Position numbers and translations under genes: made by a program
Notes under the pieces: generated by a model
The model's database searches: none
The model's input: only the letters and a program-made list of their open reading frames with translations
What the model was told of the DNA's origin: nothing
Source of the DNA: Luteibacter sp. Sphag1AF
GTDB lineage: Bacteria > Pseudomonadota > Gammaproteobacteria > Xanthomonadales > Rhodanobacteraceae
Length of the DNA stretch: 64,000 bases
Assembly (NCBI RefSeq): GCF_014192715.1
Contig: NZ_JACHYH010000009.1
Location: 1-64,000, forward strand
Direction of reading: 5' to 3'
Part shown: positions 1 through 64,000 of the stretch, in pieces
Position numbering within the stretch: position 1 is the first letter of the stretch
How the letters are laid out: every line of letters begins with the position of its first letter

Positions 1-99
1 GACAGCCTCGGCGGGCTGACACCCGCCGAGTTCAGGCAGCAAAACGACCCGGCAACCTCGGGTTATGGTTGGCACTAACTAACGGGGGGTCGACACCCA
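1..99 (+). mobile_element. Right end of an IS3-family insertion sequence (partial)
   Basis: Positions 1-78 read in frame as the last 25 codons plus stop (TAA at 76-78) of an IS3-type OrfB transposase, with the familiar ending LGGLTPAEF...NDPATSGYGWH. The 21 bases after the stop (79-99) end in CA; read inward they start TGTCGACCCCCCG, as expected for an IS3-family terminal inverted repeat. The rest of the element lies left of the window. The IS end falls inside the reading frame of the neighbouring integrase, so it is the cause of that gene's truncation. The family call rests on the transposase C-terminus and the TG...CA ends only. Confidence 0.75.
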
Positions 100-1250
100 T
101 CGGTTTTCACACTGGGAAACAGACGTGACTCACCTGCTTTGCGCAGTGATTCGACACGCTTGAGAAGACCGAGCTTCGCCAGCGCAGGATGGATAGGAAT
201 GGTTCGAACACTGATATCCGACTTGACTGATTGCCCCTCGGCTTCATCTGTGATGCGGATACAGGGAATACCGTCCACTTCCACGAAGTCAGCCAAGGTC
301 ACTTGCCCAACTTCTGCCACACGGGCTCCGGTATACAAACCCACCCAAGCGCCCCAGCGTGCTGATTCACTCAGTCCACCTTCCAACGCCTTGGTGTCAT
401 ACAAGGCCTGGACCTGCTCCTTCGAAAAAGGCTTAAACCCCAAAGCACGACGTTGACGTTTCTCACGCATGCCGTAGATGACCTGGCCGGCTGCGGGGTT
501 TTCATCCTTCGCAAAAGCCGGGTAGTACCCACGAGCCTTCGCCCAATCGAAAAAGCCCCTGAGGTAGCTGAGCTTGTTGACGATGGTTGGAGTTTCGAGT
601 TTGCTGGACCTGAGCGCCATGACCCAGTTGCCAACATCGATGCGCTGAGCATCCTTCAAGGGATTCATCTCGCCATAGTGACGAGCGAACCCCTCGACCG
701 CTGTGGTCTTTATTTTGAAGGTCTTGGTCTTGGTCTTGGTGCTGGATTTGATCTCAGCCAACCACTGCACCACAGCCTTGCCGATAGCAATGCTCGGAAT
801 GTTTGATGCGGAGGGGGTTGAAGATGAAGCGGCCGATGCAACCTGAGCGGCTCGCATGAAGTCTTGATAATAAGACTCTTGGTCTAACGGCCCGATGCGG
901 TCGAGCGCATCCATGGCAAACCCATGGTCCTCTTCACCATTAGCCTCGATTTCAACGGTTCCATCGGGGCGACGAATCACCCGATACCGGTCACGCGTCT
1001 TCCGTTGAGTGATTTCCGAAACAGTTGGAATGCCATCCTTAGCCACACTCAGTCCCCAAACCTGTGTGAGGGTTTGAGCATACCTTTCCACGAGACACAA
1101 CGCACGTTTCTGCGCTGTCAGTAAATCTCTTGTATGAAGGCTACGGGTGACTTCCGTCCGACCCGTTTTGCGTGCGTGTTGGGATGGAAACCGCTGGCGA
1201 AAATGCCACACCCCAGTTGGGGCAAATCGCAGGTAATTTGGAATGCGCAT
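75..1250 (-). pseudogene. Tyrosine-type phage/island integrase, 3' end cut by IS insertion
   Basis: The 391-residue reading frame starts MRIPNYLRF and has the N-terminal arm seen in DUF6538-type integrases, a SAM-like core-binding segment (about residues 150-260) and the start of the catalytic domain with TGARVAEV (first catalytic Arg) and a lysine-containing beta-hairpin. The HxxR box and the catalytic Tyr are missing: the native frame stops matching at about position 100, where the terminal repeat of an IS3 element begins, and the last few codons are IS-derived. It should therefore not be catalytically active. It lies just past the 3' end of tRNA-Ser, the classical position of an integrase that uses a tRNA 3' end as attachment site, so an island probably extends to the left. 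Confidence 0.8.
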
Positions 1251-1336
1251 ATCGGCTCACTGTGGACCGATATGTGGAGTGACGAGCCCCTCTCGGCTTC
1301 GAGAAAAACCATTATAAATCAAATACTTACAAGGAC

Positions 1337-1426
1337 TGGCGGAGAGAGTGGGATTCGAACCCACGGTAGGCTCACACCTACGGCAGTTTTCAAGACTGCT
1401 GCCTTAAACCACTCGGCCATCTCTCC
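1337..1426 (-). tRNA. tRNA-Ser (anticodon UGA)
   Basis: On the minus strand a 90-nt cloverleaf with a long variable arm can be drawn. The acceptor stem GGAGAGA pairs with TCTCTCC, followed by discriminator G and an encoded CCA (1337-1339). The anticodon loop is CTTGAAA, giving UGA, and the T-loop is GGTTCGAATCC. The long variable arm identifies the serine family. It is next to serS on the same strand and probably served as attachment site for the truncated integrase on its 3' side. Confidence 0.95.
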
Positions 1427-1435
1427 GTAAATTGT

Positions 1436-1460
1436 CGGGGACGCCATTGCAGCGTCCCCG
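1436..1460 (-). terminator. Stem-loop between serS and tRNA-Ser
   Basis: CGGGGACGC and GCGTCCCCG form a 9-bp stem with a 7-nt loop in the 50-bp gap downstream of serS. There is no clear U-run on the minus strand, so it may be a weak terminator or a processing signal between serS and the tRNA. Confidence 0.35.
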
Positions 1461-1477
1461 GTGGGCATTGTACCCGG

Positions 1478-2848
<1,371 letters not shown>

Positions 2849-3274
2849 TCAGCGGCTGAGCTGTTTTTGCAGGCCTTGCAGGGTCGCCAGCCAGCCCTTG
2901 GTCATGGCGTCTTTGTCTTCGCGCTTGACGTCGTGGCCCAGCATCAGGACGCAACCGCCGTCGACCGAGGGCTCGATCTCGATGGACACGGTCACGGTGT
3001 CCGGGCTGATCGAGGGCACAGTCAGCGTGAACCACAGCACATCCGGACGCTGCAGGCGGAGGTACGTGCCGGTGTGCAGCACGTCCTGCCCCTTGCGGCG
3101 CTCGGTGATGGAGTAATGGCCACCTTTGCGGGGGTCGATCTGCACGTCGATCATTTCGCCCTTGGGCGTGGCGAACAACCAGGTGCGAACCACTTTCGGA
3201 TCAAGCCAGGCGTCAAAGACGCGCTCGGCGGTATCGCGGAAGCGGAATTCGATTTCGAGCATATCCATGGTCAT
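2849..3274 (-). CDS. SRPBCC / AHSA1-like domain protein
   Basis: A 141-residue protein made almost entirely of one START/Bet v1-like (SRPBCC, activator-of-Hsp90-ATPase-like) fold. It begins with IEFRFRDTAERVFDAWLDP, has a central KGGHYSITERRKG strand and ends with MTKGWLATLQGLQKQL, the long C-terminal helix of this fold. Such proteins bind hydrophobic ligands or act in stress responses; the substrate here cannot be told. The start at 3274 (MTMDMLEI) is preferred because the fold begins there; the frame stays open upstream but looks non-coding. Next to serS without an obvious functional link. Confidence 0.75.
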   Translation of the reverse strand: MTMDMLEIEFRFRDTAERVFDAWLDPKVVRTWLFATPKGEMIDVQIDPRKGGHYSITERRKGQDVLHTGTYLRLQRPDVLWFTLTVPSISPDTVTVSIEIEPSVDGGCVLMLGHDVKREDKDAMTKGWLATLQGLQKQLSR

Positions 3275-3324
3275 TGCGGTGCTGCTTTCTTCAAAAAAGA
3301 GAGGGGAACGGTGGCGGATTCGCC

Positions 3325-3906
3325 CTATGAAGGCAAGCGCGCACGCAATTCTGTCCGTCCCAGCCACCATGACATGACGGCGCCGGCAATCAGCCAGCCC
3401 ACCACTTGCTCCACGAGGGAGCCCAGCGTGAAGGCCACGGGGAAGCGGTACCAGTTCCAGTACGGCACGCTGATGCTCAGCCAGGTGAATACGCCGAAAC
3501 CCACGGCAAGCCATGTTCGGCGGGAACGGCGGGGAGTGCACCAGATCATGCCCAGCGCCACGACAAGGGCGGCCAGGGTGCCGGCAAACCATTGAACAAT
3601 CAGTTCACCGCCCATGTTCATGCCGTCCCTGCCCGTGGGCTGGTAGACGATGAAGGCGTAGGGGTTGGCCAGCGCGCGCTCACGGTAGGCGGCTTTGGAC
3701 GCTGGGTCGTGGTGGGACATGTCGAACCACGGGAGCACGTAGATGCCCGGCTCTTGCGGGAGGCTGGTTTTCAGAGCCGCCATCACCGGGGCTTCGGAGG
3801 TGGGGCCACGCATGGACAATTCGCCAATGGGCAGCGCCATGTGCGCGAAAGCACCCCAGAGGAAGATGACGATGCCGCCAATCAGACCTGCGATAACGAT
3901 ACGCAT
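3325..3906 (-). CDS. Conserved hypothetical membrane protein
   Basis: 193 residues, not recognised as a named family. The N-terminus MRIVIAGLIGGIVIFLWGAF is a membrane helix or signal anchor. Then comes a soluble, probably periplasmic part of about 75 residues, followed by three more hydrophobic helices (around residues 103-122, 132-150 and 158-180). The soluble part contains PGIYVLPWFD and an NPYAFIVYQP stretch. The gene follows the SRPBCC gene's strand with a 50-bp gap and may be cotranscribed with it. Function unknown. Confidence 0.65.
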   Translation of the reverse strand: MRIVIAGLIGGIVIFLWGAFAHMALPIGELSMRGPTSEAPVMAALKTSLPQEPGIYVLPWFDMSHHDPASKAAYRERALANPYAFIVYQPTGRDGMNMGGELIVQWFAGTLAALVVALGMIWCTPRRSRRTWLAVGFGVFTWLSISVPYWNWYRFPVAFTLGSLVEQVVGWLIAGAVMSWWLGRTELRARLPS

Positions 3907-4032
3907 GATGCCGGCCTCTTCGCTGGGGTTGTAGGAGACAGATTACCCCGGTGGGCGGTGGCCGGTATGGGTCGTTTGGGCTAGCTGAGGTTTGTGAGCG
4001 ATTCTTTCGGAACGGCGCAATAACCCATCGCA

Positions 4033-4051
4033 AGCAGGCTCACTCCCACAG
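4033..4051. repeat. REP-like repeat unit
   Basis: The core AGCAGGCTCACTCCCACAG matches the unit at 24229-24247 at 18 of 19 positions. It lies in the 160-bp gap between rarA and the upstream membrane-protein gene, typical of dispersed extragenic palindromic sequences. Confidence 0.5.
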
Positions 4052-4068
4052 ACGCACGTTGGGGCGGG

Positions 4069-5403
4069 TTATTTGTTTGTTCTTGCCGCTTTTCTTGCTG
4101 CGCGGAGTGCGTCCAGCTTTTCCCGGAGTTTCGATTCAAGGCCGCGTTCTACCGGTTCGTAGAACGTCACGTCGGCCAGTTCGTCCGGCAGGCATTGCTG
4201 GTCGAGGGCGACGCCGCCTTCCACGTCGTGGTCGTACTGGTAGCCGGTGCCGTAGCCCAGGCCTTTCATCAGTTTCGTCGGCGCGTTGCGCAGGTGCATG
4301 GGCACGTCCAGCGTACCCATCTGGCGCACGGTGGCTTTGGCCTGGTTGTAGGCCTTGTAGGCCGCGTTGCTTTTCGGGGCAATGGCCAGCCAGATGGCGA
4401 GCTGAGCCAGGCCCAGCTCGCCTTCGGGGCTGCCCAGTCGTTCGTAGGTGTCCCATGCATCCAGCGCCATGCGCCACGCGCGCGGTTCGGCCAGGCCTAC
4501 ATCTTCCACCGCCATGCGGGTCATGCGACGTGCGAGGTAAAGCGGGTCGCAACCGCCGTCCAGCATGCGGGTCAGCCAGTACACGGCAGCGTCGGGATCG
4601 GACGAGCGCACCGATTTATGCAGCGCGGAAATCTGGTCGTAGAACTGCTCGCCACTCTTGTCGAAACGACGCGTACGGTCGGCCAGCACCTGCGTCAGGG
4701 TGGCCTCGTCAATGCGGTTGTCCACCGCCAGTTCGGAGGCGATTTCCAGAAGCGTCAGTGCGCGGCGCACATCGCCGTCAGCTGCCGACGCAATCAGCGC
4801 CAGCGATGCATCATTGACGTCCAGCACCAGCTCGCCGAGCCCACGTTCGTGATCGTTCAACGCACGGCGCAGCGCGCCCACGATGGCGTCGGGGCTTACT
4901 GCATCCAGCACGTGCACACGGCAGCGCGAAAGAAGTGCGGAGTTCAATTCAAACGACGGGTTTTCCGTGGTGGCGCCCACGAAGATGATGACACCCCGCT
5001 CGATGTGCGGCAGGAAGGCGTCCTGCTGCGCCTTGTTGAAGCGATGGACCTCGTCCACGAACAACACGGTGCGCCGGCCTTGCGCGAAATTGCCTTCGGC
5101 TTCGGCCAGCGCTTTGCGCACATCGGGCAAGCCCGACATCACGGCGGAGATCGCGCGGAAATCAGCGTCGGCGTAACGTGCCACCAGTAGCGCGAGCGTG
5201 GTCTTGCCACACCCGGGCGGCCCCCACAGGATCATGGAATGTACCCTGCCCGCTTCCAGTGCGCGGCGCAGCGGCTTGCCCTCTTCCAGCAGACGCGGCT
5301 GCCCGACAATTTCGTCGAGCGCACGCGGACGCATGCGCTCAGCCAGGGGCTTCAGCGCTTCGGGTTCGGCAAAGAGGCCGGGTTCGCGAAACTGGGACGA
5401 CAT
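4069..5403 (-). CDS. rarA: Replication-associated recombination protein A (AAA+ ATPase)
   Basis: A 444-residue AAA+ protein of the RarA/MgsA (Mgs1/WRNIP1) family, which acts at stalled replication forks and gaps together with SSB and RecA. It has Walker A GPPGCGKTTLA (residues 61-71), Walker B LFVDEVHRF (114-122), the sensor segment GATTENPSFE and the C-terminal MgsA tetramerisation part with NAYKAYNQA and the GYGTGYQYDHD signature. The start MSSQFREPG at 5403 is preferred because family similarity begins there; an ATG ten codons upstream (5433) is possible, and neither has a strong ribosome-binding site. Its position near lolA-ftsK is the usual xanthomonad order. Confidence 0.95.
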   Translation of the reverse strand: MSSQFREPGLFAEPEALKPLAERMRPRALDEIVGQPRLLEEGKPLRRALEAGRVHSMILWGPPGCGKTTLALLVARYADADFRAISAVMSGLPDVRKALAEAEGNFAQGRRTVLFVDEVHRFNKAQQDAFLPHIERGVIIFVGATTENPSFELNSALLSRCRVHVLDAVSPDAIVGALRRALNDHERGLGELVLDVNDASLALIASAADGDVRRALTLLEIASELAVDNRIDEATLTQVLADRTRRFDKSGEQFYDQISALHKSVRSSDPDAAVYWLTRMLDGGCDPLYLARRMTRMAVEDVGLAEPRAWRMALDAWDTYERLGSPEGELGLAQLAIWLAIAPKSNAAYKAYNQAKATVRQMGTLDVPMHLRNAPTKLMKGLGYGTGYQYDHDVEGGVALDQQCLPDELADVTFYEPVERGLESKLREKLDALRAARKAARTNK

Positions 5404-5517
5404 GGGATCACGCTCGGCAAAACAGGCGGCCATTATCGCCGGTTTGGCGTGATCACGGCCTGACCGCCCCGCAGCGCACCGGAGGCGGTCTTTTCACGGG
5501 CGTACCCGCAAGCGCGC

Positions 5518-6882
5518 TCAGGGCGCCCTGGGCTTGCGCAGCAGGCTGATAGCCATGCCGGCCACAAGGGCGGCGCCTGCGATCAGCACCACCCACAGCA
5601 GTGGCCGCGTCCAGTCATAGGGCACCTTGGGAGCTTCCAGCGCGGCCGGGCCGGACGCGTCTTCGCGGGTGCCGACCTTCGATTCGGCCGGGGTCCAGCT
5701 ATCGCCATTCCTGCTGCGCAGGCTGGCGATGGCGTCATCCACCGGGTAACTGGCACGGCGCGCCATGTAGCTGCCGACCAGCAACTTGTACGGTGCCCTG
5801 CCCTCCGGCAGAAACACGAAGCGATCCGGCGTCCAGCCTACCGAAAGCTTCGGCGGCTGCCGTAGCGCCACGGGCGTACGCAGGCGAATGATCTGCGTGC
5901 GTGCGGCCTGGAAGCTGAGTTCCGGTCGCGCGTCCACACCGCCCACGCGGGTGACGGACACTTCGCCCATGGATTGCACGACGCCGCTGGCTTCATCAAA
6001 GGTGCTGACGTCGAAACGCGCCACGCTGTCACTGTCGCCCAGCGACACACGCACGCTGTCCACCGGCAACGCAGCTTTCAGCCGGAATTCGTACGTCGTG
6101 CCCGCCGTAGTGGCCAGGGGCGTGGGCGTGCTGGTGGGCACGTCCAGCCACTGACGACGCTGATCGGCCGCTGTGGTGGTGTCGAGGAACTGGCCTGTCA
6201 GCTTCACCGTGGCCGCCGCAGCGTCTGCATCGGCCCACGGTGCATCGCCCTGCGTCAGATGCACACGGTAATAGCGGGCAGGCTCGCCGCCCACGCGCAC
6301 GGTGCGCTGATCGACGGAGTCATCGCCGCGCTTGAGCGAAATAACCGGCTCTTCGGCGGCGCGCAGTTCCCAGTGCTGCAAATCGTTGCTGGCTTCCACG
6401 TTCACCGTGATGCTGGCATCGCTGCTTTGCGGCGCGAATTCCAGTGCGTCCAGCGTGATGGACCGTTTGGCATCCAGCAGCCAGTCGCGCGGACCTGCCT
6501 GCGCGCTGGCTTTGCCCGGGTCGATCACGATGTCGCCATTGGCGTTGCGTTGAATGCGCGCACCGGGTGCGCCATCGGCCACCGCAGGCACGGGCAGCAG
6601 GCGTGCGCTGACTTCCACGGGCGTGGGCGACGGCGGCGCATCGGTGTAGCGGCCAAAAGGCACGTCACGGCCATCCGCATCCACCACGCTGATGTCGGCC
6701 AGCGACGCATCGCGACGCGCCCACGTGTAGGCATCGGCGGGCAGATCGACCAGATAGGCCGGCGCGCCAGGCACCACTGTCAGCGGATACGCATACGCGT
6801 AGTCGCCCGGGGTGCCGGCTGCATGCACACCGCTGGCGACGGTCAGAAGGCCGATGCAGCACACAAGCAGGTTACGACGCAT
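5518..6882 (-). CDS. DUF3999 family exported protein
   Basis: A 454-residue protein. The N-terminus MRRNLLVCCIGLLTVASGVHA is a signal peptide with an A-x-A-like cleavage site. A long beta-rich extracytoplasmic part resembling DUF3999 proteins follows, and the C-terminus has one membrane helix (LLWVVLIAGAALVAGMAISL) with a short basic tail. The start at 6882 overlaps the end of the DUF2339 gene by 11 bp, so the two are translationally linked and probably work together in the envelope. The reaction or substrate is unknown. Confidence 0.75.
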   Translation of the reverse strand: MRRNLLVCCIGLLTVASGVHAAGTPGDYAYAYPLTVVPGAPAYLVDLPADAYTWARRDASLADISVVDADGRDVPFGRYTDAPPSPTPVEVSARLLPVPAVADGAPGARIQRNANGDIVIDPGKASAQAGPRDWLLDAKRSITLDALEFAPQSSDASITVNVEASNDLQHWELRAAEEPVISLKRGDDSVDQRTVRVGGEPARYYRVHLTQGDAPWADADAAAATVKLTGQFLDTTTAADQRRQWLDVPTSTPTPLATTAGTTYEFRLKAALPVDSVRVSLGDSDSVARFDVSTFDEASGVVQSMGEVSVTRVGGVDARPELSFQAARTQIIRLRTPVALRQPPKLSVGWTPDRFVFLPEGRAPYKLLVGSYMARRASYPVDDAIASLRSRNGDSWTPAESKVGTREDASGPAALEAPKVPYDWTRPLLWVVLIAGAALVAGMAISLLRKPRAP

Positions 6883-9604
6883 GGGGCGACTCCGGATCAA
6901 GGTTGGCTGCCGGGCGCGGTGGCGCCGGCGCGAAATAGCCGATGACGGTGCACAGCAGGCCATAGGCAATGAAAGAGGCAATACCGAACAGGTTGCCGAG
7001 CTGCGCGCGGTCCACCAGCAGCAGTTTGGCGAGGACCACGGCCATGGTGACCGCACCGGCCGTCCACAGCGCACGCTGTCCGCGCTTTGAGCCCACCACC
7101 CAGGCGACCACGCCGATGACGCTCCACACCACGGTCAGCGACAGCTGCGCCAGATGAGAGGAGAAAATCGCATCGCCCCACGGCGCACCGCCCATTTGGG
7201 CGACGGCGCGCAAGGTCGCGCTGGTGACGAAGGCAAACATTGCCGCCCACAGCACGGCCGGCCGTGCTGCACGCACGGGCGGCGGCGCATCCGCGTCGCC
7301 CATGGCGCGCGCCAGCAGCAACAACGCGCCCATGAGGAACAGTTCGATGGGGTTGAGCAGCGGCATGAACGGCAACGGCCCCGCACTGCCCTGGATAAAC
7401 AGGGCATACAGCGCGCAGATGGCCACCACAAAGCCCGACGACAGCAACAGCAGGCTGCGCGTCAGCGGCTCAATGGCGGACAACGGCAACGCGAGGCGAC
7501 GCGGCCACACACTGCTTGCCACCATCAGCGCCACCACAGGCAACGCAGGCAATACGAACTGCCAGCCTTCGTGCAGCCAGTACGACCGATAGAACGCCAG
7601 CGCGATACCCACCACCGCCAGCGCGACCCAGCGCCACCACCAGAGCACGTGGTTGGCAACGGCCACAAATGCCGTTGCCGGCCGCAGGCGCAGCGTGCGC
7701 CATCCGGTTATCACCGCCACGACGATGGCCATGAGCCACCACCCCGCGAACGGCTGCACCAGCGCGGTAAACGTGGTGCCCACCGCCACAATGCTGGCAG
7801 CGATCAGCGCGGACACGCTCCAGTCCACCACGCCGCGCGCAAGCGGCTGCGTGATGCAGCGGGCGAACTCCGCTGCCATCCACGCCGTCACCGCAAACAG
7901 CACGAACACCAGCGGAATTTCATGCAGCGCACTGAAGGTGAACCAGTTGATTTCATACAGCGTGCCGCTCAGCCACCACAGCAACGCCCACGCATACATC
8001 AGCACAGACACGGCACGCGCAAACCATGTGCGGCCATGACGATCAAACAGCCATGCACTGGTCGCGCCCGCCAGCACCAGCAGCACCACACCCACATAGG
8101 CCGCGTTGAGCACGGGCGTGGAAGCGTGTCCGTGGAACGCGGTCCAGAACGCCCACGACAAGGCCGCAAACAGTTGCAGGCCCACACCGCTCCAAAGCGG
8201 CAGTCGACGTCCCTGACGGAAGCCCAGCCAGATCAGGCCCGCACCTTCCAGCGCGAACACGCTGGCCGTGACCGTGGCGCTCAATGCCAGCGGCACCGCC
8301 AGCGTAGCGAACGCCACGGCGAGTACCGCCCACGTGTCGCGCAATGCGGCCATGTCGTCGCGGCTGCGAATAACCCATGCAATGGCGACGTAGATCGCGG
8401 CCACGGCCAGCGCAGAAAGCGCCAGCGGCGTGCCCTGCCAATCCAGCAACGCGCCTTGCAGCAGCAGACTGACCAACGGGTTGCCGAACATCAGGCAACC
8501 ATCCAGCACGGCGCGATTCCGCTGCGGCGAACGCAGCACGTGCAGCCACGGGATGGCCAGATAGAAAAGGAAATTGAGGATCAGGAACGGCTCGGTGCTG
8601 GCAAACAGCGACGAGTCGTACTTCAGCACGCCCCACGCGGTGCCAACACCGAAGGTGGCGATGAAGCCCAGCACATTGAGGATGCGCCATGCGCGCTTCC
8701 ACGCGATGCCGAGAATGGCGACGTTGAGCACGGCGTAATAAGAGAACAGCGCCACATGATTGCCGCTGCCGGTGGACACGAGAATCGGCGTGGCGAACCC
8801 CGCGATCAGCCCCAGCACGGCCAGCGCCACGGCATCCTGCAAGACGGCCAGCACACCAATGCCAGCCACCATCACCACCAGCAGCACGAAAGCGGCCAGC
8901 GGCGGAATCATGCCGTAGAGGTGATACGCCGAAAAAATGGTCATCAGCAGTACGCCTATGGAACCGCCCTGCAATGACAGGGAGAAGCTGCGCCGCGTTT
9001 CGCGATGCCGCCAGGCGAACGCCACGCCGCCGATGGCGGCCAGCGCAATGGCTGCAAGCCGCACCGACACGGGCAGCACGAACAGCCCCTGATCCGATGC
9101 GTATTTCAACGATGCCGCGATGCCTGCGAACAACACGAGCATGCCGATCTTGACCGGCACGTTGCCTTCGGTGAACCAGCGTTTGATGCTGCCAAACGCT
9201 CGCTCGATGACCGACGGCCCTGCGGGTTCGCGCGGCATCGGCGGCGGCATCGGCGGCGGCACGGGCGGCTGCGCAGGATGGGAGAACACCGGGATGGGCG
9301 GAGCCACCGGACGCGGCACATCCACCACGGGCGGAACGACCACCGGCGGGGGTACGGCTTGCGCTTGCGGCGATGGAACGGGCGCCTGTGGCCACGCTAC
9401 AGGAGGCGCTTCGGCGGGCACCACAATGGTGGGTGCGGCTGTGCGCAGTTCGGCAATCTGTCGCCGTACGTTGTCCAGATCGCGGCTCAGGCCGCCGAGT
9501 CGTCCCCATACAAGGCCGATGGCGAAACCTGCTGCTGCGCCCTCGTAGCCTTGCCCGATAAGGCCACCCACGATGGCCCCGACAATCGCCCACACGATAA
9601 CCAT
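6872..9604 (-). CDS. DUF2339 family polytopic membrane protein
   Basis: About 910 residues. The first 35 are hydrophobic and glycine-rich (IVWAIVGAIVGGLIGQGYEG), followed by a short coiled coil (LDNVRRQIAEL) and a proline/valine/alanine-rich linker (roughly residues 60-125). More than twenty predicted membrane helices run to the C-terminus, as in DUF2339 proteins. The start MVIVWAIVG at 9604 is chosen because the membrane anchor begins there; an ATG nine codons upstream (9631) is also open. It is paired by an 11-bp overlap with the DUF3999 gene. No biochemical role is established that I know of. Confidence 0.8.
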   Translation of the reverse strand: MVIVWAIVGAIVGGLIGQGYEGAAAGFAIGLVWGRLGGLSRDLDNVRRQIAELRTAAPTIVVPAEAPPVAWPQAPVPSPQAQAVPPPVVVPPVVDVPRPVAPPIPVFSHPAQPPVPPPMPPPMPREPAGPSVIERAFGSIKRWFTEGNVPVKIGMLVLFAGIAASLKYASDQGLFVLPVSVRLAAIALAAIGGVAFAWRHRETRRSFSLSLQGGSIGVLLMTIFSAYHLYGMIPPLAAFVLLVVMVAGIGVLAVLQDAVALAVLGLIAGFATPILVSTGSGNHVALFSYYAVLNVAILGIAWKRAWRILNVLGFIATFGVGTAWGVLKYDSSLFASTEPFLILNFLFYLAIPWLHVLRSPQRNRAVLDGCLMFGNPLVSLLLQGALLDWQGTPLALSALAVAAIYVAIAWVIRSRDDMAALRDTWAVLAVAFATLAVPLALSATVTASVFALEGAGLIWLGFRQGRRLPLWSGVGLQLFAALSWAFWTAFHGHASTPVLNAAYVGVVLLVLAGATSAWLFDRHGRTWFARAVSVLMYAWALLWWLSGTLYEINWFTFSALHEIPLVFVLFAVTAWMAAEFARCITQPLARGVVDWSVSALIAASIVAVGTTFTALVQPFAGWWLMAIVVAVITGWRTLRLRPATAFVAVANHVLWWWRWVALAVVGIALAFYRSYWLHEGWQFVLPALPVVALMVASSVWPRRLALPLSAIEPLTRSLLLLSSGFVVAICALYALFIQGSAGPLPFMPLLNPIELFLMGALLLLARAMGDADAPPPVRAARPAVLWAAMFAFVTSATLRAVAQMGGAPWGDAIFSSHLAQLSLTVVWSVIGVVAWVVGSKRGQRALWTAGAVTMAVVLAKLLLVDRAQLGNLFGIASFIAYGLLCTVIGYFAPAPPRPAANLDPESPHAS

Positions 9605-9639
9605 GCGTCCCGTTGACTCCCTGTACGGCACCCCGCCGC

Positions 9640-9658
9640 CGCGTGCAGTCTTGCACGC
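9640..9658 (-). terminator. Stem-loop downstream of lolA
   Basis: CGCGTGCA and TGCACGCG form a stem with a 4-nt loop in the gap between lolA and the DUF2339 gene. No U-run follows, so termination is uncertain. Confidence 0.3.
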
Positions 9659-9680
9659 GGGTTGTTAAGCGGGAAGAAGG

Positions 9681-10331
9681 TCAGTTCCTGACCGGCTGGG
9701 TCATCAGCACGGGCGCGTCGCCGATCACGTCGGTGCCTGCGGGAGGCGTGAAGGTGAACGTGCCTTCGGGCAAGGTGGCGTTGCGCTGCCAGCCGGCAAA
9801 ACGGATGACCGTGCTGTTGCCCAGCTGATCGCGAATTTCCATGCGGGCCAGGCCCGTGGCGTCGAAACCGAGGTCGGCATAGGCGAACTGCGGGTCCTTG
9901 CCGGTGGAGGTCAGGCGCAGCCACACCAGACCATCGCGCGCGGGCTGTTCGGCCACTTTGAAGTCGCGATCCAGCTGGCTGATGTCGGTCAGCACGGTGA
10001 GCGGGCTCTGCGATTCCTCGGTGCTCTGCTTGCGGACGGAAACCTGTTCCAGGTCCGGATCGTAGATCCACACGCGGCTGCCATCAGCGACGATGGTCTG
10101 CTTCGACGGGCTGAGCACTTCCCAGCGGAACTGGCGCGGCGCTTCCAGCGCCAGCGTGCCGGTGCTGGTCTTGCCTGCATCGCCATTGGGCGAGGACAGC
10201 GTCTGGCTGAAACGGCCGGACAGCGAGTGCAGCCCCTTGGCGAAGGTGTCCAGTCGCTCGCGCGCGGCACCGGCCGCCACGGCGGAAAAACTGCACACAG
10301 ACAGGGCGAGCGTCAGGGCCAGACGTTTCAT
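9681..10331 (-). CDS. lolA: Outer-membrane lipoprotein carrier protein LolA
   Basis: A 216-residue periplasmic chaperone that takes lipoproteins from LolCDE at the inner membrane to LolB at the outer membrane. The signal peptide MKRLALTLALSVCSFSAVAA is clear. It is followed by the family pattern LDTFAKGLHSLSGRFSQT, DGSRVWIYDPDLEQVSV (the conserved strand-turn region) and QSPLTVLTD. The start at 10331 puts the signal peptide at the N-terminus; upstream in-frame codons overlap the next gene. Gene order ftsK-(142-aa gene)-lolA-rarA is conserved in spirit with other xanthomonads. Confidence 0.93.
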   Translation of the reverse strand: MKRLALTLALSVCSFSAVAAGAARERLDTFAKGLHSLSGRFSQTLSSPNGDAGKTSTGTLALEAPRQFRWEVLSPSKQTIVADGSRVWIYDPDLEQVSVRKQSTEESQSPLTVLTDISQLDRDFKVAEQPARDGLVWLRLTSTGKDPQFAYADLGFDATGLARMEIRDQLGNSTVIRFAGWQRNATLPEGTFTFTPPAGTDVIGDAPVLMTQPVRN

Positions 10332-10360
10332 GGTGAGGATTCCGTGGGATGTCGGCGCGA

Positions 10361-10789
10361 TCATGCGCGGTCGCTCTCGAACAATGCCTTAAGCATGTCG
10401 ATAGCTTCCGCCGGAGAAATTTTGCCCGCCTGCATCTGGGCATTGATGTCGGCGATAGCCTTGCCATCGCGATGCCAGAACGGCGCATCGTGGGTGGCCA
10501 CATGCGCGGCGCGGGCTTCGCTGCCATAGATGTGCACTTCGGCAATTTCCGGCTGCTCGGCAAAGATCACCTGAAGCGCATCGTCGATGCCACTGGTGTG
10601 GCCGCTGGGGTAGTCACGCACCACCGTGCACCACTTGCCGTCGCCGCGCAGCTCCACCCCGGGGATAGCCGGGTTGAGCTCGAAGATGGTGGTGATTTCT
10701 TCCAGCACTTCGCCCGAGGGCTCCAGGTCGCCGGAAACAAGCAGGCTCCACGGGCGCCTGCGGGGCACACCAGGAATAATGGGTTGCAT
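10361..10789 (-). CDS. Hypothetical protein between ftsK and lolA
   Basis: 142 residues, soluble, acidic, with no signal peptide or membrane segment and no family I recognise. It begins MQPIIPGVPRRRPWSLLVSGD, contains WCTVVRDYPSGHTSGIDDAL and ends with a helix-rich part in which AGKISPAEAIDMLKALFE resembles a short C-terminal helical hairpin. It sits 6 bp downstream of the ftsK stop and 29 bp upstream of lolA on the same strand, so it is almost certainly cotranscribed with them. Confidence 0.65.
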   Translation of the reverse strand: MQPIIPGVPRRRPWSLLVSGDLEPSGEVLEEITTIFELNPAIPGVELRGDGKWCTVVRDYPSGHTSGIDDALQVIFAEQPEIAEVHIYGSEARAAHVATHDAPFWHRDGKAIADINAQMQAGKISPAEAIDMLKALFESDRA

Positions 10790-10795
10790 GGTCGA

Positions 10796-13123
10796 TCAAT
10801 CCTTCGGAGGCGGGGGCGCGAGAACTTCGCGGTTGCCGTTGTGCTGGGGTGCCGAGACGATGCCGTCGTTCTCCATCTGCTCCACCAGTCGCGCAGCACG
10901 GTTGTAACCGATGCGCAGGTGGCGCTGGACGCCGGAGATCGAGGCACGCCGGGTTTCTGTCACCACACGCACCGCGCGGTCGTACAGCGCGTTGTCACTG
11001 TCGCTGTCACCGTCGGCGTCCTGCGGCAGGCCGGAGTCGTTGATGATCTTGCCATCGGAGGTGGACTGCACTTCTTCCAGCACACCCTCGATGTAGTTGG
11101 GTGCACCTTGCGCGCGCAGCCATTCCACCACGTTGTGAACTTCGTGGTCGTCCACGAACGCGCCATGCACGCGCTCGGGCGTGGCCGTGCCGGGCGGAAG
11201 GTAGAGCATGTCGCCGTGGCCCAGCAGCGCTTCGGCGCCGGACTGGTCGAGGATCGTGCGTGAGTCGATCTTGGAGGACACCTGGAACGCGATGCGCGTG
11301 GGGATGTTCGCCTTGATCAGGCCGGTGATGACGTCCACGGACGGTCGCTGCGTGGCCAGGATCAGATGCACACCGGCCGCACGGGCTTTCTGGGCCAGGC
11401 GTGCGATAAGCTCTTCGACCTTCTTGCCGACGATCATCATCATGTCGGCGAATTCGTCGATGATGATGACGATGTGCGGCAACGGTTCCAGCGGCTCGGC
11501 GGCCATGCCCGGCATGTCCGGGTTGGCGCGGAACAGCGGGTCCAGCAACGGCTGGCCAGCAGCCTCGGCGTCACGCACCTTCTTGTTGAAGCCGCCAAGG
11601 TTGCGCACGCCCACGGCAGCCATCAGCTTGTAGCGGCGCTCCATTTCGGCAACGCACCAACGCAACGCGTTGGCCGCTTCCTTCATGTCGGTGACCACGG
11701 GAGCCAGCAGATGCGGGATGCCTTCGTAGACCGAAAGCTCCAGCATCTTCGGGTCGATCATGATCATGCGCACGTCTTTGGCGCTGGACTTGTACAGCAG
11801 GCTCAGCACCATGGCATTCACCGCCACGGACTTGCCCGAGCCGGTGGTGCCTGCCACCAGAAGGTGGGGCATTTTGGCCAGATCGGTGACAACCGCCTTG
11901 CCGCCGATGTCCTTGCCCAGGGCAAGCGCCAGCGGCGACTTCATCTGGTCGTACTTTTCAGAGCGCAGAATTTCGGACAGATACACGATCTGCTTGCGGG
12001 TGTTCGGAATTTCCAGGCCGATGACGTTCTTGCCCGGAATCACATCCACCACGCGCACGCTGACCACGGAAAGGCCGCGCGCGATGTCCTTGTCGAGGCT
12101 GGACACCTGGCTGCCGCGCACACCCGCCGCGGGTTCAAGCTCGAAGCGGGTGATGACCGGGCCGGGATAGACGCCGACCACCTTGGCCTCGATGCGGAAA
12201 TCCTTGAGTTTCAGTTCCACCTGGCGCGACAGCACTTCCAGGGTTTCTTCCGAGTACCCCGGACCTTGCGGCGGCGCTTCGTCCAGCAGCGACAGCGGCG
12301 GCACTTCGCCTTCGGTTGCCGGGCCGGTGAACAGGGGAATCTGGTTTTCGCGCGACGCGCGCTCGCTTTTCACCACCGCGGCCGGTGGGGTCTCGATGCG
12401 CACGGGTTCGCGCCTGGCCTGTTTCACGGCCTCCGCTTTCTTGACCACCTCGCGCTCGGCACGCGCATTGCGCGCTGCCATCACGTCCGGCGCCTTGCGC
12501 ATCTTGCCGCCGAACCAGCCGCCAAGACGCACCACGCCCTGCCCGGTCACGTCCATCAGGCGGAACCAGGACAGGCCGGTGGCCAGCGTCACGGCAATAA
12601 GAAAAATGGCCAGCAGCAACAGGGGCGCGCCGGTATCACCGAACGCCCGCAGCACGCCGCTGCCCACCCACTTGCCCACGATGCCGCCAGGACCTTCCGG
12701 CAGCACGGGGAAATGCAGGTTCAGATACACCAGCGCGGGGCCGGTGATGAAGAAGAACACGAATCCGATAAGGCGCAGCGACGGCTCCCACGGAGCCACG
12801 TTGCGCTCACCGCGATGCCGCAGCACCTGCACGCCAAGAGCGAGCAGGAGCAGCGGGAAGCAGTACGAGACCAGCCCGAAGATGTAGCGCAGCAGGTTGG
12901 CAATGTTGGCGCCGACCGCGCCACCGAAATTGGTGGCGCGCTCGGCCTGGCCCATGTGCCCCCAGCTGGGATCCTGATCGTTGTAGCTGATCAGGCAGAC
13001 AAGGAGGTACAGGGCAAGCGGCAATACCAGCAGCGCCCCGGCTTCGCGCAGGCGCCGTTTCAGCTCGTCGCTGAGACCGGCACCCTTGCTTTGTTTCTTG
13101 ACGACCTTCGCGCTGCGCGCCAC
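10796..13123 (-). CDS. ftsK: DNA translocase FtsK
   Basis: A 775-residue septal DNA pump that segregates chromosome termini and activates XerCD recombination at dif. Four N-terminal membrane helices lie within residues 28-185, then a fairly short linker. The motor has Walker [15 protein letters not shown], Walker [14 protein letters not shown] and the [12 protein letters not shown] segment. The C-terminal winged-helix gamma domain ([20 protein letters not shown]) reads KOPS. The linker is much shorter than in E. coli FtsK (1329 aa), matching SpoIIIE-size relatives. The start is a GTG at 13121-13123. Confidence 0.97.
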
Positions 13124-13155
13124 GTATCAACCAGCCTCGTTCTGCGGACGGGGCA

Positions 13156-14220
13156 TCATGCCATGCCCTGAAGGGCCGGGTGAACGAGCTTGCCGCCTTC
13201 GATGTTGATGCCCGCAGCCAGCGGGGCGTAGTCGCGCCATTCGTTGCCGGCAGCCAGACGCTGCACGTACGGGAGGATGGCCGCCGAAATGGCCTGCGAG
13301 GAGGTCTGCGGCACGGCGCCCGGCATGTTGGTGACGCAGAAGTGCGTCACGCCGTGCACGTCGTACGTCGGCGACTTCCAGGTGGTGGGACGCGAGGTCT
13401 CGAAGCAGCCGCCCTGGTCAATGGAGATGTCGATGAGCACGCTGCCCTTCTCCATGGTCTTGACCATCTCTTCAGTGACGACGCGCGGCGCCTTGGCGCT
13501 GGGGATCAGCACGGCACCGACGACGATGTCGGCGTTGCGGACTTCTTCAGCCACCGAGGACTCATAGGCGTACAGCGCGGTGACGTTGGGACCCAGGGCC
13601 ATCATTTCGGCCATGCGATCCGGACGCTTGTCGAACACCACCACGTTGGCACCGGCCGAAGCGGCCAGCGCAGCAGCGTTGCCACCGGCAGCGCCCGCGC
13701 CCAGCACAACCACCTTGCCGCGCGGCGTGGAAGCCATGCCGCCCAGCAGCTTGCCCTTGCCGCCGTTCGGCTGATGCAGGAGCGTGGTGCCGATCTGCGT
13801 GGCAATGCGGCCAGCGATGACGGACATCGGCAGCAGCAGCGGCAGGGCGCCGTTCTCATCGACCGACTCGAACGCGACGCCGGTCAGGCCGATGTCGAGC
13901 AGCGATCTGGTCAGTTCCGGCTCCGCTGCCAGGTGCAGGTAGCAGAACAGCAGGTGGTGCTTCTTGAGCAGCTTCAGGTCGCCCTCGATGGGCTCCTTCA
14001 CCTTGACGATCAGCTCGCCCTGCTCGTACAGCGCGGCAGCGTCTGCCACGACCTTCACGCCAACGTTGGCGTAATCGGCGTCGCTGAAACCGCTCTTGGA
14101 GCCGGCGCCAGCCTGGATGAAGACATCGTGGCCGCGACGGACGAGGTCGGCAGCAGCGGCGGGAACGAGGGCAACACGGCCTTCGAGGGTCTTGGTTTCG
14201 GAGGGGATACCGATACGCAT
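13156..14220 (-). CDS. ald: Alanine dehydrogenase
   Basis: A 354-residue enzyme converting L-alanine and NAD+ to pyruvate, ammonia and NADH. The start MRIGIPSETKTLEGRVAL is the typical N-terminus with the catalytic/pyruvate-binding RVAL segment. The Rossmann dinucleotide fold shows as VVVLGAGAAGGNAAALAAS, followed by DISIDQGGCFETSRPTT, the hallmark of alanine dehydrogenases over other AlaDH/PNT members, and NMPGAVPQTSSQA. Length fits the family (about 355-375). It is transcribed divergently from trxB across a 209-bp gap. Confidence 0.95.
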   Translation of the reverse strand: MRIGIPSETKTLEGRVALVPAAAADLVRRGHDVFIQAGAGSKSGFSDADYANVGVKVVADAAALYEQGELIVKVKEPIEGDLKLLKKHHLLFCYLHLAAEPELTRSLLDIGLTGVAFESVDENGALPLLLPMSVIAGRIATQIGTTLLHQPNGGKGKLLGGMASTPRGKVVVLGAGAAGGNAAALAASAGANVVVFDKRPDRMAEMMALGPNVTALYAYESSVAEEVRNADIVVGAVLIPSAKAPRVVTEEMVKTMEKGSVLIDISIDQGGCFETSRPTTWKSPTYDVHGVTHFCVTNMPGAVPQTSSQAISAAILPYVQRLAAGNEWRDYAPLAAGINIEGGKLVHPALQGMA

Positions 14221-14420
14221 CGTGACGATCCTGAAAATACTGAGAAAACCGCCCCCATGAGTGGGCATGGAGGCACCGTGATAAGCAGATGTCTTGAATC
14301 GAACGCCTGTCTTCCCCATTCTTCCGGGTCGACAATGTCTCGCGATACCTCGACACGGCTTCAACTTCCTGCCGCAAGAGGCCAGCGGTTCAACTGAAAC
14401 ACGCCGCCAGTAAACCTTAA

Positions 14421-15389
<969 letters not shown>

Positions 15390-15412
15390 ACCGGCCCTCC
15401 CGGCCCGTCGAC

Positions 15413-16543
15413 ATGGACATCCGCTTCCTCGACGGGCTGGGAACCATCGTTGCCGACGACTGGAACGCGCTGGTGCCGGACGGCAATCCGTTCGTCTCCC
15501 ACGCGTTCCTGCACGGCATGGAAAGCAAGGGCTGCCTGCGCGAAGACTATGGCTGGAAGCCTCATCACCTCGCCGTGTATGAAGGCAACCGTCTCGCCGC
15601 TGCCGCGCCGATGTACCTGAAGGGCAATTCGCACGGCGAGTTCGTTTTCGACTGGAGCTGGGCGGCCGCATGGGAGCGTGCAGGCGGCGACTATTATCCG
15701 AAGCTGCTGGTCGCCTCCCCCTACTCCCCCGTACCCGGGCCGCGCCTCCTGGTGCCCGACAGCCCGTACGCGGAGGTGCTGCGTAATCAGCTCACTGCCG
15801 CGATGGTGGACGAAGCCGACCGCCTGGGCCTGTCGTCCATCCACGCCAATTTCCTTGTCGAGCGCGATCTGGATGCATTCGATGATCGCTGGCTCCCGCG
15901 CTCTGACTGGCAGTTCCACTGGCACAACCGTGGCTATGCAGACTTCGCCGGGTTTCTTGCAACGCTGACCTCAAAGAAGCGGAAGAACATTCGCCACGAG
16001 CGCACCCACGCATTCGCGTCAGGCCTGCGCATCGGCATGCACGGCGGCGACGAACTGGACGACCATGCATGGCGCCAGATCCACGCCCTGTACGAATCGA
16101 CGTTCGACATGAAGGGCAATCATGCCGCCATGACGCTGCGCTTCTTCCAGTATCTGGGGCGCACGATGGGCCCGGGTGTACAGGTGGCTACGGCGCATCA
16201 TGGTGATCGCATGGTCGCGATGGCGCTGTTTCTGCGTGGTGGCGACGCGCTGTATGGGCGTTACTGGGGCGCCAGCGTGGATGTGTCGGGGCTGCATTTC
16301 GAGCTTTGCTATTACCAGGGCATCGACTACTGCATCCGCGAGGGCATCGCGCGTTTTGAGCCCGGAGCGCAGGGTGAGCACAAGCTGGCGCGCGGCTTCC
16401 TGCCCACACAGACCCACTCCAGGCATTACATTGCACACGAAGGTTTTCGACGGGCGGTACGCGACGCGCTGCTGCATGAGGCGGCGGCGAAAGAAGCGTA
16501 TCGTGACGAACTGATGCAGCATTCGCCCTATGCCGAACGATGA
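15413..16543 (+). CDS. FemAB-like/GNAT-fold protein (peptidogalycan biosynthesis family)
   Basis: 376 residues, like the FemAB-like DUF482 family often named peptidogalycan biosynthesis proteins. Recognisable parts are FVSHAFLHGMESKGC near the N-terminus, SSIHANFLVERDLDAF in the middle, a basic SKKRKNIRHERTHAF stretch, YYQGIDYCIREGIARFEPGAQGEHKLARGF and the C-terminal SRHYIAHEGFRRAV. These proteins have two GNAT-like folds; the acyl or aminoacyl donor and acceptor are not known. It overlaps aat by 4 bp (ATGA at 16540-16543), which suggests translational coupling. Adjacency to the aminoacyl-tRNA transferase gene aat is compatible with an aminoacyl-tRNA substrate, but that is inference. Confidence 0.85.
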   Translation: MDIRFLDGLGTIVADDWNALVPDGNPFVSHAFLHGMESKGCLREDYGWKPHHLAVYEGNRLAAAAPMYLKGNSHGEFVFDWSWAAAWERAGGDYYPKLLVASPYSPVPGPRLLVPDSPYAEVLRNQLTAAMVDEADRLGLSSIHANFLVERDLDAFDDRWLPRSDWQFHWHNRGYADFAGFLATLTSKKRKNIRHERTHAFASGLRIGMHGGDELDDHAWRQIHALYESTFDMKGNHAAMTLRFFQYLGRTMGPGVQVATAHHGDRMVAMALFLRGGDALYGRYWGASVDVSGLHFELCYYQGIDYCIREGIARFEPGAQGEHKLARGFLPTQTHSRHYIAHEGFRRAVRDALLHEAAAKEAYRDELMQHSPYAER

Positions 16544-17241
16544 TCCAGCTACCGCGCCTGCACCCTGCCCTCCCGAACGTCTTCCCCGACCCGACCAGCG
16601 CGCTGGCCGAGCCTAACGGCTTGCTCGCGTTTGGTGGCGACCTGTCGGTGGAGCGACTGGTCGCGGCGTATTCGCAGGGCGTGTTTCCCTGGTTCAACGA
16701 CGATGAACCGATCCTCTGGTGGTCACCTGATCCGCGCTGCATCTTTCGCACCGATCAGCTCCACGTCAGTCGCAGTCTGCGCAGGCAACTGCGTCGCGAT
16801 GGCTGGACGGTGACCTTTGATCGCGCCTTTGGTGCCGTGATGCGCGCGTGCGCTGCGCCGCGTGCGGATCAGCCGGGCACGTGGATTGGTGAGGACATGA
16901 TCCGCGCGTACAACGATCTGCACGCGCGCGGGTTTGCGCACAGCGTCGAGGTCTGGTCAGAGGAAGGCCTGGTGGGTGGCCTTTATGGTGTGGCCATCGG
17001 CCGGCTGTTCTGCGGCGAATCCATGTTCAGCATTCGCACTGGCGGCTCGAAAGCGGCGCTGGTGGGTTTGTGCGACTTGCTTCAGGCGTGGGAATTTCCG
17101 CTACTGGATGCGCAGGTGACCAACGATCACCTGCTACGCATGGGGGCTATCGAAATTCCCCGCGCAAGCTTCATCCGCCAGGCAAGACACCTGAGTGCCC
17201 TGCCTGGCAGGCCCGGCAGCTGGGCGAACGCATCGCGCTGA
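16540..17241 (+). CDS. aat: Leucyl/phenylalanyl-tRNA-protein transferase
   Basis: A 233-residue enzyme that adds Leu or Phe from tRNA to proteins with N-terminal Arg or Lys, marking them for ClpS/ClpAP (N-degron pathway). The family motifs are visible: FPDPTSALAEPNGLLAFGGDL, YSQGVFPWFNDDEPILWWSPDPR, TWIGEDMIRAYNDLHARGFAHSVE and LFCGESMFSIRTGGSKAAL. Length is normal. It follows the FemAB-like gene with a 4-bp overlap and converges on gspD. Confidence 0.97.
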   Translation: MIQLPRLHPALPNVFPDPTSALAEPNGLLAFGGDLSVERLVAAYSQGVFPWFNDDEPILWWSPDPRCIFRTDQLHVSRSLRRQLRRDGWTVTFDRAFGAVMRACAAPRADQPGTWIGEDMIRAYNDLHARGFAHSVEVWSEEGLVGGLYGVAIGRLFCGESMFSIRTGGSKAALVGLCDLLQAWEFPLLDAQVTNDHLLRMGAIEIPRASFIRQARHLSALPGRPGSWANASR

Positions 17242-17274
17242 AAGCGGAGCCTGAAGCCCTTCCCGCACAGCCCG

Positions 17275-19596
17275 TCAGGGCCGCACAGGAATCGTCTGCA
17301 CTCCACCATTCATCGGCGCCGCCGATGCCGCCGGCAACAACGGTCGCAGCGATTCAAACTTGCGCTGGTACTCGTCCGTCACCGTCTTGGCTTCTTCGCC
17401 ATTGGTAATCACACGCGGCGTAATCAGCACAATCAGCTCCGTGCGATTGCGGCTGCGCGTCGTCGTTCCGAACAGGCGGCCAATGATCGGCATGCGGTTC
17501 AAGCCTGGAATTCCCGTATCCGACTGGCTTTCGTCCTGCTTGATAAGGCCACCCAGCAACACCGTCTGCCCGCTTTGCACCGCAACCTGCGTGCTGACTT
17601 CGCGCTGCTTGATCGGGTAATTGTCGGTGCCCGCATCCTTCACGCCGGGAGCGCTGACTACCTGATTGATGTTCAGGTACACCAGGCCGCCCGGATTGAC
17701 GCGCGGCCGCACGTTGAGGATCACGCCGGTATTGAGATACGACACCTGGCCGATCGTGTTGTCGGTACTACCCGTGGTGTTGACATAGGTCTGCTGGACC
17801 GGAATCTGATCGCCGACCTGGATATGCGCTTTCTGATTGTTCAGCACGACGAGTGACGGCGCGGAAAGAATCTTCGCGTTGCCGCTGGTTTCCACCGCAC
17901 GCACGGCCACGGCCAGATTGTTGTTGGTGAACGAGTAGAAGAAGCTGTCGGTGCCATTGAAGGTGTTGCCGCCGTTACCCAGCGCCCACTGCTGCTTGTT
18001 GCCCGGCTGGCCGACCGAACCATTCTTGCCGCCGACCAGGCCTTCCAGGTACCACTGCACGCCGAACTCAAACTCGCCGGTCAGCGCCACTTCCAGAATT
18101 CGCGTTTCGATCTGCACCTGCAACGGCACGGCATCGAGGCGCTTGATGGCCTGCTCGATCTCCGCCCACTGCGCCGGTCGCGCACGCACCATCAGCTGAT
18201 TGTTGGAATCGACCGATGTGATCCTGACGCCATCTTCGGTGGTGCTGCCGCCCGAGCGATGGCGCGACGTGTTGCTGTCGCCCATGCCATCGTCGCTGCT
18301 GCCCAGGCTGCTACCGGACGAGCCCAGGCTACCGCTGCTCATGCTGTTGGACGTGGACCCAAGGCTGTTGCTGCCCGTACTGGAATAGCTGCCCGTCGAG
18401 CTGCCGAAGCTGCCTGTGGTGCTGCCCAGGCCGGAACCGCCGCGGTTGGCCGAGTCGCTGTCCGAACCGCCACTCATCGTGCCCGACGACAGACCCGGGG
18501 CCACCTTGCCGCCACGGTCGGAGCTGCCGCCCGAGCCACCGCCATAGATGTCGCTGAGGTATTCAGCGAGATCTGACGCCTGCACGTTGCGCACGTCGTA
18601 CACGAACAGCTGCGGCTCGTTGCCGCCGCCACGGTCAATGCGGTCGATCCAGCCACGCACTTCTTCCAGGTATTCAGACTGCGGGCTGATGACCACCAGC
18701 GCATTGGTACGCTCGATGGGAATGAAGCGCAGCATGCCGGCCATGGGCGTATTGCCCTTGTCGCCGAAAATCTTGTCCAGCGCGGGCATCAGTTCTTTGA
18801 CGTCGGCGCGCTGAAGCGTAAACACGCCAACGGACATGCCACGCAACCAATCAACGTCGAACGTCTTGACCGTACGCTGGTAATTCTCCAGCTCGGCAGG
18901 CGTGCCAGCCATCACGATCACGTTGCGGGTGGGATCAGCCAGCAGCACGGCATCGGCACGGGCAAACGGCTTCACCAGCTTCTGCATTTCCGTGGCGGAA
19001 ATGTAGTGCAGCGGGAACAGGCGCGCCTGCAAGCCACCTGCGGGCGCCACGGCACCCAGGCTGGGAACCAGGTTGCCGGCCGCAGCATCCTTCGCAGGCA
19101 TCACCACGTAGCGGCCACTGGTATGCACCAGCGCATTGCCGGTCCATGAAAGCAGAGTTTCGAGGATCGGCAGCGCCTGATCGGCGGTCACGGGCTGGGA
19201 CGTCGAGAAGGACACATTGCCCTGCACGCCGGGCGTGATCGAATAATTCTCATGCAGCAGGTCGCCGAGGATGGCCTTGACCACCGACTCGACCGGCTGA
19301 TTCTCAAAGTTGAAAGTGACACTTCCCTCGCCGGCAGCCACCGGGCGCGGCTTCGCCAGGCCCTGCGGTTTCACGAACTGACCCGTACCGGTCGAGATTT
19401 CAGGCGGCAGATGGGTCGACGACACGGACGGCGGAGCCCCCGCCGGGGCGACAATCTGCGGCCGCGGAGCGGCTTTCTCCGTACCAGCGATGGCTTCGCG
19501 CTGCAAAGCACCATCGTCACGGGGCTGCGGAAGGGTCGAGCATCCGGCTAGTACGACCGCAAGCGCCGTAGCGCCGATCAGAGAACTTCTGGGCAT
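17275..19596 (-). CDS. gspD: Type II secretion system secretin GspD
   Basis: A 773-residue outer-membrane secretin subunit. The N-terminus MPRSSLIGATALAVVLAGCS is a lipoprotein signal with a lipobox LAGC, so it may be self-piloting. N0-N3 ring domains follow (N0 starting at VTFNFENQPVESVVKAIL), then the secretin core with QVQIETRILEVALTGEFEFG and VPGLNRMPIIGRLFGTTTRS-type sequence near the end. Between N-domain parts there is a long Gly/Ser/Thr-rich insert (about residues 370-470), longer than in most GspD. No other gsp genes are adjacent, so either the rest of the system is elsewhere or this secretin serves another complex. Confidence 0.9.
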   Translation of the reverse strand: MPRSSLIGATALAVVLAGCSTLPQPRDDGALQREAIAGTEKAAPRPQIVAPAGAPPSVSSTHLPPEISTGTGQFVKPQGLAKPRPVAAGEGSVTFNFENQPVESVVKAILGDLLHENYSITPGVQGNVSFSTSQPVTADQALPILETLLSWTGNALVHTSGRYVVMPAKDAAAGNLVPSLGAVAPAGGLQARLFPLHYISATEMQKLVKPFARADAVLLADPTRNVIVMAGTPAELENYQRTVKTFDVDWLRGMSVGVFTLQRADVKELMPALDKIFGDKGNTPMAGMLRFIPIERTNALVVISPQSEYLEEVRGWIDRIDRGGGNEPQLFVYDVRNVQASDLAEYLSDIYGGGSGGSSDRGGKVAPGLSSGTMSGGSDSDSANRGGSGLGSTTGSFGSSTGSYSSTGSNSLGSTSNSMSSGSLGSSGSSLGSSDDGMGDSNTSRHRSGGSTTEDGVRITSVDSNNQLMVRARPAQWAEIEQAIKRLDAVPLQVQIETRILEVALTGEFEFGVQWYLEGLVGGKNGSVGQPGNKQQWALGNGGNTFNGTDSFFYSFTNNNLAVAVRAVETSGNAKILSAPSLVVLNNQKAHIQVGDQIPVQQTYVNTTGSTDNTIGQVSYLNTGVILNVRPRVNPGGLVYLNINQVVSAPGVKDAGTDNYPIKQREVSTQVAVQSGQTVLLGGLIKQDESQSDTGIPGLNRMPIIGRLFGTTTRSRNRTELIVLITPRVITNGEEAKTVTDEYQRKFESLRPLLPAASAAPMNGGVQTIPVRP

Positions 19597-19669
19597 GGAA
19601 CAACGTACTCCCTCGTTGGTCGGCGGCGCGCTAGCCTCCCAGGCGGCGCACCGATCTTCCAACTCTACT

Positions 19670-19709
19670 GTAGGAGTATGACTTTGTGGGAGCGGGATTA
19701 TTCCTACAA
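19670..19709. repeat. REP-like palindrome
   Basis: TGTAGGA (19670-19676) and TCCTACA (19703-19709) form an inverted repeat that surrounds a TTGTGGGAGCGGG core of the sort found in pseudomonad and xanthomonad REP sequences. It lies between gnd and gspD and overlaps the gnd stop codon, so it may also act as a 3' stem-loop. Confidence 0.4.
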
Positions 19710-21122
19710 TGTGTCAGACCATTCCTCGTGGAAACTTCCGCTCTTGTCCACGCGCTCGAAAGTGTGGGCGCCGAAAAAGTCCCGCTGGGCCTGAATCAGG
19801 TTGGCCGGAAGCCGCTCTGCGCGGTAGCTGTCGAAGTACGCCACGGCCGCACAAAAGCCCGGAACAGGCACACCTGCGCGTACCGCAGCCGTCACCACCT
19901 CGCGCAACGCGCCCTGATATTCGTGAGCTATGTCACGAAAATAAGGGGCCAGCAGCAGGTTCTTGAGGGCGCCATCCGCCGCATAGGCGTCGGTGATTTT
20001 CTGGAGGAAACCGGCGCGGATGATGCAGCCAGCGCGGAAGATCTTCGCGATGGTGCCATAGTCCAGCGACCAATGATTCTCATCGGATGCCGCAAGCAGC
20101 TGGGCGAAACCCTGGGCGTAGGAGATGATCTTGCTCATGAACAGGGCGCGGCGGACTGACTCGATGAAGGCCTTGCGGTCGCCCTCGAAAGGCGACACGT
20201 CCGGTCCTTTCAGGGTTTTGCTGGCTGCCACGCGCTCGTCCTTCATGGATGACAGCACGCGGGCGAACACAGACTCCGTAATCAGCGTGAGCGGCACGCC
20301 CAGATCCAGCGCGCTCTGACTGGTCCATTTACCCGTGCCCTTCTGCGCGGCGCGATCAAGGATGGCGTCGACCAGGGCTTTCCCCGTATGACCGTCTTTG
20401 TGACGGAATATCTTCGCGGTGATCTCAATCAGGTAGCTGTCCAGCTCACCCTCGTTCCAGTCGGTATAAACCTCCGCCAGCTCGTCGTTGCTCAGGCCCA
20501 CCACATGCTTGAGCACGGCGTAGCTCTCGGCGATGAGCTGCATGTCGCCGTATTCGATGCCGTTGTGGACCATTTTGACGTAATGACCCGCGCCATCGGG
20601 GCCCATGTAGGCAACGCAGGGCTCGCCATCGGGCGCCCTTGCCGCAATCTGGGTCAGTATCGGCGCCACCAGGTCGTAGGCGTCGCGCGGACCACCGGGC
20701 ATGATCGACGGGCCCTTCAGGGCGCCCTCTTCACCACCGGATACGCCCGTGCCGATGAAGTGCAGGCCGCTCTTTGCCAGGTCTTCGCCACGACGGATCG
20801 TGTCTTTGTAGAAGGTATTGCCGCCGTCGATCAGCACATCGCCCTTGTCCAGCAAGGGGCGTAGCGATGCGATGGTGGCATCGGTGGCCTCGCCCGCCTT
20901 CACCATCAGGAGAATACGGCGCGGCTTCTCAAGCGACTCGACGAACTCTTCCAGCGAATAGGTCGGCACCAGCTTCTTGCCGGGACTTTCGCTCATCACC
21001 TCGTCAGTCTTTTCACGGCTGCGATTGAAGATGGATACCGCGTGGCCGCGGCTCTCAATGTTCCAGGCCAGGTTCCGACCCATGACGGCCATGCCGATGA
21101 CGCCGATCTTCTGCTTGCTCAC
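19704..21122 (-). CDS. gnd: 6-phosphogluconate dehydrogenase, decarboxylating
   Basis: A 472-residue enzyme of the oxidative pentose phosphate pathway: 6-phosphogluconate plus NADP+ gives ribulose 5-phosphate, CO2 and NADPH. N-terminal Rossmann motif [17 protein letters not shown] with NRSREKTDE (NADP-preferring) after the second strand, the substrate motif [20 protein letters not shown], and catalytic [15 protein letters not shown]. The start is taken as GTG at 21120-21122 ([10 protein letters not shown]) with AGGGAG upstream, because family similarity begins there and the ATG further upstream would add 35 unrelated residues. Confidence 0.96.
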
Positions 21123-21299
21123 GAGGGTGACTCCCTGGGATGCGTGCGAATAAGTGCGGCGGCCAGTATGAGCCGCCTGTTGTCGACGCGGGTTGAAGCC
21201 CTTCCTTCCACCGGGGTCACGCTGCACCGCACAGAAGGTCAGGCAATACCCTCGGCTATGATGGGCGGTGAACAGACGCCGGACTCCAAGGAACTACAG

Positions 21300-22025
21300 A
21301 TGGCATCGAACGACGTAAAGAAGAATGCACGGGACAAGCGCTACCCGTCTGCACACGAAGCACTGGCGGGCCTTGTTGCCGACGGCCAGACCATCGCCGT
21401 GGGCGGCTTCGGCCTGTGCGGCATTCCGGAACTGCTGATCGAGGCGTTGCGCGACTCGGGCGTACGCGAACTGACCGCTGTGTCGAACAACGCGGGCATC
21501 GACGGCGCGGGCCTGGGCCTGCTGCTGGAAACTCGCCAGATTCGCAAAATGGTGTCGTCCTACGTCGGCGAAAACAAGGAATTCGAGCGCCAGTACCTCG
21601 CCGGCGAGTTGGAAGTGGAATTCACGCCCCAGGGCACGCTGGCGGAAAAGCTCCGTGCAGGCGGCGCGGGCATCCCCGCGTTCTTCACCCGCACCGGCTA
21701 TGGCACGCAGGTGGCCGAGGGCAAGGAAACGCGCGAATTCGACGGCCACATGTACGTGATGGAACACTCCATCCGGGCCGACGTCGCACTCGTCAAGGCG
21801 TGGAAGGCCGACCCGTCGGGCAACCTGGTGTTCCGCAAGACGGCCCGCAACTTCAACCCCATGGCCGCCACGGCGGGCAAGGTGTGCATCGCGGAAGTGG
21901 AAATCATGGTGGAGATAGGCGAACTCGATCCTGACCAGGTGCATACGCCGGGCATCTATGTGGACCGCATCGTCCACAACCCGAACCCGAGCAAGCGCAT
22001 CGAACAGCGCACCGTGCGCGCCTGA
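21300..22025 (+). CDS. scoA: 3-oxoacid CoA-transferase subunit A
   Basis: A 241-residue alpha subunit of a succinyl-CoA:3-ketoacid CoA-transferase, moving CoA between succinate and acetoacetate or related oxoacids. The glycine-rich [16 protein letters not shown] near residue 35 and [49 protein letters not shown] are diagnostic. The start at 21300 has AAGGA 8 bases upstream. It is followed by scoB after 22 bp, forming the standard two-gene enzyme. Confidence 0.95.
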
Positions 22026-22047
22026 CCCACTGAAGGATACGAACACC

Positions 22048-22689
22048 ATGGCCTGGACCCGTGAACAGATGGCGCAGCGCGCCGCCCTTGAACTCTCCGA
22101 TGGCGATTACGTCAACTTAGGCATCGGCCTGCCCACCCTGGTGGCCAACCACCTGCCTGAGGGCGTGGATGTCTGGCTTCAGTCGGAAAATGGCCTGCTG
22201 GGTATTGGCCCCTTCCCCACGGAGGACGAAGTGGATGCCGACCTGATCAACGCCGGCAAGCAGACGGTCACCGCGCGCGCTGGCGCGTCGTTCTTCAGCA
22301 GCGCCGACTCGTTCGCCATGATTCGTGGCGGACATATCGACATCTCCATCCTCGGCGCCATGCAGGTCACCTGCGAAGGTGATATCGCCAACTGGATGGT
22401 GCCCGGCAAGATGGTCAAGGGCATGGGCGGCGCCATGGACCTTGTAGCCGGCGTGAAGCGCGTGGTCGTGGTCATGGAGCACACGGCCAAAGACGGCTCG
22501 CACAAGATCCTGACCGAATGCACCCTGCCGCTTACGGGCAAGGGCGTGGTCAACCGCATCATTACCGAACTGTGCGTCTTCGACGTTGATCGCGATGGAC
22601 TCACGCTGGTTGAACTGGCGCCGGGCGTGGACGAAGCGGCCATCCGCACGGCCACGGGCTGTGAGTTCAGGACGGCTCTGGCGGCGTAA
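22048..22689 (+). CDS. scoB: 3-oxoacid CoA-transferase subunit B
   Basis: A 213-residue beta subunit. The catalytic glutamate, which forms the CoA thioester, is expected to be Glu47 in [13 protein letters not shown]. Other family segments are [36 protein letters not shown] and the [20 protein letters not shown] region. The start at 22048 has AAGGA upstream and places the typical [17 protein letters not shown]-terminus first. Cotranscribed with scoA. Confidence 0.96.
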
Positions 22690-22706
22690 TCGGGCGCTTT
22701 CTGGCG

Positions 22707-22735
22707 AAGTCCCCCGGTAGCAGACCGGGGGACTT
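22707..22735 (+). terminator. Stem-loop downstream of scoB
   Basis: AAGTCCCCCGGT and ACCGGGGGACTT form a perfect 12-bp stem with the loop AGCAG, 17 bp after the scoB stop. There is no U-run, so it may act as a 3' stabilising hairpin or a weak terminator. Confidence 0.5.
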
Positions 22736-23010
22736 GCTGGCCCCCACCTGCCCTGGAGGGCGGCGGTTATCGTGCTCGGGGGGCTTGGCGCGAGATTCTC
22801 AAACGCCGGAAATAAAGTCGCCCCGCAGAGGACGCGTCAACATCGGCTTCGGGGGGGAGGATAGCCGGATGTTGCGGATTAGCGTCGATGCGGGGCGAGG
22901 GACCTACCGACCCAGGGGGAGGGGTTGGTGGTAGGCCGAGAAGAATAATATCCTCGATCTATACGACGATCCAATATATATTTCGACCGATACTTATTCG
23001 GCTTGCGACT
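22736..23010 (+). promoter_or_regulatory. Non-coding gap before the LysR gene, with AT-rich promoter part
   Basis: No convincing gene is seen in this gap. The last 70 bases (about 22940-23010) are strikingly AT-rich for this genome (AATAATATCC, CAATATATATTTCG) and contain several T-N11-A spacings, so this is the likely promoter and autoregulatory region of the LysR gene. No exact operator can be called. Confidence 0.35.
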
Positions 23011-23925
23011 ATGTTCGATTTGCGCCAGCTGCGCTATTTCGTGGAAGTGGCCGATACCCTGAGCTTCACTCAGGCCGCCCAGCGTCTGCATATCTCCCAG
23101 CCACCGCTTTCCCAGCAGATTCTGTCGCTGGAGGCGGACCTTGGCGTGCGTCTGTTCGACCGCACGAAGCGTCGGGTGGCGCTGACTGAGCCGGGGCGCA
23201 TCTTTCTTATTGAGGCCCGGGCAATCCTTTCGCGTGCCGACGCGGCCAGGACCATCGTAAGCGAGGCCGCCGCCGGGTTTACCGGCCACCTTCGGCTGGC
23301 GTATTCCGTTTCCGTATCATTCCATCCCGCCCTTCCGGAAACGTTGCTCCGGTTCACACAAGCAGCGCCGGGCGTCAGCGTGCAGCTGGGCGAGATGTAT
23401 ACGGGGCCCCAGTACGATGCCCTCCTGAGCGGACAGATCGACGTGGGCCTGCTTCGTGCGGAGCCTTCGGGCATCGGCAACGCCCGGCAGCTGAACGTGG
23501 AAGTCATCGACCGCGAGCCTCTGGTGGTAGCCATGCCCGCCGGTCACCGGCTGGCCCAGCGCCCCAGCCTGCGCATGTCGGAACTGGCCGGCGAGCGCTT
23601 CGTGGCCCAGCCGCGCAGCCTCGCCGCCACCCTCTACGACCGCCTGATGCTACTGACCAGCAAGGCACGCTTCCGCCCGAATATTCGTCAGGAAGCCCAG
23701 CAGGTCACCTCCCTGCTCCCGCTTGTCGCTGCCGGGCTGGGCCTGGCACTGGTGCCCGGCTCGTTGCGCGCCGTACATCTGGCGGGCGTTGCCTTCGTGC
23801 CCGTGGACGACCCTGACGCAAACCTCTTGCTTGCGGTGGCCAGTCGCGTGGACAATACGTCCCCTGTTCTGGAGAGCTTTCTCCGAACCGTCCGGGAATC
23901 GCGCGCGTCATTGGGCTTGTGCTAA
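23011..23925 (+). CDS. LysR-family transcriptional regulator
   Basis: 304 residues. The N-terminal winged HTH reads FDLRQLRYFVEVADTLSFTQAAQRLHISQPPLSQQI, followed by the linker helix and a two-lobed periplasmic-binding-like effector domain (from about residue 90). The sequence resembles the BenM/CatM branch of the family, which responds to aromatic or beta-ketoadipate-pathway compounds, though the effector cannot be told. The start at 23011 is chosen because the HTH begins directly there; upstream in-frame sequence is AT-rich promoter. It lies downstream of scoAB on the same strand, so regulation of acid metabolism is a reasonable guess. Confidence 0.9.
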   Translation: MFDLRQLRYFVEVADTLSFTQAAQRLHISQPPLSQQILSLEADLGVRLFDRTKRRVALTEPGRIFLIEARAILSRADAARTIVSEAAAGFTGHLRLAYSVSVSFHPALPETLLRFTQAAPGVSVQLGEMYTGPQYDALLSGQIDVGLLRAEPSGIGNARQLNVEVIDREPLVVAMPAGHRLAQRPSLRMSELAGERFVAQPRSLAATLYDRLMLLTSKARFRPNIRQEAQQVTSLLPLVAAGLGLALVPGSLRAVHLAGVAFVPVDDPDANLLLAVASRVDNTSPVLESFLRTVRESRASLGLC

Positions 23926-23982
23926 GCCGATGCCTCCGCTAGAATTCCGGTTTTCCCTCGTTCGTAGTTTTAGGAGCTGGCC

Positions 23983-24108
23983 GTGAAGGTGCTTTCCTCT
24001 TTGAAGTCCGCGAAGTCGCGTCACCGTGACTGCAAAGTCGTACGCCGTCGCGGCAAAGTGTTCGTAATCTGCAAGAGCAACCCGCGTTTCAAGGCTCGTC
24101 AGCGCTAA
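23983..24108 (+). CDS. rpmJ: 50S ribosomal protein L36 (type B, zinc-independent)
   Basis: A 41-residue protein beginning [20 protein letters not shown] and ending NPRFKARQR. It matches type-B L36 (YkgO-like): only two cysteines remain and the zinc-binding Cys/His of the classic form near the C-terminus are absent, so it should not need zinc. The start is GTG at 23983 with TAGGAGC 7 bases upstream. A strong terminator follows within 30 bp, so it is probably monocistronic. Confidence 0.93.
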
Positions 24109-24136
24109 TTTAGCAGCGACGTGCTTTACGAAAAGA

Positions 24137-24159
24137 GGCCGCGAAAGCGGCCTTTTTTT
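24137..24159 (+). terminator. Intrinsic terminator of rpmJ
   Basis: GGCCGC-GAAA-GCGGCC stem-loop followed by seven Ts (24153-24159), 28 bp after the rpmJ stop. Confidence 0.9.
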
Positions 24160-24166
24160 GTGCTTG

Positions 24167-24247
24167 CTGCGGGAGCGTGATTCGTGGGGGGGCGGATGGG
24201 TCCAATGCACGGCGACTGCCCCGTCATGAGCAGGCTCACTCCCGCAG
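24167..24247. repeat. REP-like palindromic element
   Basis: CTGCGGGAG at 24167-24175 pairs with CTCCCGCAG at 24239-24247, enclosing a GC-rich segment. The right arm AGCAGGCTCACTCCCGCAG nearly repeats the unit at 4033-4051. It lies between two intrinsic terminators. Confidence 0.55.
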
Positions 24248-24271
24248 ATATCATCCACACCGTTCATCAGA

Positions 24272-24296
24272 CACAAAAAAGGCCGCTTTCGCGGCC
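24272..24296 (-). terminator. Intrinsic terminator of greA
   Basis: GGCCGC-TTTC-GCGGCC (24281-24296) followed on the minus strand by a run of six Us. It is the reverse complement twin of the rpmJ terminator stem about 140 bp away. Confidence 0.88.
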
Positions 24297-24320
24297 TTTT
24301 CCGTTTGCTCCACCCGACAA

Positions 24321-24800
24321 TCAGGTGTAACGCACACCCGTGATCTCGTAGTTCTTCACGCCATTGGGCGCCTTGAACTCGAAGCTGTCGCCTTCGCTCT
24401 TGCCGATGAGGGCGCGCGCGATGGGTGAGGAAATGGCAATCAGGAACTTCTTGATGTCCGCTTCCAGGTCACCGACGATCTGGTAGGTGACCTTGTCCCC
24501 ACTGTCCTCGTCTTCCAGATCCACGATAGCGCCGAACACGATGCGCGTACCCGCACCAAGGCGCTCGGTGTCGATGATCTCGGAGTTGGACAGTGCCGCC
24601 TCCAGCTCGTTGATGCGGCCTTCGTTGAAGCCGTGCTCTTCGCGGGCGGCGTGGTACTCGGCGTTCTCCTTCAGGTCGCCGTGGGCGCGCGCTTCTGCGA
24701 CGGCCGCGATGATCTTCTGGCGCTTCGGACCTTTCAGGAATTCCAGCTCCTCGCGAAGACGCTCGGAACCTTTCTTGGTCATGGGGGGACGGCTGCTCAC
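24321..24800 (-). CDS. greA: Transcription elongation factor GreA
   Basis: A 159-residue factor that enters the RNA polymerase secondary channel and stimulates cleavage of backtracked RNA. The N-terminal coiled coil includes [17 protein letters not shown] and the tip acidic residues ([17 protein letters not shown]); the C-terminal FKBP-like domain ends NYEITGVRY. The start is taken as GTG at 24798-24800, since AAGGAG stands 8 bases before it and the N-terminus ([11 protein letters not shown]) then aligns with E. coli GreA (158 aa). The GTGA overlaps the carB stop by 4 bp, so greA is coupled to carB. Confidence 0.95.
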
Positions 24801-27800
24801 GAATGAAGCTCCTTGTGCAGTTCCTGCAGGCTGTTGACCTCGCCATTGGCGTGGAAATCGAGCGAATGCACGAGTGCACGCGCGCCTGCGACGGTCGTGG
24901 AATAGGTGACGCGCTGCTGCAGCGCTTCGCGACGGATGGAGAAGGAGTCGGAAATCGCCTGCTTGCCTTCCGTCGTGTTCACAATATAGACCACGTCGCC
25001 ATTCTTGATCAGGTCGACGATGTGCGGGCGGCCTTCCAGCACCTTGTTGATGCGCACGCACGGCACGTCGTGCTTCGCCAGGAACGCAGCCGTGCCCTCG
25101 GTGGCCACCAGCTGGTAGCCGCGGCGAGCCACGTCCTGCGCGATGGGCAGCAGGCGATCCTTGTCCGAATCACGCACCGACAGGAACACCTTGCCCTTCG
25201 GCGGAGCCTTGATGCCGGCCGCCTCGTGACCGCGCGCAAACGCGGCACCGAAGGTGCGGCCCACACCCATCACCTCACCCGTGGAACGCATTTCGGGGCC
25301 GAGGATCGGATCGACGTTCTGGAACTTCAGGAACGGGAAGATCGCTTCCTTGACCGAGTAGTACGACGGGATGACTTCCTTCGTAGCGCCCTGGTCGGCC
25401 AGCGAGCGACCCGCCATGGCACGCGCGGCCACCTTGGCCAGCGACACCCCCGTGGCCTTGCACACGAACGGCACCGTACGCGAGGCGCGCGGGTTCACTT
25501 CAAGAATGAACACCTCGTCGCCCTGGATGGCGAACTGGGTATTCATCAGGCCAACCACCTTCAGCTCACGCGCAAGCAACGTGACCTGACGACGCATTTC
25601 GTCCTGCACCTCGGCAGACAGCGAGTACGGCGGCAGCGAGCAGGACGAATCGCCCGAGTGCACGCCTGCCTCTTCGATGTGCTCCATGATGCCGCCCACC
25701 AGCACCTGGCCGGTGGCGTCGGCAACGATGTCCACGTCCACTTCCACGGCGTGGTCGAGGAAGCGGTCCAGCAGCACCGGAGAATCATTGGACACCTGCA
25801 CGGCATCGCGGATGTAGCGCGACAGGTCGGCGTTGTCGTAGACGATTTCCATGGCGCGGCCGCCCAGCACATAGCTGGGACGCACGACCAGCGGATAGCC
25901 GATCTCGCCCGCCATCGCCAGCGCTTCTTCCGCGTTGCGGGCGGTGCGGTTCGGCGGCTGCTTCAGCTGCACGCGCTCGATCAGCTGCTGGAAGCGCTCG
26001 CGATCTTCGGCCAGGTCGATGGAGTCGGCACTGGTGCCGATGACCGGCACGCCGGCAGCCTCAAGCGCACGCGCAAGCTTCAACGGCGTCTGGCCGCCGT
26101 ACTGCACGATCACGCCCTTCGGCTTTTCGAGGTCGACGATTTCCAGCACGTCTTCCAGCGTCAGCGGCTCGAAGAACAGGCGGTCGGAGGTGTCGTAGTC
26201 GGTGGAAACGGTTTCCGGGTTGCAGTTGACCATGATGGTTTCAAAACCATCCTCGCGCAGGGCGAGCGCTGCGTGCACGCAGCAGTAGTCGAACTCGATA
26301 CCCTGCCCGATGCGGTTCGGGCCACCACCCAGCACGATGATCTTGTCGCGGTTGGTCGGATTGGCCTCGCACTCTTCCTCGTACGTGGAATACATGTACG
26401 CGGTGGTAGTGGCGAACTCGGCGGCGCAGGAGTCCACGCGCTTGTACACCGGGCGCACACCCAGGCCATGACGCAGGGCGCGAAGCGCGGATTCGTCGGT
26501 GCCGGCCAACTCGGCAAGGCGGGCGTCGGAGAAGCCCATGCGCTTGAGTTCGCGCATGCGCGGCTCGTCCAGCGCGGACACGCCCTGACGCTGCACTTCG
26601 CCTTCGGTCATCACGATGTCTTCGAACGCGGCAAGGAACCACGGATCAATGCGCGTGAGGTCGAATACTTCCTGCAGGCTGAGGCCGGCGCGGAAAGCGT
26701 CAGCCACATGGAACACGCGATCCGGACGCGGCTCGCGCAGTTCGCGCTTCAGCGTCTGGAAGCCTTCCTCGCTACCGATGTCCAGGCCGGTCGGGTTGAG
26801 GCCGGTCTTGCCGATTTCCAGGCCACGCAGTGCTTTGTGCATCGACTCGGTGAACGTGCGGCCCATGGCCATCACTTCACCTACCGACTTCATCTGCGTG
26901 GTGAGGCGCGCATCAGCGGCCGGGAATTTCTCGAAGGCGAAGCGCGGGATCTTGGTGACGACATAGTCGATGGACGGCTCGAACGACGCGGGCGTGAGGC
27001 CGCCGGTGATGTCGTTGCGCAGTTCGTCCAGCGTGTAACCCACTGCAAGCTTGGCGGCGACCTTGGCGATGGGGAAGCCCGTGGCCTTGGAGGCCAGCGC
27101 CGAGGAGCGCGACACGCGCGGATTCATTTCGATGACCACCACGCGACCGTCTTCGGCATTGATGCCGAACTGTACGTTGGAGCCGCCGGTATCAACGCCG
27201 ATCTTGCGCAGCACCGCGATGGATGCGTTGCGCAGGCGCTGATATTCCTTGTCGGTCAGCGTCTGTGCCGGCGCGACAGTGATGGAGTCGCCCGTATGGA
27301 CGCCCATCGGATCGAAGTTTTCAATCGAGCACACGATGATGCAGTTGTCCGCCTTGTCGCGGACCACTTCCATCTCGAATTCCTTCCAGCCGAGCACCGA
27401 CTCTTCCACCAGCACTTCGTGCACAGGGGAAAGCTCAAGGCCGCGGCCGATGATCTCGACGAACTCTTCCTTGTTGTACGCAATGCCGCCACCGGAACCA
27501 CCCAGCGTGAAGCTGGGGCGGATGATGGTCGGGTAGCCGACGGTGGCCTGGATTTCCAGCGCCTGCTCCATGGAGCGGGCAACGCCCGCCTTCGGGCATT
27601 CCAGGCCGATGTCGGCCATGGCCTTGCGGAACAGGTCGCGGTCTTCGGCCATGCGGATGGCTTCGCGCGATGCACCGATCAGTTCGACGTTGTACTTGTC
27701 GAGCACGCCGTTGTCGGCCAGATCAAGCGCGCAGTTGAGGCCGGTCTGGCCACCCATCGTGGGAAGCACCGCATCCGGGCGCTCCTTCTCGATGATGCGC

Positions 27801-28024
27801 TCCACCGTCTGCCAGTTGATCGGCTCGATGTACACCGCATCGGCGGTGTCCGGGTCGGTCATGATGGTCGCCGGGTTGGAATTGACCAGGACGACGCGGT
27901 AACCCTCTTCGCGCAGGGCCTTGCAGGCCTGGGCGCCGGAGTAGTCGAACTCGCAGGCCTGACCGATGACAATCGGGCCAGCACCAATGACGAGGATGGT
28001 TTTCAGATCTGAGCGCTTGGGCAT
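24797..28024 (-). CDS. carB: Carbamoyl-phosphate synthase large subunit
   Basis: A 1075-residue subunit that makes carbamoyl phosphate from bicarbonate, ammonia (delivered from CarA) and two ATP, feeding arginine and pyrimidine synthesis. It has two homologous ATP-grasp halves: the first starts [20 protein letters not shown], the second [20 protein letters not shown], with the C-terminal MGS-like allosteric domain ([18 protein letters not shown] onward). Length equals E. coli CarB (1073). The start MPKRSDLKT at 28024 matches the family; the open frame upstream is not conserved. Second gene of carAB-greA. Confidence 0.98.
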
Positions 28025-28097
28025 GGGTTTCTCGCTTTCGCAGGCGTTGAGGTCAGCAGGCGGCCGGTGAAGGCCGCCACTTGGGGCAAGGCGGCGG

Positions 28098-29237
28098 TTA
28101 CGCCTTCGTCTTGCCGTGCTGTTCCATCGAGGCAATGAACTGGTCGAACAGGTAGTCCAGATCCTGCGGACCCGGGCTGGCTTCCGGATGGCCCTGGAAA
28201 CAGAAGGCCGGTCGGTCGCTGAGCGCGAAGCCCTGCAGGGAACCGTCAAACAGCGAGGTGTGCGTCACCCGTGCATTCGCCGGCAGCGTGGAGGCATCCA
28301 CGGCGAAACCGTGGTTCTGCGAGCTGATCAGCACGCGGCCGTTGTCGTGATCCTTCACCGGATGGTTGGCACCGTGGTGACCAAACTTCATCTTCAGCGT
28401 CTTCGCACCGATGGCCAGCGCCATGATCTGGTGACCCAGGCAGATGCCGAACAGCGGCAGGCGCGTGTCCAGAATCTCGCGGGTGGCCTCGATGGCGTAG
28501 TCGCACGCCGCCGGGTCGCCCGGGCCGTTGGCGAGGAACACGCCATCCGGATTCATCGCCAGTACGTCTTTTGCGGGCGTCTGCGCGGGCACCACCGTGA
28601 TGTCGCAGCCACGACCGGCCAGCAGGCGCAGGATGTTCTGCTTCACGCCGAAGTCGTAAGCCACCACGCGGAAGCGCTTGGGTGAGTTGTAGAAGGCCGT
28701 CTTGTCCAGGTCGTATACGCCCTCGGACCACTGGTAGGTCTTCGTGGTGCTGACAACCTTGGCCAGGTCCATGCCATTGAGGCCTTCGAAGCCGCGTGCT
28801 TTCGCGATGGCGGCGTCAGCGTCGATGGCATCACCGGCAACGATGCAGCCGGACAGCGCGCCCTTCTCGCGAAGGATGCGGGTCAGGCGACGGGTGTCGA
28901 TGCCGGCGATGGCGACGATGTTCTGGCGCTCAAGGTAGGCGGGCAGCGGTTCAACGCTGCGCCAGTTGCTGGCCAGGCGCGGCACATCGCGGACGATGAG
29001 ACCGGCCGCGTGCACGCGGTCGGATTCGACGTCCACCGGGTTGGTGCCCGTGTTGCCGATGTGCGGATAGGTAAGGGTAACGATCTGTCGCGAATAGGAG
29101 GGGTCCGTGAGGATCTCCTGGTAGCCCGTCATGGCAGTGTTGAACACTACCTCGCCAACGGTTTCACCGCGGGCACCGACCGCATGGCCGTGGAACAGGC
29201 TGCCATCTTCGAGGGCAAGCAGAGCGGGAGTACGCAT
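28098..29237 (-). CDS. carA: Carbamoyl-phosphate synthase small subunit (glutaminase)
   Basis: A 379-residue glutamine amidotransferase subunit that hydrolyses glutamine and channels ammonia to CarB. The N-terminal domain begins [20 protein letters not shown]. The C-terminal class I amidotransferase has the nucleophile in [14 protein letters not shown] and the His/Glu pair in [13 protein letters not shown]. First gene of the carA-carB-greA operon; a 73-bp gap separates it from carB. Confidence 0.98.
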
Positions 29238-29394
29238 GGGAAAGGCCGCCTTTCAGGTGCAGCAAGGTCCGCAAGCCACCGCAGAGCGGCTCGTGGACCT
29301 TGGGGATAAGGATCGTGGGCGGGACAGAATGATAGGTGCACAGCGCCTTTCTGTCCACCGTTACCGTTGCATTGCAGCAGGAATTCTAAACGCT

Positions 29395-29422
29395 TTGGCG
29401 GCCACGGATGTTCCGTTATAAC
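29395..29422 (+). promoter_or_regulatory. Putative sigma70 promoter of the 2OG-oxygenase gene
   Basis: TTGGCG at 29395-29400 and TATAAC at 29417-29422 with a 16-bp spacer, 45 bp before the ATG at 29467, in the divergent gap shared with carA. Confidence 0.45.
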
Positions 29423-29466
29423 AAGGTTACAATCCCCTTAACCTACCGGCCCGAAGATAACGCCCC

Positions 29467-30150
29467 ATGTTGCTCGATCCTGCCCGCCTGGACCGCTCCG
29501 ACACCGACGTCCACCTCGAGCCTTTCCCGTTCATGATTGCCCATGGGCAGCTCCCGGACGAGGCGCGCAGCGATCTGGAGCGCGATTTCCCGCAGTACGC
29601 CAGTGCGGGTTTCTTCCCGTACGACGCCAGCGATTGCGGGCCGTCCGTGAACGACCTGGTTGAGCAGATGAGCTCGCCCGCCTTTGCCGCAGCCATCGGC
29701 CGACAGCTGGGTATCGACAATCTGGGCCAGTACCCCACCCTCATCACCCTGTGCCGGTTGCTGAACCGACGCCACGGCACGATTCACACCGATAGCAAGT
29801 CGAAAGTGGCTACGGCGCTCATTTACCTGAATCAGCAATGGCCCGATACCAGCGACGGTTGTCTGCGCTTCCTGCGCAGCATCGACAACATCGACGACAC
29901 GGTGGCGCCCGAGCTGAAGCCGCTTTTCGGCGAATTTGCCGTTTTCCGCCGCACCGAGAACTCGTTTCACGGCCACCTGCCCTATGAGGGCGAGCGCCGG
30001 GTCATCCAGGTCGCCTGGCTCACCAGCGAAGAGGAAAAGCTGCGCAAGACCAAGCGCGGCAAGTTCTCCCGGGTGTTCAAGAAGATTTTTGGCAAGTGGG
30101 ATCGGCAGCTTGGCGCGGGGCGGGATCGTAGCGCCTCGCATCGGGACTGA
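29467..30150 (+). CDS. 2-oxoglutarate/Fe(II)-dependent oxygenase family protein
   Basis: 227 residues with the double-stranded beta-helix pattern of Fe(II)/2OG oxygenases: the first iron ligands in RHGTIHTDSKSKVATALIY (His-x-Asp), then GCLRFLRS, and the distal His in SFHGHLPYEGERRVIQVAW, where the Arg would bind 2-oxoglutarate. The C-terminus (about residues 195-227) is very basic and low in complexity. The substrate is unknown; the nearest relatives I can think of are prolyl-hydroxylase-like or sugar-cluster enzymes. Divergent from carA. Confidence 0.82.
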   Translation: MLLDPARLDRSDTDVHLEPFPFMIAHGQLPDEARSDLERDFPQYASAGFFPYDASDCGPSVNDLVEQMSSPAFAAAIGRQLGIDNLGQYPTLITLCRLLNRRHGTIHTDSKSKVATALIYLNQQWPDTSDGCLRFLRSIDNIDDTVAPELKPLFGEFAVFRRTENSFHGHLPYEGERRVIQVAWLTSEEEKLRKTKRGKFSRVFKKIFGKWDRQLGAGRDRSASHRD

Positions 30151-30177
30151 CTTTCCTGAAACGCTAACGCCCGGTCA

Positions 30178-30220
30178 TCGCGAGCAAGCCCGCCACCACA
30201 GGTGGGGCGAGCTTGCTGCG
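30178..30220. repeat. REP-like stem-loop between convergent genes
   Basis: AGCAAGC (30183-30189) pairs with GCTTGCT (30211-30217), with an inner CGCCACC/GGTGGGG stem. Together they make one long imperfect hairpin in the gap between the oxygenase and the convergent exchanger gene. Confidence 0.5.
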
Positions 30221-30230
30221 ACAGGTGGCC

Positions 30231-31238
30231 TCAGCGAGAGAAGTGCCACGCTACGTAGGCGGCAAACACGCCGTACAGCAGGCCAATCGGCATCAGCCAG
30301 CGGGCGTTGACGGCGCCACGGCGGAACATGACCCAAAGCGCAACCACCGCGATGCTGGTGATGACGCCCGCGACGATCAGCGGCGCATCAAACAGCCACG
30401 GCGTGGCGAACAGGGCCAGTGAGCTGGGAATGGTGGCCTGAATCATCATGGCGCCGGAGATGTTGGCCAGGGCCAGCCGCTCTTTGCCCTGACGCACCCA
30501 GATCAGCGCATTCACGGTCTCGGGCAGCTCGGTCGCCACAGGACTGAGCACCAGGGCCACGAGGTGCGGCGACAGCGAGAATGCCTCGCCGATGGCCTCC
30601 AGCTGGCCCACGAAAATGCGCGACGCAATGGCGATCACCACCAATGCCAGCAGGGTCTGCGTGGCCACCCAGCTCATGCTGGGATCAAGCACGTTCGGGC
30701 GGAATTTAAGCGGCTCCAGGTCCTCCTCATCGTCCGGTGCGCTGTCGTCATCGCGCATTTCGCGCCACACGTACAGGGCGTACGAAGCGAGGAACAGCAC
30801 GCCGAGCCAGGGCTTCCACGCGAAGGCCACGAGGCCGAGGCCCACTTTCACGATGAAGATGCCAAGGAACCAGGACTGATCGCGAGCCAGGCGGCGATGA
30901 TCGACGCGGATGCGGTCATCCACACGATGCAGGCGCCGACGGTTGAGGAACAAGGCGAAACCCACCACCGCGTAGGCGATGGTCGCCAGCACCAGCGGGC
31001 CACCCAGCGCCGCGCCGACGCCGATGTCTTTGGCTTCGGGAGACTTGCCGAACATCACGGCGACGAAAGTCACCGCGCTTTCTGGCAATGCCGTGCCGAA
31101 GGCGGCCAGCACGGTACCGGTGGCGGTCGCGCCCAGACTCAACTTGCGACCGAACCACTCCACACCATTTACGAAGTATTCGCAGGCGAAATAGATCGCG
31201 CCTGCGGAAACCAGGAATAAAAACGCAGTCAGCAGCAT
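30231..31238 (-). CDS. CaCA-family cation exchanger (YrbG-like), probably manganese-linked
   Basis: 335 residues with ten or so membrane helices in two inverted halves. The alpha repeats are GTVLAAFGTALPESAVTFVA and VALVLSPVATELPETVNAL, each with the family's E in the TELPE/TALPE motif. An acidic cytoplasmic loop (RDDDSAPDDEEDLEPL) separates the halves, a metal-sensing-like feature. The start MLLTAFLFLVSAG at 31238 places the first helix at the N-terminus. A yybP-ykoY manganese riboswitch lies in its leader, so export of Mn2+ (or Ca2+) is the likely job; this last step is inference. Confidence 0.88.
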   Translation of the reverse strand: MLLTAFLFLVSAGAIYFACEYFVNGVEWFGRKLSLGATATGTVLAAFGTALPESAVTFVAVMFGKSPEAKDIGVGAALGGPLVLATIAYAVVGFALFLNRRRLHRVDDRIRVDHRRLARDQSWFLGIFIVKVGLGLVAFAWKPWLGVLFLASYALYVWREMRDDDSAPDDEEDLEPLKFRPNVLDPSMSWVATQTLLALVVIAIASRIFVGQLEAIGEAFSLSPHLVALVLSPVATELPETVNALIWVRQGKERLALANISGAMMIQATIPSSLALFATPWLFDAPLIVAGVITSIAVVALWVMFRRGAVNARWLMPIGLLYGVFAAYVAWHFSR

Positions 31239-31251
31239 GGGATCAACTGAG

Positions 31252-31295
31252 CCGGGCGAGCAAATACCGATGGCGCAACGACACGGCTCGCCCGG
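31252..31295 (-). promoter_or_regulatory. GC-rich stem near the exchanger ribosome-binding region
   Basis: CCGGGCGAGC (31252-31261) and GCTCGCCCGG (31286-31295) are perfect inverted repeats of 10 bp, 14-57 bases upstream of the start codon and just downstream of the riboswitch core. It is a plausible expression platform, though no U-run follows, so control of translation or Rho access would be more likely than an intrinsic terminator. Confidence 0.4.
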
Positions 31296-31317
31296 CCCGG
31301 GTGAGCGTGTCGATGGC

Positions 31318-31440
31318 CAAAGGTCTCGCCGGGCACACCGCCACCGAAGGTGACGGTTACCGTTCGCGCCATGGGGCACAAGGCCGCCAAGTCTGTTGAC
31401 GCGAACTCCTCAGGGGGAACGAGGATGGCTACTCCCCAAT
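31318..31440 (-). ncRNA. yybP-ykoY manganese riboswitch
   Basis: The minus-strand leader of the exchanger gene carries both conserved internal-loop motifs of this riboswitch class: TTGGGGAGTAGCC (31427-31439) on the 5' side and CCCGGCGAGACCTTTG (31318-31333) on the 3' side, separated by CGCGTCAACA and a variable GC-rich arm. Known members bind Mn2+ between the two loops and switch on manganese exporters (for example mntP and alx leaders). Boundaries are approximate. Confidence 0.85.
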
Positions 31441-31506
31441 GACATCGGGGCGGAGTTTAGCATGTCACGTTCATGTGGGAACCGGCTTGCGGAAGACGAC
31501 GGGAGT

Positions 31507-32307
31507 TCAGACCTTCGCGGCAATCACGTCGTCGATGGTCCACGCCCCCGATGCCCGACCCGCAATCCACGCCGCGGATTCCAGCGCGCCGCGGGCAAAA
31601 ATGCTGCGATCCGTCGCCCGGTGCGTCAGCTCGACACGCTCGCCCTGCCCCATCAGCATCGCGGTGTGCTCACCCACAATGTCCCCGCCGCGCACCACGG
31701 CAAACCCGATGGTGCCGGCCTTGCGTGCCCCCGGACGCCCCTCCCGCGCATACACCGCCAGTTCCTCCAGCGTGGCACCACGAGCGGCAGCCGCAGCCTC
31801 ACCCAGCGCCAGCGCCGTGCCCGAAGGCGCATCTTCCTTGCGCGAGTGATGGGCCTCGACGATGTCCAGGTCCCACGTATCCAGCGCCGCAGCGGCCTCT
31901 TTCAACAGGCGGCTGAGAACGGCAACGCCAAGGCTGAAATTGGCAGCGCGCAGCACGGCAATGCGCTGCGCGGCATCTTTCAGGCGCTGCTCCATGGTGG
32001 CATCCAGGCCAGTGGTGCCGGTGACGACGGCAATGCCGTGCGCCTGAGCATGATCCAGTACAGCAGCAAGGCCGGCCGGACCACTGAAGTCGATAATGGC
32101 GTCGATGGTCGGCGCGCCTGCCCAATCGGTCGCGAAGCGCAACGTCTGCACCTCGTCGCGATACACCGGCTTGCCGGCGTGTGCAGACCCCGGGCTCACC
32201 GTGGCATGCACGAGTTCAAAGCGCGCGTCGTCACGAACGAGCGACAACAGCGCCGCACCCATGCGACCGGAAGCGCCACTGATGGCAAGACGAAAAGCGC
32301 GGGTCAT
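31507..32307 (-). CDS. dapB: 4-hydroxy-tetrahydrodipicolinate reductase
   Basis: A 266-residue NAD(P)H enzyme of lysine and diaminopimelate synthesis. N-terminal nucleotide-binding motif LAISGASGRMGAALLSL, TGTTGLD after the fourth strand, the catalytic motif VEAHHSRKEDAPSGTAL and, further on, GFAVVRGGDIVGEHTAML. Length fits (E. coli 273). The start MTRAFRLAI at 32307 has GAGGT upstream; an ATG-like codon five residues earlier lacks that support. Next to carAB in the xanthomonad order dnaJ-dapB-carAB, here interrupted by other genes. Confidence 0.96.
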   Translation of the reverse strand: MTRAFRLAISGASGRMGAALLSLVRDDARFELVHATVSPGSAHAGKPVYRDEVQTLRFATDWAGAPTIDAIIDFSGPAGLAAVLDHAQAHGIAVVTGTTGLDATMEQRLKDAAQRIAVLRAANFSLGVAVLSRLLKEAAAALDTWDLDIVEAHHSRKEDAPSGTALALGEAAAAARGATLEELAVYAREGRPGARKAGTIGFAVVRGGDIVGEHTAMLMGQGERVELTHRATDRSIFARGALESAAWIAGRASGAWTIDDVIAAKV

Positions 32308-32406
32308 CACATACCTCGACATGCAGGGCTATCAGAAGCCCTGCACTGTGCCGCCAGTGGCGCGCCACGGCAAGCGCGGCGACCACTGGCGACCTTTCCT
32401 GGCGCG

Positions 32407-34689
32407 TTACAGCCCGTACTTCTCCGCGATGCGCTCGTGCACCGAAGTGTCGACGCCCGCTGCCTCAGCGAGGCGATACCAGCACATGGGATGTTCCCAA
32501 TGGCCGGTCAGTTCCTTCAAGCGACGATCCACTTCGATGGCCGATACGCCCGGCGGCGATGCCAGGAAGAAATACCAGCCTTCAAGGCCCTCGCCATTCG
32601 GCTTGGCCGGATCGTCAATCACGTACTCATCGCCACTGGTAACCCACATCGCCCAGCGATCCGCCTGCAACGCAGCGCGAAACGCATCGGCGTGCTCTTC
32701 GCCCGGATGCGCACCGTCCACGAACCACGCGCGATAGTCGGCGCTATGCGTCGTGTGCACCACGCGATACGGAACGAGGAACCGGCGACGCTCTTCCTCA
32801 TCTTCGGGCATGGGCTCAAGCGCGGCCGCATCGAACACGACGGTATCGTGCACATGCTGCGGACGCCCCGGGGGTGCAATGCCCGTCACTTCCGCCGTCA
32901 CCGGGCCCGTGCGCCGGGCGAAATACTCGTTGACCTCGCCATCTTCGTCGTAGCGAAGACGAATCCAGCCCCAGTCTTCCTGCACCGGGCCCGATTCACT
33001 GGAAAGCTGCATGCCGATGCGCGCCGCCGAGAAGCGCACGGCATCCCAGTCGCCGCCCGCGCTGGCGGCCGTCATCAGGTCCCAGTCGTCATCCGTCGCC
33101 GTATCCGACATCTGCACCAGTTCGCGGCGAAGGCGAACCGCCGTGGCGAAATCGTGCGCCGACATGGCGGCATTGGCCCAGAGACGACGCGCGCCAGCTG
33201 CATCGGGCGCCAGCTCAAGCAGCGCCGTGATGTGCGTGCCGACGTCAGCCCATCGCTCACGCGCAAACGCCAGGCGGGCGCGCGACCAGTGCGCGAACAC
33301 CGGGTTGACCGATTCGATCTGGACGGCGAAGCGCTCCACCGCGGAGTCATCGTCTTCGTCCAGCAGCAGGTCAAGCAGACGTCCAAGCGGGAGCGCTTCA
33401 TCATCGAGATGGGTGCGCACGAAATCCTGAAGGAAGTTGATCGCTTCGGTAGTGGCGCCGCAGGCAACCATCGCCGATGCCGTAAGGTCGGCCAGCTGGG
33501 CGTCATCCGGACGCTCCTGCCCGGCGATCAACAGCAGATCAATATCACGTTCGGGGCTGGAATTTTCGTCATTCTGGATGTGTTCGCACAGAGCTTCCGC
33601 AGGCACGGGAAGCGTTCGCGCTGCGCTTCCGGCTGCGGCCACTACAGCGGCCTGCGCATTGATCCGCGCCGCCGCGCCACCATCCACGCGCAGCAGCGGA
33701 AGGTGACGCTTCGCCACTTCCAGCGCACGACGCGCCGTCCAGAACGCGCCGCGATCCACCGCCAGATGCGCATGCAGCAGGGCTTGCTCGATGGCCTTGC
33801 GATGCGAGCCCACGCGGTCCATGTGGTTGACCATCGTTTCGAGCAAGCGACCGAGGCGCCAGTCGTTGCGTTCCGGATCGCCGTGCACGATGAGCGATAC
33901 CGCTTCGGACCAATTGCCGTAAAGGCCCGGCACGATCTGCGAACTGAAAGGCGGCAGCGCTTCCCACGCTTCGTCCAGGCGGCCTGCGCGGGCCAGCAGC
34001 TGCGCGCGCAGCGTGGCACGCGAAAGACGGTCGCCTTCGTCGCCGCCCTCTTCGTCCAGCTCAGCCAGCATGTCCAGCGCCTTGTCCAGGTCGCCGGCGT
34101 AACCATGGGCCTGCGCCTGGATTTCGCGATATGCCTCGCCCGGCTCACCGCCGTCATCGAGGATGTTCTTTGCCTGCGACTCCAGGTATTCGGCGGCCTC
34201 GCGGCTACGACCATCGTCCATCAGCGCCAGCGCATATTCGCGGGAAATGCAGTCGTAGCACGGACGGCTGGGCTCGATGCGGGCGAGCGTTTCGGCGCAG
34301 ACCTCCAGACGCTCCGGCACCCAGCCGCGACCGTCCACGTTGCCGTAGCAGATGGCGATATCCTGAGTGGTGCAAACGGCCTGCGGGCATTCGCGCGTGT
34401 CGTCGCGGTGCGCAAATTCAAGCAGCGCAGCAGCCTCGGGCAATGCCTTTTCGCCTTCGTAAAGATTGCGCAGGCGGTTCTGCAAACCCCAGTGCCGGAA
34501 GAACACTTCCAGCCACGGATTGCGCATGGCGCGCGCGGCCGCAATGGCCTCGGGAAGCAGAGCTTCCACGCGTTCCGGGCGATTTTCGTGCAATTCCGAG
34601 GGAATCAGATCCATCAGGTCGGCGACACGATGTTGCCCCTCCCTGCGCAGCGCTTCACCCGTATCGTTGACCCACTTCCAGATATCCAT
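32407..34689 (-). CDS. Large helical-repeat (TPR-like) protein, partner of the HSP90-like ATPase
   Basis: 760 residues, mostly helical. About residues 70-540 consist of degenerate TPR-like helix pairs (for example AEYLESQAKNILDDGGEPGEAY, GRLDEAWEALPPF, AIEQALLHAHLAVDRGAFW, RWADVGTHITALLELAPDA). Cysteine pairs CPQAVC and CYDC appear early and could bind metal. The last 200 residues form a separate beta-containing domain (WIRLRYDEDGEVNEYFARRTG, VPYRVVHTTHSADYRAWF) that I do not recognise. The start MDIWKWVNDTGE at 34689 is 19 bp after the HSP90-like gene stop, so both are in one operon. A co-chaperone role is inferred from TPR plus HSP90 pairing, not shown. Confidence 0.72.
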   Translation of the reverse strand: MDIWKWVNDTGEALRREGQHRVADLMDLIPSELHENRPERVEALLPEAIAAARAMRNPWLEVFFRHWGLQNRLRNLYEGEKALPEAAALLEFAHRDDTRECPQAVCTTQDIAICYGNVDGRGWVPERLEVCAETLARIEPSRPCYDCISREYALALMDDGRSREAAEYLESQAKNILDDGGEPGEAYREIQAQAHGYAGDLDKALDMLAELDEEGGDEGDRLSRATLRAQLLARAGRLDEAWEALPPFSSQIVPGLYGNWSEAVSLIVHGDPERNDWRLGRLLETMVNHMDRVGSHRKAIEQALLHAHLAVDRGAFWTARRALEVAKRHLPLLRVDGGAAARINAQAAVVAAAGSAARTLPVPAEALCEHIQNDENSSPERDIDLLLIAGQERPDDAQLADLTASAMVACGATTEAINFLQDFVRTHLDDEALPLGRLLDLLLDEDDDSAVERFAVQIESVNPVFAHWSRARLAFARERWADVGTHITALLELAPDAAGARRLWANAAMSAHDFATAVRLRRELVQMSDTATDDDWDLMTAASAGGDWDAVRFSAARIGMQLSSESGPVQEDWGWIRLRYDEDGEVNEYFARRTGPVTAEVTGIAPPGRPQHVHDTVVFDAAALEPMPEDEEERRRFLVPYRVVHTTHSADYRAWFVDGAHPGEEHADAFRAALQADRWAMWVTSGDEYVIDDPAKPNGEGLEGWYFFLASPPGVSAIEVDRRLKELTGHWEHPMCWYRLAEAAGVDTSVHERIAEKYGL

Positions 34690-34708
34690 TCCAACTCCTG
34701 ATCGTTCG

Positions 34709-36553
34709 TTATTGGTCTGCGTCGATCGTTGCGGGACGCAGCAAAGCCAGCACGCTATGGCCCACATCGCCAAGCGCCGCATTCAGATCAAGCGAGCCAT
34801 CCTGTTCGGTGCCCGCTGCCATCAACACCTTCATCGCCTTCAACAGCCGCAGCGCCGCGCGCGTATCGCCACCGGTCGCGTGGGTGTCCAGCAACGCCTT
34901 GACGGCGGGGTTGTCCAGGTTCACGTAGAGCCGGGCGCGCACGGAACCGTCGATGCCTGCGGTAAAACCCCGGACCAGACGCAGCGCGGACATCGAGATG
35001 CGCTTGTCCGCGGCGTCGTCTTCCAGCACCCGCTTGAGTTCGGCATCACGATCCGGAACGACCACAAGGGGAAGCTCTGCCGGAGCGAATCGCGCGGGCA
35101 CCACGGTTTCGTTGTCGGCAAGACCCGCCTGCAACCACGTGAGCACATCAGCAGGCACGGGCGCGTCGGAGAACAGCTGGCGGTTGCCCTGCTCCGTACC
35201 GATCTCGATGAGCCGGCCACCGTGACGCTTCACCCATTCGCGCAGGAACGGCAGCACGGCATAGCGATCACCACGCGCAACGGGCACGCGCAGCGCGCGG
35301 AACAGCATTTCTTCAAACCCGCCTTCGCCGCCCAGACTGACGTGCACACCCTTGTTGCTGGCGAGTGCCGAAGCCTTCATGTCACCGTGCGAGGTGGGAA
35401 TGCGAACGTCGTCGGCAACCAGGTCGAACAGGCGTGCATCGGACAGTGCGGCGCCGAGCAGCGCTTCGTTATGACGGCGCAGCACACGGCGCCATGCGTC
35501 CGGCTGCGTACGCGGCAATGCGGCCAGACCTTCCACCAGCGCTTCGGCGAGGGCGCGCTGCGCATGACGGTACGCGTCGTCGCGCTGAAGGTCTTCGCGG
35601 CTGGCGGTGGGCGTAAGCCCATCGGACTCGATCACGCCACCGATGTAGCCGGCCCATGCAGGCAACAGGTCGCGTGCATCGTCGTCAAGCAACATGCCGC
35701 GGACGAAAACGGAAAGGTTGCGATTGTCCGAATGGCCGTAAGTGCCGCCATCCTGAATCCAGAGCATGCCGCGCACGTCGCTTTTCTCGGCGCCGCCCAC
35801 GGGGATGCAGCAGATGGGCTCGAAGTCGGTTTCGAAGCGGGCCGCGAAAGCCAGGTCGCGCTTGCGCGCGGCCACCGGATGTTCGATGGGCGCGCCTTCT
35901 ACGTGCCGCCACGGCGGCGCGATGGCGTTCACCGGTTCGTCCGACGTACCGATGTGGATGGGTTCGCGCAGCAATGCGCAATAGCGCATGAGCACGCGAG
36001 ACAGATAGCCTTCGCCTGCCAGCTGGGAATAGGCGTCACGTAGTTCAAGTTCCACCACGGTGCCAACTTCGCGCGCGGGGACTTCGGTCAGCGTGTACTT
36101 CTCGCCCGTGCTGGACTGATAGCGCCAGCCGCGATCCGGCTGTTGATAGGACGTGGTGGTGACGGTCACCCGCTCGGCCAGTACGAAAGCCGACAGGAAG
36201 CCGAGACCGAACATGCCGATCAGGCCTTCCGCATCGTGCCCACCCTGACGAAGCTGGCGGGTATAGCCCACACCGACCGTGGCCAGGTAACGATGGACTT
36301 CGTCCTCCGTGAGGCCTGCGCCGGTGTCGGTGACCCGCACGATATTGGCCTTGAGGTCCGCACTGACGGTGATGCGGGAAGCGCCAGCCCAATCCGGGTC
36401 TTCGATGCGGCGACGGGTGATGGAGTCGTGCGCGTTCTGCACGAGTTCGCGAAGCGCCACGAACGGCGTGGAATACAGGTGGCGTCCCAACACGGTCATC
36501 AGACCGCCCAGGTCAACGCCAGCCGTGCGCAGCTGCGCCAGTGAGTCGGTCAT
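34709..36553 (-). CDS. HSP90-family (HtpG-like) GHKL ATPase
   Basis: 614 residues, the length of HtpG (624). The Bergerat ATP-binding fold is clear: TPFVALRELVQNAHDSI (N box; Glu and Asn present), RVTDTGAGLTEDEV (G1), GMFGLGFLSAFVLAERV (G2). The middle domain follows, with GMLWIQDGGTYGHSDNRNLSVFVRGM and PSWAGYIGGVIESDGLTP-like sequence typical of HSP90 middle domains, then a divergent C-terminal part. Differences from canonical HtpG (ELVQNAHDS for ELISNASDA) put it in a separate HSP90-like branch. It lies just downstream of dnaJ and upstream of a TPR-like partner. Ribosome-binding site AAGGAAGGGG precedes the ATG. Confidence 0.85.
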   Translation of the reverse strand: MTDSLAQLRTAGVDLGGLMTVLGRHLYSTPFVALRELVQNAHDSITRRRIEDPDWAGASRITVSADLKANIVRVTDTGAGLTEDEVHRYLATVGVGYTRQLRQGGHDAEGLIGMFGLGFLSAFVLAERVTVTTTSYQQPDRGWRYQSSTGEKYTLTEVPAREVGTVVELELRDAYSQLAGEGYLSRVLMRYCALLREPIHIGTSDEPVNAIAPPWRHVEGAPIEHPVAARKRDLAFAARFETDFEPICCIPVGGAEKSDVRGMLWIQDGGTYGHSDNRNLSVFVRGMLLDDDARDLLPAWAGYIGGVIESDGLTPTASREDLQRDDAYRHAQRALAEALVEGLAALPRTQPDAWRRVLRRHNEALLGAALSDARLFDLVADDVRIPTSHGDMKASALASNKGVHVSLGGEGGFEEMLFRALRVPVARGDRYAVLPFLREWVKRHGGRLIEIGTEQGNRQLFSDAPVPADVLTWLQAGLADNETVVPARFAPAELPLVVVPDRDAELKRVLEDDAADKRISMSALRLVRGFTAGIDGSVRARLYVNLDNPAVKALLDTHATGGDTRAALRLLKAMKVLMAAGTEQDGSLDLNAALGDVGHSVLALLRPATIDADQ

Positions 36554-36794
36554 GCCCCTTCCTTTGCCGTGAACTCAACCTTTCGAGTGTACGTTCTCGA
36601 TTGGCAAACGTCTCCTGCCTCACAATACAAACGTGCTATGGCTCACAGTTTGAGGAGGCACTCGTCGCAACCACGAACCCGGCCTCGGAGTGAGCGTGCT
36701 TACAAATGGGGGTTTGCCGGCCGCCTCACGCGTTGCGCTTCGCAGGGATCGCACGCAAGCACGCCCCCCCACAACGTTTCAAAGGAGCGCCGCA

Positions 36795-36822
36795 TAAAAA
36801 AGGCACCCGGAGGTGCCTTTTT
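36795..36822 (-). terminator. Intrinsic terminator downstream of dnaJ
   Basis: GGCACC-CGGA-GGTGCC (36801-36816) with T-runs on both sides; on the minus strand it ends in six Us, 24 bp past the dnaJ stop. The rest of the 287-bp gap to the HSP90-like gene (36554-36794) holds no gene and presumably its promoter. Confidence 0.88.
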
Positions 36823-36840
36823 ATCTGCTGCATGGGCCAA

Positions 36841-37968
36841 TCAGGACGTCACGCGTGACCAGAACTGCTTGACGCCATCAATGAACGTGGTGGAACGCGG
36901 CGTGTGCTTGCCGGCTTCCGCGCCATCAAACGTGGCTTCCAGCTGCTGGAGAAGCTCGCGCTGCTCCTTGGTCAGGCGCACGGGTGTTTCCACAACCACG
37001 GTGCAGATGAGGTCGCCCGTACGGCCACCGCGCACCGACTTCACACCGCGACCGCGCAGGCGGAACTGGTGACCGGTCTGTGTTTCGGGCGGAACGTTGA
37101 TCGACACATCGCCTTCCAGGGTAGGCACTTTGAGGTCCGTGCCGAGCGCGGCCTGCGCGAAGCGAATGGGAACCTCGCAATACAGGTCGCTGCCGTCACG
37201 CTGGAAGATGTCGTGCTCTCGCACGCGCACTTCCACGTACAGATCACCAGCCGGCGAACCTGCCGGACCCGCTTCGCCCTGACCGGTAAGACGAATGCGG
37301 TCTCCGTTATCGACGCCTGCCGGGATGCGGACGGACAGCGTACGCGATTCCTCAAGACGGCCTTCGCCATGGCATTTCTTGCACGGCTTGTCGACCGACT
37401 GGCCGCTGCCGTGGCACGTGGGGCACGCCTGCTGGATGGAGAAGATGCCATTCTGCATGCGCACACGGCCGTGACCGTGACAGGTGGTACACGTGCTGAC
37501 CTTGCCGTCTTCCGAGCCCGTGCCATTGCAATGCTGGCAATTGACCTGAGTGGGAATGTCGATCTTCTTCTCGACGCCAAACACGGCTTCTTCGAGATCC
37601 AGATCCATCATGTAGCGGAGGTCAGAGCCGCGACGTGCACGCTGGCGACCGCCGCCACCGCCGAAGATATCGCCAAAAATGTCACCGAAGATGTCGCCGA
37701 CGTCGCCAAAACCGGCGCCACCGCCACGACCGAAGCCACCGCCTTCAAACGCGGCATGGCCGTACTGATCGTAGGCTGCGCGCTTCTGCGCGTCTGCCAG
37801 GATCTCGTAGGCCTCCTTGGCTTCCTTGAATTTTTCCTGCGCAGCCGGATCGTCCGGGCAGCGGTCAGGGTGGCATTTCATCGCGATGCGACGAAACGAC
37901 TTTTTGAGCTCGGCATCAGACACCGTGCGCTCGACACCCAGAATTTCGTAGTAGTCCCGCTTGCTCAT
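36841..37968 (-). CDS. dnaJ: Chaperone protein DnaJ
   Basis: A 375-residue type I Hsp40 that delivers substrates to DnaK and stimulates its ATPase. J domain with HPD (residues in [11 protein letters not shown]), Gly/Phe region ([20 protein letters not shown]), four zinc repeats [32 protein letters not shown], and the C-terminal peptide-binding domains. Length as E. coli (376). The ATG at 37968 has only a weak ribosome-binding site and overlaps the stop of a short leader ORF (37965-37997) that has a strong one, so translation is probably coupled. Last gene of the hrcA-grpE-dnaK-dnaJ cluster, behind a terminator. Confidence 0.97.
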
Positions 37969-37997
37969 ACTTTCATCAACCAGTCGCAATGCGACAT
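37965..37997 (-). CDS. Ten-residue leader ORF overlapping the dnaJ start
   Basis: ATG at 37995-37997 opens [10 protein letters not shown] and stops at TGA (37965-37967), which shares its bases with the dnaJ start as ATGA. A perfect GGAGG (38004-38008) lies 6 bases upstream of this ATG, directly after the U-run of the dnaK terminator, whereas dnaJ itself has no good ribosome-binding site. This looks like a small ORF that loads ribosomes for dnaJ by termination-reinitiation. It is seen in the sequence but its translation is inferred. Confidence 0.45.
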
Positions 37998-38008
37998 CCC
38001 TTGCCTCC

Positions 38009-38042
38009 AAAAAACCGCGCGGACCGATGTGAGTCCGCGCGG
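38009..38042 (-). terminator. Intrinsic terminator between dnaK and dnaJ
   Basis: CCGCGCGGAC (38015-38024) pairs perfectly with GTCCGCGCGG (38033-38042), 8-nt loop, followed by six Us on the minus strand. Strong in appearance, so dnaJ is reached by read-through only or has its own promoter. Confidence 0.88.
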
Positions 38043-38077
38043 ATTCTACTCATTGCGTACGGTTCACGCCCGACGAC

Positions 38078-40006
38078 TTACTTCTTGTCGTCTTTGACTT
38101 CCGTGAACTCGGCATCGACCACGTCGTCCGGCTGGGCCGAACCGCCACCCGGAGCCGACTGGTGGCCCGCGTCACCGGCGTCCGCGCTGCCGGCGCTGGC
38201 TGCCGAATTGAGTGCCTGGGCAACTTCTTCCAGCTTGGCGATCTTGGCTTCAATGACCGACTTGTCGTCGCCGTCCTTGGCCTTCTCAAGATCAGACACC
38301 GCCGCGTCGATGGCAGCCAGCTGATCAGCCGGAATCTTGCCACCGTGCTCCTTGAGCTGGCTGCGGGTGCCGTGGATCATCTGGTCGGCCTTGTTACGCG
38401 TGGTGACAAGCTCCTGGAACTTCTTGTCTTCTTCGCGGTGCGCTTCGGCATCCGCCACCATGCGTGCCACTTCCTCGTCGGTCAGGCCCGAGCCGGACTT
38501 GATTTCGACCTTCTGCTCCTTGCCGGTCTTCTTGTCCTTGGCCGACACGTGGATGATGCCATTGGCATCAATGTCGAATGCCACTTCAATCTGCGGCATG
38601 CCGCGCGGCGCAGCTTCAATGCCGCTGAGGTCGAACTTGCCCAGCGTCTTGTTGAACTTGGCCTGGTCGCGCTCACCCTGCAGCACGTGCACGGTGACGG
38701 CGGTCTGGTTGTCATCAGCGGTGGAGAAGACCTGCGATGCCTTGGTCGGCACGGTGGTGTTCTTCTCGATCAGCTTGGTGAACACGCCACCCATCGTCTC
38801 GATACCCAGCGACAGCGGGGTCACGTCCAGCAGCAGCACGTCCTTGACGGTACCGCCCAGCACGCCGCCCTGAATGGCTGCGCCCACGGCGACAGCTTCG
38901 TCCGGGTTCACGTCCTTGCGCGGCTCCTTGCCGAAGAAGTCTTTCACCGACTCCTGCACCTTGGGCATGCGGGTCTGTCCACCCACCAGCAGCACTTCGT
39001 CGATATCCGACACGCGCAGGCCGGCGTCGTTCAGCGCCGTGCGGCACGGATCAATGGTGCCCTTGACCAGGTCTTCCACCAGCGACTCCAGCTTGGCGCG
39101 GGTCAGCTTGATGTTCATGTGCTTCGGGCCGCTGGCATCAGCGGTCACGTACGGCAGGTTCACGTCAGTCTGGTGCGTGGAGGACAGCTCGATCTTCGCG
39201 CGCTCGGCGGCGTCCTTCAGGCGCTGAAGGGCAAGGGCGTCCTTGCGCAGGTCAATGCCCTGCTCCTTCTTGAACTCTTCCACCAGATAGTCGATGACGC
39301 GGGCGTCGAAATCTTCGCCACCCAGGAACGTGTTGCCGTTGGTGGCCAGCACTTCGAACTGCTTCTCGCCATCGACTTCAGCGATTTCGATGATGGAAAC
39401 GTCGAACGTGCCGCCGCCCAGATCGTAGACCGCGATCTTGCGATCACCGCCCTTCTTGTCGATGCCGTAAGCCAGCGCAGCAGCGGTCGGCTCGTTGATG
39501 ATGCGCTTGACGTCCAGGCCCGCGATCTTGCCGGCGTCCTTGGTGGCCTGGCGCTGGCTGTCGTTGAAGTACGCCGGCACCGTGACCACGGCCTCGGTGA
39601 CCGTCTCGCCCAGGTAGGCTTCGGCCGTCGTCTTCATCTTCATCAGAACCTTGGCCGAAATTTCTGCCGGCGCCATCTTCTTGCCGTCGGAGGTTTCAAC
39701 CCACGCGTCGCCGTTGTCGTGCGCCACGATCTTGTAAGGAACAATGCTGATGTCTTTCTGCACTTCTGCGTCAGTGAACTTGCGGCCGATGAGGCGCTTC
39801 ACTGCGTAGAGGGTGTTCTTGGCGTTGGTCACGCCCTGGCGCTTGGCCGGTGCGCCAACCAGGACTTCCCCATCCTTGGTGTAGGCGATGATGGACGGCG
39901 TGGTGCGATCACCTTCCGCATTTTCGATGACGCGGGCGGTCGTACCTTCCATCACTGCGACGCAGGAGTTGGTCGTGCCCAGATCGATACCGATGATTTT
40001 GCCCAT
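38078..40006 (-). CDS. dnaK: Chaperone protein DnaK (Hsp70)
   Basis: A 642-residue Hsp70 that binds exposed hydrophobic peptides in an ATP-driven cycle with DnaJ and GrpE. The N-terminus reads [19 protein letters not shown]; the ATPase signatures [18 protein letters not shown] and [14 protein letters not shown] are intact; the substrate domain contains [17 protein letters not shown]; the acidic tail ends [14 protein letters not shown]. Length as E. coli (638). A sigma32-like promoter lies upstream, between grpE and dnaK. Confidence 0.99.
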
Positions 40007-40060
40007 GTGACGTTGCTCCGAAAAATTTTTAAGCGACCCCCGCGGCCGCGACTGATTGCT

Positions 40061-40088
40061 AGGTGGGGCTCAGCCCCTTGGATTCAAT
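40061..40088 (-). promoter_or_regulatory. Putative heat-shock (sigma32) promoter of dnaK
   Basis: On the minus strand ATTGAAT, a 13-bp spacer, then CCCCACCT, close to the sigma32 consensus CTTGAAA-N11-16-CCCCATNT, 55 bp before the dnaK start. No CIRCE inverted repeat is seen here. Confidence 0.6.
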
Positions 40089-40138
40089 GCTTTTTGGTGC
40101 GTTTTGGCGCCGCATTCGACACGCGCGCCGGGGTTCGT

Positions 40139-40678
40139 TCAGTCGGCGTCCCGCGCCACCACGACCAGGGCCGGGCGCAGCAGGCGATCGTTCAGAACGA
40201 AGCCCTTCTGAAGCACGCTTACCACGGTACCAGGCGGGTGTTCGTTGGAATCAATGGCCTGGATCGCCTGGTGGTGCTCCGGGTTGAACGCCTCGTGGAT
40301 CGGATTGATCACTTTCAGGCCGTGATTGTCGGCGACCTTGTCCAGCGACTGAAGAGTCAGCTCGATGCCGTGGCGCATTTTTTCAAGATCGCTGTTTTCG
40401 ACCGCCAGGCCACTGTAGAGCGCGTCGTAAACCGGCAGCAGCTCGCCGAGAAGCTTCTCATTGGCGAAGCGGCGGGCCTGATCGAGGTCGCGCTGAAGGC
40501 GGCGACGCTGATTCTCGATTTCCGCATGCTCACGCAAAACGCTTTCACGCATCTGGGCCAGCTCGGCTTCGGCCTTTGCGAGCTTCGCATTCAGCGAATC
40601 AAGCTCGGCAGATACGTCGTCGGTGGCCACGGTGTCGTCCTGCGCCGGATCGGGCACGTGGTTATCGTTGTTGCTCAT
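40139..40678 (-). CDS. grpE: Nucleotide exchange factor GrpE
   Basis: A 179-residue exchange factor that releases ADP from DnaK. An acidic disordered N-terminus, a long coiled coil (ELDSLNAKLAKAEAELAQMRE..., about residues 25-75) and the C-terminal beta-wing with NPIHEAFNPEHHQAI, GTVVSVLQKGFVLNDRLLRPALV, the family signature. It lies between hrcA and dnaK. Confidence 0.97.
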   Translation of the reverse strand: MSNNDNHVPDPAQDDTVATDDVSAELDSLNAKLAKAEAELAQMRESVLREHAEIENQRRRLQRDLDQARRFANEKLLGELLPVYDALYSGLAVENSDLEKMRHGIELTLQSLDKVADNHGLKVINPIHEAFNPEHHQAIQAIDSNEHPPGTVVSVLQKGFVLNDRLLRPALVVVARDAD

Positions 40679-40733
40679 GTTGACTCCAAATGTCAGCTAC
40701 AGGGCCCGATCGACGACCGGGCCACACATTCGC

Positions 40734-40756
40734 GGAAAATCCGCCTCCCGAGGCGG
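40734..40756 (-). terminator. Weak terminator between hrcA and grpE
   Basis: CCGCCT-CCCG-AGGCGG (40741-40756), followed on the minus strand by ATTTT, immediately after hrcA. Confidence 0.45.
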
Positions 40757-40757
40757 G

Positions 40758-41819
40758 TTATGAGGTCGCTGCCGCGCGATTCAAGGCGTCGCTGAGCAGT
40801 CCGGCCGTGGCTTGTACCACGGGGATGACCCGCTCATATGCCATACGCGTCGGTCCAATAACTCCGATCGCGCCGAGCATGCGGCCGCCGGCGCCGTACG
40901 GCGCGGTGACGATGCTGCAGCCATCCAGGGCAGAAAAACCCGATTCCTCGCCAATAAACAGGCGTACACCAGGTGCCTTGACGCACATCTCCATCAGCTG
41001 GAGAAGATCGCGTTTTTGCTGGAAAGCATCAAAAAGGTCGCGCAGGCGCTCGATGTCGGCCAGCTCTGAATAGCCCATCAGGTTCGTCTGACCGCTGACC
41101 AGGACGTCATCGCCCTCCCCATCGGGCGCGAACGACGCAGCGGCCAGCTCCACGGCGCTGGACAGAAGACGATTGAGCTCGCTGCCGGCTTCGCGGAGCT
41201 CGCTCATCAGATGGGTGCGGATATCCGCGAGGCGGAACCCCACAAACTGGCTGTTGAGATAATTGGCAGCCTGTTCCAGCTCGCCCGATTCCAGTGGCTT
41301 GGCCAGCTGGACTACGCGGTTCTGAACCTGGTTGTCGGAAAACACCAGAATCACGAGCACGCGGGCATCGGGCAAACTGACAAAATCAATATGTCGCAGC
41401 GGAAAATCCGCCTGACGAGGCACGGACACCACGCCAGCGAAGCGCGTCATCGCCGACAACAGGTTGGACACGTTGCCGAGCAAATCTCGGGTCGTCGTCT
41501 GGTGAGGCGGCAATTCGCGCTGAAGAAATGCCATGTCCTCGCGGGCCAGCGGTTTCAGCTCCAGCAGGCTGTCCACGAACAGGCGCAGGCCGCGCGGCGT
41601 GGGAATGCGCCCCGCCGAGGTGTGCGGCGAAGCCACAAGGCCCGCATCCTCCAGGTCCGCCATGATGTTGCGGATGGTGGCCGGGCTGACCTCAAGGCCC
41701 GACGAACGGGCAAGGGTGCGCGAACCTACGGGCTCACCGTCGGACAGGTACTGGGCGATCAGCGTTCGCAGAAGTCGCCGCGCGCGAGCGTCAATGTCGT
41801 GACCTTGAAACGGATTCAT
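40758..41819 (-). CDS. hrcA: Heat-inducible transcription repressor HrcA
   Basis: A 353-residue repressor of heat-shock genes that binds CIRCE operators. N-terminal winged helix with EPVGSRTLARSSGLEVSPATIRNIMADLEDAGLVASPHTSAGRIPT, central GAF-like domain, and the C-terminal LFIGEESGFSALDGCSIVTAPYGAGGRMLGAIGVIGPTRM-like segment. Length normal. It opens the heat-shock cluster and is divergent from recN. No CIRCE element is visible upstream of hrcA, grpE or dnaK in this window, so its targets are probably elsewhere (for example groESL). Confidence 0.95.
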   Translation of the reverse strand: MNPFQGHDIDARARRLLRTLIAQYLSDGEPVGSRTLARSSGLEVSPATIRNIMADLEDAGLVASPHTSAGRIPTPRGLRLFVDSLLELKPLAREDMAFLQRELPPHQTTTRDLLGNVSNLLSAMTRFAGVVSVPRQADFPLRHIDFVSLPDARVLVILVFSDNQVQNRVVQLAKPLESGELEQAANYLNSQFVGFRLADIRTHLMSELREAGSELNRLLSSAVELAAASFAPDGEGDDVLVSGQTNLMGYSELADIERLRDLFDAFQQKRDLLQLMEMCVKAPGVRLFIGEESGFSALDGCSIVTAPYGAGGRMLGAIGVIGPTRMAYERVIPVVQATAGLLSDALNRAAATS

Positions 41820-41858
41820 GCGCGTTGGGGGCCGATGGGCTGTCCTGTTATGTCGCTA

Positions 41859-41887
41859 TGAATAAGGTCTGCCAAGGCAGGTTGCAA
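41859..41887 (-). promoter_or_regulatory. Putative promoter of hrcA
   Basis: TTGCAA and TATTCA on the minus strand with a 17-bp spacer fit a sigma70 promoter; the same bases also read as a weaker sigma32 promoter (CTTGCAA-N14-CCTTATTC). Confidence 0.4.
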
Positions 41888-41964
41888 GTCCATCGGGTGC
41901 TGTCGCGATTCCTGCGACTGGCTGCGGCTACAATCGCCGGCGTCTCGTCGCGCTCATGGTCCCC

Positions 41965-43635
41965 ATGCTCACCTCGCTGTACGTCCGCCAGTTTGCCGTT
42001 GTCGAAGAAGCCGAAATCGCTTTTGGTCCCGGGCTTACCGTGGTCAGCGGCGAAACAGGTGCAGGTAAGTCGTTGCTTGTGGACGCATTGATGCTCCTGG
42101 CTGGCGCACGCGCCGACTCGGGCATGGTGCGTTCCGGCAGCGACCGCGCCGAGCTTGCCGCGGAATTCGACCTCAAGGGCCTGCCTGAGGCAGGGGAATG
42201 GCTGCGCCAGGAAGAGCTGGACGACGGCGACACCTGCCGGCTTCGCCGTGTGATCCGAGTGGAGGGCAGCTCCAAAGGCTGGATCAACGGTCGCCCGGCC
42301 AGCCTCGCCCAGATGTCCGCCCTGGCCTCGCTGATCGTGGAAATCCACGGACAGCATGAGCATCAGGCCCTGCTGTCGCGTCAGCATCAGATGGCTCTGC
42401 TGGATGCCTACGCCGGCAACGATGCGCGCGTGGCCCAGGTGCGTGACCTGGCCCGCGCGTGGCGCGATGCCACAGCGCGCATCCGCACGCTGTCCGGCGG
42501 GGATGATCGCGAGCGTCAGATTGAACTGCTCACCCACGAACTTGAAGATCTGGACCGCTGGGCTCTCACGCCCGCCGCCCTGGAAGAGCTGGAAGCACAG
42601 CATCGCCGTCTCGCCAATGCGGGCCGGCTGGCGGAAGGCGCCAATGGCGTGGTGGAACTGCTGGACGGTGAAAGCGAGTTTTCCATCGGGCGCGCCCTGT
42701 TGCGTGCGCAAGCCGAGTTGTCGCGCCTTGCAGAACTGGACAGCACGCTCGCCCCTGCGCTTGAGCTTCTGGACAGCGCCCAGATTCAGGTCGGTGAAGC
42801 CGTCGATGGCCTCGGCCGGTACGCACAGGATGTAGAGCTGGACCCTGAGCGCCTCGCCGAGGTGGACACTCATCTGACTCACCTTCACGACCTCGCCCGT
42901 CGTTATCGGGTGCCGGTCGCCGAACTGACCATGAAGGCCGAAGAGCTGCGCGAACGACTCAACGAGCTGGAAGGCGCGGGTGACGCGCTGGACCGGCTGG
43001 GTCGCGAGCGTGACCGCCTGGCCAACGACTACACCGCGGCAGCAAGCGCCCTCAGCGCCAGCCGCAGTGAAGCCGCCTCCCGCCTGGGCGACGCGGTTGG
43101 CGGATTGATGGGCGAACTGGGCATGACGGGCGGCCGCCTGGTTGTGCAGCTTGAGGCCGCTGACGGCACCGATCCGGACCCGCAAGGGCGGGAACGCTGC
43201 GAACTGCTGGTCAGCGCCAATCCGGGCCAGTCCCCGCGTCCGCTGCGCAAGGTCGCTTCGGGCGGCGAACTGGCCCGCATCAGCCTGGCCATCGAAGTCG
43301 CCACCCTCGGCAACGACCAGATCGGCTGCATGATTTTCGACGAAGTCGACACAGGCATCGGTGGCGCGGTGGCCGAAGTTGTGGGCCAGAAGCTACGGGC
43401 GCTGGGCGAACGCTGCCAAGTGCTGTGCGTCACCCACCTGCCCCAGGTCGCGGCACAGGGCCACTCGCATTTGCGGGTATCCAAGCAGAGCGACGGTGAG
43501 TCGACCCACACCCGCATCCAGACGCTGGACGCCAACGGCCGGCGAGACGAACTGTCGCGGATGCTGGGCGGCGTGGAAATCACCCGCGAGACGCGGGCTC
43601 ACGCAAAGAAGATGCTGGACAGCGCGCAGAGCTGA
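41965..43635 (+). CDS. recN: DNA repair protein RecN (SMC-like ATPase)
   Basis: 556 residues. SMC-family ATPase acting early in double-strand-break repair. Walker A GETGAGKSLLVDALMLL near residue 36, coiled-coil arms (about residues 150-350), ABC signature region KVASGGELARISLAIEV and Walker B CMIFDEVDTGIGG, followed by VLCVTHLPQVAAQGHSHL. The start MLTSLYVRQFAV at 41965 aligns with E. coli RecN (MLAQLTISNFAI); an in-frame ATG three codons upstream is possible. Divergent from hrcA. Confidence 0.95.
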   Translation: MLTSLYVRQFAVVEEAEIAFGPGLTVVSGETGAGKSLLVDALMLLAGARADSGMVRSGSDRAELAAEFDLKGLPEAGEWLRQEELDDGDTCRLRRVIRVEGSSKGWINGRPASLAQMSALASLIVEIHGQHEHQALLSRQHQMALLDAYAGNDARVAQVRDLARAWRDATARIRTLSGGDDRERQIELLTHELEDLDRWALTPAALEELEAQHRRLANAGRLAEGANGVVELLDGESEFSIGRALLRAQAELSRLAELDSTLAPALELLDSAQIQVGEAVDGLGRYAQDVELDPERLAEVDTHLTHLHDLARRYRVPVAELTMKAEELRERLNELEGAGDALDRLGRERDRLANDYTAAASALSASRSEAASRLGDAVGGLMGELGMTGGRLVVQLEAADGTDPDPQGRERCELLVSANPGQSPRPLRKVASGGELARISLAIEVATLGNDQIGCMIFDEVDTGIGGAVAEVVGQKLRALGERCQVLCVTHLPQVAAQGHSHLRVSKQSDGESTHTRIQTLDANGRRDELSRMLGGVEITRETRAHAKKMLDSAQS

Positions 43636-43651
43636 CTCAGCCCGGGCAGTC

Positions 43652-43685
43652 CGTGAGCGAGCCTGAGGAACCGGGCTCGCTCACG
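43652..43685. repeat. REP-like hairpin between convergent genes
   Basis: CGTGAGCGAGCC and GGCTCGCTCACG are perfect 12-bp inverted repeats with a 10-nt loop, in the gap between recN and the convergent regulator gene. No U-run follows. It belongs with the other palindromes seen at 4033, 24167 and 30178 and may also stop or stabilise both transcripts. Confidence 0.5.
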
Positions 43686-43751
43686 ATGGGGAGCTGGCAA
43701 CAACCGTCACCACGGTGCTTCCACCGGAAGCTCCCGCAGAAGCGCCACTGG

Positions 43752-44381
43752 TCAGGCCCGGATCAGTCCGCGCTCTGACGCCATGCGGTACAGGTCCAGT
43801 TCCGAGCCAGCGCCCAGCTTGTTCATCACCGCCGCGCGATGGATATAAATCGTCTTCTGCCCGATGCCGAGCTCCGCTGCCACCTGCTTCGGAGCGCGCC
43901 CTGCCGCCAGCAACAGAAAAACCTCTCGCTCACGCGCGGTAAGCCGATTGACCGGGTCCAGGTCAATGCTGGGCCGCTCTGACCGGCGCTGGCGCAAGTC
44001 AGAACTCAAATACTGCTCGCCGCCCATCACCGAGCGCAGGGCTTCCACCAGCTCTTCAGGCGCCACGCCCTTGGTGACATATCCGCTTGCCCCACGCCGA
44101 AGTGCCTCGGAAACGTAGGGTTCACCGTCGTGCATGCTCAGCACCACGATGCGCATGTCCGGAGCGATGCTGGCCAGATGCTCGATCAATGGCAGGCCGC
44201 TGCCATCAGGCAACGACAAGTCGACCGCGACAAGGTCCGGTCGTTGCTGCGTTACGGCTTCAACGGCCTCGTCGGCATTGCGGCACTCCGCAACGACGTC
44301 GAGGTCCGGCTCCATCTCAATGAGCCGCTTGAAACCTTCACGCACGATGGCGTGATCATCCACGAGTACGATTCTCAGCAT
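43752..44381 (-). CDS. NarL/FixJ-type response regulator
   Basis: 209 residues. Receiver domain with acidic pair DD at 8-9, phosphoacceptor Asp54 (LVAVDLSLPDGSG) and Lys in GYVTKGVAPEEL. The C-terminal LuxR-type HTH reads LTAREREVFLLLAAGRAPKQVAAELGIGQKTIYIHRAAVMNKLGA. It resembles UhpA/UvrY. It is divergent from a UhpB-like histidine kinase over an 86-bp gap, a pair that should form one two-component system. Targets are unknown; a GGA-rich RNA lies next to the kinase gene. Confidence 0.92.
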   Translation of the reverse strand: MLRIVLVDDHAIVREGFKRLIEMEPDLDVVAECRNADEAVEAVTQQRPDLVAVDLSLPDGSGLPLIEHLASIAPDMRIVVLSMHDGEPYVSEALRRGASGYVTKGVAPEELVEALRSVMGGEQYLSSDLRQRRSERPSIDLDPVNRLTAREREVFLLLAAGRAPKQVAAELGIGQKTIYIHRAAVMNKLGAGSELDLYRMASERGLIRA

Positions 44382-44467
44382 GGGCCGACTGTAGCAGGCG
44401 AACCGTACGCATGGGGATGGGGTTTCCCGGGCATCGGAAAGGAACAGTCGCCATGTAACATTCCGTC

Positions 44468-46087
44468 ATGCGCCCTCACGTCCTTCACCGTTACGCCGGC
44501 CCACTGCTTGGCCTTGGCTATTTCGCCCTCTGGGTAGTCCTCTGGCCTACCGAGCAACCCTACTGGGTGCTTCCGTTTGGCCTGCGCTTCGGCGCGCTGC
44601 TGCTCATGCGCACGCGCGACTGGGGCTGGATTCTGGGCGCGGAAATCGCCGGCAGTGCCGTCTGCGAATGGCGTAGCGGCATGCCTATCGGCGGCGCGGG
44701 ATTCCTTCTGGGCGACGTACCCGAACCCCTGATGGCAGCCATCTGCATCTGGCTGCTTCGCCGCGCGCACCTCCACGCCAGCCTGGGCACGCCTGAAGAC
44801 GTAGCCCGCCTGCTGCTGTCGGCCATGGTCACCGCGACGGTCGCCACCGCAGGCAACGCCGCCATGATGGCGTCGCTGCATCCTGCGGCTCCGGTGGAAA
44901 TGCTTGGCAGCACCTTCGGCAGCGACCTCCTGGGCAATTACCTCGGCGTGCTGCTGGTCGTGCCCGTGCTGGTGCTGATCGCCCGCGAACGCCCCTCGCA
45001 AACCGCCCTGGCCGAGCTGTTGCTGGATGGTCTTCTGGTCATGCTGCCGTCGCTGGCCATTCTGGTGACGCTGTCTGAGTACTCGCCGCAGCCGCAGTTC
45101 GCCCGCGTGCTGTCGCTGGCCCCGGTGCTGTTCTTCGCCTTCCGTCACGGCTGGCGAGGTGCGGGTCTGGCCATGCTGATCACCAGCGTGGGCCTGAACG
45201 TCACGGACGACATGGTGGGGCGAGGCTCACCCACCGCCGCCGCCCACCTCTTTCTGGCCGTGGCCGGCACCGGCACCCTGATGCTGGGGGCGGCCACCGA
45301 TGCCCTGCGTCGCAGCAGCGAGCGGGTGGCCCAGCAGAACGTGCACCTTGCCGCCGTCAACCAGCGCCTGGATCAACTGGCCCGTCAGTTGCGTGACGCC
45401 GCCCGAGGCAATCTTCAGGCCGAAGAAAGCCAGCGCCGGCACATGGCAGCGGAGCTTCACGACGAACTGGGCCAGAACCTCACCGCCATCCAGACCCATA
45501 TCAAGCTGGCACAGGGCCGCCTGGGTCAGGCCGGGCTGGAAGACATCGGCACGTCGATCAACGGCATCCTGGCCCACATGCGCCGCGCCCTGCATCGCAT
45601 GCTGGACAGCCTGCGGCCTTCAGTGCTGGATGAATTCGGCCTGCTTCGCGCGCTGGAAGAAGGCCCCCTGCGCGACATGCTGGCGGCGGCCGGCATCCAC
45701 TATCACACCGATCTGGTAGGCGACCCGCGCCTGCTCGATGACGACACGCTTACCGCCATTTACCGCGTGGTGCAGGAGAGCGCGACCAATGCCGTGCGCC
45801 ACTCCGGTGGCAGCGAGTTCCGGTTGCGCTTGCGTATCGGGCTGCGTGGGGACATTCCGGTCGCCATTCTGGACATTCGGGACAACGGCGTCGGCCTTCC
45901 GCCCAACCCCGCGCCCGTCCGCCACGACGGTGGCGGACGCGGCCTGCAAGGCATGAGCGACCGTATTACCGCGCTGGGCGGCATCTTCCGCGTCCGCCCC
46001 GCAACGCAAGGCCTTCACCTTCGCGTTTTATTGCGCAGCGCTGCACTGGGCGAGCCCTACCTCACAAACGTGAACTTGCGGTCATAG
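44468..46087 (+). CDS. MASE1-domain sensor histidine kinase
   Basis: 539 residues. The first 280 residues hold about eight membrane helices of the MASE1 sensory type (YWVLPFGLRFGALLLMRTRDW, GNYLGVLLVVPVLVLIARERP). A coiled-coil linker leads to a HisKA_3 dimerisation domain with His331 in AAELHDELGQNLTAIQTH, and a HATPase domain (VVQESATNAVRHSGG, ILDIRDNGVGL, GGRGLQGMSDRITALGG). No periplasmic ligand domain is seen, so the signal is probably membrane-borne or from a transported compound. Partner of the divergent NarL-type regulator. Confidence 0.9.
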   Translation: MRPHVLHRYAGPLLGLGYFALWVVLWPTEQPYWVLPFGLRFGALLLMRTRDWGWILGAEIAGSAVCEWRSGMPIGGAGFLLGDVPEPLMAAICIWLLRRAHLHASLGTPEDVARLLLSAMVTATVATAGNAAMMASLHPAAPVEMLGSTFGSDLLGNYLGVLLVVPVLVLIARERPSQTALAELLLDGLLVMLPSLAILVTLSEYSPQPQFARVLSLAPVLFFAFRHGWRGAGLAMLITSVGLNVTDDMVGRGSPTAAAHLFLAVAGTGTLMLGAATDALRRSSERVAQQNVHLAAVNQRLDQLARQLRDAARGNLQAEESQRRHMAAELHDELGQNLTAIQTHIKLAQGRLGQAGLEDIGTSINGILAHMRRALHRMLDSLRPSVLDEFGLLRALEEGPLRDMLAAAGIHYHTDLVGDPRLLDDDTLTAIYRVVQESATNAVRHSGGSEFRLRLRIGLRGDIPVAILDIRDNGVGLPPNPAPVRHDGGGRGLQGMSDRITALGGIFRVRPATQGLHLRVLLRSAALGEPYLTNVNLRS

Positions 46088-46140
46088 GAAATTTTCCGAT
46101 ACCGGGATCGTGAACGCTTCGTTACGATTCTTTCATCGAT

Positions 46141-46337
46141 GTGGGGGAGCCGCCGTCGAGAGACGGCGAGCCCAGGTCGGTCGTGGGGACGACTGACCTG
46201 ATGAGGTGACAGGATGTCAGCCTCGCCGGTGTACTGAGGTGTACCGGAGATTCCGCGAGCAATTCGCGATCTCCGATCCTTAAGGAAAGCCGGATCAGCC
46301 GCTGGTGGACAGGAGTCCATCAGCGGCGTTTTTATTT
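46141..46337 (+). ncRNA. Structured orphan RNA with GGA-containing loops (candidate CsrA/RsmA sponge)
   Basis: The 365-bp gap between the kinase gene and the convergent fur gene holds a chain of stem-loops and no ORF. Stems: 46151-46168 (CGCCGTC-GAGA-GACGGCG), 46173-46200 (12 bp, loop GGGG), 46203-46224 (loop AGGAU inside UGACAGGAUGUCA), 46226-46247 (loop UGAG), 46245-46275, 46275-46296 (loop with AAGGA) and a 13-bp terminator stem 46298-46327 with loop AGGA followed by a U-run. Eight GGA triplets occur, at least three in loops, and ACAGGAUGU is near the CsrA consensus. It matches the layout of RsmZ/CsrB-type RNAs, but I cannot confirm the class. The promoter is not clear. Confidence 0.6.
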
Positions 46338-46452
46338 GGGGCATCGGAAATTCAAGAAAACGCCCCCTGCCCCGGATTCTTCACCCAGGGACCCATCATT
46401 TCTTGCACGAAACACGCGGCAGGCGCTGGGCGCCCACGGGCCGGACTGGCGG

Positions 46453-46866
46453 TTACTTGCGCTTTTTGGGGCGGACGTACAGCACCAGGCTGTGGTCTTC
46501 GATGACATACCCGTGACGGTCGGCGATCTGGTGCTGGAGACGCTCGATCTCCTCGCTGATGAACTCGATCACTTTTCCGCTGTCCACATCGATCATGTGG
46601 TCATGGTGCTTGCCACGGTCCAGTTCATAAACGGCCTGCCCGCCCTCGAAGTTGTGCTTCATCACGATGCCGGCAGCTTCGAACTGGGTCAGGACGCGGT
46701 AAACCGTGGCCAGCCCGATGTCTTCCTGGTTGGCAAGCAGACGCTTGTAGATATCTTCGGCGGTCAGGTGCCTTTCGTCGGCCTCCTCGAAGATCTGCAG
46801 GATCCGCATGCGCGGGTGCGTGACTTTCAGGCCCGCCTTGCGGAGCTCTTTCGTTTCCTGATCCAT
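46453..46866 (-). CDS. fur: Ferric uptake regulator Fur
   Basis: A 137-residue Fe(II)-dependent repressor of iron uptake genes. Winged helix at the N-terminus (LKVTHPRMRILQIFEEADERHLTAEDIYKRLL... ATVYRVLTQFEAAGIV) and the metal-binding dimer domain with GKHHDHMIDVDSGKVIEF. The C-terminal CxxC of some Fur proteins is missing, as in several xanthomonads. Divergent from bamE, the common fur-bamE arrangement. Confidence 0.97.
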   Translation of the reverse strand: MDQETKELRKAGLKVTHPRMRILQIFEEADERHLTAEDIYKRLLANQEDIGLATVYRVLTQFEAAGIVMKHNFEGGQAVYELDRGKHHDHMIDVDSGKVIEFISEEIERLQHQIADRHGYVIEDHSLVLYVRPKKRK

Positions 46867-46937
46867 AAGAACCCCTCGCAGTGCCGTAAGGCGCTTAGTG
46901 TATCATCGACAGCTTCACGATCCGGACGTAACTACGC

Positions 46938-47408
46938 ATGCAAAAGTTCATCCGCACGCTGGGTTTGGCCATGATGGCAATTGCCATCGCGGGCTGTGGC
47001 CTCGTCTATACCCCTGACGTGCAGCAGGGCAACCTGCTCGACAAGAAAGACGTCGACCAGCTCCAGCCTGGCATGACCAAGCGCCAGGTCCTTGTCCTGC
47101 TTGGATCGCCCTCCGTCAGCACTCCGTTCGACCAGAACCGCTGGGACTACGTGTCCACGTTCTCCCGTCGTGGCGGCCCGCTGACCCGGCGCACCCTGAC
47201 CCTCACCTTCAATAACGACACACTGGTGCGCACCGAGGGCGACTTCTTCGCCGGCGACGCTACCCAGCAGCTGAAGGACGCCAAGAAGTTCAATGCGAAC
47301 TACCCGGTGGACGAGACCCAGGGCGACAAGTCCAAGACCAAGGACGACGACAAGGACTCCGGCGGTTTTGGCCAGGGCAAGTCGTCGGACGACTCCAGCA
47401 ACAAGTGA
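46938..47408 (+). CDS. bamE: Outer membrane assembly lipoprotein BamE
   Basis: A 156-residue lipoprotein of the BAM complex, which folds beta-barrels into the outer membrane. Signal sequence with lipobox IAGCG (Cys near residue 21), then the SmpA/OmlA fold: YTPDVQQGNLLDKKDVDQLQPGMTKRQVLVLLGSPSV and NRWDYVSTFSRRGGPLTRRTLTLTF. The C-terminus is a low-complexity Lys/Asp/Gly/Ser tail. Shares a promoter region with fur. Confidence 0.95.
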   Translation: MQKFIRTLGLAMMAIAIAGCGLVYTPDVQQGNLLDKKDVDQLQPGMTKRQVLVLLGSPSVSTPFDQNRWDYVSTFSRRGGPLTRRTLTLTFNNDTLVRTEGDFFAGDATQQLKDAKKFNANYPVDETQGDKSKTKDDDKDSGGFGQGKSSDDSSNK

Positions 47409-47411
47409 CGA

Positions 47412-47696
47412 TCAGGCGCCGCCTTTCGCGCGGCGCCTTCTCGCATCCATCGGGTCGATCGTCAGCGGACGGTAGATTTCGACCCGATCCCCCTGCTCCA
47501 CCGGGCGCGCCGCGTCCACTCGCCGGGAAAACACGCCCAGCCGGTCAGGCTGCGCTGACACACCCGCAGGCAAGCCCGACTTACAGGCGAGTTCCGCCGC
47601 CTCACCCACCGTGGTGCCGGCCGGCACGGTCAGCGGGATGACCACCTGCCCTTCCGGGCCGGCATAGATCACTTCAATAGTGAGCGTGTCAGCCAT
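47412..47696 (-). CDS. rnfH: RnfH family ubiquitin-like protein
   Basis: A 94-residue small beta-grasp protein. ADTLTIEVIYAGPEGQVVIPL, TTVGEAAELAC and RRVDAARPVEQGDRVEIYRPLTIDPMDARRRRA are family features. Often encoded beside ratA, as here, with unclear function. The start MADTLTIEV at 47696 is chosen; an ATG six codons upstream lies inside ratA. The gene overlaps the ratA stop by 8 bp. Confidence 0.9.
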   Translation of the reverse strand: MADTLTIEVIYAGPEGQVVIPLTVPAGTTVGEAAELACKSGLPAGVSAQPDRLGVFSRRVDAARPVEQGDRVEIYRPLTIDPMDARRRRAKGGA

Positions 47697-48117
47697 AGGT
47701 GCGGCGGGCCTCATCGCAGAAATCGTCGACCATGCGGTTGGCCAGCGCCTGAAAGCCCAGCTTCAGCACCGAGCCGCCGAGGCCCGAATATTCAAAGTCC
47801 AGCGCCAGCGACACTTTGCACCCCGTGTCGCCCAGGGCCTGAAAACCGAAGACCCCGTCCAGGCTCTTGAACGGACCTTCCACAAACTTCATGGTCAGCT
47901 TCTCGGGCCGCCGCGGGGTGTTACGGGTGGTGAAGCTCTGGCGCAAACCGGCAAATTTCAGGTCCAGCCGGGCCACCAGCACGTCGTCGTTCTGCTCGAT
48001 CACATGAGCGGCGTCACACCAGGGAAAGCGCTTTGGGTATGCTTCCACATCGTTGACCAGGTCGAACATCTGCGCCGGCGTGTACGGCACCAGTGCGCTG
48101 CGGCGAATTTCGATCAC
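47689..48117 (-). CDS. ratA: RatA/PasT family protein (COQ10-like START domain)
   Basis: 142 residues, a single START-like fold: MIEIRRSALVPYTPAQMFDLVNDVEAYPKRFPWC, then GLRQSFTTRNTP and a C-terminal helix LKLGFQALANRMVDDFCDEA. In E. coli RatA (PasT) is described as a ribosome-association toxin; homologues may bind ubiquinone as Coq10 does. Always near smpB and rnfH, as here, divergent from smpB. Confidence 0.93.
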   Translation of the reverse strand: MIEIRRSALVPYTPAQMFDLVNDVEAYPKRFPWCDAAHVIEQNDDVLVARLDLKFAGLRQSFTTRNTPRRPEKLTMKFVEGPFKSLDGVFGFQALGDTGCKVSLALDFEYSGLGGSVLKLGFQALANRMVDDFCDEARRTYG

Positions 48118-48204
48118 GGCCTACCTCGTCATTTAGCGTCAATCATCCGGCCAATGGACTGACCGGCCTTGTATCAAGGACTTGATCCCCCGATTTTAAC
48201 GGAC

Positions 48205-48705
48205 ATGGCAAAAGCTAAAGCAAAGGACACAGAAAAGGACGGCGGCGGCACCATCGCGCTGAACAAACGCGCACGCCACGAATATCACATCGACCAGCGC
48301 TACGAGGCCGGAATCGCCCTCCAGGGCTGGGAACTGAAGGCCCTGCGCGCAGGACGCATCAACTTCGGCGACGGCTGCTACGCCATCGTGCTTCACGGGG
48401 AAATCTTCCTCGTCGGCGCATCCATCCCGCCGCTGATCAGCGCGTCCACGCACGTGATCGCCGAAGACCGCCGCACGCGCAAGCTGCTGCTGCACCGCGA
48501 AGAGATCGACCGCCTGGTAGGCGCCGTCGAGCGCAAGGGCTACACCCTCGTGCCCACGGCCATGTACTGGAAGAACAACAAGGTCAAAGTCGAAATCGGC
48601 CTGGCCCGCGGCAAGCAGGACCACGACAAGCGCGATGCAGAAAAAGAGCGCGAGTGGAGCCGCGACAAGCAGCGCGTGATGCGCGCACACAACAAGCTGG
48701 GCTGA
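48205..48705 (+). CDS. smpB: SsrA-binding protein SmpB
   Basis: A 166-residue partner of tmRNA in rescuing stalled ribosomes. Family blocks IALNKRARHEYHIDQRYEAGIALQGWELKALRAGRINFGDGC, LLLHREEIDRL and the C-terminal basic tail KQDHDKRDAEKEREWSRDKQRVMRAHNK are present. The start MAKAKAKDTEK at 48205 is preferred over an ATG 12 codons upstream. The tmRNA gene follows 85 bp downstream on the same strand. Confidence 0.97.
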   Translation: MAKAKAKDTEKDGGGTIALNKRARHEYHIDQRYEAGIALQGWELKALRAGRINFGDGCYAIVLHGEIFLVGASIPPLISASTHVIAEDRRTRKLLLHREEIDRLVGAVERKGYTLVPTAMYWKNNKVKVEIGLARGKQDHDKRDAEKEREWSRDKQRVMRAHNKLG

Positions 48706-48790
48706 TGGCGGCGGGTAGCGCGACAAATGCCCATTGGCTATCGCGCTACCGACCCCATATACTGTTGCAGGCTTTCATAGCTTTCTCCTC

Positions 48791-49145
<355 letters not shown>

Positions 49146-49151
49146 AATGTG

Positions 49152-49185
49152 AAATCCCAACCCTTATCCGGTTGGGATTTTTTTT
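49152..49185 (+). terminator. Intrinsic terminator of tmRNA
   Basis: AAATCCCAACC and GGTTGGGATTT form an 11-bp stem with a 7-nt loop, followed by eight or more Ts. From 49186 to 49407 I see no gene or element. Confidence 0.9.
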
Positions 49186-49407
49186 GCCTGTTCCCCCTGT
49201 GTTGGCGCGGTTTCCACCTCTTGCCTCTTGAGCACAGCCCTCCGGAAGTCGCCGTTCCAGGCGCGCATTCCGCCGTTTTTCTCTCTCTGTTCTCTGTTGC
49301 CCTCTTGAGCATTCAAGGCCCGAAGTCGTGGATTGACGCGGGTTTGCGGGCCGTCGGTTTGCTTCTTCGCTTGCTCTGGCGGGCGCGACCGAGACAGCGA
49401 AAGACAC

Positions 49408-49428
49408 AAAAAAACCGCCTTGCGGCGG
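49408..49428 (-). terminator. Intrinsic terminator of the recombinase module
   Basis: CCGCC-TTGC-GGCGG (49415-49428) followed on the minus strand by seven Us, 21 bp after the stop of the last gene of the four-gene recombinase module. Confidence 0.8.
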
Positions 49429-49448
49429 CGGGTCGGTCGGCACGGATG

Positions 49449-49928
49449 TCAGCGCGAGCCTGCCACCAGCGCCTCACGTTGCGCCAGCCAGGACGCCGAC
49501 AACTTGCCGCGCAGCAACTGGCTGACACCCACCTCGAGGCGTCCCAAAGCAATGGCGTCGATCAGGTCGGGGGCCAGTTGTGCCAGTCGGCTCATCTTGC
49601 TCGCTTGGCCGAGGTCGATGCCCTCGGCCGCCGCGATCTCGGTCATCGAACTGAACCGTCCTTCGTCCAGCAGGCGCTGCCAGTGGTGCGCGAGGCCGAG
49701 CGCCCGCATCAAGGGGGTGTCCTGCGCCATCTCACGAACCAGTCGTTCGCGGCGGGCCTCGTCCAGGAACTCCTGCGGTGCGTCCAGCGGCGTGATGACC
49801 TGCTTCTTCAAACCCCGGCGCACCAGCGTCCAGGGCAGGAAGGTTTCCATCTGCACGCCGCCAGCAGGCAGCGGCGTCTGATACGTCACTGGGTCGCCCT
49901 TGGCGTGGCCACGATGCTTCTTGCTCAT
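49449..49928 (-). CDS. Small helix-turn-helix-like protein, second of a paralogous pair
   Basis: 159 residues. The N-terminus is basic (MSKKHRGHAKGD); METFLPWTLVRRGLKK follows and then a helical part HHWQRLLDEGRFSSMTEIAAAEGIDLGQASKMSRLAQLAPDLIDAIALGRLEVGVSQLLRG, which looks like a ParB-type or recombinase-accessory HTH. It shares METF-P-RRG, WQ-LLD-G and LAPD-I with its 5' neighbour. Its start overlaps that gene's stop (ATGA). Function unknown; a helper of the serine recombinase or a DNA-binding repressor are guesses. Confidence 0.65.
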   Translation of the reverse strand: MSKKHRGHAKGDPVTYQTPLPAGGVQMETFLPWTLVRRGLKKQVITPLDAPQEFLDEARRERLVREMAQDTPLMRALGLAHHWQRLLDEGRFSSMTEIAAAEGIDLGQASKMSRLAQLAPDLIDAIALGRLEVGVSQLLRGKLSASWLAQREALVAGSR

Positions 49929-50296
49929 ACGTCCTCCTCGAAGGTGGCCATGAGCTGGCGCTGGGCGTGCCAGTCGACCATCAGGCGGTTTCGCTGAAAC
50001 CACATCAGCGTCAGCCGCCGTGGCTGCTTGCCCGCCATGAACTGCTCGATGATGTCTGGGGCCAGCAGGGTCAGGCGCAGCAGTTCGTTGACCACCGAGT
50101 GGTGCAGCTTCTCGGCGCGGGCGATGGCCGACCCGCTCTGCATCGCGCCGGTGTCCAGTAGGTGCTGCCAGTAGAAGGCGCGTGCGACACCGTCGAGCAG
50201 GGTCACGTCGTGGACGCTGCGCTCGTCGGTGGCCACGCGCTGGACGCCTCGGCGTCGGAACGTCAGGGGCACAAAGGTTTCCATCGACTCGTCCAT
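49925..50296 (-). CDS. Small helix-turn-helix-like protein, first of a paralogous pair
   Basis: 123 residues: MDESMETFVPLTFRRRGVQR, then FYWQHLLDTGAMQSGSAIARAEKLHHSVVNELLRLTLLAPDIIEQFMAGKQ, a helical HTH-like core, ending LMWFQRNRLMVDWHAQRQLMATFEEDV. Similar in layout to the next gene (49449-49928). Overlaps both the recombinase stop (ATGA at 50296) and the following start, so the module is translated as a coupled unit. Confidence 0.65.
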   Translation of the reverse strand: MDESMETFVPLTFRRRGVQRVATDERSVHDVTLLDGVARAFYWQHLLDTGAMQSGSAIARAEKLHHSVVNELLRLTLLAPDIIEQFMAGKQPRRLTLMWFQRNRLMVDWHAQRQLMATFEEDV

Positions 50297-51684
50297 CAGG
50301 CTTCGACCTCCAGCAGCTCGGCACCGATGCTGTCCGGGGCGAACTCCGCGATAAGCGCATTCCAACCCACCTCACGCCACTTCACCTTGATCCCCTGCAC
50401 CTCGCCCGCGTGGACGAGGTCGATGCGCTCGATCATCAGATTGGCGATGCGGTGGCGCTCGACCGGGAACAGTTGATCCCACACGTTGTTGAGCCGTCCC
50501 ATCGCCATCACGGTGGTGGCCTCGTCGATCTGGGCCCCGTTGCGTTGGATGTGGCGCACCACCGACGCCACGGTCTCCGGACTGGTCAGCACCGTTCGGA
50601 TCTGGGCCACCACCGCCCCCTCGATCTCCGGCGCGGGCAGGCGCTCGTAGCCCTTGCCCGGCGCGCCGAACCGCGCTTCCGACTTGGACAGGTAGTAGTG
50701 GTACTTGCGCCCGTTCTTGCGCGAGTAGGTCGGGTACATCCGCTCGCCTGAGGGTGCGTACAGCAGGCCGCGCAGCAAGGCGTCGGTGCGCGACCTGATC
50801 TTGGTTTCCACCGACCGGGTGTGACCGTCCTTGGCCAGCACCTCGTGAACTCGGCCCCACAGCCCGGGATCGATGATGGCTTGATGCACGCCCGGGTACC
50901 AACTGCCCTTGTGCGACAACTCCCCGAGGTAGATGCGGTTGCGCAGCAGCTTGTGCAGGTACTTCTTGTCGATGCGTGTGCCCGCCCGCGTCTGGCCGTC
51001 CTGTGTCGTCCACGCCTTGGTCGTGATGCCATCCAGCGTCAGGTTGGCGGCAATCTGGGTGGGCGAGCCGATGGTCAGCATCTCCTCAAAGATGCGCCGC
51101 ACCACCGCCGCCTCCGCGTCGTTGATGACCAGCAGACGGTTCTCGACGTCGAAGCCGAGCGGCGGCACGCCACCCATCCACATGCCTTTGCGCTTGCTGG
51201 CGGCGATCTTGTCGCGGATGCGCTCGCCGGTGACCTCGCGCTCGAATTGGGCGAAGGACAGCAGCACGTTGAGCATCAACCGCCCCATCGAGGTGGTGGT
51301 GTTGAACTGCTGCGTGACTGACACGAACGACACGCCGTGGCGCTCAAACACCTCGACCATCTTGGAGAAGTCGGCAAGGCTGCGCGTCAGGCGGTCAATC
51401 TTGTAGACCACCACGATGTCGATCTGGCCGCGCTCGATGTCGGCCATCAGGCGTTTCAGCCCGGGACGATCCGTGTTGCCGCCGGAGAAGCCGGGGTCGT
51501 CGTAGTCGTCGGCCACCGGAATCCATCCTTCTGCGCGCTGGCTGGCGACGTAGGCGTGGCCAGCCTCCTTCTGCGCGTCGATGGAGTTGAACTCCTGGTC
51601 AAGGCGTTCGTCCGAGGACACCCGGCAGTAGACCGCGCAGCGTTTGCGCGCCTTGGGAGAGGCGATTTGGGTGGCGTCGCTCAT
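50296..51684 (-). CDS. Large serine recombinase (resolvase/invertase N-terminal domain)
   Basis: 462 residues. Resolvase catalytic domain at the N-terminus, nucleophile Ser23 in YCRVSS, the conserved DRLTRSLADF and FSFAQFEREVTGERIRDKI-like stretch, then a recombinase domain (PTQIAANLTLDGITTKAW) and a zinc-free C-terminal part rich in basic residues. It may catalyse integration, excision or inversion of DNA. The start at 51684 overlaps the DUF2924 stop by 4 bp. It lies 1.15 kb past the tmRNA 3' end, but serine recombinases seldom target tmRNA genes, so its own attachment site is unknown. Confidence 0.9.
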   Translation of the reverse strand: MSDATQIASPKARKRCAVYCRVSSDERLDQEFNSIDAQKEAGHAYVASQRAEGWIPVADDYDDPGFSGGNTDRPGLKRLMADIERGQIDIVVVYKIDRLTRSLADFSKMVEVFERHGVSFVSVTQQFNTTTSMGRLMLNVLLSFAQFEREVTGERIRDKIAASKRKGMWMGGVPPLGFDVENRLLVINDAEAAVVRRIFEEMLTIGSPTQIAANLTLDGITTKAWTTQDGQTRAGTRIDKKYLHKLLRNRIYLGELSHKGSWYPGVHQAIIDPGLWGRVHEVLAKDGHTRSVETKIRSRTDALLRGLLYAPSGERMYPTYSRKNGRKYHYYLSKSEARFGAPGKGYERLPAPEIEGAVVAQIRTVLTSPETVASVVRHIQRNGAQIDEATTVMAMGRLNNVWDQLFPVERHRIANLMIERIDLVHAGEVQGIKVKWREVGWNALIAEFAPDSIGAELLEVEA

Positions 51685-52133
51685 TGCGCACCTGCCTTGC
51701 CGGTCAGGCCGAAGAACAGTGGCCCCGACCAGTGCGTGCCGGTGATCTGCCGGGCCACGGCTGTCAGGCTCTTGAAGGTGCTGCCCTCGTACTCGAACAG
51801 ACCTTCGGCGGTGACCGCCACCTTGTGCTCGCGGTCGCCCCATTCGCGCAGCAGCACGGTGCCGGGCGCGAAGTTGGTGTCGCGCGGGCGAGCCCGCAGC
51901 TTGATCTTGGAATGCTTGGCACCGATGGCCTGCAGGCGCTGGCGCGTGTTGTGCGCCAGACCGCCAAAGACCTCCTCCTGCATCTTGTAGGCGATGCGCG
52001 ACTCGATGAAGACGCGGTTGGGGTTGATGGGGCGGCTGCTGAAGTACCGATCCCACACTGGCCACAGCTCGGCGATGGGCAGGCTCGACAGCTCTGCGAT
52101 CCGCGCGGCGACGGATGCTTGTTTCTCGTTCAT
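51681..52133 (-). CDS. DUF2924 domain protein
   Basis: 150 residues. The pattern AARIAELSSLPIAELWPVWDRYF, ESRIAYKMQEEVFGGL, and APGTVLLREWGDREHKVAVTAEGLFEYEGSTFKSLTAVARQITGTHWSGPLFFGL matches DUF2924, a family usually encoded beside serine recombinases on mobile elements. The ATG at 52133 has AGGAG 8 bases upstream; a GTG just before it is possible. First gene of the coupled module. Confidence 0.85.
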   Translation of the reverse strand: MNEKQASVAARIAELSSLPIAELWPVWDRYFSSRPINPNRVFIESRIAYKMQEEVFGGLAHNTRQRLQAIGAKHSKIKLRARPRDTNFAPGTVLLREWGDREHKVAVTAEGLFEYEGSTFKSLTAVARQITGTHWSGPLFFGLTGKAGAQ

Positions 52134-52162
52134 CACAACTTCTCCTGTTGATAGGGGGTTGT

Positions 52163-52318
52163 ATGAACGCGCTGGTCGGGCAGGAAGCCAAGGCCAACTT
52201 CTCTCTGTTTTGGCGCTTCTGCGACGACGGTTCGGACGATGGCCAGAAGGTGTTCGTCCGAGACGACGCCATCGAAGGCATCGCCCGCAGCCTGACGCTG
52301 GAAATCATCGAAATCTGA
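52163..52318 (+). CDS. Possible small phage protein or gene remnant
   Basis: A 51-residue frame, MNALVGQEAKANFSLFWRF... ending LTLEIIEI, with GGGGG a few bases upstream. It sits between the divergent DUF2924 gene and the lysis cassette and is followed by a hairpin. It could be a true small gene or the 3' end of a phage structural gene; I recognise no family. Confidence 0.35.
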   Translation: MNALVGQEAKANFSLFWRFCDDGSDDGQKVFVRDDAIEGIARSLTLEIIEI

Positions 52319-52341
52319 AACCCAACTAGTTCAACCCTGAG

Positions 52342-52380
52342 ACCCGCCCTGATGCTCGCGCATCGGGCGGGTTTCGCATT
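52342..52380 (+). terminator. Stem-loop before the lysis cassette
   Basis: ACCCGCCCTGATG and CATCGGGCGGGT form a stem with a bulged C and a CTCGCG loop, followed by a T-poor TTTCGCATTT. It separates the lysis genes from whatever lay upstream. Confidence 0.45.
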
Positions 52381-52394
52381 TCTGGAGCACGCAA

Positions 52395-52685
52395 ATGAAC
52401 GCACCGACTGTGACAGGGGGCATGGTGACCATGCCCAAGGACGAATTCGAAGAACTGCTGGAGCGCGTCGCCGAACGCGGCGCTCGCCACGCGCTGGCTG
52501 ACGTGGGCCTCGATGGCGAAGACGCGGCCAGCGACATCCGAGAGCTGCGGGGCCTGCTGGAGGCCTTCAACACGGCCAAGTACACCGCGTGGCAGACGGT
52601 GGTCAAGGTGATCACCACCGGCTTCCTGCTGGCGCTGGTCGCAGGCGCAATCATCAAGCTCAAGGTGTTCGGAGGTGGCCAATGA
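52395..52685 (+). CDS. DUF6127-like phage membrane protein
   Basis: 96 residues: KDEFEELLERVAERGARHALADVGLDGEDAASDIRELRGLLEAF followed by one membrane helix near the C-terminus (VVKVITTGFLLALVAGAI). It resembles small DUF6127 proteins found next to phage holins. Overlaps the holin gene (ATGA at 52682-52685). It may help anchor or regulate the lysis proteins. Confidence 0.6.
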   Translation: MNAPTVTGGMVTMPKDEFEELLERVAERGARHALADVGLDGEDAASDIRELRGLLEAFNTAKYTAWQTVVKVITTGFLLALVAGAIIKLKVFGGGQ

Positions 52686-53158
52686 TCGAGACCTTGCTGG
52701 GTGGCCTCCTTGGAGGGGCCTTCCGTCTCGCGCCCGAACTGCTTAAGTGGCTCGACCGCCAAGGCGAGCGTGGTCACGAATTGGCGATGCAGGACAAGGC
52801 GCTGGAGTTCGAGAAGCTGCGCGGCGCGCAGCGGATGGCCGAAATCGGCGCAAGCGCTGATGCGGCGTGGAACGTCGGAGCCATTGATACGCTGCGCGAC
52901 GCCGTCCGCACCCAAGGTGAGAAGTCCGGTGTGCGCTGGGCCGACGCGCTCTCAACCAGCGTGCGTCCGGTGATCACCTACTGGTTCATGGCCCTGTACT
53001 GCGCGGCCAAGACGGCGGCATTTGTGGCTGCCGTGACCGCTGGAGCTGGCTGGGGCACGGCCATCCTGCACGCCTGGACGGAAGCCGATCAGGCGCTGTG
53101 GGCCGGGGTACTGAATTTCTGGTTCCTCGGGCGCGTGTTCGACCGGGTGCGTTCGTGA
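52682..53158 (+). CDS. Phage holin, GTA-type three-helix
   Basis: 158 residues. A short N-terminal helix (ETLLGGLLGGAFRLAPELLKWL), a charged middle, then hydrophobic segments VITYWFMALYCAAKTAAFVAAVTA and AGVLNFWFLGRVF. This matches 3TM GTA-type holins, which open the inner membrane for endolysin release. It overlaps the lysozyme gene by 4 bp (GTGA). Confidence 0.75.
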   Translation: MIETLLGGLLGGAFRLAPELLKWLDRQGERGHELAMQDKALEFEKLRGAQRMAEIGASADAAWNVGAIDTLRDAVRTQGEKSGVRWADALSTSVRPVITYWFMALYCAAKTAAFVAAVTAGAGWGTAILHAWTEADQALWAGVLNFWFLGRVFDRVRS

Positions 53159-53619
53159 GCGAAGTGCCGAAAACGGCCATCGAGCTGGCCAAGCGATTCG
53201 AGGGGTTCCACCGCGTGCCGAAGGCCGATCCTGGACGCGCACACCCGTACATCTGTCCTGCAGGGTACTGGACGATTGGCTATGGCCACCTCTGTGATCC
53301 GAAGCACCTGCCGATCACCGAGACCGAGGCCGAGATCTATCTGGCGCGCGACCTGCAGACGGCGCTCGCCGCGACGCTGCGTTACTGCCCGGTGCTCGCC
53401 GCCGAAACCGAAGGGCGACTTTCGGCCATCGTGGACTTCACCTTCAACCTTGGCGCAGGGCGTCTGCAGACGTCGACGCTACGGCGGCGAGTCAATCAGC
53501 GTGACTGGGTTGCGGCCAGGCAGGAGCTGCGCCGATGGGTTTATGGCGGCGGGAAAGTGCTGCCGGGACTCGTCACACGGCGGGAGGCTGAGGCCGCTTG
53601 GCTGCTTCGCAACGCCTGA
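53155..53619 (+). CDS. Phage lysozyme (glycoside hydrolase family 24)
   Basis: 154 residues. Catalytic Glu16 in RFEGFHRVP and the CPAGYWTIGYGH motif around residues 34-45 mark a T4/P22-type muramidase; the C-terminus has FNLGAGRLQTSTLRRRVN and GLVTRREAEAAWLL. There is no signal peptide, so the upstream holin would release it. The start is GTG at 53155, overlapping the holin stop. Confidence 0.88.
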   Translation: MSEVPKTAIELAKRFEGFHRVPKADPGRAHPYICPAGYWTIGYGHLCDPKHLPITETEAEIYLARDLQTALAATLRYCPVLAAETEGRLSAIVDFTFNLGAGRLQTSTLRRRVNQRDWVAARQELRRWVYGGGKVLPGLVTRREAEAAWLLRNA

Positions 53620-53698
53620 TCCAGAACCGCGCGGAAGAGCTTGGCTTTACCGCTGAACAGCGCGTTCATGTCATCCACGCCAATTCGGAGCACAAGCA

Positions 53699-53989
53699 AT
53701 GAGCAATCAATTCAAAAAGGCAGTCATCGACGACGTGTCCTGCCGCAGCATCGACGAAACCTTGCAGGCAAGCCTGCTGGATTTGTTTGAGTACGCCATG
53801 AAAACGGCCGCGACGACGCTTGTCCGTGAGGCTAAGTTCGATACGTCTGATTTCGCTACCGCCAAGGAACGAAACTGTGAGGGCTTTGCGCTGCTCGTGA
53901 GCCGAGCACGCGCCGACTCACGCAACGAATGGTTTGGGGCGTTTCAGCGGGGCGAGCAGCGCCTCGATGTCATCGGCCACCTCGAGTAG
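53699..53989 (+). CDS. Hypothetical protein after the lysozyme gene
   Basis: 96 residues, no recognised family: MSNQFKKAVIDDVSCRSIDETLQASLLDLFEYAMKTAATTL at the start, ending FGAFQRGEQRLDVIGHLE. Mostly helical, neutral. It ends 7 bp before the convergent HrgA-like gene. Confidence 0.5.
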   Translation: MSNQFKKAVIDDVSCRSIDETLQASLLDLFEYAMKTAATTLVREAKFDTSDFATAKERNCEGFALLVSRARADSRNEWFGAFQRGEQRLDVIGHLE

Positions 53990-53995
53990 CCTTCT

Positions 53996-54943
53996 TCAGT
54001 CCGTCGTCTCGGGAACATCCCAATCAGCCAGCCTCGCTTCGCCGGTTTGGTAGAACTGCTTCACCAGTTTCACGTAGTCCAGAAAATCCCGGTTTTCGGT
54101 TGCCAGCCGGTTGGCCATGTCCCAATCAATCTCGTCCCGTTCACGAGCTGGAATCAAGACCTGGCTCTCTGCCGGGTTGTCGGCATCCAGTTTGATCAGG
54201 CCGATGCCGTGGGCGGCGAACAGCATTCGCAGCTCCTTGAGCGTGTCCTGGCCCTCGATCTCCGCAGCGACCAGATATCCAAAATTGGCCCATGACGAGT
54301 TTGAAACCGCCTGGAAAAAGCATTCACGCACGTTCGATCGGTTGATCAGCAACTTGGCCTCGAACGACCAAAGCTTGGTGCGCTTGTCGGAATACTGATT
54401 CACGCAGTCCCGCACCTCCTGGTGCCACTCAGCGCCCAAGTCCTCCATCCCGACCACGTCCGGGTACAGCCAACGGTTGCCGTTCGGCCCTCGCTTGTTC
54501 GATGAGCGCTTCTCGTCAATGCGCTTCGAGTAGACCCCGAACTCTTCCCACAGATACAGCGCGAGCAGCGGGTACATCGCGTGTTCACCCAGTGTCTTGC
54601 CATCGGTGCTTACGGTGGTGCTAGTGGCCGTACTCTCAGCCGCAGCAACTTCTGCGACGTCTGATTTTTCCGTGTAGTAGTACTTGCGCGGCCTACCCTC
54701 GGTAGTCTTCAACTCCGGATGCCTTTTTTGCAAGCTGGGACGCCGTGAGCCAATTTCCGCGACCAGCTGCTGCACCAAGTCGCCGTCGGTTTTGATGTAC
54801 CCGCCTTGACTGTTGGATTTCTTCTCCTGGCACTCCATGGGATAGGTACCAAATATCCACTCAGCGATCTGTCGAGCCGTCAGCTTTTCCTCGGGTCGTG
54901 CTTTCAAGCAATCCAGAACAGCTTTCGCTAGATTCAATGCCAT
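53996..54943 (-). CDS. HrgA-like protein: HARE-HTH plus PD-(D/E)XK-like nuclease domain
   Basis: 315 residues. Residues 1-75 form a HARE-HTH (NLAKAVLDCLKARPEEKLTARQIAEWIF), then a low-complexity linker (DVAEVAAAESTATSTTVSTDG) and a C-terminal domain with YPDVVGMEDLG and WSFEAKLLINRSNVRECFFQAVSNSSWANFGYLV, where Asp and the E-x-K would form a nuclease centre. This agrees with HrgA-type proteins near restriction loci. The ATG at 54943 has GGGGG 5 bases upstream. Last gene of the type I restriction operon. Confidence 0.75.
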   Translation of the reverse strand: MALNLAKAVLDCLKARPEEKLTARQIAEWIFGTYPMECQEKKSNSQGGYIKTDGDLVQQLVAEIGSRRPSLQKRHPELKTTEGRPRKYYYTEKSDVAEVAAAESTATSTTVSTDGKTLGEHAMYPLLALYLWEEFGVYSKRIDEKRSSNKRGPNGNRWLYPDVVGMEDLGAEWHQEVRDCVNQYSDKRTKLWSFEAKLLINRSNVRECFFQAVSNSSWANFGYLVAAEIEGQDTLKELRMLFAAHGIGLIKLDADNPAESQVLIPARERDEIDWDMANRLATENRDFLDYVKLVKQFYQTGEARLADWDVPETTD

Positions 54944-54971
54944 AGGCACCCCCTTTGTGCACTGGTATCGC

Positions 54972-57968
54972 TCACGCCGACGCTCCCGTCTGTGGCGGTG
55001 CCTTCGGCGTCACCGAGCCCGGGTGGTAGGTCGAGTCGAAGACCATATCCGTCAGCCAGCGTTTGAAACTCGGGTTGTCACTGAACTGCTTGAACAGCTC
55101 CGTGTGGTCGGAGATCAGCTCCAGTACCACGCGATTGAGCGCCTTGTCGTGCTCCAGCTTGGCGTTCTGCTTGTCGGAGTTGGCCTGCGCGTTTTGGTAG
55201 GCCTTGTCCTGCGCCACACGGGCCGGAATCTCCTCGGTGATGACCTTGCGGATCTTGTCGCCGTCCTTCCATTCGATGTTGCCGAACATGTCGTTGAAGG
55301 CTCTGATGATGTTCGACAACTTGTCGATTTCCGGCGTACCGCCACCGCCGCCGCCGCCGGGCGGGGGCGGTTCGATGAAGGCGTCGGCATCGTCCATCGA
55401 CATCTTCAGTGACGCCTGCGCTTCTACCCGATAGCTGTCCATGTCGATGGCTTCCAGCACGCCCTTGGAGAGGTCTTCCTCCTTCGGGGCCGGTAGCTTC
55501 GGGATCAGGAAGTTCAGGAAGATCGACAGCTTTTCCCAAGCCGGGTGGCCGTAGGTCAGGATCGCAGCAAGAAAGCCGTAGCTGCGCACGAAAGCCTTGG
55601 CCTTGCCCTTGAACTCGACTTGACCATCTTCGTCCAGGTTGTCGATGTACTCGGCCACACAGGTATCGAGAATGGGGTCGAGCTTGTCGCGGTCTGCGCC
55701 GGTGACATAGAGCGCAACCAAATCTTCAACCTGTTGCCAGCTGTACACCTGTTTGGCATCGAGGTCGTTCTTCAAGTCGTGCAGCTTGTTGGGGTCGGTT
55801 TCGCCGACCTGCACCGTCGCGCGGTAATAGTCCTGAAATGCGGCTTTCACGGCCTCGGCGTTGTCGGCAAAGTCCAGCACGAAGGTATCGCGCTTTTGCG
55901 GGTGAGCTCGGTTTAGTCGAGACAGCGTTTGAACCGCCATCACGCCACCCAGTGGTTTGTCCACGTACATCGTGTGCAGCAGCGGCTCGTCAAAGCCGGT
56001 GACGAACTTGTTGGCGACGATCAGGAAGCGATACGGGTCTTGCTTAAGCTTGGACGGAATGTCCTTGCTCGGGAATTCGTTGAGATCGGCTTCGGTCTTC
56101 CTCACCCCGCCAATTTCAAAGTCGCCCGAGTACGCCACGATGGCCTTGAAGGGGCTCTTGATTGAGGCGAGGTAATCCGACACCTCACGGTAGTAGTCGA
56201 TGGCCCGTGCGATGCCGTTGCAAACGATCATCGCCCGCGCCTTGCCACCGATCTTTTGCTTCCCCGCCACCTGCGCTACGAAGTGGTCAACCATGATCTC
56301 GGCCTTCTTGCGGATGGCCTTGTCGTGGGATTCGACGTAGTGACGAATCTTCTTCAGCGCCTTCACCTTGTCAAAGTCGGGATCTTCCTCGACTGTCTTG
56401 GCGACGTGATAGAAGCTGTCCACCGACGTGTAGTTCGCAATCACGTCGAGGATGAAACCCTCTTGAATGGCCTGCTTGGTGGTGTAGGTCAGTTCCTCCG
56501 GCGAGCGGTAACGCGCCTCACTGCCCTCGATGAACCGCTCCCCGAACAACTCCAGCGTCCTGTTTTTCGGCGTGGCCGTGAACGCGAAGTAGCTGGCGTT
56601 CGACAGCATCTTGCGCGATTCGATCAGTTTGTTGACGGCGTCCTCGACCGATTCCTCATCGTCCTCGTCGTCACCAGGAGCGCCTGACAAGGCCATATGC
56701 ATCTTGGCCGTCGTCTTACCGCCCTGGCTGGAATGCGCCTCGTCGATCAGCAACGCGAACTTCTTGCCGCCGAGGTCTACCAGCTCATCGAGGATGAACG
56801 GAAACTTCTGCACCGTCGTGACGATGATCTTCTTGCCTTTGCGCAGGAAGGTGCGCAGCTCGGCGGCATCCTCGGAATGGCCGAAGATCGATGCAACGTG
56901 GTCGTAGCTCTTGATGGTGCGGGCGATCTGGGTATCAAGCGCGCGTCGGTCGGTGATGACGATCACCGAGTCGAACTGAGCCAACATCGCATCGGCGGCC
57001 GTTTTGAGTTCGACCAACTGGTGAGCCAACCACGCGATGGTGTTGCTCTTGCCGCTGCCTGCCGAGTGCTGAATGAGATAGCGCTTGCCAACCCCATCCT
57101 CGCGGGAGCGGCGCAGCAAGGCACGGACAGTACGCAGTTGGTGAAACCGTGGGAACACCTGCTTGCGCCGCTTCTTGCCCTTTTCGTCTTCCTCTTCCAC
57201 CACCTGCGTGAAGTTCTCGATGATGTTGGCCAGCGAGTCCTTGATCAGCACCTGCTTCCACAGATAGTCGGTCTTCAGGCCGTGCGGGTTGGGCGGGTTG
57301 CCCGCGCCGCTGTTCCAACCCTGGTTGAACGGTAGGAACCACGAGGTCTTCCCGGTGAGATGCGGGCAGAACCGCACCTCGGCGTCGTCCACCGCCATGT
57401 GCGCCACGCAGCGCCCCAATTGGAACAGCAGCTCGCCCGGGTTACGGTCAGTTTGGTACTGGGTGATGGCGTCGGCGACGGTCTGCTTGGTCAGCGAGTT
57501 TTTCAACTCGAAGGTCATCACCGGCAGGCCATTGATGAAGATGGCGACGTCCAGCGAGCGCTGCGACTCGTCATTGCTGTAGCGCAACTGGCGGGTGACG
57601 CTGAAGATGTTCTTGCCAAAGTTCTCGGCAGCGCTGACGTTGCCCGGCGTCGGCAGCAGCTTGTACAGATCAACGTGAACCGGGCCGTGGCCCACGCCCT
57701 TGCGCAGCACATCCACCACGCCCCGCTTGGCGATCTCGCCCTGGATTCGGTGCAAGAACTGAGTGCGCTTGATTCCCTCGCTTGCCAGCTCCAGTGTGTC
57801 GACCGCCTTGGGCTGGGTGGCCTGCAGAAACGCCAGCAACTGCACCACGTCCACCGCCACGTCGCGGTTGTAGTCGCTGGGGTTGCCCTGCACGTAGCCG
57901 CCGCTGTTGCAGAGGTCGCGCACGATCAAGGCCTCCAGGCCCTTTTCGCTGGTGTCAGTCGTCGCCAT
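54972..57968 (-). CDS. hsdR: Type I restriction enzyme subunit R
   Basis: 998 residues. Nuclease region with Asp140 and E154-L-K156 (SLDVAIFINGLPVMTFELK), SF2 translocase with Walker A SAGSGKSNT (residues 302-310) and DEAH at 409-412, TATPKNRTLELFGE, and RLNRAHPQKRDTFVLDF. The C-terminal region carries a run of four Pro and seven Gly. The start MATTDTSEKGLE at 57968 has GGGGAG 7 bases upstream and overlaps hsdS by 14 bp. With HsdM and HsdS it cuts unmodified foreign DNA far from the recognition site. Confidence 0.95.
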   Translation of the reverse strand: MATTDTSEKGLEALIVRDLCNSGGYVQGNPSDYNRDVAVDVVQLLAFLQATQPKAVDTLELASEGIKRTQFLHRIQGEIAKRGVVDVLRKGVGHGPVHVDLYKLLPTPGNVSAAENFGKNIFSVTRQLRYSNDESQRSLDVAIFINGLPVMTFELKNSLTKQTVADAITQYQTDRNPGELLFQLGRCVAHMAVDDAEVRFCPHLTGKTSWFLPFNQGWNSGAGNPPNPHGLKTDYLWKQVLIKDSLANIIENFTQVVEEEDEKGKKRRKQVFPRFHQLRTVRALLRRSREDGVGKRYLIQHSAGSGKSNTIAWLAHQLVELKTAADAMLAQFDSVIVITDRRALDTQIARTIKSYDHVASIFGHSEDAAELRTFLRKGKKIIVTTVQKFPFILDELVDLGGKKFALLIDEAHSSQGGKTTAKMHMALSGAPGDDEDDEESVEDAVNKLIESRKMLSNASYFAFTATPKNRTLELFGERFIEGSEARYRSPEELTYTTKQAIQEGFILDVIANYTSVDSFYHVAKTVEEDPDFDKVKALKKIRHYVESHDKAIRKKAEIMVDHFVAQVAGKQKIGGKARAMIVCNGIARAIDYYREVSDYLASIKSPFKAIVAYSGDFEIGGVRKTEADLNEFPSKDIPSKLKQDPYRFLIVANKFVTGFDEPLLHTMYVDKPLGGVMAVQTLSRLNRAHPQKRDTFVLDFADNAEAVKAAFQDYYRATVQVGETDPNKLHDLKNDLDAKQVYSWQQVEDLVALYVTGADRDKLDPILDTCVAEYIDNLDEDGQVEFKGKAKAFVRSYGFLAAILTYGHPAWEKLSIFLNFLIPKLPAPKEEDLSKGVLEAIDMDSYRVEAQASLKMSMDDADAFIEPPPPGGGGGGGTPEIDKLSNIIRAFNDMFGNIEWKDGDKIRKVITEEIPARVAQDKAYQNAQANSDKQNAKLEHDKALNRVVLELISDHTELFKQFSDNPSFKRWLTDMVFDSTYHPGSVTPKAPPQTGASA

Positions 57969-59370
57969 CGTCTTGCTCCCCATCGGTATCGATTTCTTCG
58001 TCGCCGCCCAGTAACGCAAGGTCTTCCTCGGCCACCACGTCATCCGGGCCCGGCACCCAGCCGCGCACATCCACTTGGCCGGTGACGACATCGGCGATTT
58101 GCCGGTCGCGGTATTCGCGGATCAGCTTGATTTCGTCTTCCGCCCGCAGGATGGCTTCTTCGAGTGGCTTGCACTCATCGGCAATCCACTTGCAGATGAC
58201 CTTCTGTTCTCCTATCGGCGGTAGCGGGATGACGGCGTTCTTGACATCGTGTTTGCCGAGGGCGAATCGCGTGACGCCGGTTGCCAACACGTGAAATTGC
58301 TCGGCGATCCGCGCAGACCCGATGGCGCGAAAAAGGAACTCACCCTCAATTCGACCGGGCTCGGGTCGCAGCAATCCAAGGTGGTAGGCGCAGACCACAC
58401 CAGGAAGCCCGACTGGCACCCATGCGGGCACAGCAATGTCGTCCGGCGTTTCGGAATCCTTGGTGATGATGACGTCGCCCGCTTTGAGCGTGAGCCGGGC
58501 AATTTCTCCTGCCGTCGCAGTGGCTTGCATCAAATCCATGTCGCCGGTGATCTTGTCGTTCTTGTAGACGTCTGTGTAGTTGCACAGGCGAACTGACGTT
58601 TCGTGATCATGCGAATGCTTGTCCACACCACTGAAGCGCACATCAGCGACGTGCTTTACCAGGGCAATATCCCAGTGCAGGGGCACATCCCCCAACCACT
58701 CGATGCCAGAAGGCTTAAACCCGACAGAAGAATCGATGCCTCGCGTAACGGCATGATCAATGATGCGCAGCTTCTGCTCGGTGAGCAGGCCGATGAGATC
58801 GCGCTTGGCCCTGATCAACCGGGCGATGTGGGTATCCTGCGCCCGCAGGTAGGCGACTATTAGGTCTTGCTCGGTGCGAGGCGGCTGAATCAGGGCTATG
58901 TCAAGAAACTGGTTCGGGTACAAGCGCAGACGCGAGGATCGGATGCCGGTTGAGCGCCCAATGTATTCAGCAACGTAGGCACGAGTGCGCAGCAGGTAGT
59001 CGAGATACGCTGGGTTAAAGCTGTCGGCACGGTGCGGCCGATACACGCCATAGGCCGGACTGACGATGCCCACGTGCCTGCTCGCACCAAGCGCTGCCAT
59101 CCATGCCCAAAGCGTGTTGATCACGATGTCTCCGGGACGGCACAGCTTGGAGCCAACATAGCTCGCAGACTTGAACATCGTCACGTTCTTCTGGCTGCGC
59201 GGCGTAACCCCGGTCAGGTGCGATACCGACAGCAGCTCCTCTTCGCCAGTGCGCGAGCGCTCATCCACCTCACGGAAGAAGACCTTGGCGCGCTGCTCGT
59301 CCCAGTGCTCGGGCACCGGCGGAAGCCATTGCATCTTGGATGTCCGGTATGACTGGTATGCACCGCCCAT
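57955..59370 (-). CDS. hsdS: Type I restriction enzyme specificity subunit S
   Basis: 471 residues. Two target-recognition domains separated and followed by conserved helical spacers: QPPRTEQDLIVAYLRAQDTHIARLIRAKRDLIGLLTEQKLRIIDHAVTRGI (first), PPIGEQKVICKWIADECKPLEEAILRAEDEIKLIREYRDRQIADVVTGQVD (second). It sets which bipartite DNA sequence is modified or cut. The ATG at 59370 overlaps the hsdM stop as TGATG; a GTG one codon earlier is also open. The acidic C-terminus overlaps hsdR. Confidence 0.94.
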   Translation of the reverse strand: MGGAYQSYRTSKMQWLPPVPEHWDEQRAKVFFREVDERSRTGEEELLSVSHLTGVTPRSQKNVTMFKSASYVGSKLCRPGDIVINTLWAWMAALGASRHVGIVSPAYGVYRPHRADSFNPAYLDYLLRTRAYVAEYIGRSTGIRSSRLRLYPNQFLDIALIQPPRTEQDLIVAYLRAQDTHIARLIRAKRDLIGLLTEQKLRIIDHAVTRGIDSSVGFKPSGIEWLGDVPLHWDIALVKHVADVRFSGVDKHSHDHETSVRLCNYTDVYKNDKITGDMDLMQATATAGEIARLTLKAGDVIITKDSETPDDIAVPAWVPVGLPGVVCAYHLGLLRPEPGRIEGEFLFRAIGSARIAEQFHVLATGVTRFALGKHDVKNAVIPLPPIGEQKVICKWIADECKPLEEAILRAEDEIKLIREYRDRQIADVVTGQVDVRGWVPGPDDVVAEEDLALLGGDEEIDTDGEQDDGDD

Positions 59371-61763
59371 CACGCAGCCCCCACAATCTTGTGCAGTAAG
59401 CCTTCCGTCTGCTCCTCCAGCTTCAAGATGTCGGCGCGGATTTGTTCCAGCGTGCGCAGCGGGGTCGGTTTGTAGAAGTAGCGCGCGAATGAGATCTCGT
59501 AGCCGATCTTGGTGGAGTCCATCGCAATCCAGGCATCGGGCGCGTGGGGCAGCACCTCCCGGACGAAGAAGGCTTCGATGCCACCGGACTCCTTGAGCGG
59601 CACTTGCTCGGTATCGCGCAGGTCGGTATCGGCCTCGTACTCGACCATGAAGCGATCCTTGCCCACGGTCTCGAGGTACGCGCCGTCGTAGCCGGGTTCG
59701 AAATGTTCACCCGCCTTAAGCTTGCTGCGTTTGGCAATGACCGGCGGGGCCGACTCATCGCGCCAACTCACCGCCTTGTAGATGGCCTTCTTCTCGGGAG
59801 CACCCAACTTCTTGCTGTGCGCTTTCATCGTGGCGTCAAAGCGCGCGCGGAACTCGTTGTGGTCGTCGAAGACACCTTCGCCGAGTTCCTGCTGCGCCAG
59901 CTTTGCCAATTCCATCAGGGTCTTGTCGCGCAGCCACGTCGCTGGGTCGAGCAGCTTTTTGCGCCGCTTCTCCGGCACGGCCTTCTTGGTGGCCTTGGTG
60001 TCTTCGTCGTCCGATTCCTCGTCGGCATCCTCGTCGCCGTCATCACCCTTGAGCCACGCCTCGATTTCGGGCTTGAGCTTGGCGAATTCCGTGTACAGCT
60101 TGTCGCTGTACTTGGCGTAAATCTCGCTGCGCAGGGCCTCGTCGCCCGTGGCAAAGCGCAGGCTTTCGATGGCGCTGCGTTTGAGCTGACTTTTGAGGCG
60201 TAGCGGGCGCTCGACCGTGATCTTCCAGTAGCCAAAGTCAGCGTTGTCGAACCACTTGCTTTCGGGTACTGCCTTTGCGGCTTCTGCATCGGCGGGAGGC
60301 TGGTCAAGGTAGTGCTTGAGGATGCGTTCAATGTCCGCGTCCGCCAGCTCGCAGTTCTTCTTGCCGAGGTTGCGCCGCATCGGCAGGAACCACTGCGAGG
60401 CGTCGATGAGCTGCACCTTGCCGCGTCGGTGTGCGGGCTTCTTGTTGGCCAGCACCCAGATGTAGGTGGCGATGCCGGTGTTGTAGAAGATGTTGAGTGG
60501 CAGGGCGATGATGGCTTCTAGCCAGTCGTTCTCCAGCACCCAGCGGCGCACATTGCTTTCACCTTGGCCCGCGTCGCCAGTGAACAGCGCGGAGCCGTTG
60601 TGTACCAGCGCGATGCGACTGCCCAGCGGCGTGTTGTGTTTCATCTTCTGCAGCTTGTTCACCAGGAACATCAGCTGCCCGTCGCTGGAACGGGTGATGA
60701 GCTTGAATTCGGAGTCGCCGCCGTGATTGACGATGAAGCGCGAGTCGCTGAATTCCTTCTTGCCGCCCATCCGGTCGAGGTCGGTCTTCCAACTCTTGCC
60801 GTAAGGCGGGTTGGAGATCATGAAGTCGAACTCGCGTGAGCGGAACTGATCGGCTGACAGCGTGGACTTGTCCGCGCCGCCGACGATGTTCTCGGCCTCA
60901 TCGCCTTCGCCCTTGAGCAGCAGGTCGGCCTTGCAGATGGCGTAGGTCTCGGGGTTGATCTCCTGCCCGAACAGGTGGATCGACACTTCCTTGTCGTGGC
61001 TGGCGGCCAGTTCGTGCAACGCCTCTTCAGCCACGGTCAGCATGCCGCCCGTGCCGCAACTGCCGTCGTACAGCAGGTAGGTGCCAGACTGGATTTGGTC
61101 AGCCACCGGCATGAACAGCAACTTGGCCATAAGCTTGACCACGTCGCGCGGCGTGAAGTGCTCGCCAGCCTCTTCGTTGTTCTCTTCGTTGAAACGGCGG
61201 ATCAACTCCTCAAACACCGTGCCCATACCGTGGTTGTCCAGCGCGGGCAACTTGACCCTGCCGTCGGCATCCTTGACCGGCAAAGGCGAAATGTTCACTT
61301 CGGGGTCGAGGAAGTCCTCGATGAGGTAGCCAAGGACGTGTGCGTCGATAAGTGTTTGGATCTGGTCGCGGAACTTGAACTTGGTCAGGATCTCCTGGAC
61401 GTTGGGAGAGAAGCCATCAAGGTAGTCGATGAAGTCGTCGCGCAGACGCTGGCCAGCGCTACTGGCCTTGAGCTTTTCGAGTGTGAAGTCCGAGGTGTTG
61501 TAGAACGCCTGCCCGGCAGCCATCCGCAGCGCGCCGTCCTGCTCGGCCACCTTGTGCGTGTCGAGGAACTTCTTGCGCTCTAGCACCGCCTGCTTGGTCG
61601 ACTCCAGCACGGCATCGAGCCGCCGCAATACGGTGAAAGGAAGGATCACATCACGGTACTTGCCGCGCACGTAGACGTCGCGCAGGCGGTCGTCAGCGAT
61701 ATTCCAGATGAAGTCAGCAACCCACTTCAGGTTGCTTTGGTCTTGTTGTTTTACGGGTTTCAT
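59370..61763 (-). CDS. hsdM: Type I restriction enzyme methylase subunit M
   Basis: 797 residues, longer than the usual 500-550. SAM-binding motif LLYDGSCGTGGM (about 231-241), catalytic NPPYGKSW (318-325), the N-terminal helical domain from VKQQDQSNLKWVADFIWN. The extra C-terminal part contains an acidic run (DGDEDADEESDDEDTK) and PEKRRKKLLDPATWLRD, then TDLRDTEQVPLKESGGIEAFFVREVLPHAPDAW, as in large HsdM forms. Overlaps the preceding DUF262 gene by 1 bp and hsdS by 3 bp. Confidence 0.95.
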   Translation of the reverse strand: MKPVKQQDQSNLKWVADFIWNIADDRLRDVYVRGKYRDVILPFTVLRRLDAVLESTKQAVLERKKFLDTHKVAEQDGALRMAAGQAFYNTSDFTLEKLKASSAGQRLRDDFIDYLDGFSPNVQEILTKFKFRDQIQTLIDAHVLGYLIEDFLDPEVNISPLPVKDADGRVKLPALDNHGMGTVFEELIRRFNEENNEEAGEHFTPRDVVKLMAKLLFMPVADQIQSGTYLLYDGSCGTGGMLTVAEEALHELAASHDKEVSIHLFGQEINPETYAICKADLLLKGEGDEAENIVGGADKSTLSADQFRSREFDFMISNPPYGKSWKTDLDRMGGKKEFSDSRFIVNHGGDSEFKLITRSSDGQLMFLVNKLQKMKHNTPLGSRIALVHNGSALFTGDAGQGESNVRRWVLENDWLEAIIALPLNIFYNTGIATYIWVLANKKPAHRRGKVQLIDASQWFLPMRRNLGKKNCELADADIERILKHYLDQPPADAEAAKAVPESKWFDNADFGYWKITVERPLRLKSQLKRSAIESLRFATGDEALRSEIYAKYSDKLYTEFAKLKPEIEAWLKGDDGDEDADEESDDEDTKATKKAVPEKRRKKLLDPATWLRDKTLMELAKLAQQELGEGVFDDHNEFRARFDATMKAHSKKLGAPEKKAIYKAVSWRDESAPPVIAKRSKLKAGEHFEPGYDGAYLETVGKDRFMVEYEADTDLRDTEQVPLKESGGIEAFFVREVLPHAPDAWIAMDSTKIGYEISFARYFYKPTPLRTLEQIRADILKLEEQTEGLLHKIVGAA

Positions 61764-63520
61764 TAAGCCTGCCCTTGCGATACTGTTGTTGTGTCAGGCG
61801 CTTTGCTGACTGATCCGGTTGGCGGCACTTCAAGTGCCCAGTGTTTCTTGAGCACGCCGACGAGGCGCTCTTGCCGATCAATCAGCATCGCCGGTGTCCA
61901 TTTATCTTCCGAGCGGACTTCCTGCGTCAGGACGAAAGGTGATGCGGTGCCCTTGCCCTTGAAGTACACGTTTTTCTTCTTGGCGAAGTCGTAGTTGCTG
62001 GCTGACGAGTTCTTGTTACGGTCAAGCGGAACCAAGTTGGCCAGGCGGTGTGTCCACGCTTCGCGCTCGTCCTCATCGGGGAACCACTGGAGCCAGTCCG
62101 AGCCATCCGGCGGTGTCTGCGGTAGCACGTGCTCCAACGACACGGCGCTCTGCAGTTGCACTCCGGGGGCTCGCACCAATGATTCAAGACGCAAGACCAG
62201 CGCCATCCGTGCCTTGGGCAAATCGTCGTAAACGTCGCCATCGAGTGCTGCGACGAACTTGCGCTTCTGCGCGTCAGTCAGAGCTAGCGTTGTGAGATCG
62301 GCCAGCTCGCCCTTGAAGGTCTCCGGTTCGATTTCCTTGGCCAGCGCGGCGTAGGTTTCAATGCGCTCGTTGATGCCTACCTTGGTGACCAGCAGGAAAT
62401 AGGTGAGCCGTTCCAGTGATTCGAAAAATTCCGCGAGTAGCTTGGGCTTTTGCCGGAAGCGCTTGAAATAGACCAGTGCCGGGGGCACCCAGTCTTTGAA
62501 GTCCACGCGGTTGAGCCAGGACAGGTGCTCGTTGATCGTCTCGGCGTGCTCGGTGGCCTCGAAGTCGGCGTCGCGCACGAAGTCCCACACTTCGGCGTAG
62601 GGCTTGATGACCTTGTCGATCAGGTCGATGGGGGACTTGTACTCGGTGACATGCTCCTGAAATTCCTTGACCAACGTGGCCCGCTGCTTTTGCTTGGCGT
62701 AGATGGTGCGGATGTGACCGAACAGATCGCCAAAGGCATCGCGGCCAAGTGCGTTTTCAATCCGGCTCCACTCCTTGGCGTAGGCACGGCTTTTGACATC
62801 GCCCGCCGTCGTGCGGATCAGACCCAGCACTTGTGCCTTGATGATGTCGATGGGCGCGAGGTCGAGCCCCCGGTTGTTGAGCACGGAGAAGATGCGGTAC
62901 GCGGCTTCAAGATCAGGCGTGGAGATGACGACCAGCGAGCAGTCGTTGGCGAGGAACTGCCACAGCGCGATCAGGTCGGCAGGCGGTAGCGCCTTGGCCT
63001 TGCCCAGCAGCAGCGTGGCGTTTTCGCGGTAGCGCAGACGGCTGTCTTCCAGCTTGTCGGTGCTGGCGACCAACTGCGCAATGCCACCCGGCTCCTGAAT
63101 GTTGGTGCGGAAGAAGTTGGCGTCTTCCTCGCGGGCAGTCAGGCGGTATTCGTTTTTCTCGCCGAGGCTGACCTTGCCTTTCTTGTAGAGGAAATCGGTG
63201 ATGTCGTCGGCGGCGTGCGGCATGGCCTCGCGCAGCACCGCGAACAGCATCGTCAGCGTGGAGAGGCGTTGCTGGCCATCTACGACGGATGATTTCGGCT
63301 CTCGGTCGTTTTTGATCAGCACGATGCTGCCGAGGAAGTATTGGCTGGTCGCACCGGAGACGCGGGCGTCCTGCATGGCCGAGATCAAATCGTCGAACAA
63401 CTCACCCGCCTGCTCAGTCGTCCAGGCGTAGGGGCGCTGGTAGTCCGGGATCTCGAACTGGTAGCTGCCTTCGAAAATCTCGCGGATCAGCTTGTCATGC
63501 GCTTCAAGTGTCTTGGCCAT
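61763..63520 (-). CDS. DUF262/DUF1524 protein (GmrSD-like, type IV restriction-type nuclease)
   Basis: 585 residues. N-terminal DUF262 with YQFEIPDYQRPYAW and SVVDGQQRLSTLTMLF, a ParB/Srx-like NTPase-type fold, a helical middle, and C-terminal DUF1524 HNH nuclease with LEHVLPQ (462-468) and THRLANLVPLDRNKNSSASNYDF. This is the single-chain GmrSD layout, which cuts modified (often glucosylated or hydroxymethylated) phage DNA. It precedes hsdM by an overlap, so it is part of the type I operon, an uncommon joint arrangement of type I and type IV-like restriction. Confidence 0.88.
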   Translation of the reverse strand: MAKTLEAHDKLIREIFEGSYQFEIPDYQRPYAWTTEQAGELFDDLISAMQDARVSGATSQYFLGSIVLIKNDREPKSSVVDGQQRLSTLTMLFAVLREAMPHAADDITDFLYKKGKVSLGEKNEYRLTAREEDANFFRTNIQEPGGIAQLVASTDKLEDSRLRYRENATLLLGKAKALPPADLIALWQFLANDCSLVVISTPDLEAAYRIFSVLNNRGLDLAPIDIIKAQVLGLIRTTAGDVKSRAYAKEWSRIENALGRDAFGDLFGHIRTIYAKQKQRATLVKEFQEHVTEYKSPIDLIDKVIKPYAEVWDFVRDADFEATEHAETINEHLSWLNRVDFKDWVPPALVYFKRFRQKPKLLAEFFESLERLTYFLLVTKVGINERIETYAALAKEIEPETFKGELADLTTLALTDAQKRKFVAALDGDVYDDLPKARMALVLRLESLVRAPGVQLQSAVSLEHVLPQTPPDGSDWLQWFPDEDEREAWTHRLANLVPLDRNKNSSASNYDFAKKKNVYFKGKGTASPFVLTQEVRSEDKWTPAMLIDRQERLVGVLKKHWALEVPPTGSVSKAPDTTTVSQGQA

Positions 63521-63535
63521 CGTGTTCGTTCTTTC

Positions 63536-64000
63536 CTATCGTTTCTTGGGGCTGGTCGGCGCTTGGTAGCCGGGAGCCAGCTTGGCGTTCTCGACGCCGT
63601 AAAGCGCTAGCGGATCGCTGAGCCATAGGCGGTACTGTTCTTCTTTGAGGCGGTGGTCGGGCGAGCAGTCCACGCTCCAGCGCAGCAGCATGTAGCCTGC
63701 GACAGCGGCGCGAACGCGCATCCGGATCGATCCGTCGGTCATCCCGTAGTCCATCCTGATGATCTCGGGGCGTTCAAGGCGCGGGTGCGGCACGAAGTCC
63801 AGCTCAACGATGCGCGTCCACTGGATATCGTTGTCCGGGCGCTCGTTGGCCTGCGGTTCTTCATCAAGCAAAGTCGGCGTTTCGATGCGGGTGACAACGA
63901 AGTCGCGGAATTCGCCAGACTTGCGGTCAAAGGCACGGACGTGCCAGCGCAGACCGGTGTCCACCAGCGCAAACGGCACGATGACTCGCTCGGACTCGCC
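63536..64000 (-). CDS. WYL-domain transcriptional regulator (partial, 5' end beyond window)
   Basis: At least 154 residues; the reading frame is open to the window end. The visible part has the WYL ligand-binding fold ending: IVPFALVDTGLRWHVRAFDRKSGEFRDFVVTRIETP, then a C-terminal cap domain. Such BrxR/CapW-type proteins control restriction, BREX and CBASS loci in defence islands. It lies 15 bp upstream of the DUF262 gene on the same strand, so it probably heads the operon. Confidence 0.8.
   Translation of the reverse strand, partial: GESERVIVPFALVDTGLRWHVRAFDRKSGEFRDFVVTRIETPTLLDEEPQANERPDNDIQWTRIVELDFVPHPRLERPEIIRMDYGMTDGSIRMRVRAAVAGYMLLRWSVDCSPDHRLKEEQYRLWLSDPLALYGVENAKLAPGYQAPTSPKKR

Follow-up and report, generated by a model that had tools for sequence, protein, structure and literature searches.

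The gap between a histidine kinase gene and fur in Luteibacter sp. Sphag1AF very probably encodes a small RNA. The explanation we favour, at a probability of roughly 0.8, is a stand-alone RNA of about 200 nt that would sequester CsrA/RsmA and would probably be driven by an activator. It is best read as a new sequence family of CsrA/RsmA sponge, with no Rfam family match at gathering score, and it is probably controlled by a dedicated UhpA/NarL-type system rather than by a GacA orthologue. The window is the whole stretch of DNA analysed, the first 64,000 nucleotides of contig NZ_JACHYH010000009.1. The features discussed are these.

43752-44381, minus strand: NarL/UhpA-type response regulator gene, candidate RNA activator, divergent from the kinase gene
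44468-46087, plus strand: histidine kinase gene with MASE1, HisKA_3 and HATPase domains
46083-46101, no strand assigned: promoter palindrome CATAGGAAATTTTCCGATA, putative activator site, overlapping the kinase stop codon
46123-46128, plus strand: conserved -10-like block TACGAT
about 46135-46334, plus strand: small RNA gene of about 200 nt, from covariance model R1, alignments A2/A3 and the terminator
46143-46148, plus strand: 5' leader GGGGGA, on which the homologue set was selected; absent from the list in the initial annotation
46149-46171, plus strand: SL1, covarying conserved hairpin, loop without GGA
46173-46200, plus strand: SL2, loop GUGGGGAC, putative CsrA site
46203-46224, plus strand: SL3, loop ACAGGAUGU, best putative CsrA site
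46226-46247, plus strand: SL4, predicted hairpin, not conserved
46255-46267, plus strand: SL5 GCGAGCAATTCGC, without GGA, kept in most genera but not all
46275-46296, plus strand: SL6, weak predicted hairpin with AAGGA and CGGAUC, poorly conserved
46298-46327, plus strand: SL7, intrinsic terminator, loop ACAGGAGU (AGGA), putative CsrA site
46453-46866, minus strand: fur, convergent neighbour of the RNA

A probable small RNA gene between the kinase gene and fur

The kinase stop (46087) and the end of fur (46453) flank the RNA segment. The initial annotation described this gap as free of open reading frames, and the ORF list of the window indeed holds no plus-strand frame of at least 60 aa inside it. 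We placed the 5' end from the -10-like block and the onset of conservation, and the 3' end from the T run of the terminator; the RNA probably starts about 6 nt upstream of the 46141 first proposed. The intrinsic terminator with an AGGA loop that had been reported is present as SL7 and is followed by the tail GTTTTTATTT, in a scan whose chance expectation is 1.3 such sites per 1.1 kb scanned. Terminator and tail point to transcription of the plus strand.

Segment 46141-46337 has a minimum free energy (MFE) of -107.5 kcal/mol, where shuffles average -73.7 (sd 4.6; z -7.4, 0/200), and the antisense strand of the segment folds equally strongly (z -7.8). Because the antisense scores alike, fold strength alone says little on function and leaves the strand open; the plus strand is fixed by the GGA loops and the T tail, not by the strength of the fold. 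Seven stem-loops with AGGA loops had been noted at first sight. The MFE fold of the window segment does predict seven hairpins, but GGA sits in the loops of SL2, SL3 and SL7 only, and SL4 and SL6 are not conserved. A proposed fit to the CsrA hairpin consensus held up, as UGACAGGAUGUCA at 46207-46219 is close to the SELEX consensus RUACARGGAUGU (PMC7652899). As for the AGGA and AAGGA said to occupy further loops, AGGA is found in the loop of SL7, whereas AAGGA (46282-46286) has its GG paired in the MFE fold and falls in a poorly conserved region.

Covarying stems and constant GGA loops

Our comparison set consisted of 41 non-redundant homologues, with 36 named pairs in four stems. Membership required GTGGGGGAG(C/T)C, GTGGGGAC and a GGAG motif before the T run; because selection used the leader, SL2 and SL7 motifs, counts for these three are conditioned on the motif, and those for SL3 are not. 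Pairing was kept in 95.2% of pair cells across the 41 homologues against 84.4% when shuffled, and in at most 48.8% when partners were slid, a control that favours the stems, which were derived from the same 41 sequences. Changes on both sides occurred in 25 of the 36 pairs, giving 201 such cells over the 41 homologues against 64.1 in shuffles (0/500).

Above these changing stems the loops stay constant. SL3, on which there was no selection, carries GGA in 40 of the 41 homologues. The SL2 loop is GUGGGGAC in 41/41, over 36 different 5' arms, in a set selected on the SL2 motif, and SL7 has GGA in 41/41, likewise in a set selected on its motif. Only two rows with the leader, the SL2 motif and the palindrome came without the SL7 motif, and both end at the border of the locus. 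CAGGA(U/A/C)G, which is the CsrB repeat element (PMC7652899), occurs in 35 of the 41 homologous RNAs. Counted over 88 non-redundant RNAs, a selected set, there are 3.06 GGA hairpin loops per RNA, compared with 0.65 in dinucleotide shuffles and 0.00 in the antisense. Ten divergent RNAs, namely eight located at a fixed distance from the palindrome plus the model matches L099 (also in the 41) and L100, average 2.90 against 0.57 shuffled and 0.10 antisense, and in seven of the ten at least 95% of shuffles fall below the observed value. Conserved GGA loops with covarying stems had been named in advance as support for an RsmA/CsrA sponge, and that idea is well supported by the comparison.

Some RNAs depart from this pattern. 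SL3 reads AAGGU in L019 and AGGGU in L020, both lacking GGA. In genome G028 (L100) GGA is gone from SL3 and from the terminator loop, leaving one GGA loop among five MFE hairpin loops. The g41 genomes (L137, L140, L143) have a rebuilt RNA, in which the SL2 loop is UUGGGG without the A and GGA stands in other loops. As a separate observation, the CAA loop of SL5 is invariant across the genus and in several relatives, and GCGAGCAA(C/T)TCGC is found in 18 of the 41 homologues; this hairpin has no GGA, and a second function is possible.

Invariant loops over changing stems are also expected of seeds, so that the conservation could be that of an sRNA acting by base-pairing, its G-rich loops (GUGGGGAC, ACAGGAG) binding C-rich stretches of mRNAs, with no part for CsrA; the g41 genomes, which retain GGGG and not GGA in SL2, fit this reading. 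However, what the loops have in common across contexts (GGGGA, CAGGAU/A/C, CAGGAG) is GGA, and GGA persists in divergent RNAs with otherwise rebuilt loops, where a seed should keep a longer fixed sequence. We regard base-pairing as decidedly improbable next to sequestration of CsrA.

The covariation also bears on whether the segment codes for protein, for instance through the 95-codon antisense frame at 46057-46344 that exists in the window. A plus-strand frame of at least 30 aa is closed inside the RNA in 21 of the 41 homologues, and some stop-free antisense frame is present in 32 of 41, as is often the case in GC-rich DNA. Yet the RNAs differ in length modulo 3 (17, 16 and 8 of 41 in the three classes), each frame is open in at most 18 of the 41 homologues, and it is paired bases that covary. 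The chance of a coding segment is negligible, and we continue with a probable non-coding CsrA sponge.

A putative palindromic promoter element

The palindrome is centred near -44 from the start placed at 46135, the -10-like block is conserved, and no TTGACA-like -35 box is recognisable upstream of the RNA, a layout that suggests an activator-dependent promoter. The best match to TAGGAAWTTTTCCRAT in each of 118 promoters (113 distinct) was 16/16 in 97, 15 in 17, 14 in three and 13 in one. Its spacing is nearly fixed as well, lying 55-57 bases upstream of the leader GTGGGGGAG and at exactly 56 in 100 of the 118. At up to one mismatch the 17-base palindrome occurs once per genome, at the RNA, in 14 of 15 genomes of the genus and not at all in the incomplete G007; eight genomes of other families yielded one match, with one mismatch. 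Only this longer form is specific, because the 13-base core at up to two mismatches matches widely (35 times in the strain's own genome, where the reversed control gives 13). The GacA box is TGTAAG-N6-CTTACA; none is present near 46135 at up to three mismatches, the nearest match being at 47543.

Three further palindrome-like sites were read individually. One in the same genome (C1:1070595; L033 1499-1515) has a queD-like gene on one side and a LuxR-type regulator gene on the other, and the regulator encoded near the RNA may have a second target there; as a second RNA locus it was rejected, since no such RNA is visible there by eye. Another (C2:330612, same genome) falls within a coding frame, and a third (L146 3095, in G354) precedes one.

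The promoter elements matter for a further reading, in which the segment is just the trailing part of the kinase mRNA, from its 3' UTR or its terminator region, possibly processed and lacking a promoter of its own. In most of the relatives read, as in the window, the RNA directly follows the kinase stop, and Xanthomonas has an example of a 3' UTR product in RsmU (PMC7694677). Here, though, a -10-like block and a palindrome precede the RNA at near-fixed distance. In G315, moreover, the regulator-kinase pair is on contig C22 and the RNA, which shares 87% identity with its counterpart in G334, lies with its palindrome beside fur on C27, where the fetched flanks show no match to the kinase. The RNA is thus not merely a kinase 3' UTR and keeps its palindrome when unlinked. 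A UTR origin seems very unlikely to us, and we retain the reading of a stand-alone sponge RNA.

Distribution of the RNA

A blastn search with 46100-46345 gave matches in 30 of 61 genomes: 22 of the 23 genomes of the genus, the strain's own among them, 8 of 14 other family members and 0 of 24 from other families of the order. The single miss in the genus was G007, which is 80% complete, and the closest relative searched, G016, is 93% identical over the segment. Covariance model R1, built from 30 sequences, matched 64 of 299 genomes of the order, of which 62 are family members at E 1.2e-12 or better. The two matches outside the family (G046 and G090, E about 4e-4) proved on reading to be gene ends with a terminator-like hairpin, as did second matches in G239, G253 and G027. 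By this model the RNA is found only in Rhodanobacteraceae among the 299 genomes. The strain's own genome has no second copy, the next model match after the RNA itself having E 1.5.

A pattern scan of named genomes recovered at least 116 stretches, and the 80 matches listed include Luteibacter, Dyella, Rhodanobacter, Frateuria, Fulvimonas, Oleiagrimonas and Pinirhizobacter. Pattern matches in Streptomyces, Micromonospora and other unrelated genomes (31 rows, with neither palindrome nor terminator motif) were dropped uncounted, and L205 and L261, in which the palindrome is present, were left out of the RNA set as their loci end too early. A contig labelled as a Thiobacillaceae MAG (L206) bears a typical RNA of the same family and is possibly mis-binned.

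The neighbouring regulator and the GacA question

The initial annotation took the regulator across the kinase gene to be of UvrY/GacA type. It does belong to the same broad NarL/LuxR type, but the UvrY/GacA identity is not borne out: on the NCBIfam UvrY/SirA/GacA model (NF007018) it scores 134.6 bits, short of the cut-off of 280. It scores higher on MctR (170.5), UhpA (143.6), MadR (143.2) and NarL (141.1 bits), each time below the respective cut-off. A GacA-like response regulator is encoded elsewhere in the genome (G000:C2:212956-213591; L275 2939-3592, minus strand; 219 bits, cut-off 280), beside what appears by eye to be the end of an RNase E gene.

Taking E 1e-55 or better as the threshold, orthologues of the neighbouring regulator occur in 64 of the 299 genomes of the order, all Rhodanobacteraceae, and in one of 369 genomes of a class-wide sample, the strain's own. 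All 62 genomes with a strong RNA match are among these 64. In the other two (G023, G249) the model misses, but a palindrome and a GGA-rich folding segment, judged by eye, lie at the same place. RNA and regulator orthologue are accordingly both present in 64 and both absent in 12 of the 76 family genomes listed, counted per genome, so that neighbours lost jointly in few events would give the same pattern. The 12 without the regulator have no RNA match, yet all have csrA, which was found in 20 of 20 relatives tested (these 12 and eight with the RNA); the strain itself has one copy of csrA, with an intact frame of 80 codons.

The association extends to lower regulator identity: among nine such kinase-to-fur stretches (L135-L143), eight have a palindrome and then a GGA-rich segment after the kinase, with the palindrome degenerate in L139 and L140; the ninth is the unlinked case of G315. 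Lower-identity paralogues of the regulator (in G313, twice in G330, in G354 and as a second copy in G342) were set aside, their fetched stretches showing no fur match (for G313 only 960 bases were read).

It is possible to keep the CsrA sponge and place it under the GacA-like protein from elsewhere in the genome, leaving the neighbouring regulator unconnected with the RNA. In many Gammaproteobacteria such RNAs are switched on by GacA/UvrY orthologues (PMC7652899), and a GacA-like protein exists in the strain's own genome and in 41 of 41 relatives searched, although two of these score above the model cut-off and 39, like the strain's own, below it. Against this, the protein is present whether or not a genome has the RNA, including relatives from other families in which no RNA was found, while the RNA tracks the neighbouring regulator; nor does a GacA box stand near the promoter. 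We therefore consider control by the GacA-like protein unlikely. Because regulator and RNA occur together, the neighbouring regulator is the best candidate activator.

Relation to known CsrA-binding RNAs

The covariance search proposed at the outset gave no CsrB, CsrC, RsmX, RsmY, RsmZ or RsmV match in the window segment up to E 10, and no Rfam family matched the segment at gathering score. Weak matches (P37 on the other strand, MIR7510, HIV_FS2, ncS01, radC) were judged to be chance. Among 21 loci scanned, the RNA of one relative (L141) gave a sub-threshold RsmV match at the right place and strand, at 19.1 bits (gathering 100, E 0.1). Over the whole window the matches at gathering score were tmRNA, an Mn2+ riboswitch and tRNA only. 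The riboswitch is of the yybP-ykoY type (31299-31449, minus strand, 65.4 bits), and the tmRNA lies at 48791-49144; overlapping unusual frames that follow the tmRNA (window 48791-50375) may belong to an integrated element.

In its features the RNA resembles CsrB/CsrC and RsmX/RsmY/RsmZ/RsmV: it is predicted to be non-coding and to end in an intrinsic terminator, carries several loop GGA including CAGGA(U/A/C)G, and occurs in a genome with csrA and a linked NarL/LuxR-type response regulator. It has fewer GGA sites than CsrB, which has 22 (PMC7652899), and unlike GacA-regulated Rsm RNAs it has a different palindrome in place of a GacA box and a regulator that is not a GacA orthologue. The arrangement recalls BarA-UvrY and GacS-GacA in that a two-component system would activate a Csr RNA through an upstream palindrome, but here a MASE1/HisKA_3 kinase and a UhpA/NarL-like regulator are encoded beside the RNA.

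Within the order, two papers report no CsrB/CsrC homologues (PMC7286519) and no homologues of CsrB to RsmZ (PMC7694677) in Xanthomonas genomes. RsmU, an RsmA-binding sRNA processed from the comEA 3' UTR, is described there from Xanthomonas only (PMC7694677). GGA motifs and the same order of bacteria link it to our RNA, RsmA binding being RsmU's feature, and the published description sets it apart, as the RNA here is flanked by a kinase gene and fur. Altering all four predicted GGA motifs of RsmU did not abolish RsmA binding or function (PMC7694677), and since RsmU tolerates such changes, GGA motifs alone are no proof of a sponge. A single GGA motif is insufficient for sequestration in Pseudomonas (PMC2375449), which weighs against the RNA of G028 but not against the window RNA, as that has several. 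Stems of very high stability may be unfavourable for CsrA binding (PMC7652899), and the stems here, longer than in most SELEX ligands of that study, count against a sponge. A 2017 prediction study notes Gac orthologues in every species that has validated RsmA-regulating RNAs (PMC5568370). For Rhodanobacteraceae, none of the titles and abstract openings listed by a literature search, with most subscription papers outside its reach, concerned such an RNA.

Model and implications

We propose a model where the MASE1 kinase senses a cue and phosphorylates the UhpA/NarL-type regulator encoded across the kinase gene. A dimeric activator, for which this regulator is the best candidate, would then bind the palindrome and switch on the RNA. 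The transcript would present GGA in three hairpin loops (GUGGGGAC, ACAGGAUG and ACAGGAGU) and in the 5' GGGGGA leader, and a single transcript could take up one or a few CsrA dimers, titrating CsrA and freeing target mRNAs. The path from kinase through regulator to RNA is most likely given linkage, joint occurrence and promoter layout, and the titration of CsrA is most likely given the GGA-in-loop constraint. What the computation shows is the RNA gene with its covariation, its GGA-in-loop constraint and its terminator, together with the promoter palindrome and the regulator's joint occurrence; transcription, CsrA binding, activation by the neighbouring regulator, the signal and the physiological output are steps we infer.

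In a broader context, we lean towards the view that the Csr/Rsm switch of Rhodanobacteraceae works through a self-contained cassette, in which a dedicated UhpA/NarL-type regulator and a MASE1 kinase have the promoter of the neighbouring sponge RNA as their main or only DNA target, replacing Gac or working beside it. If true, a sponge with a linked, dedicated two-component system would illustrate a way of rewiring Csr control. In these soil bacteria, a hidden CsrA circuit becomes testable, and one small deletable gene would give access to CsrA regulation in Luteibacter, Dyella or Rhodanobacter.
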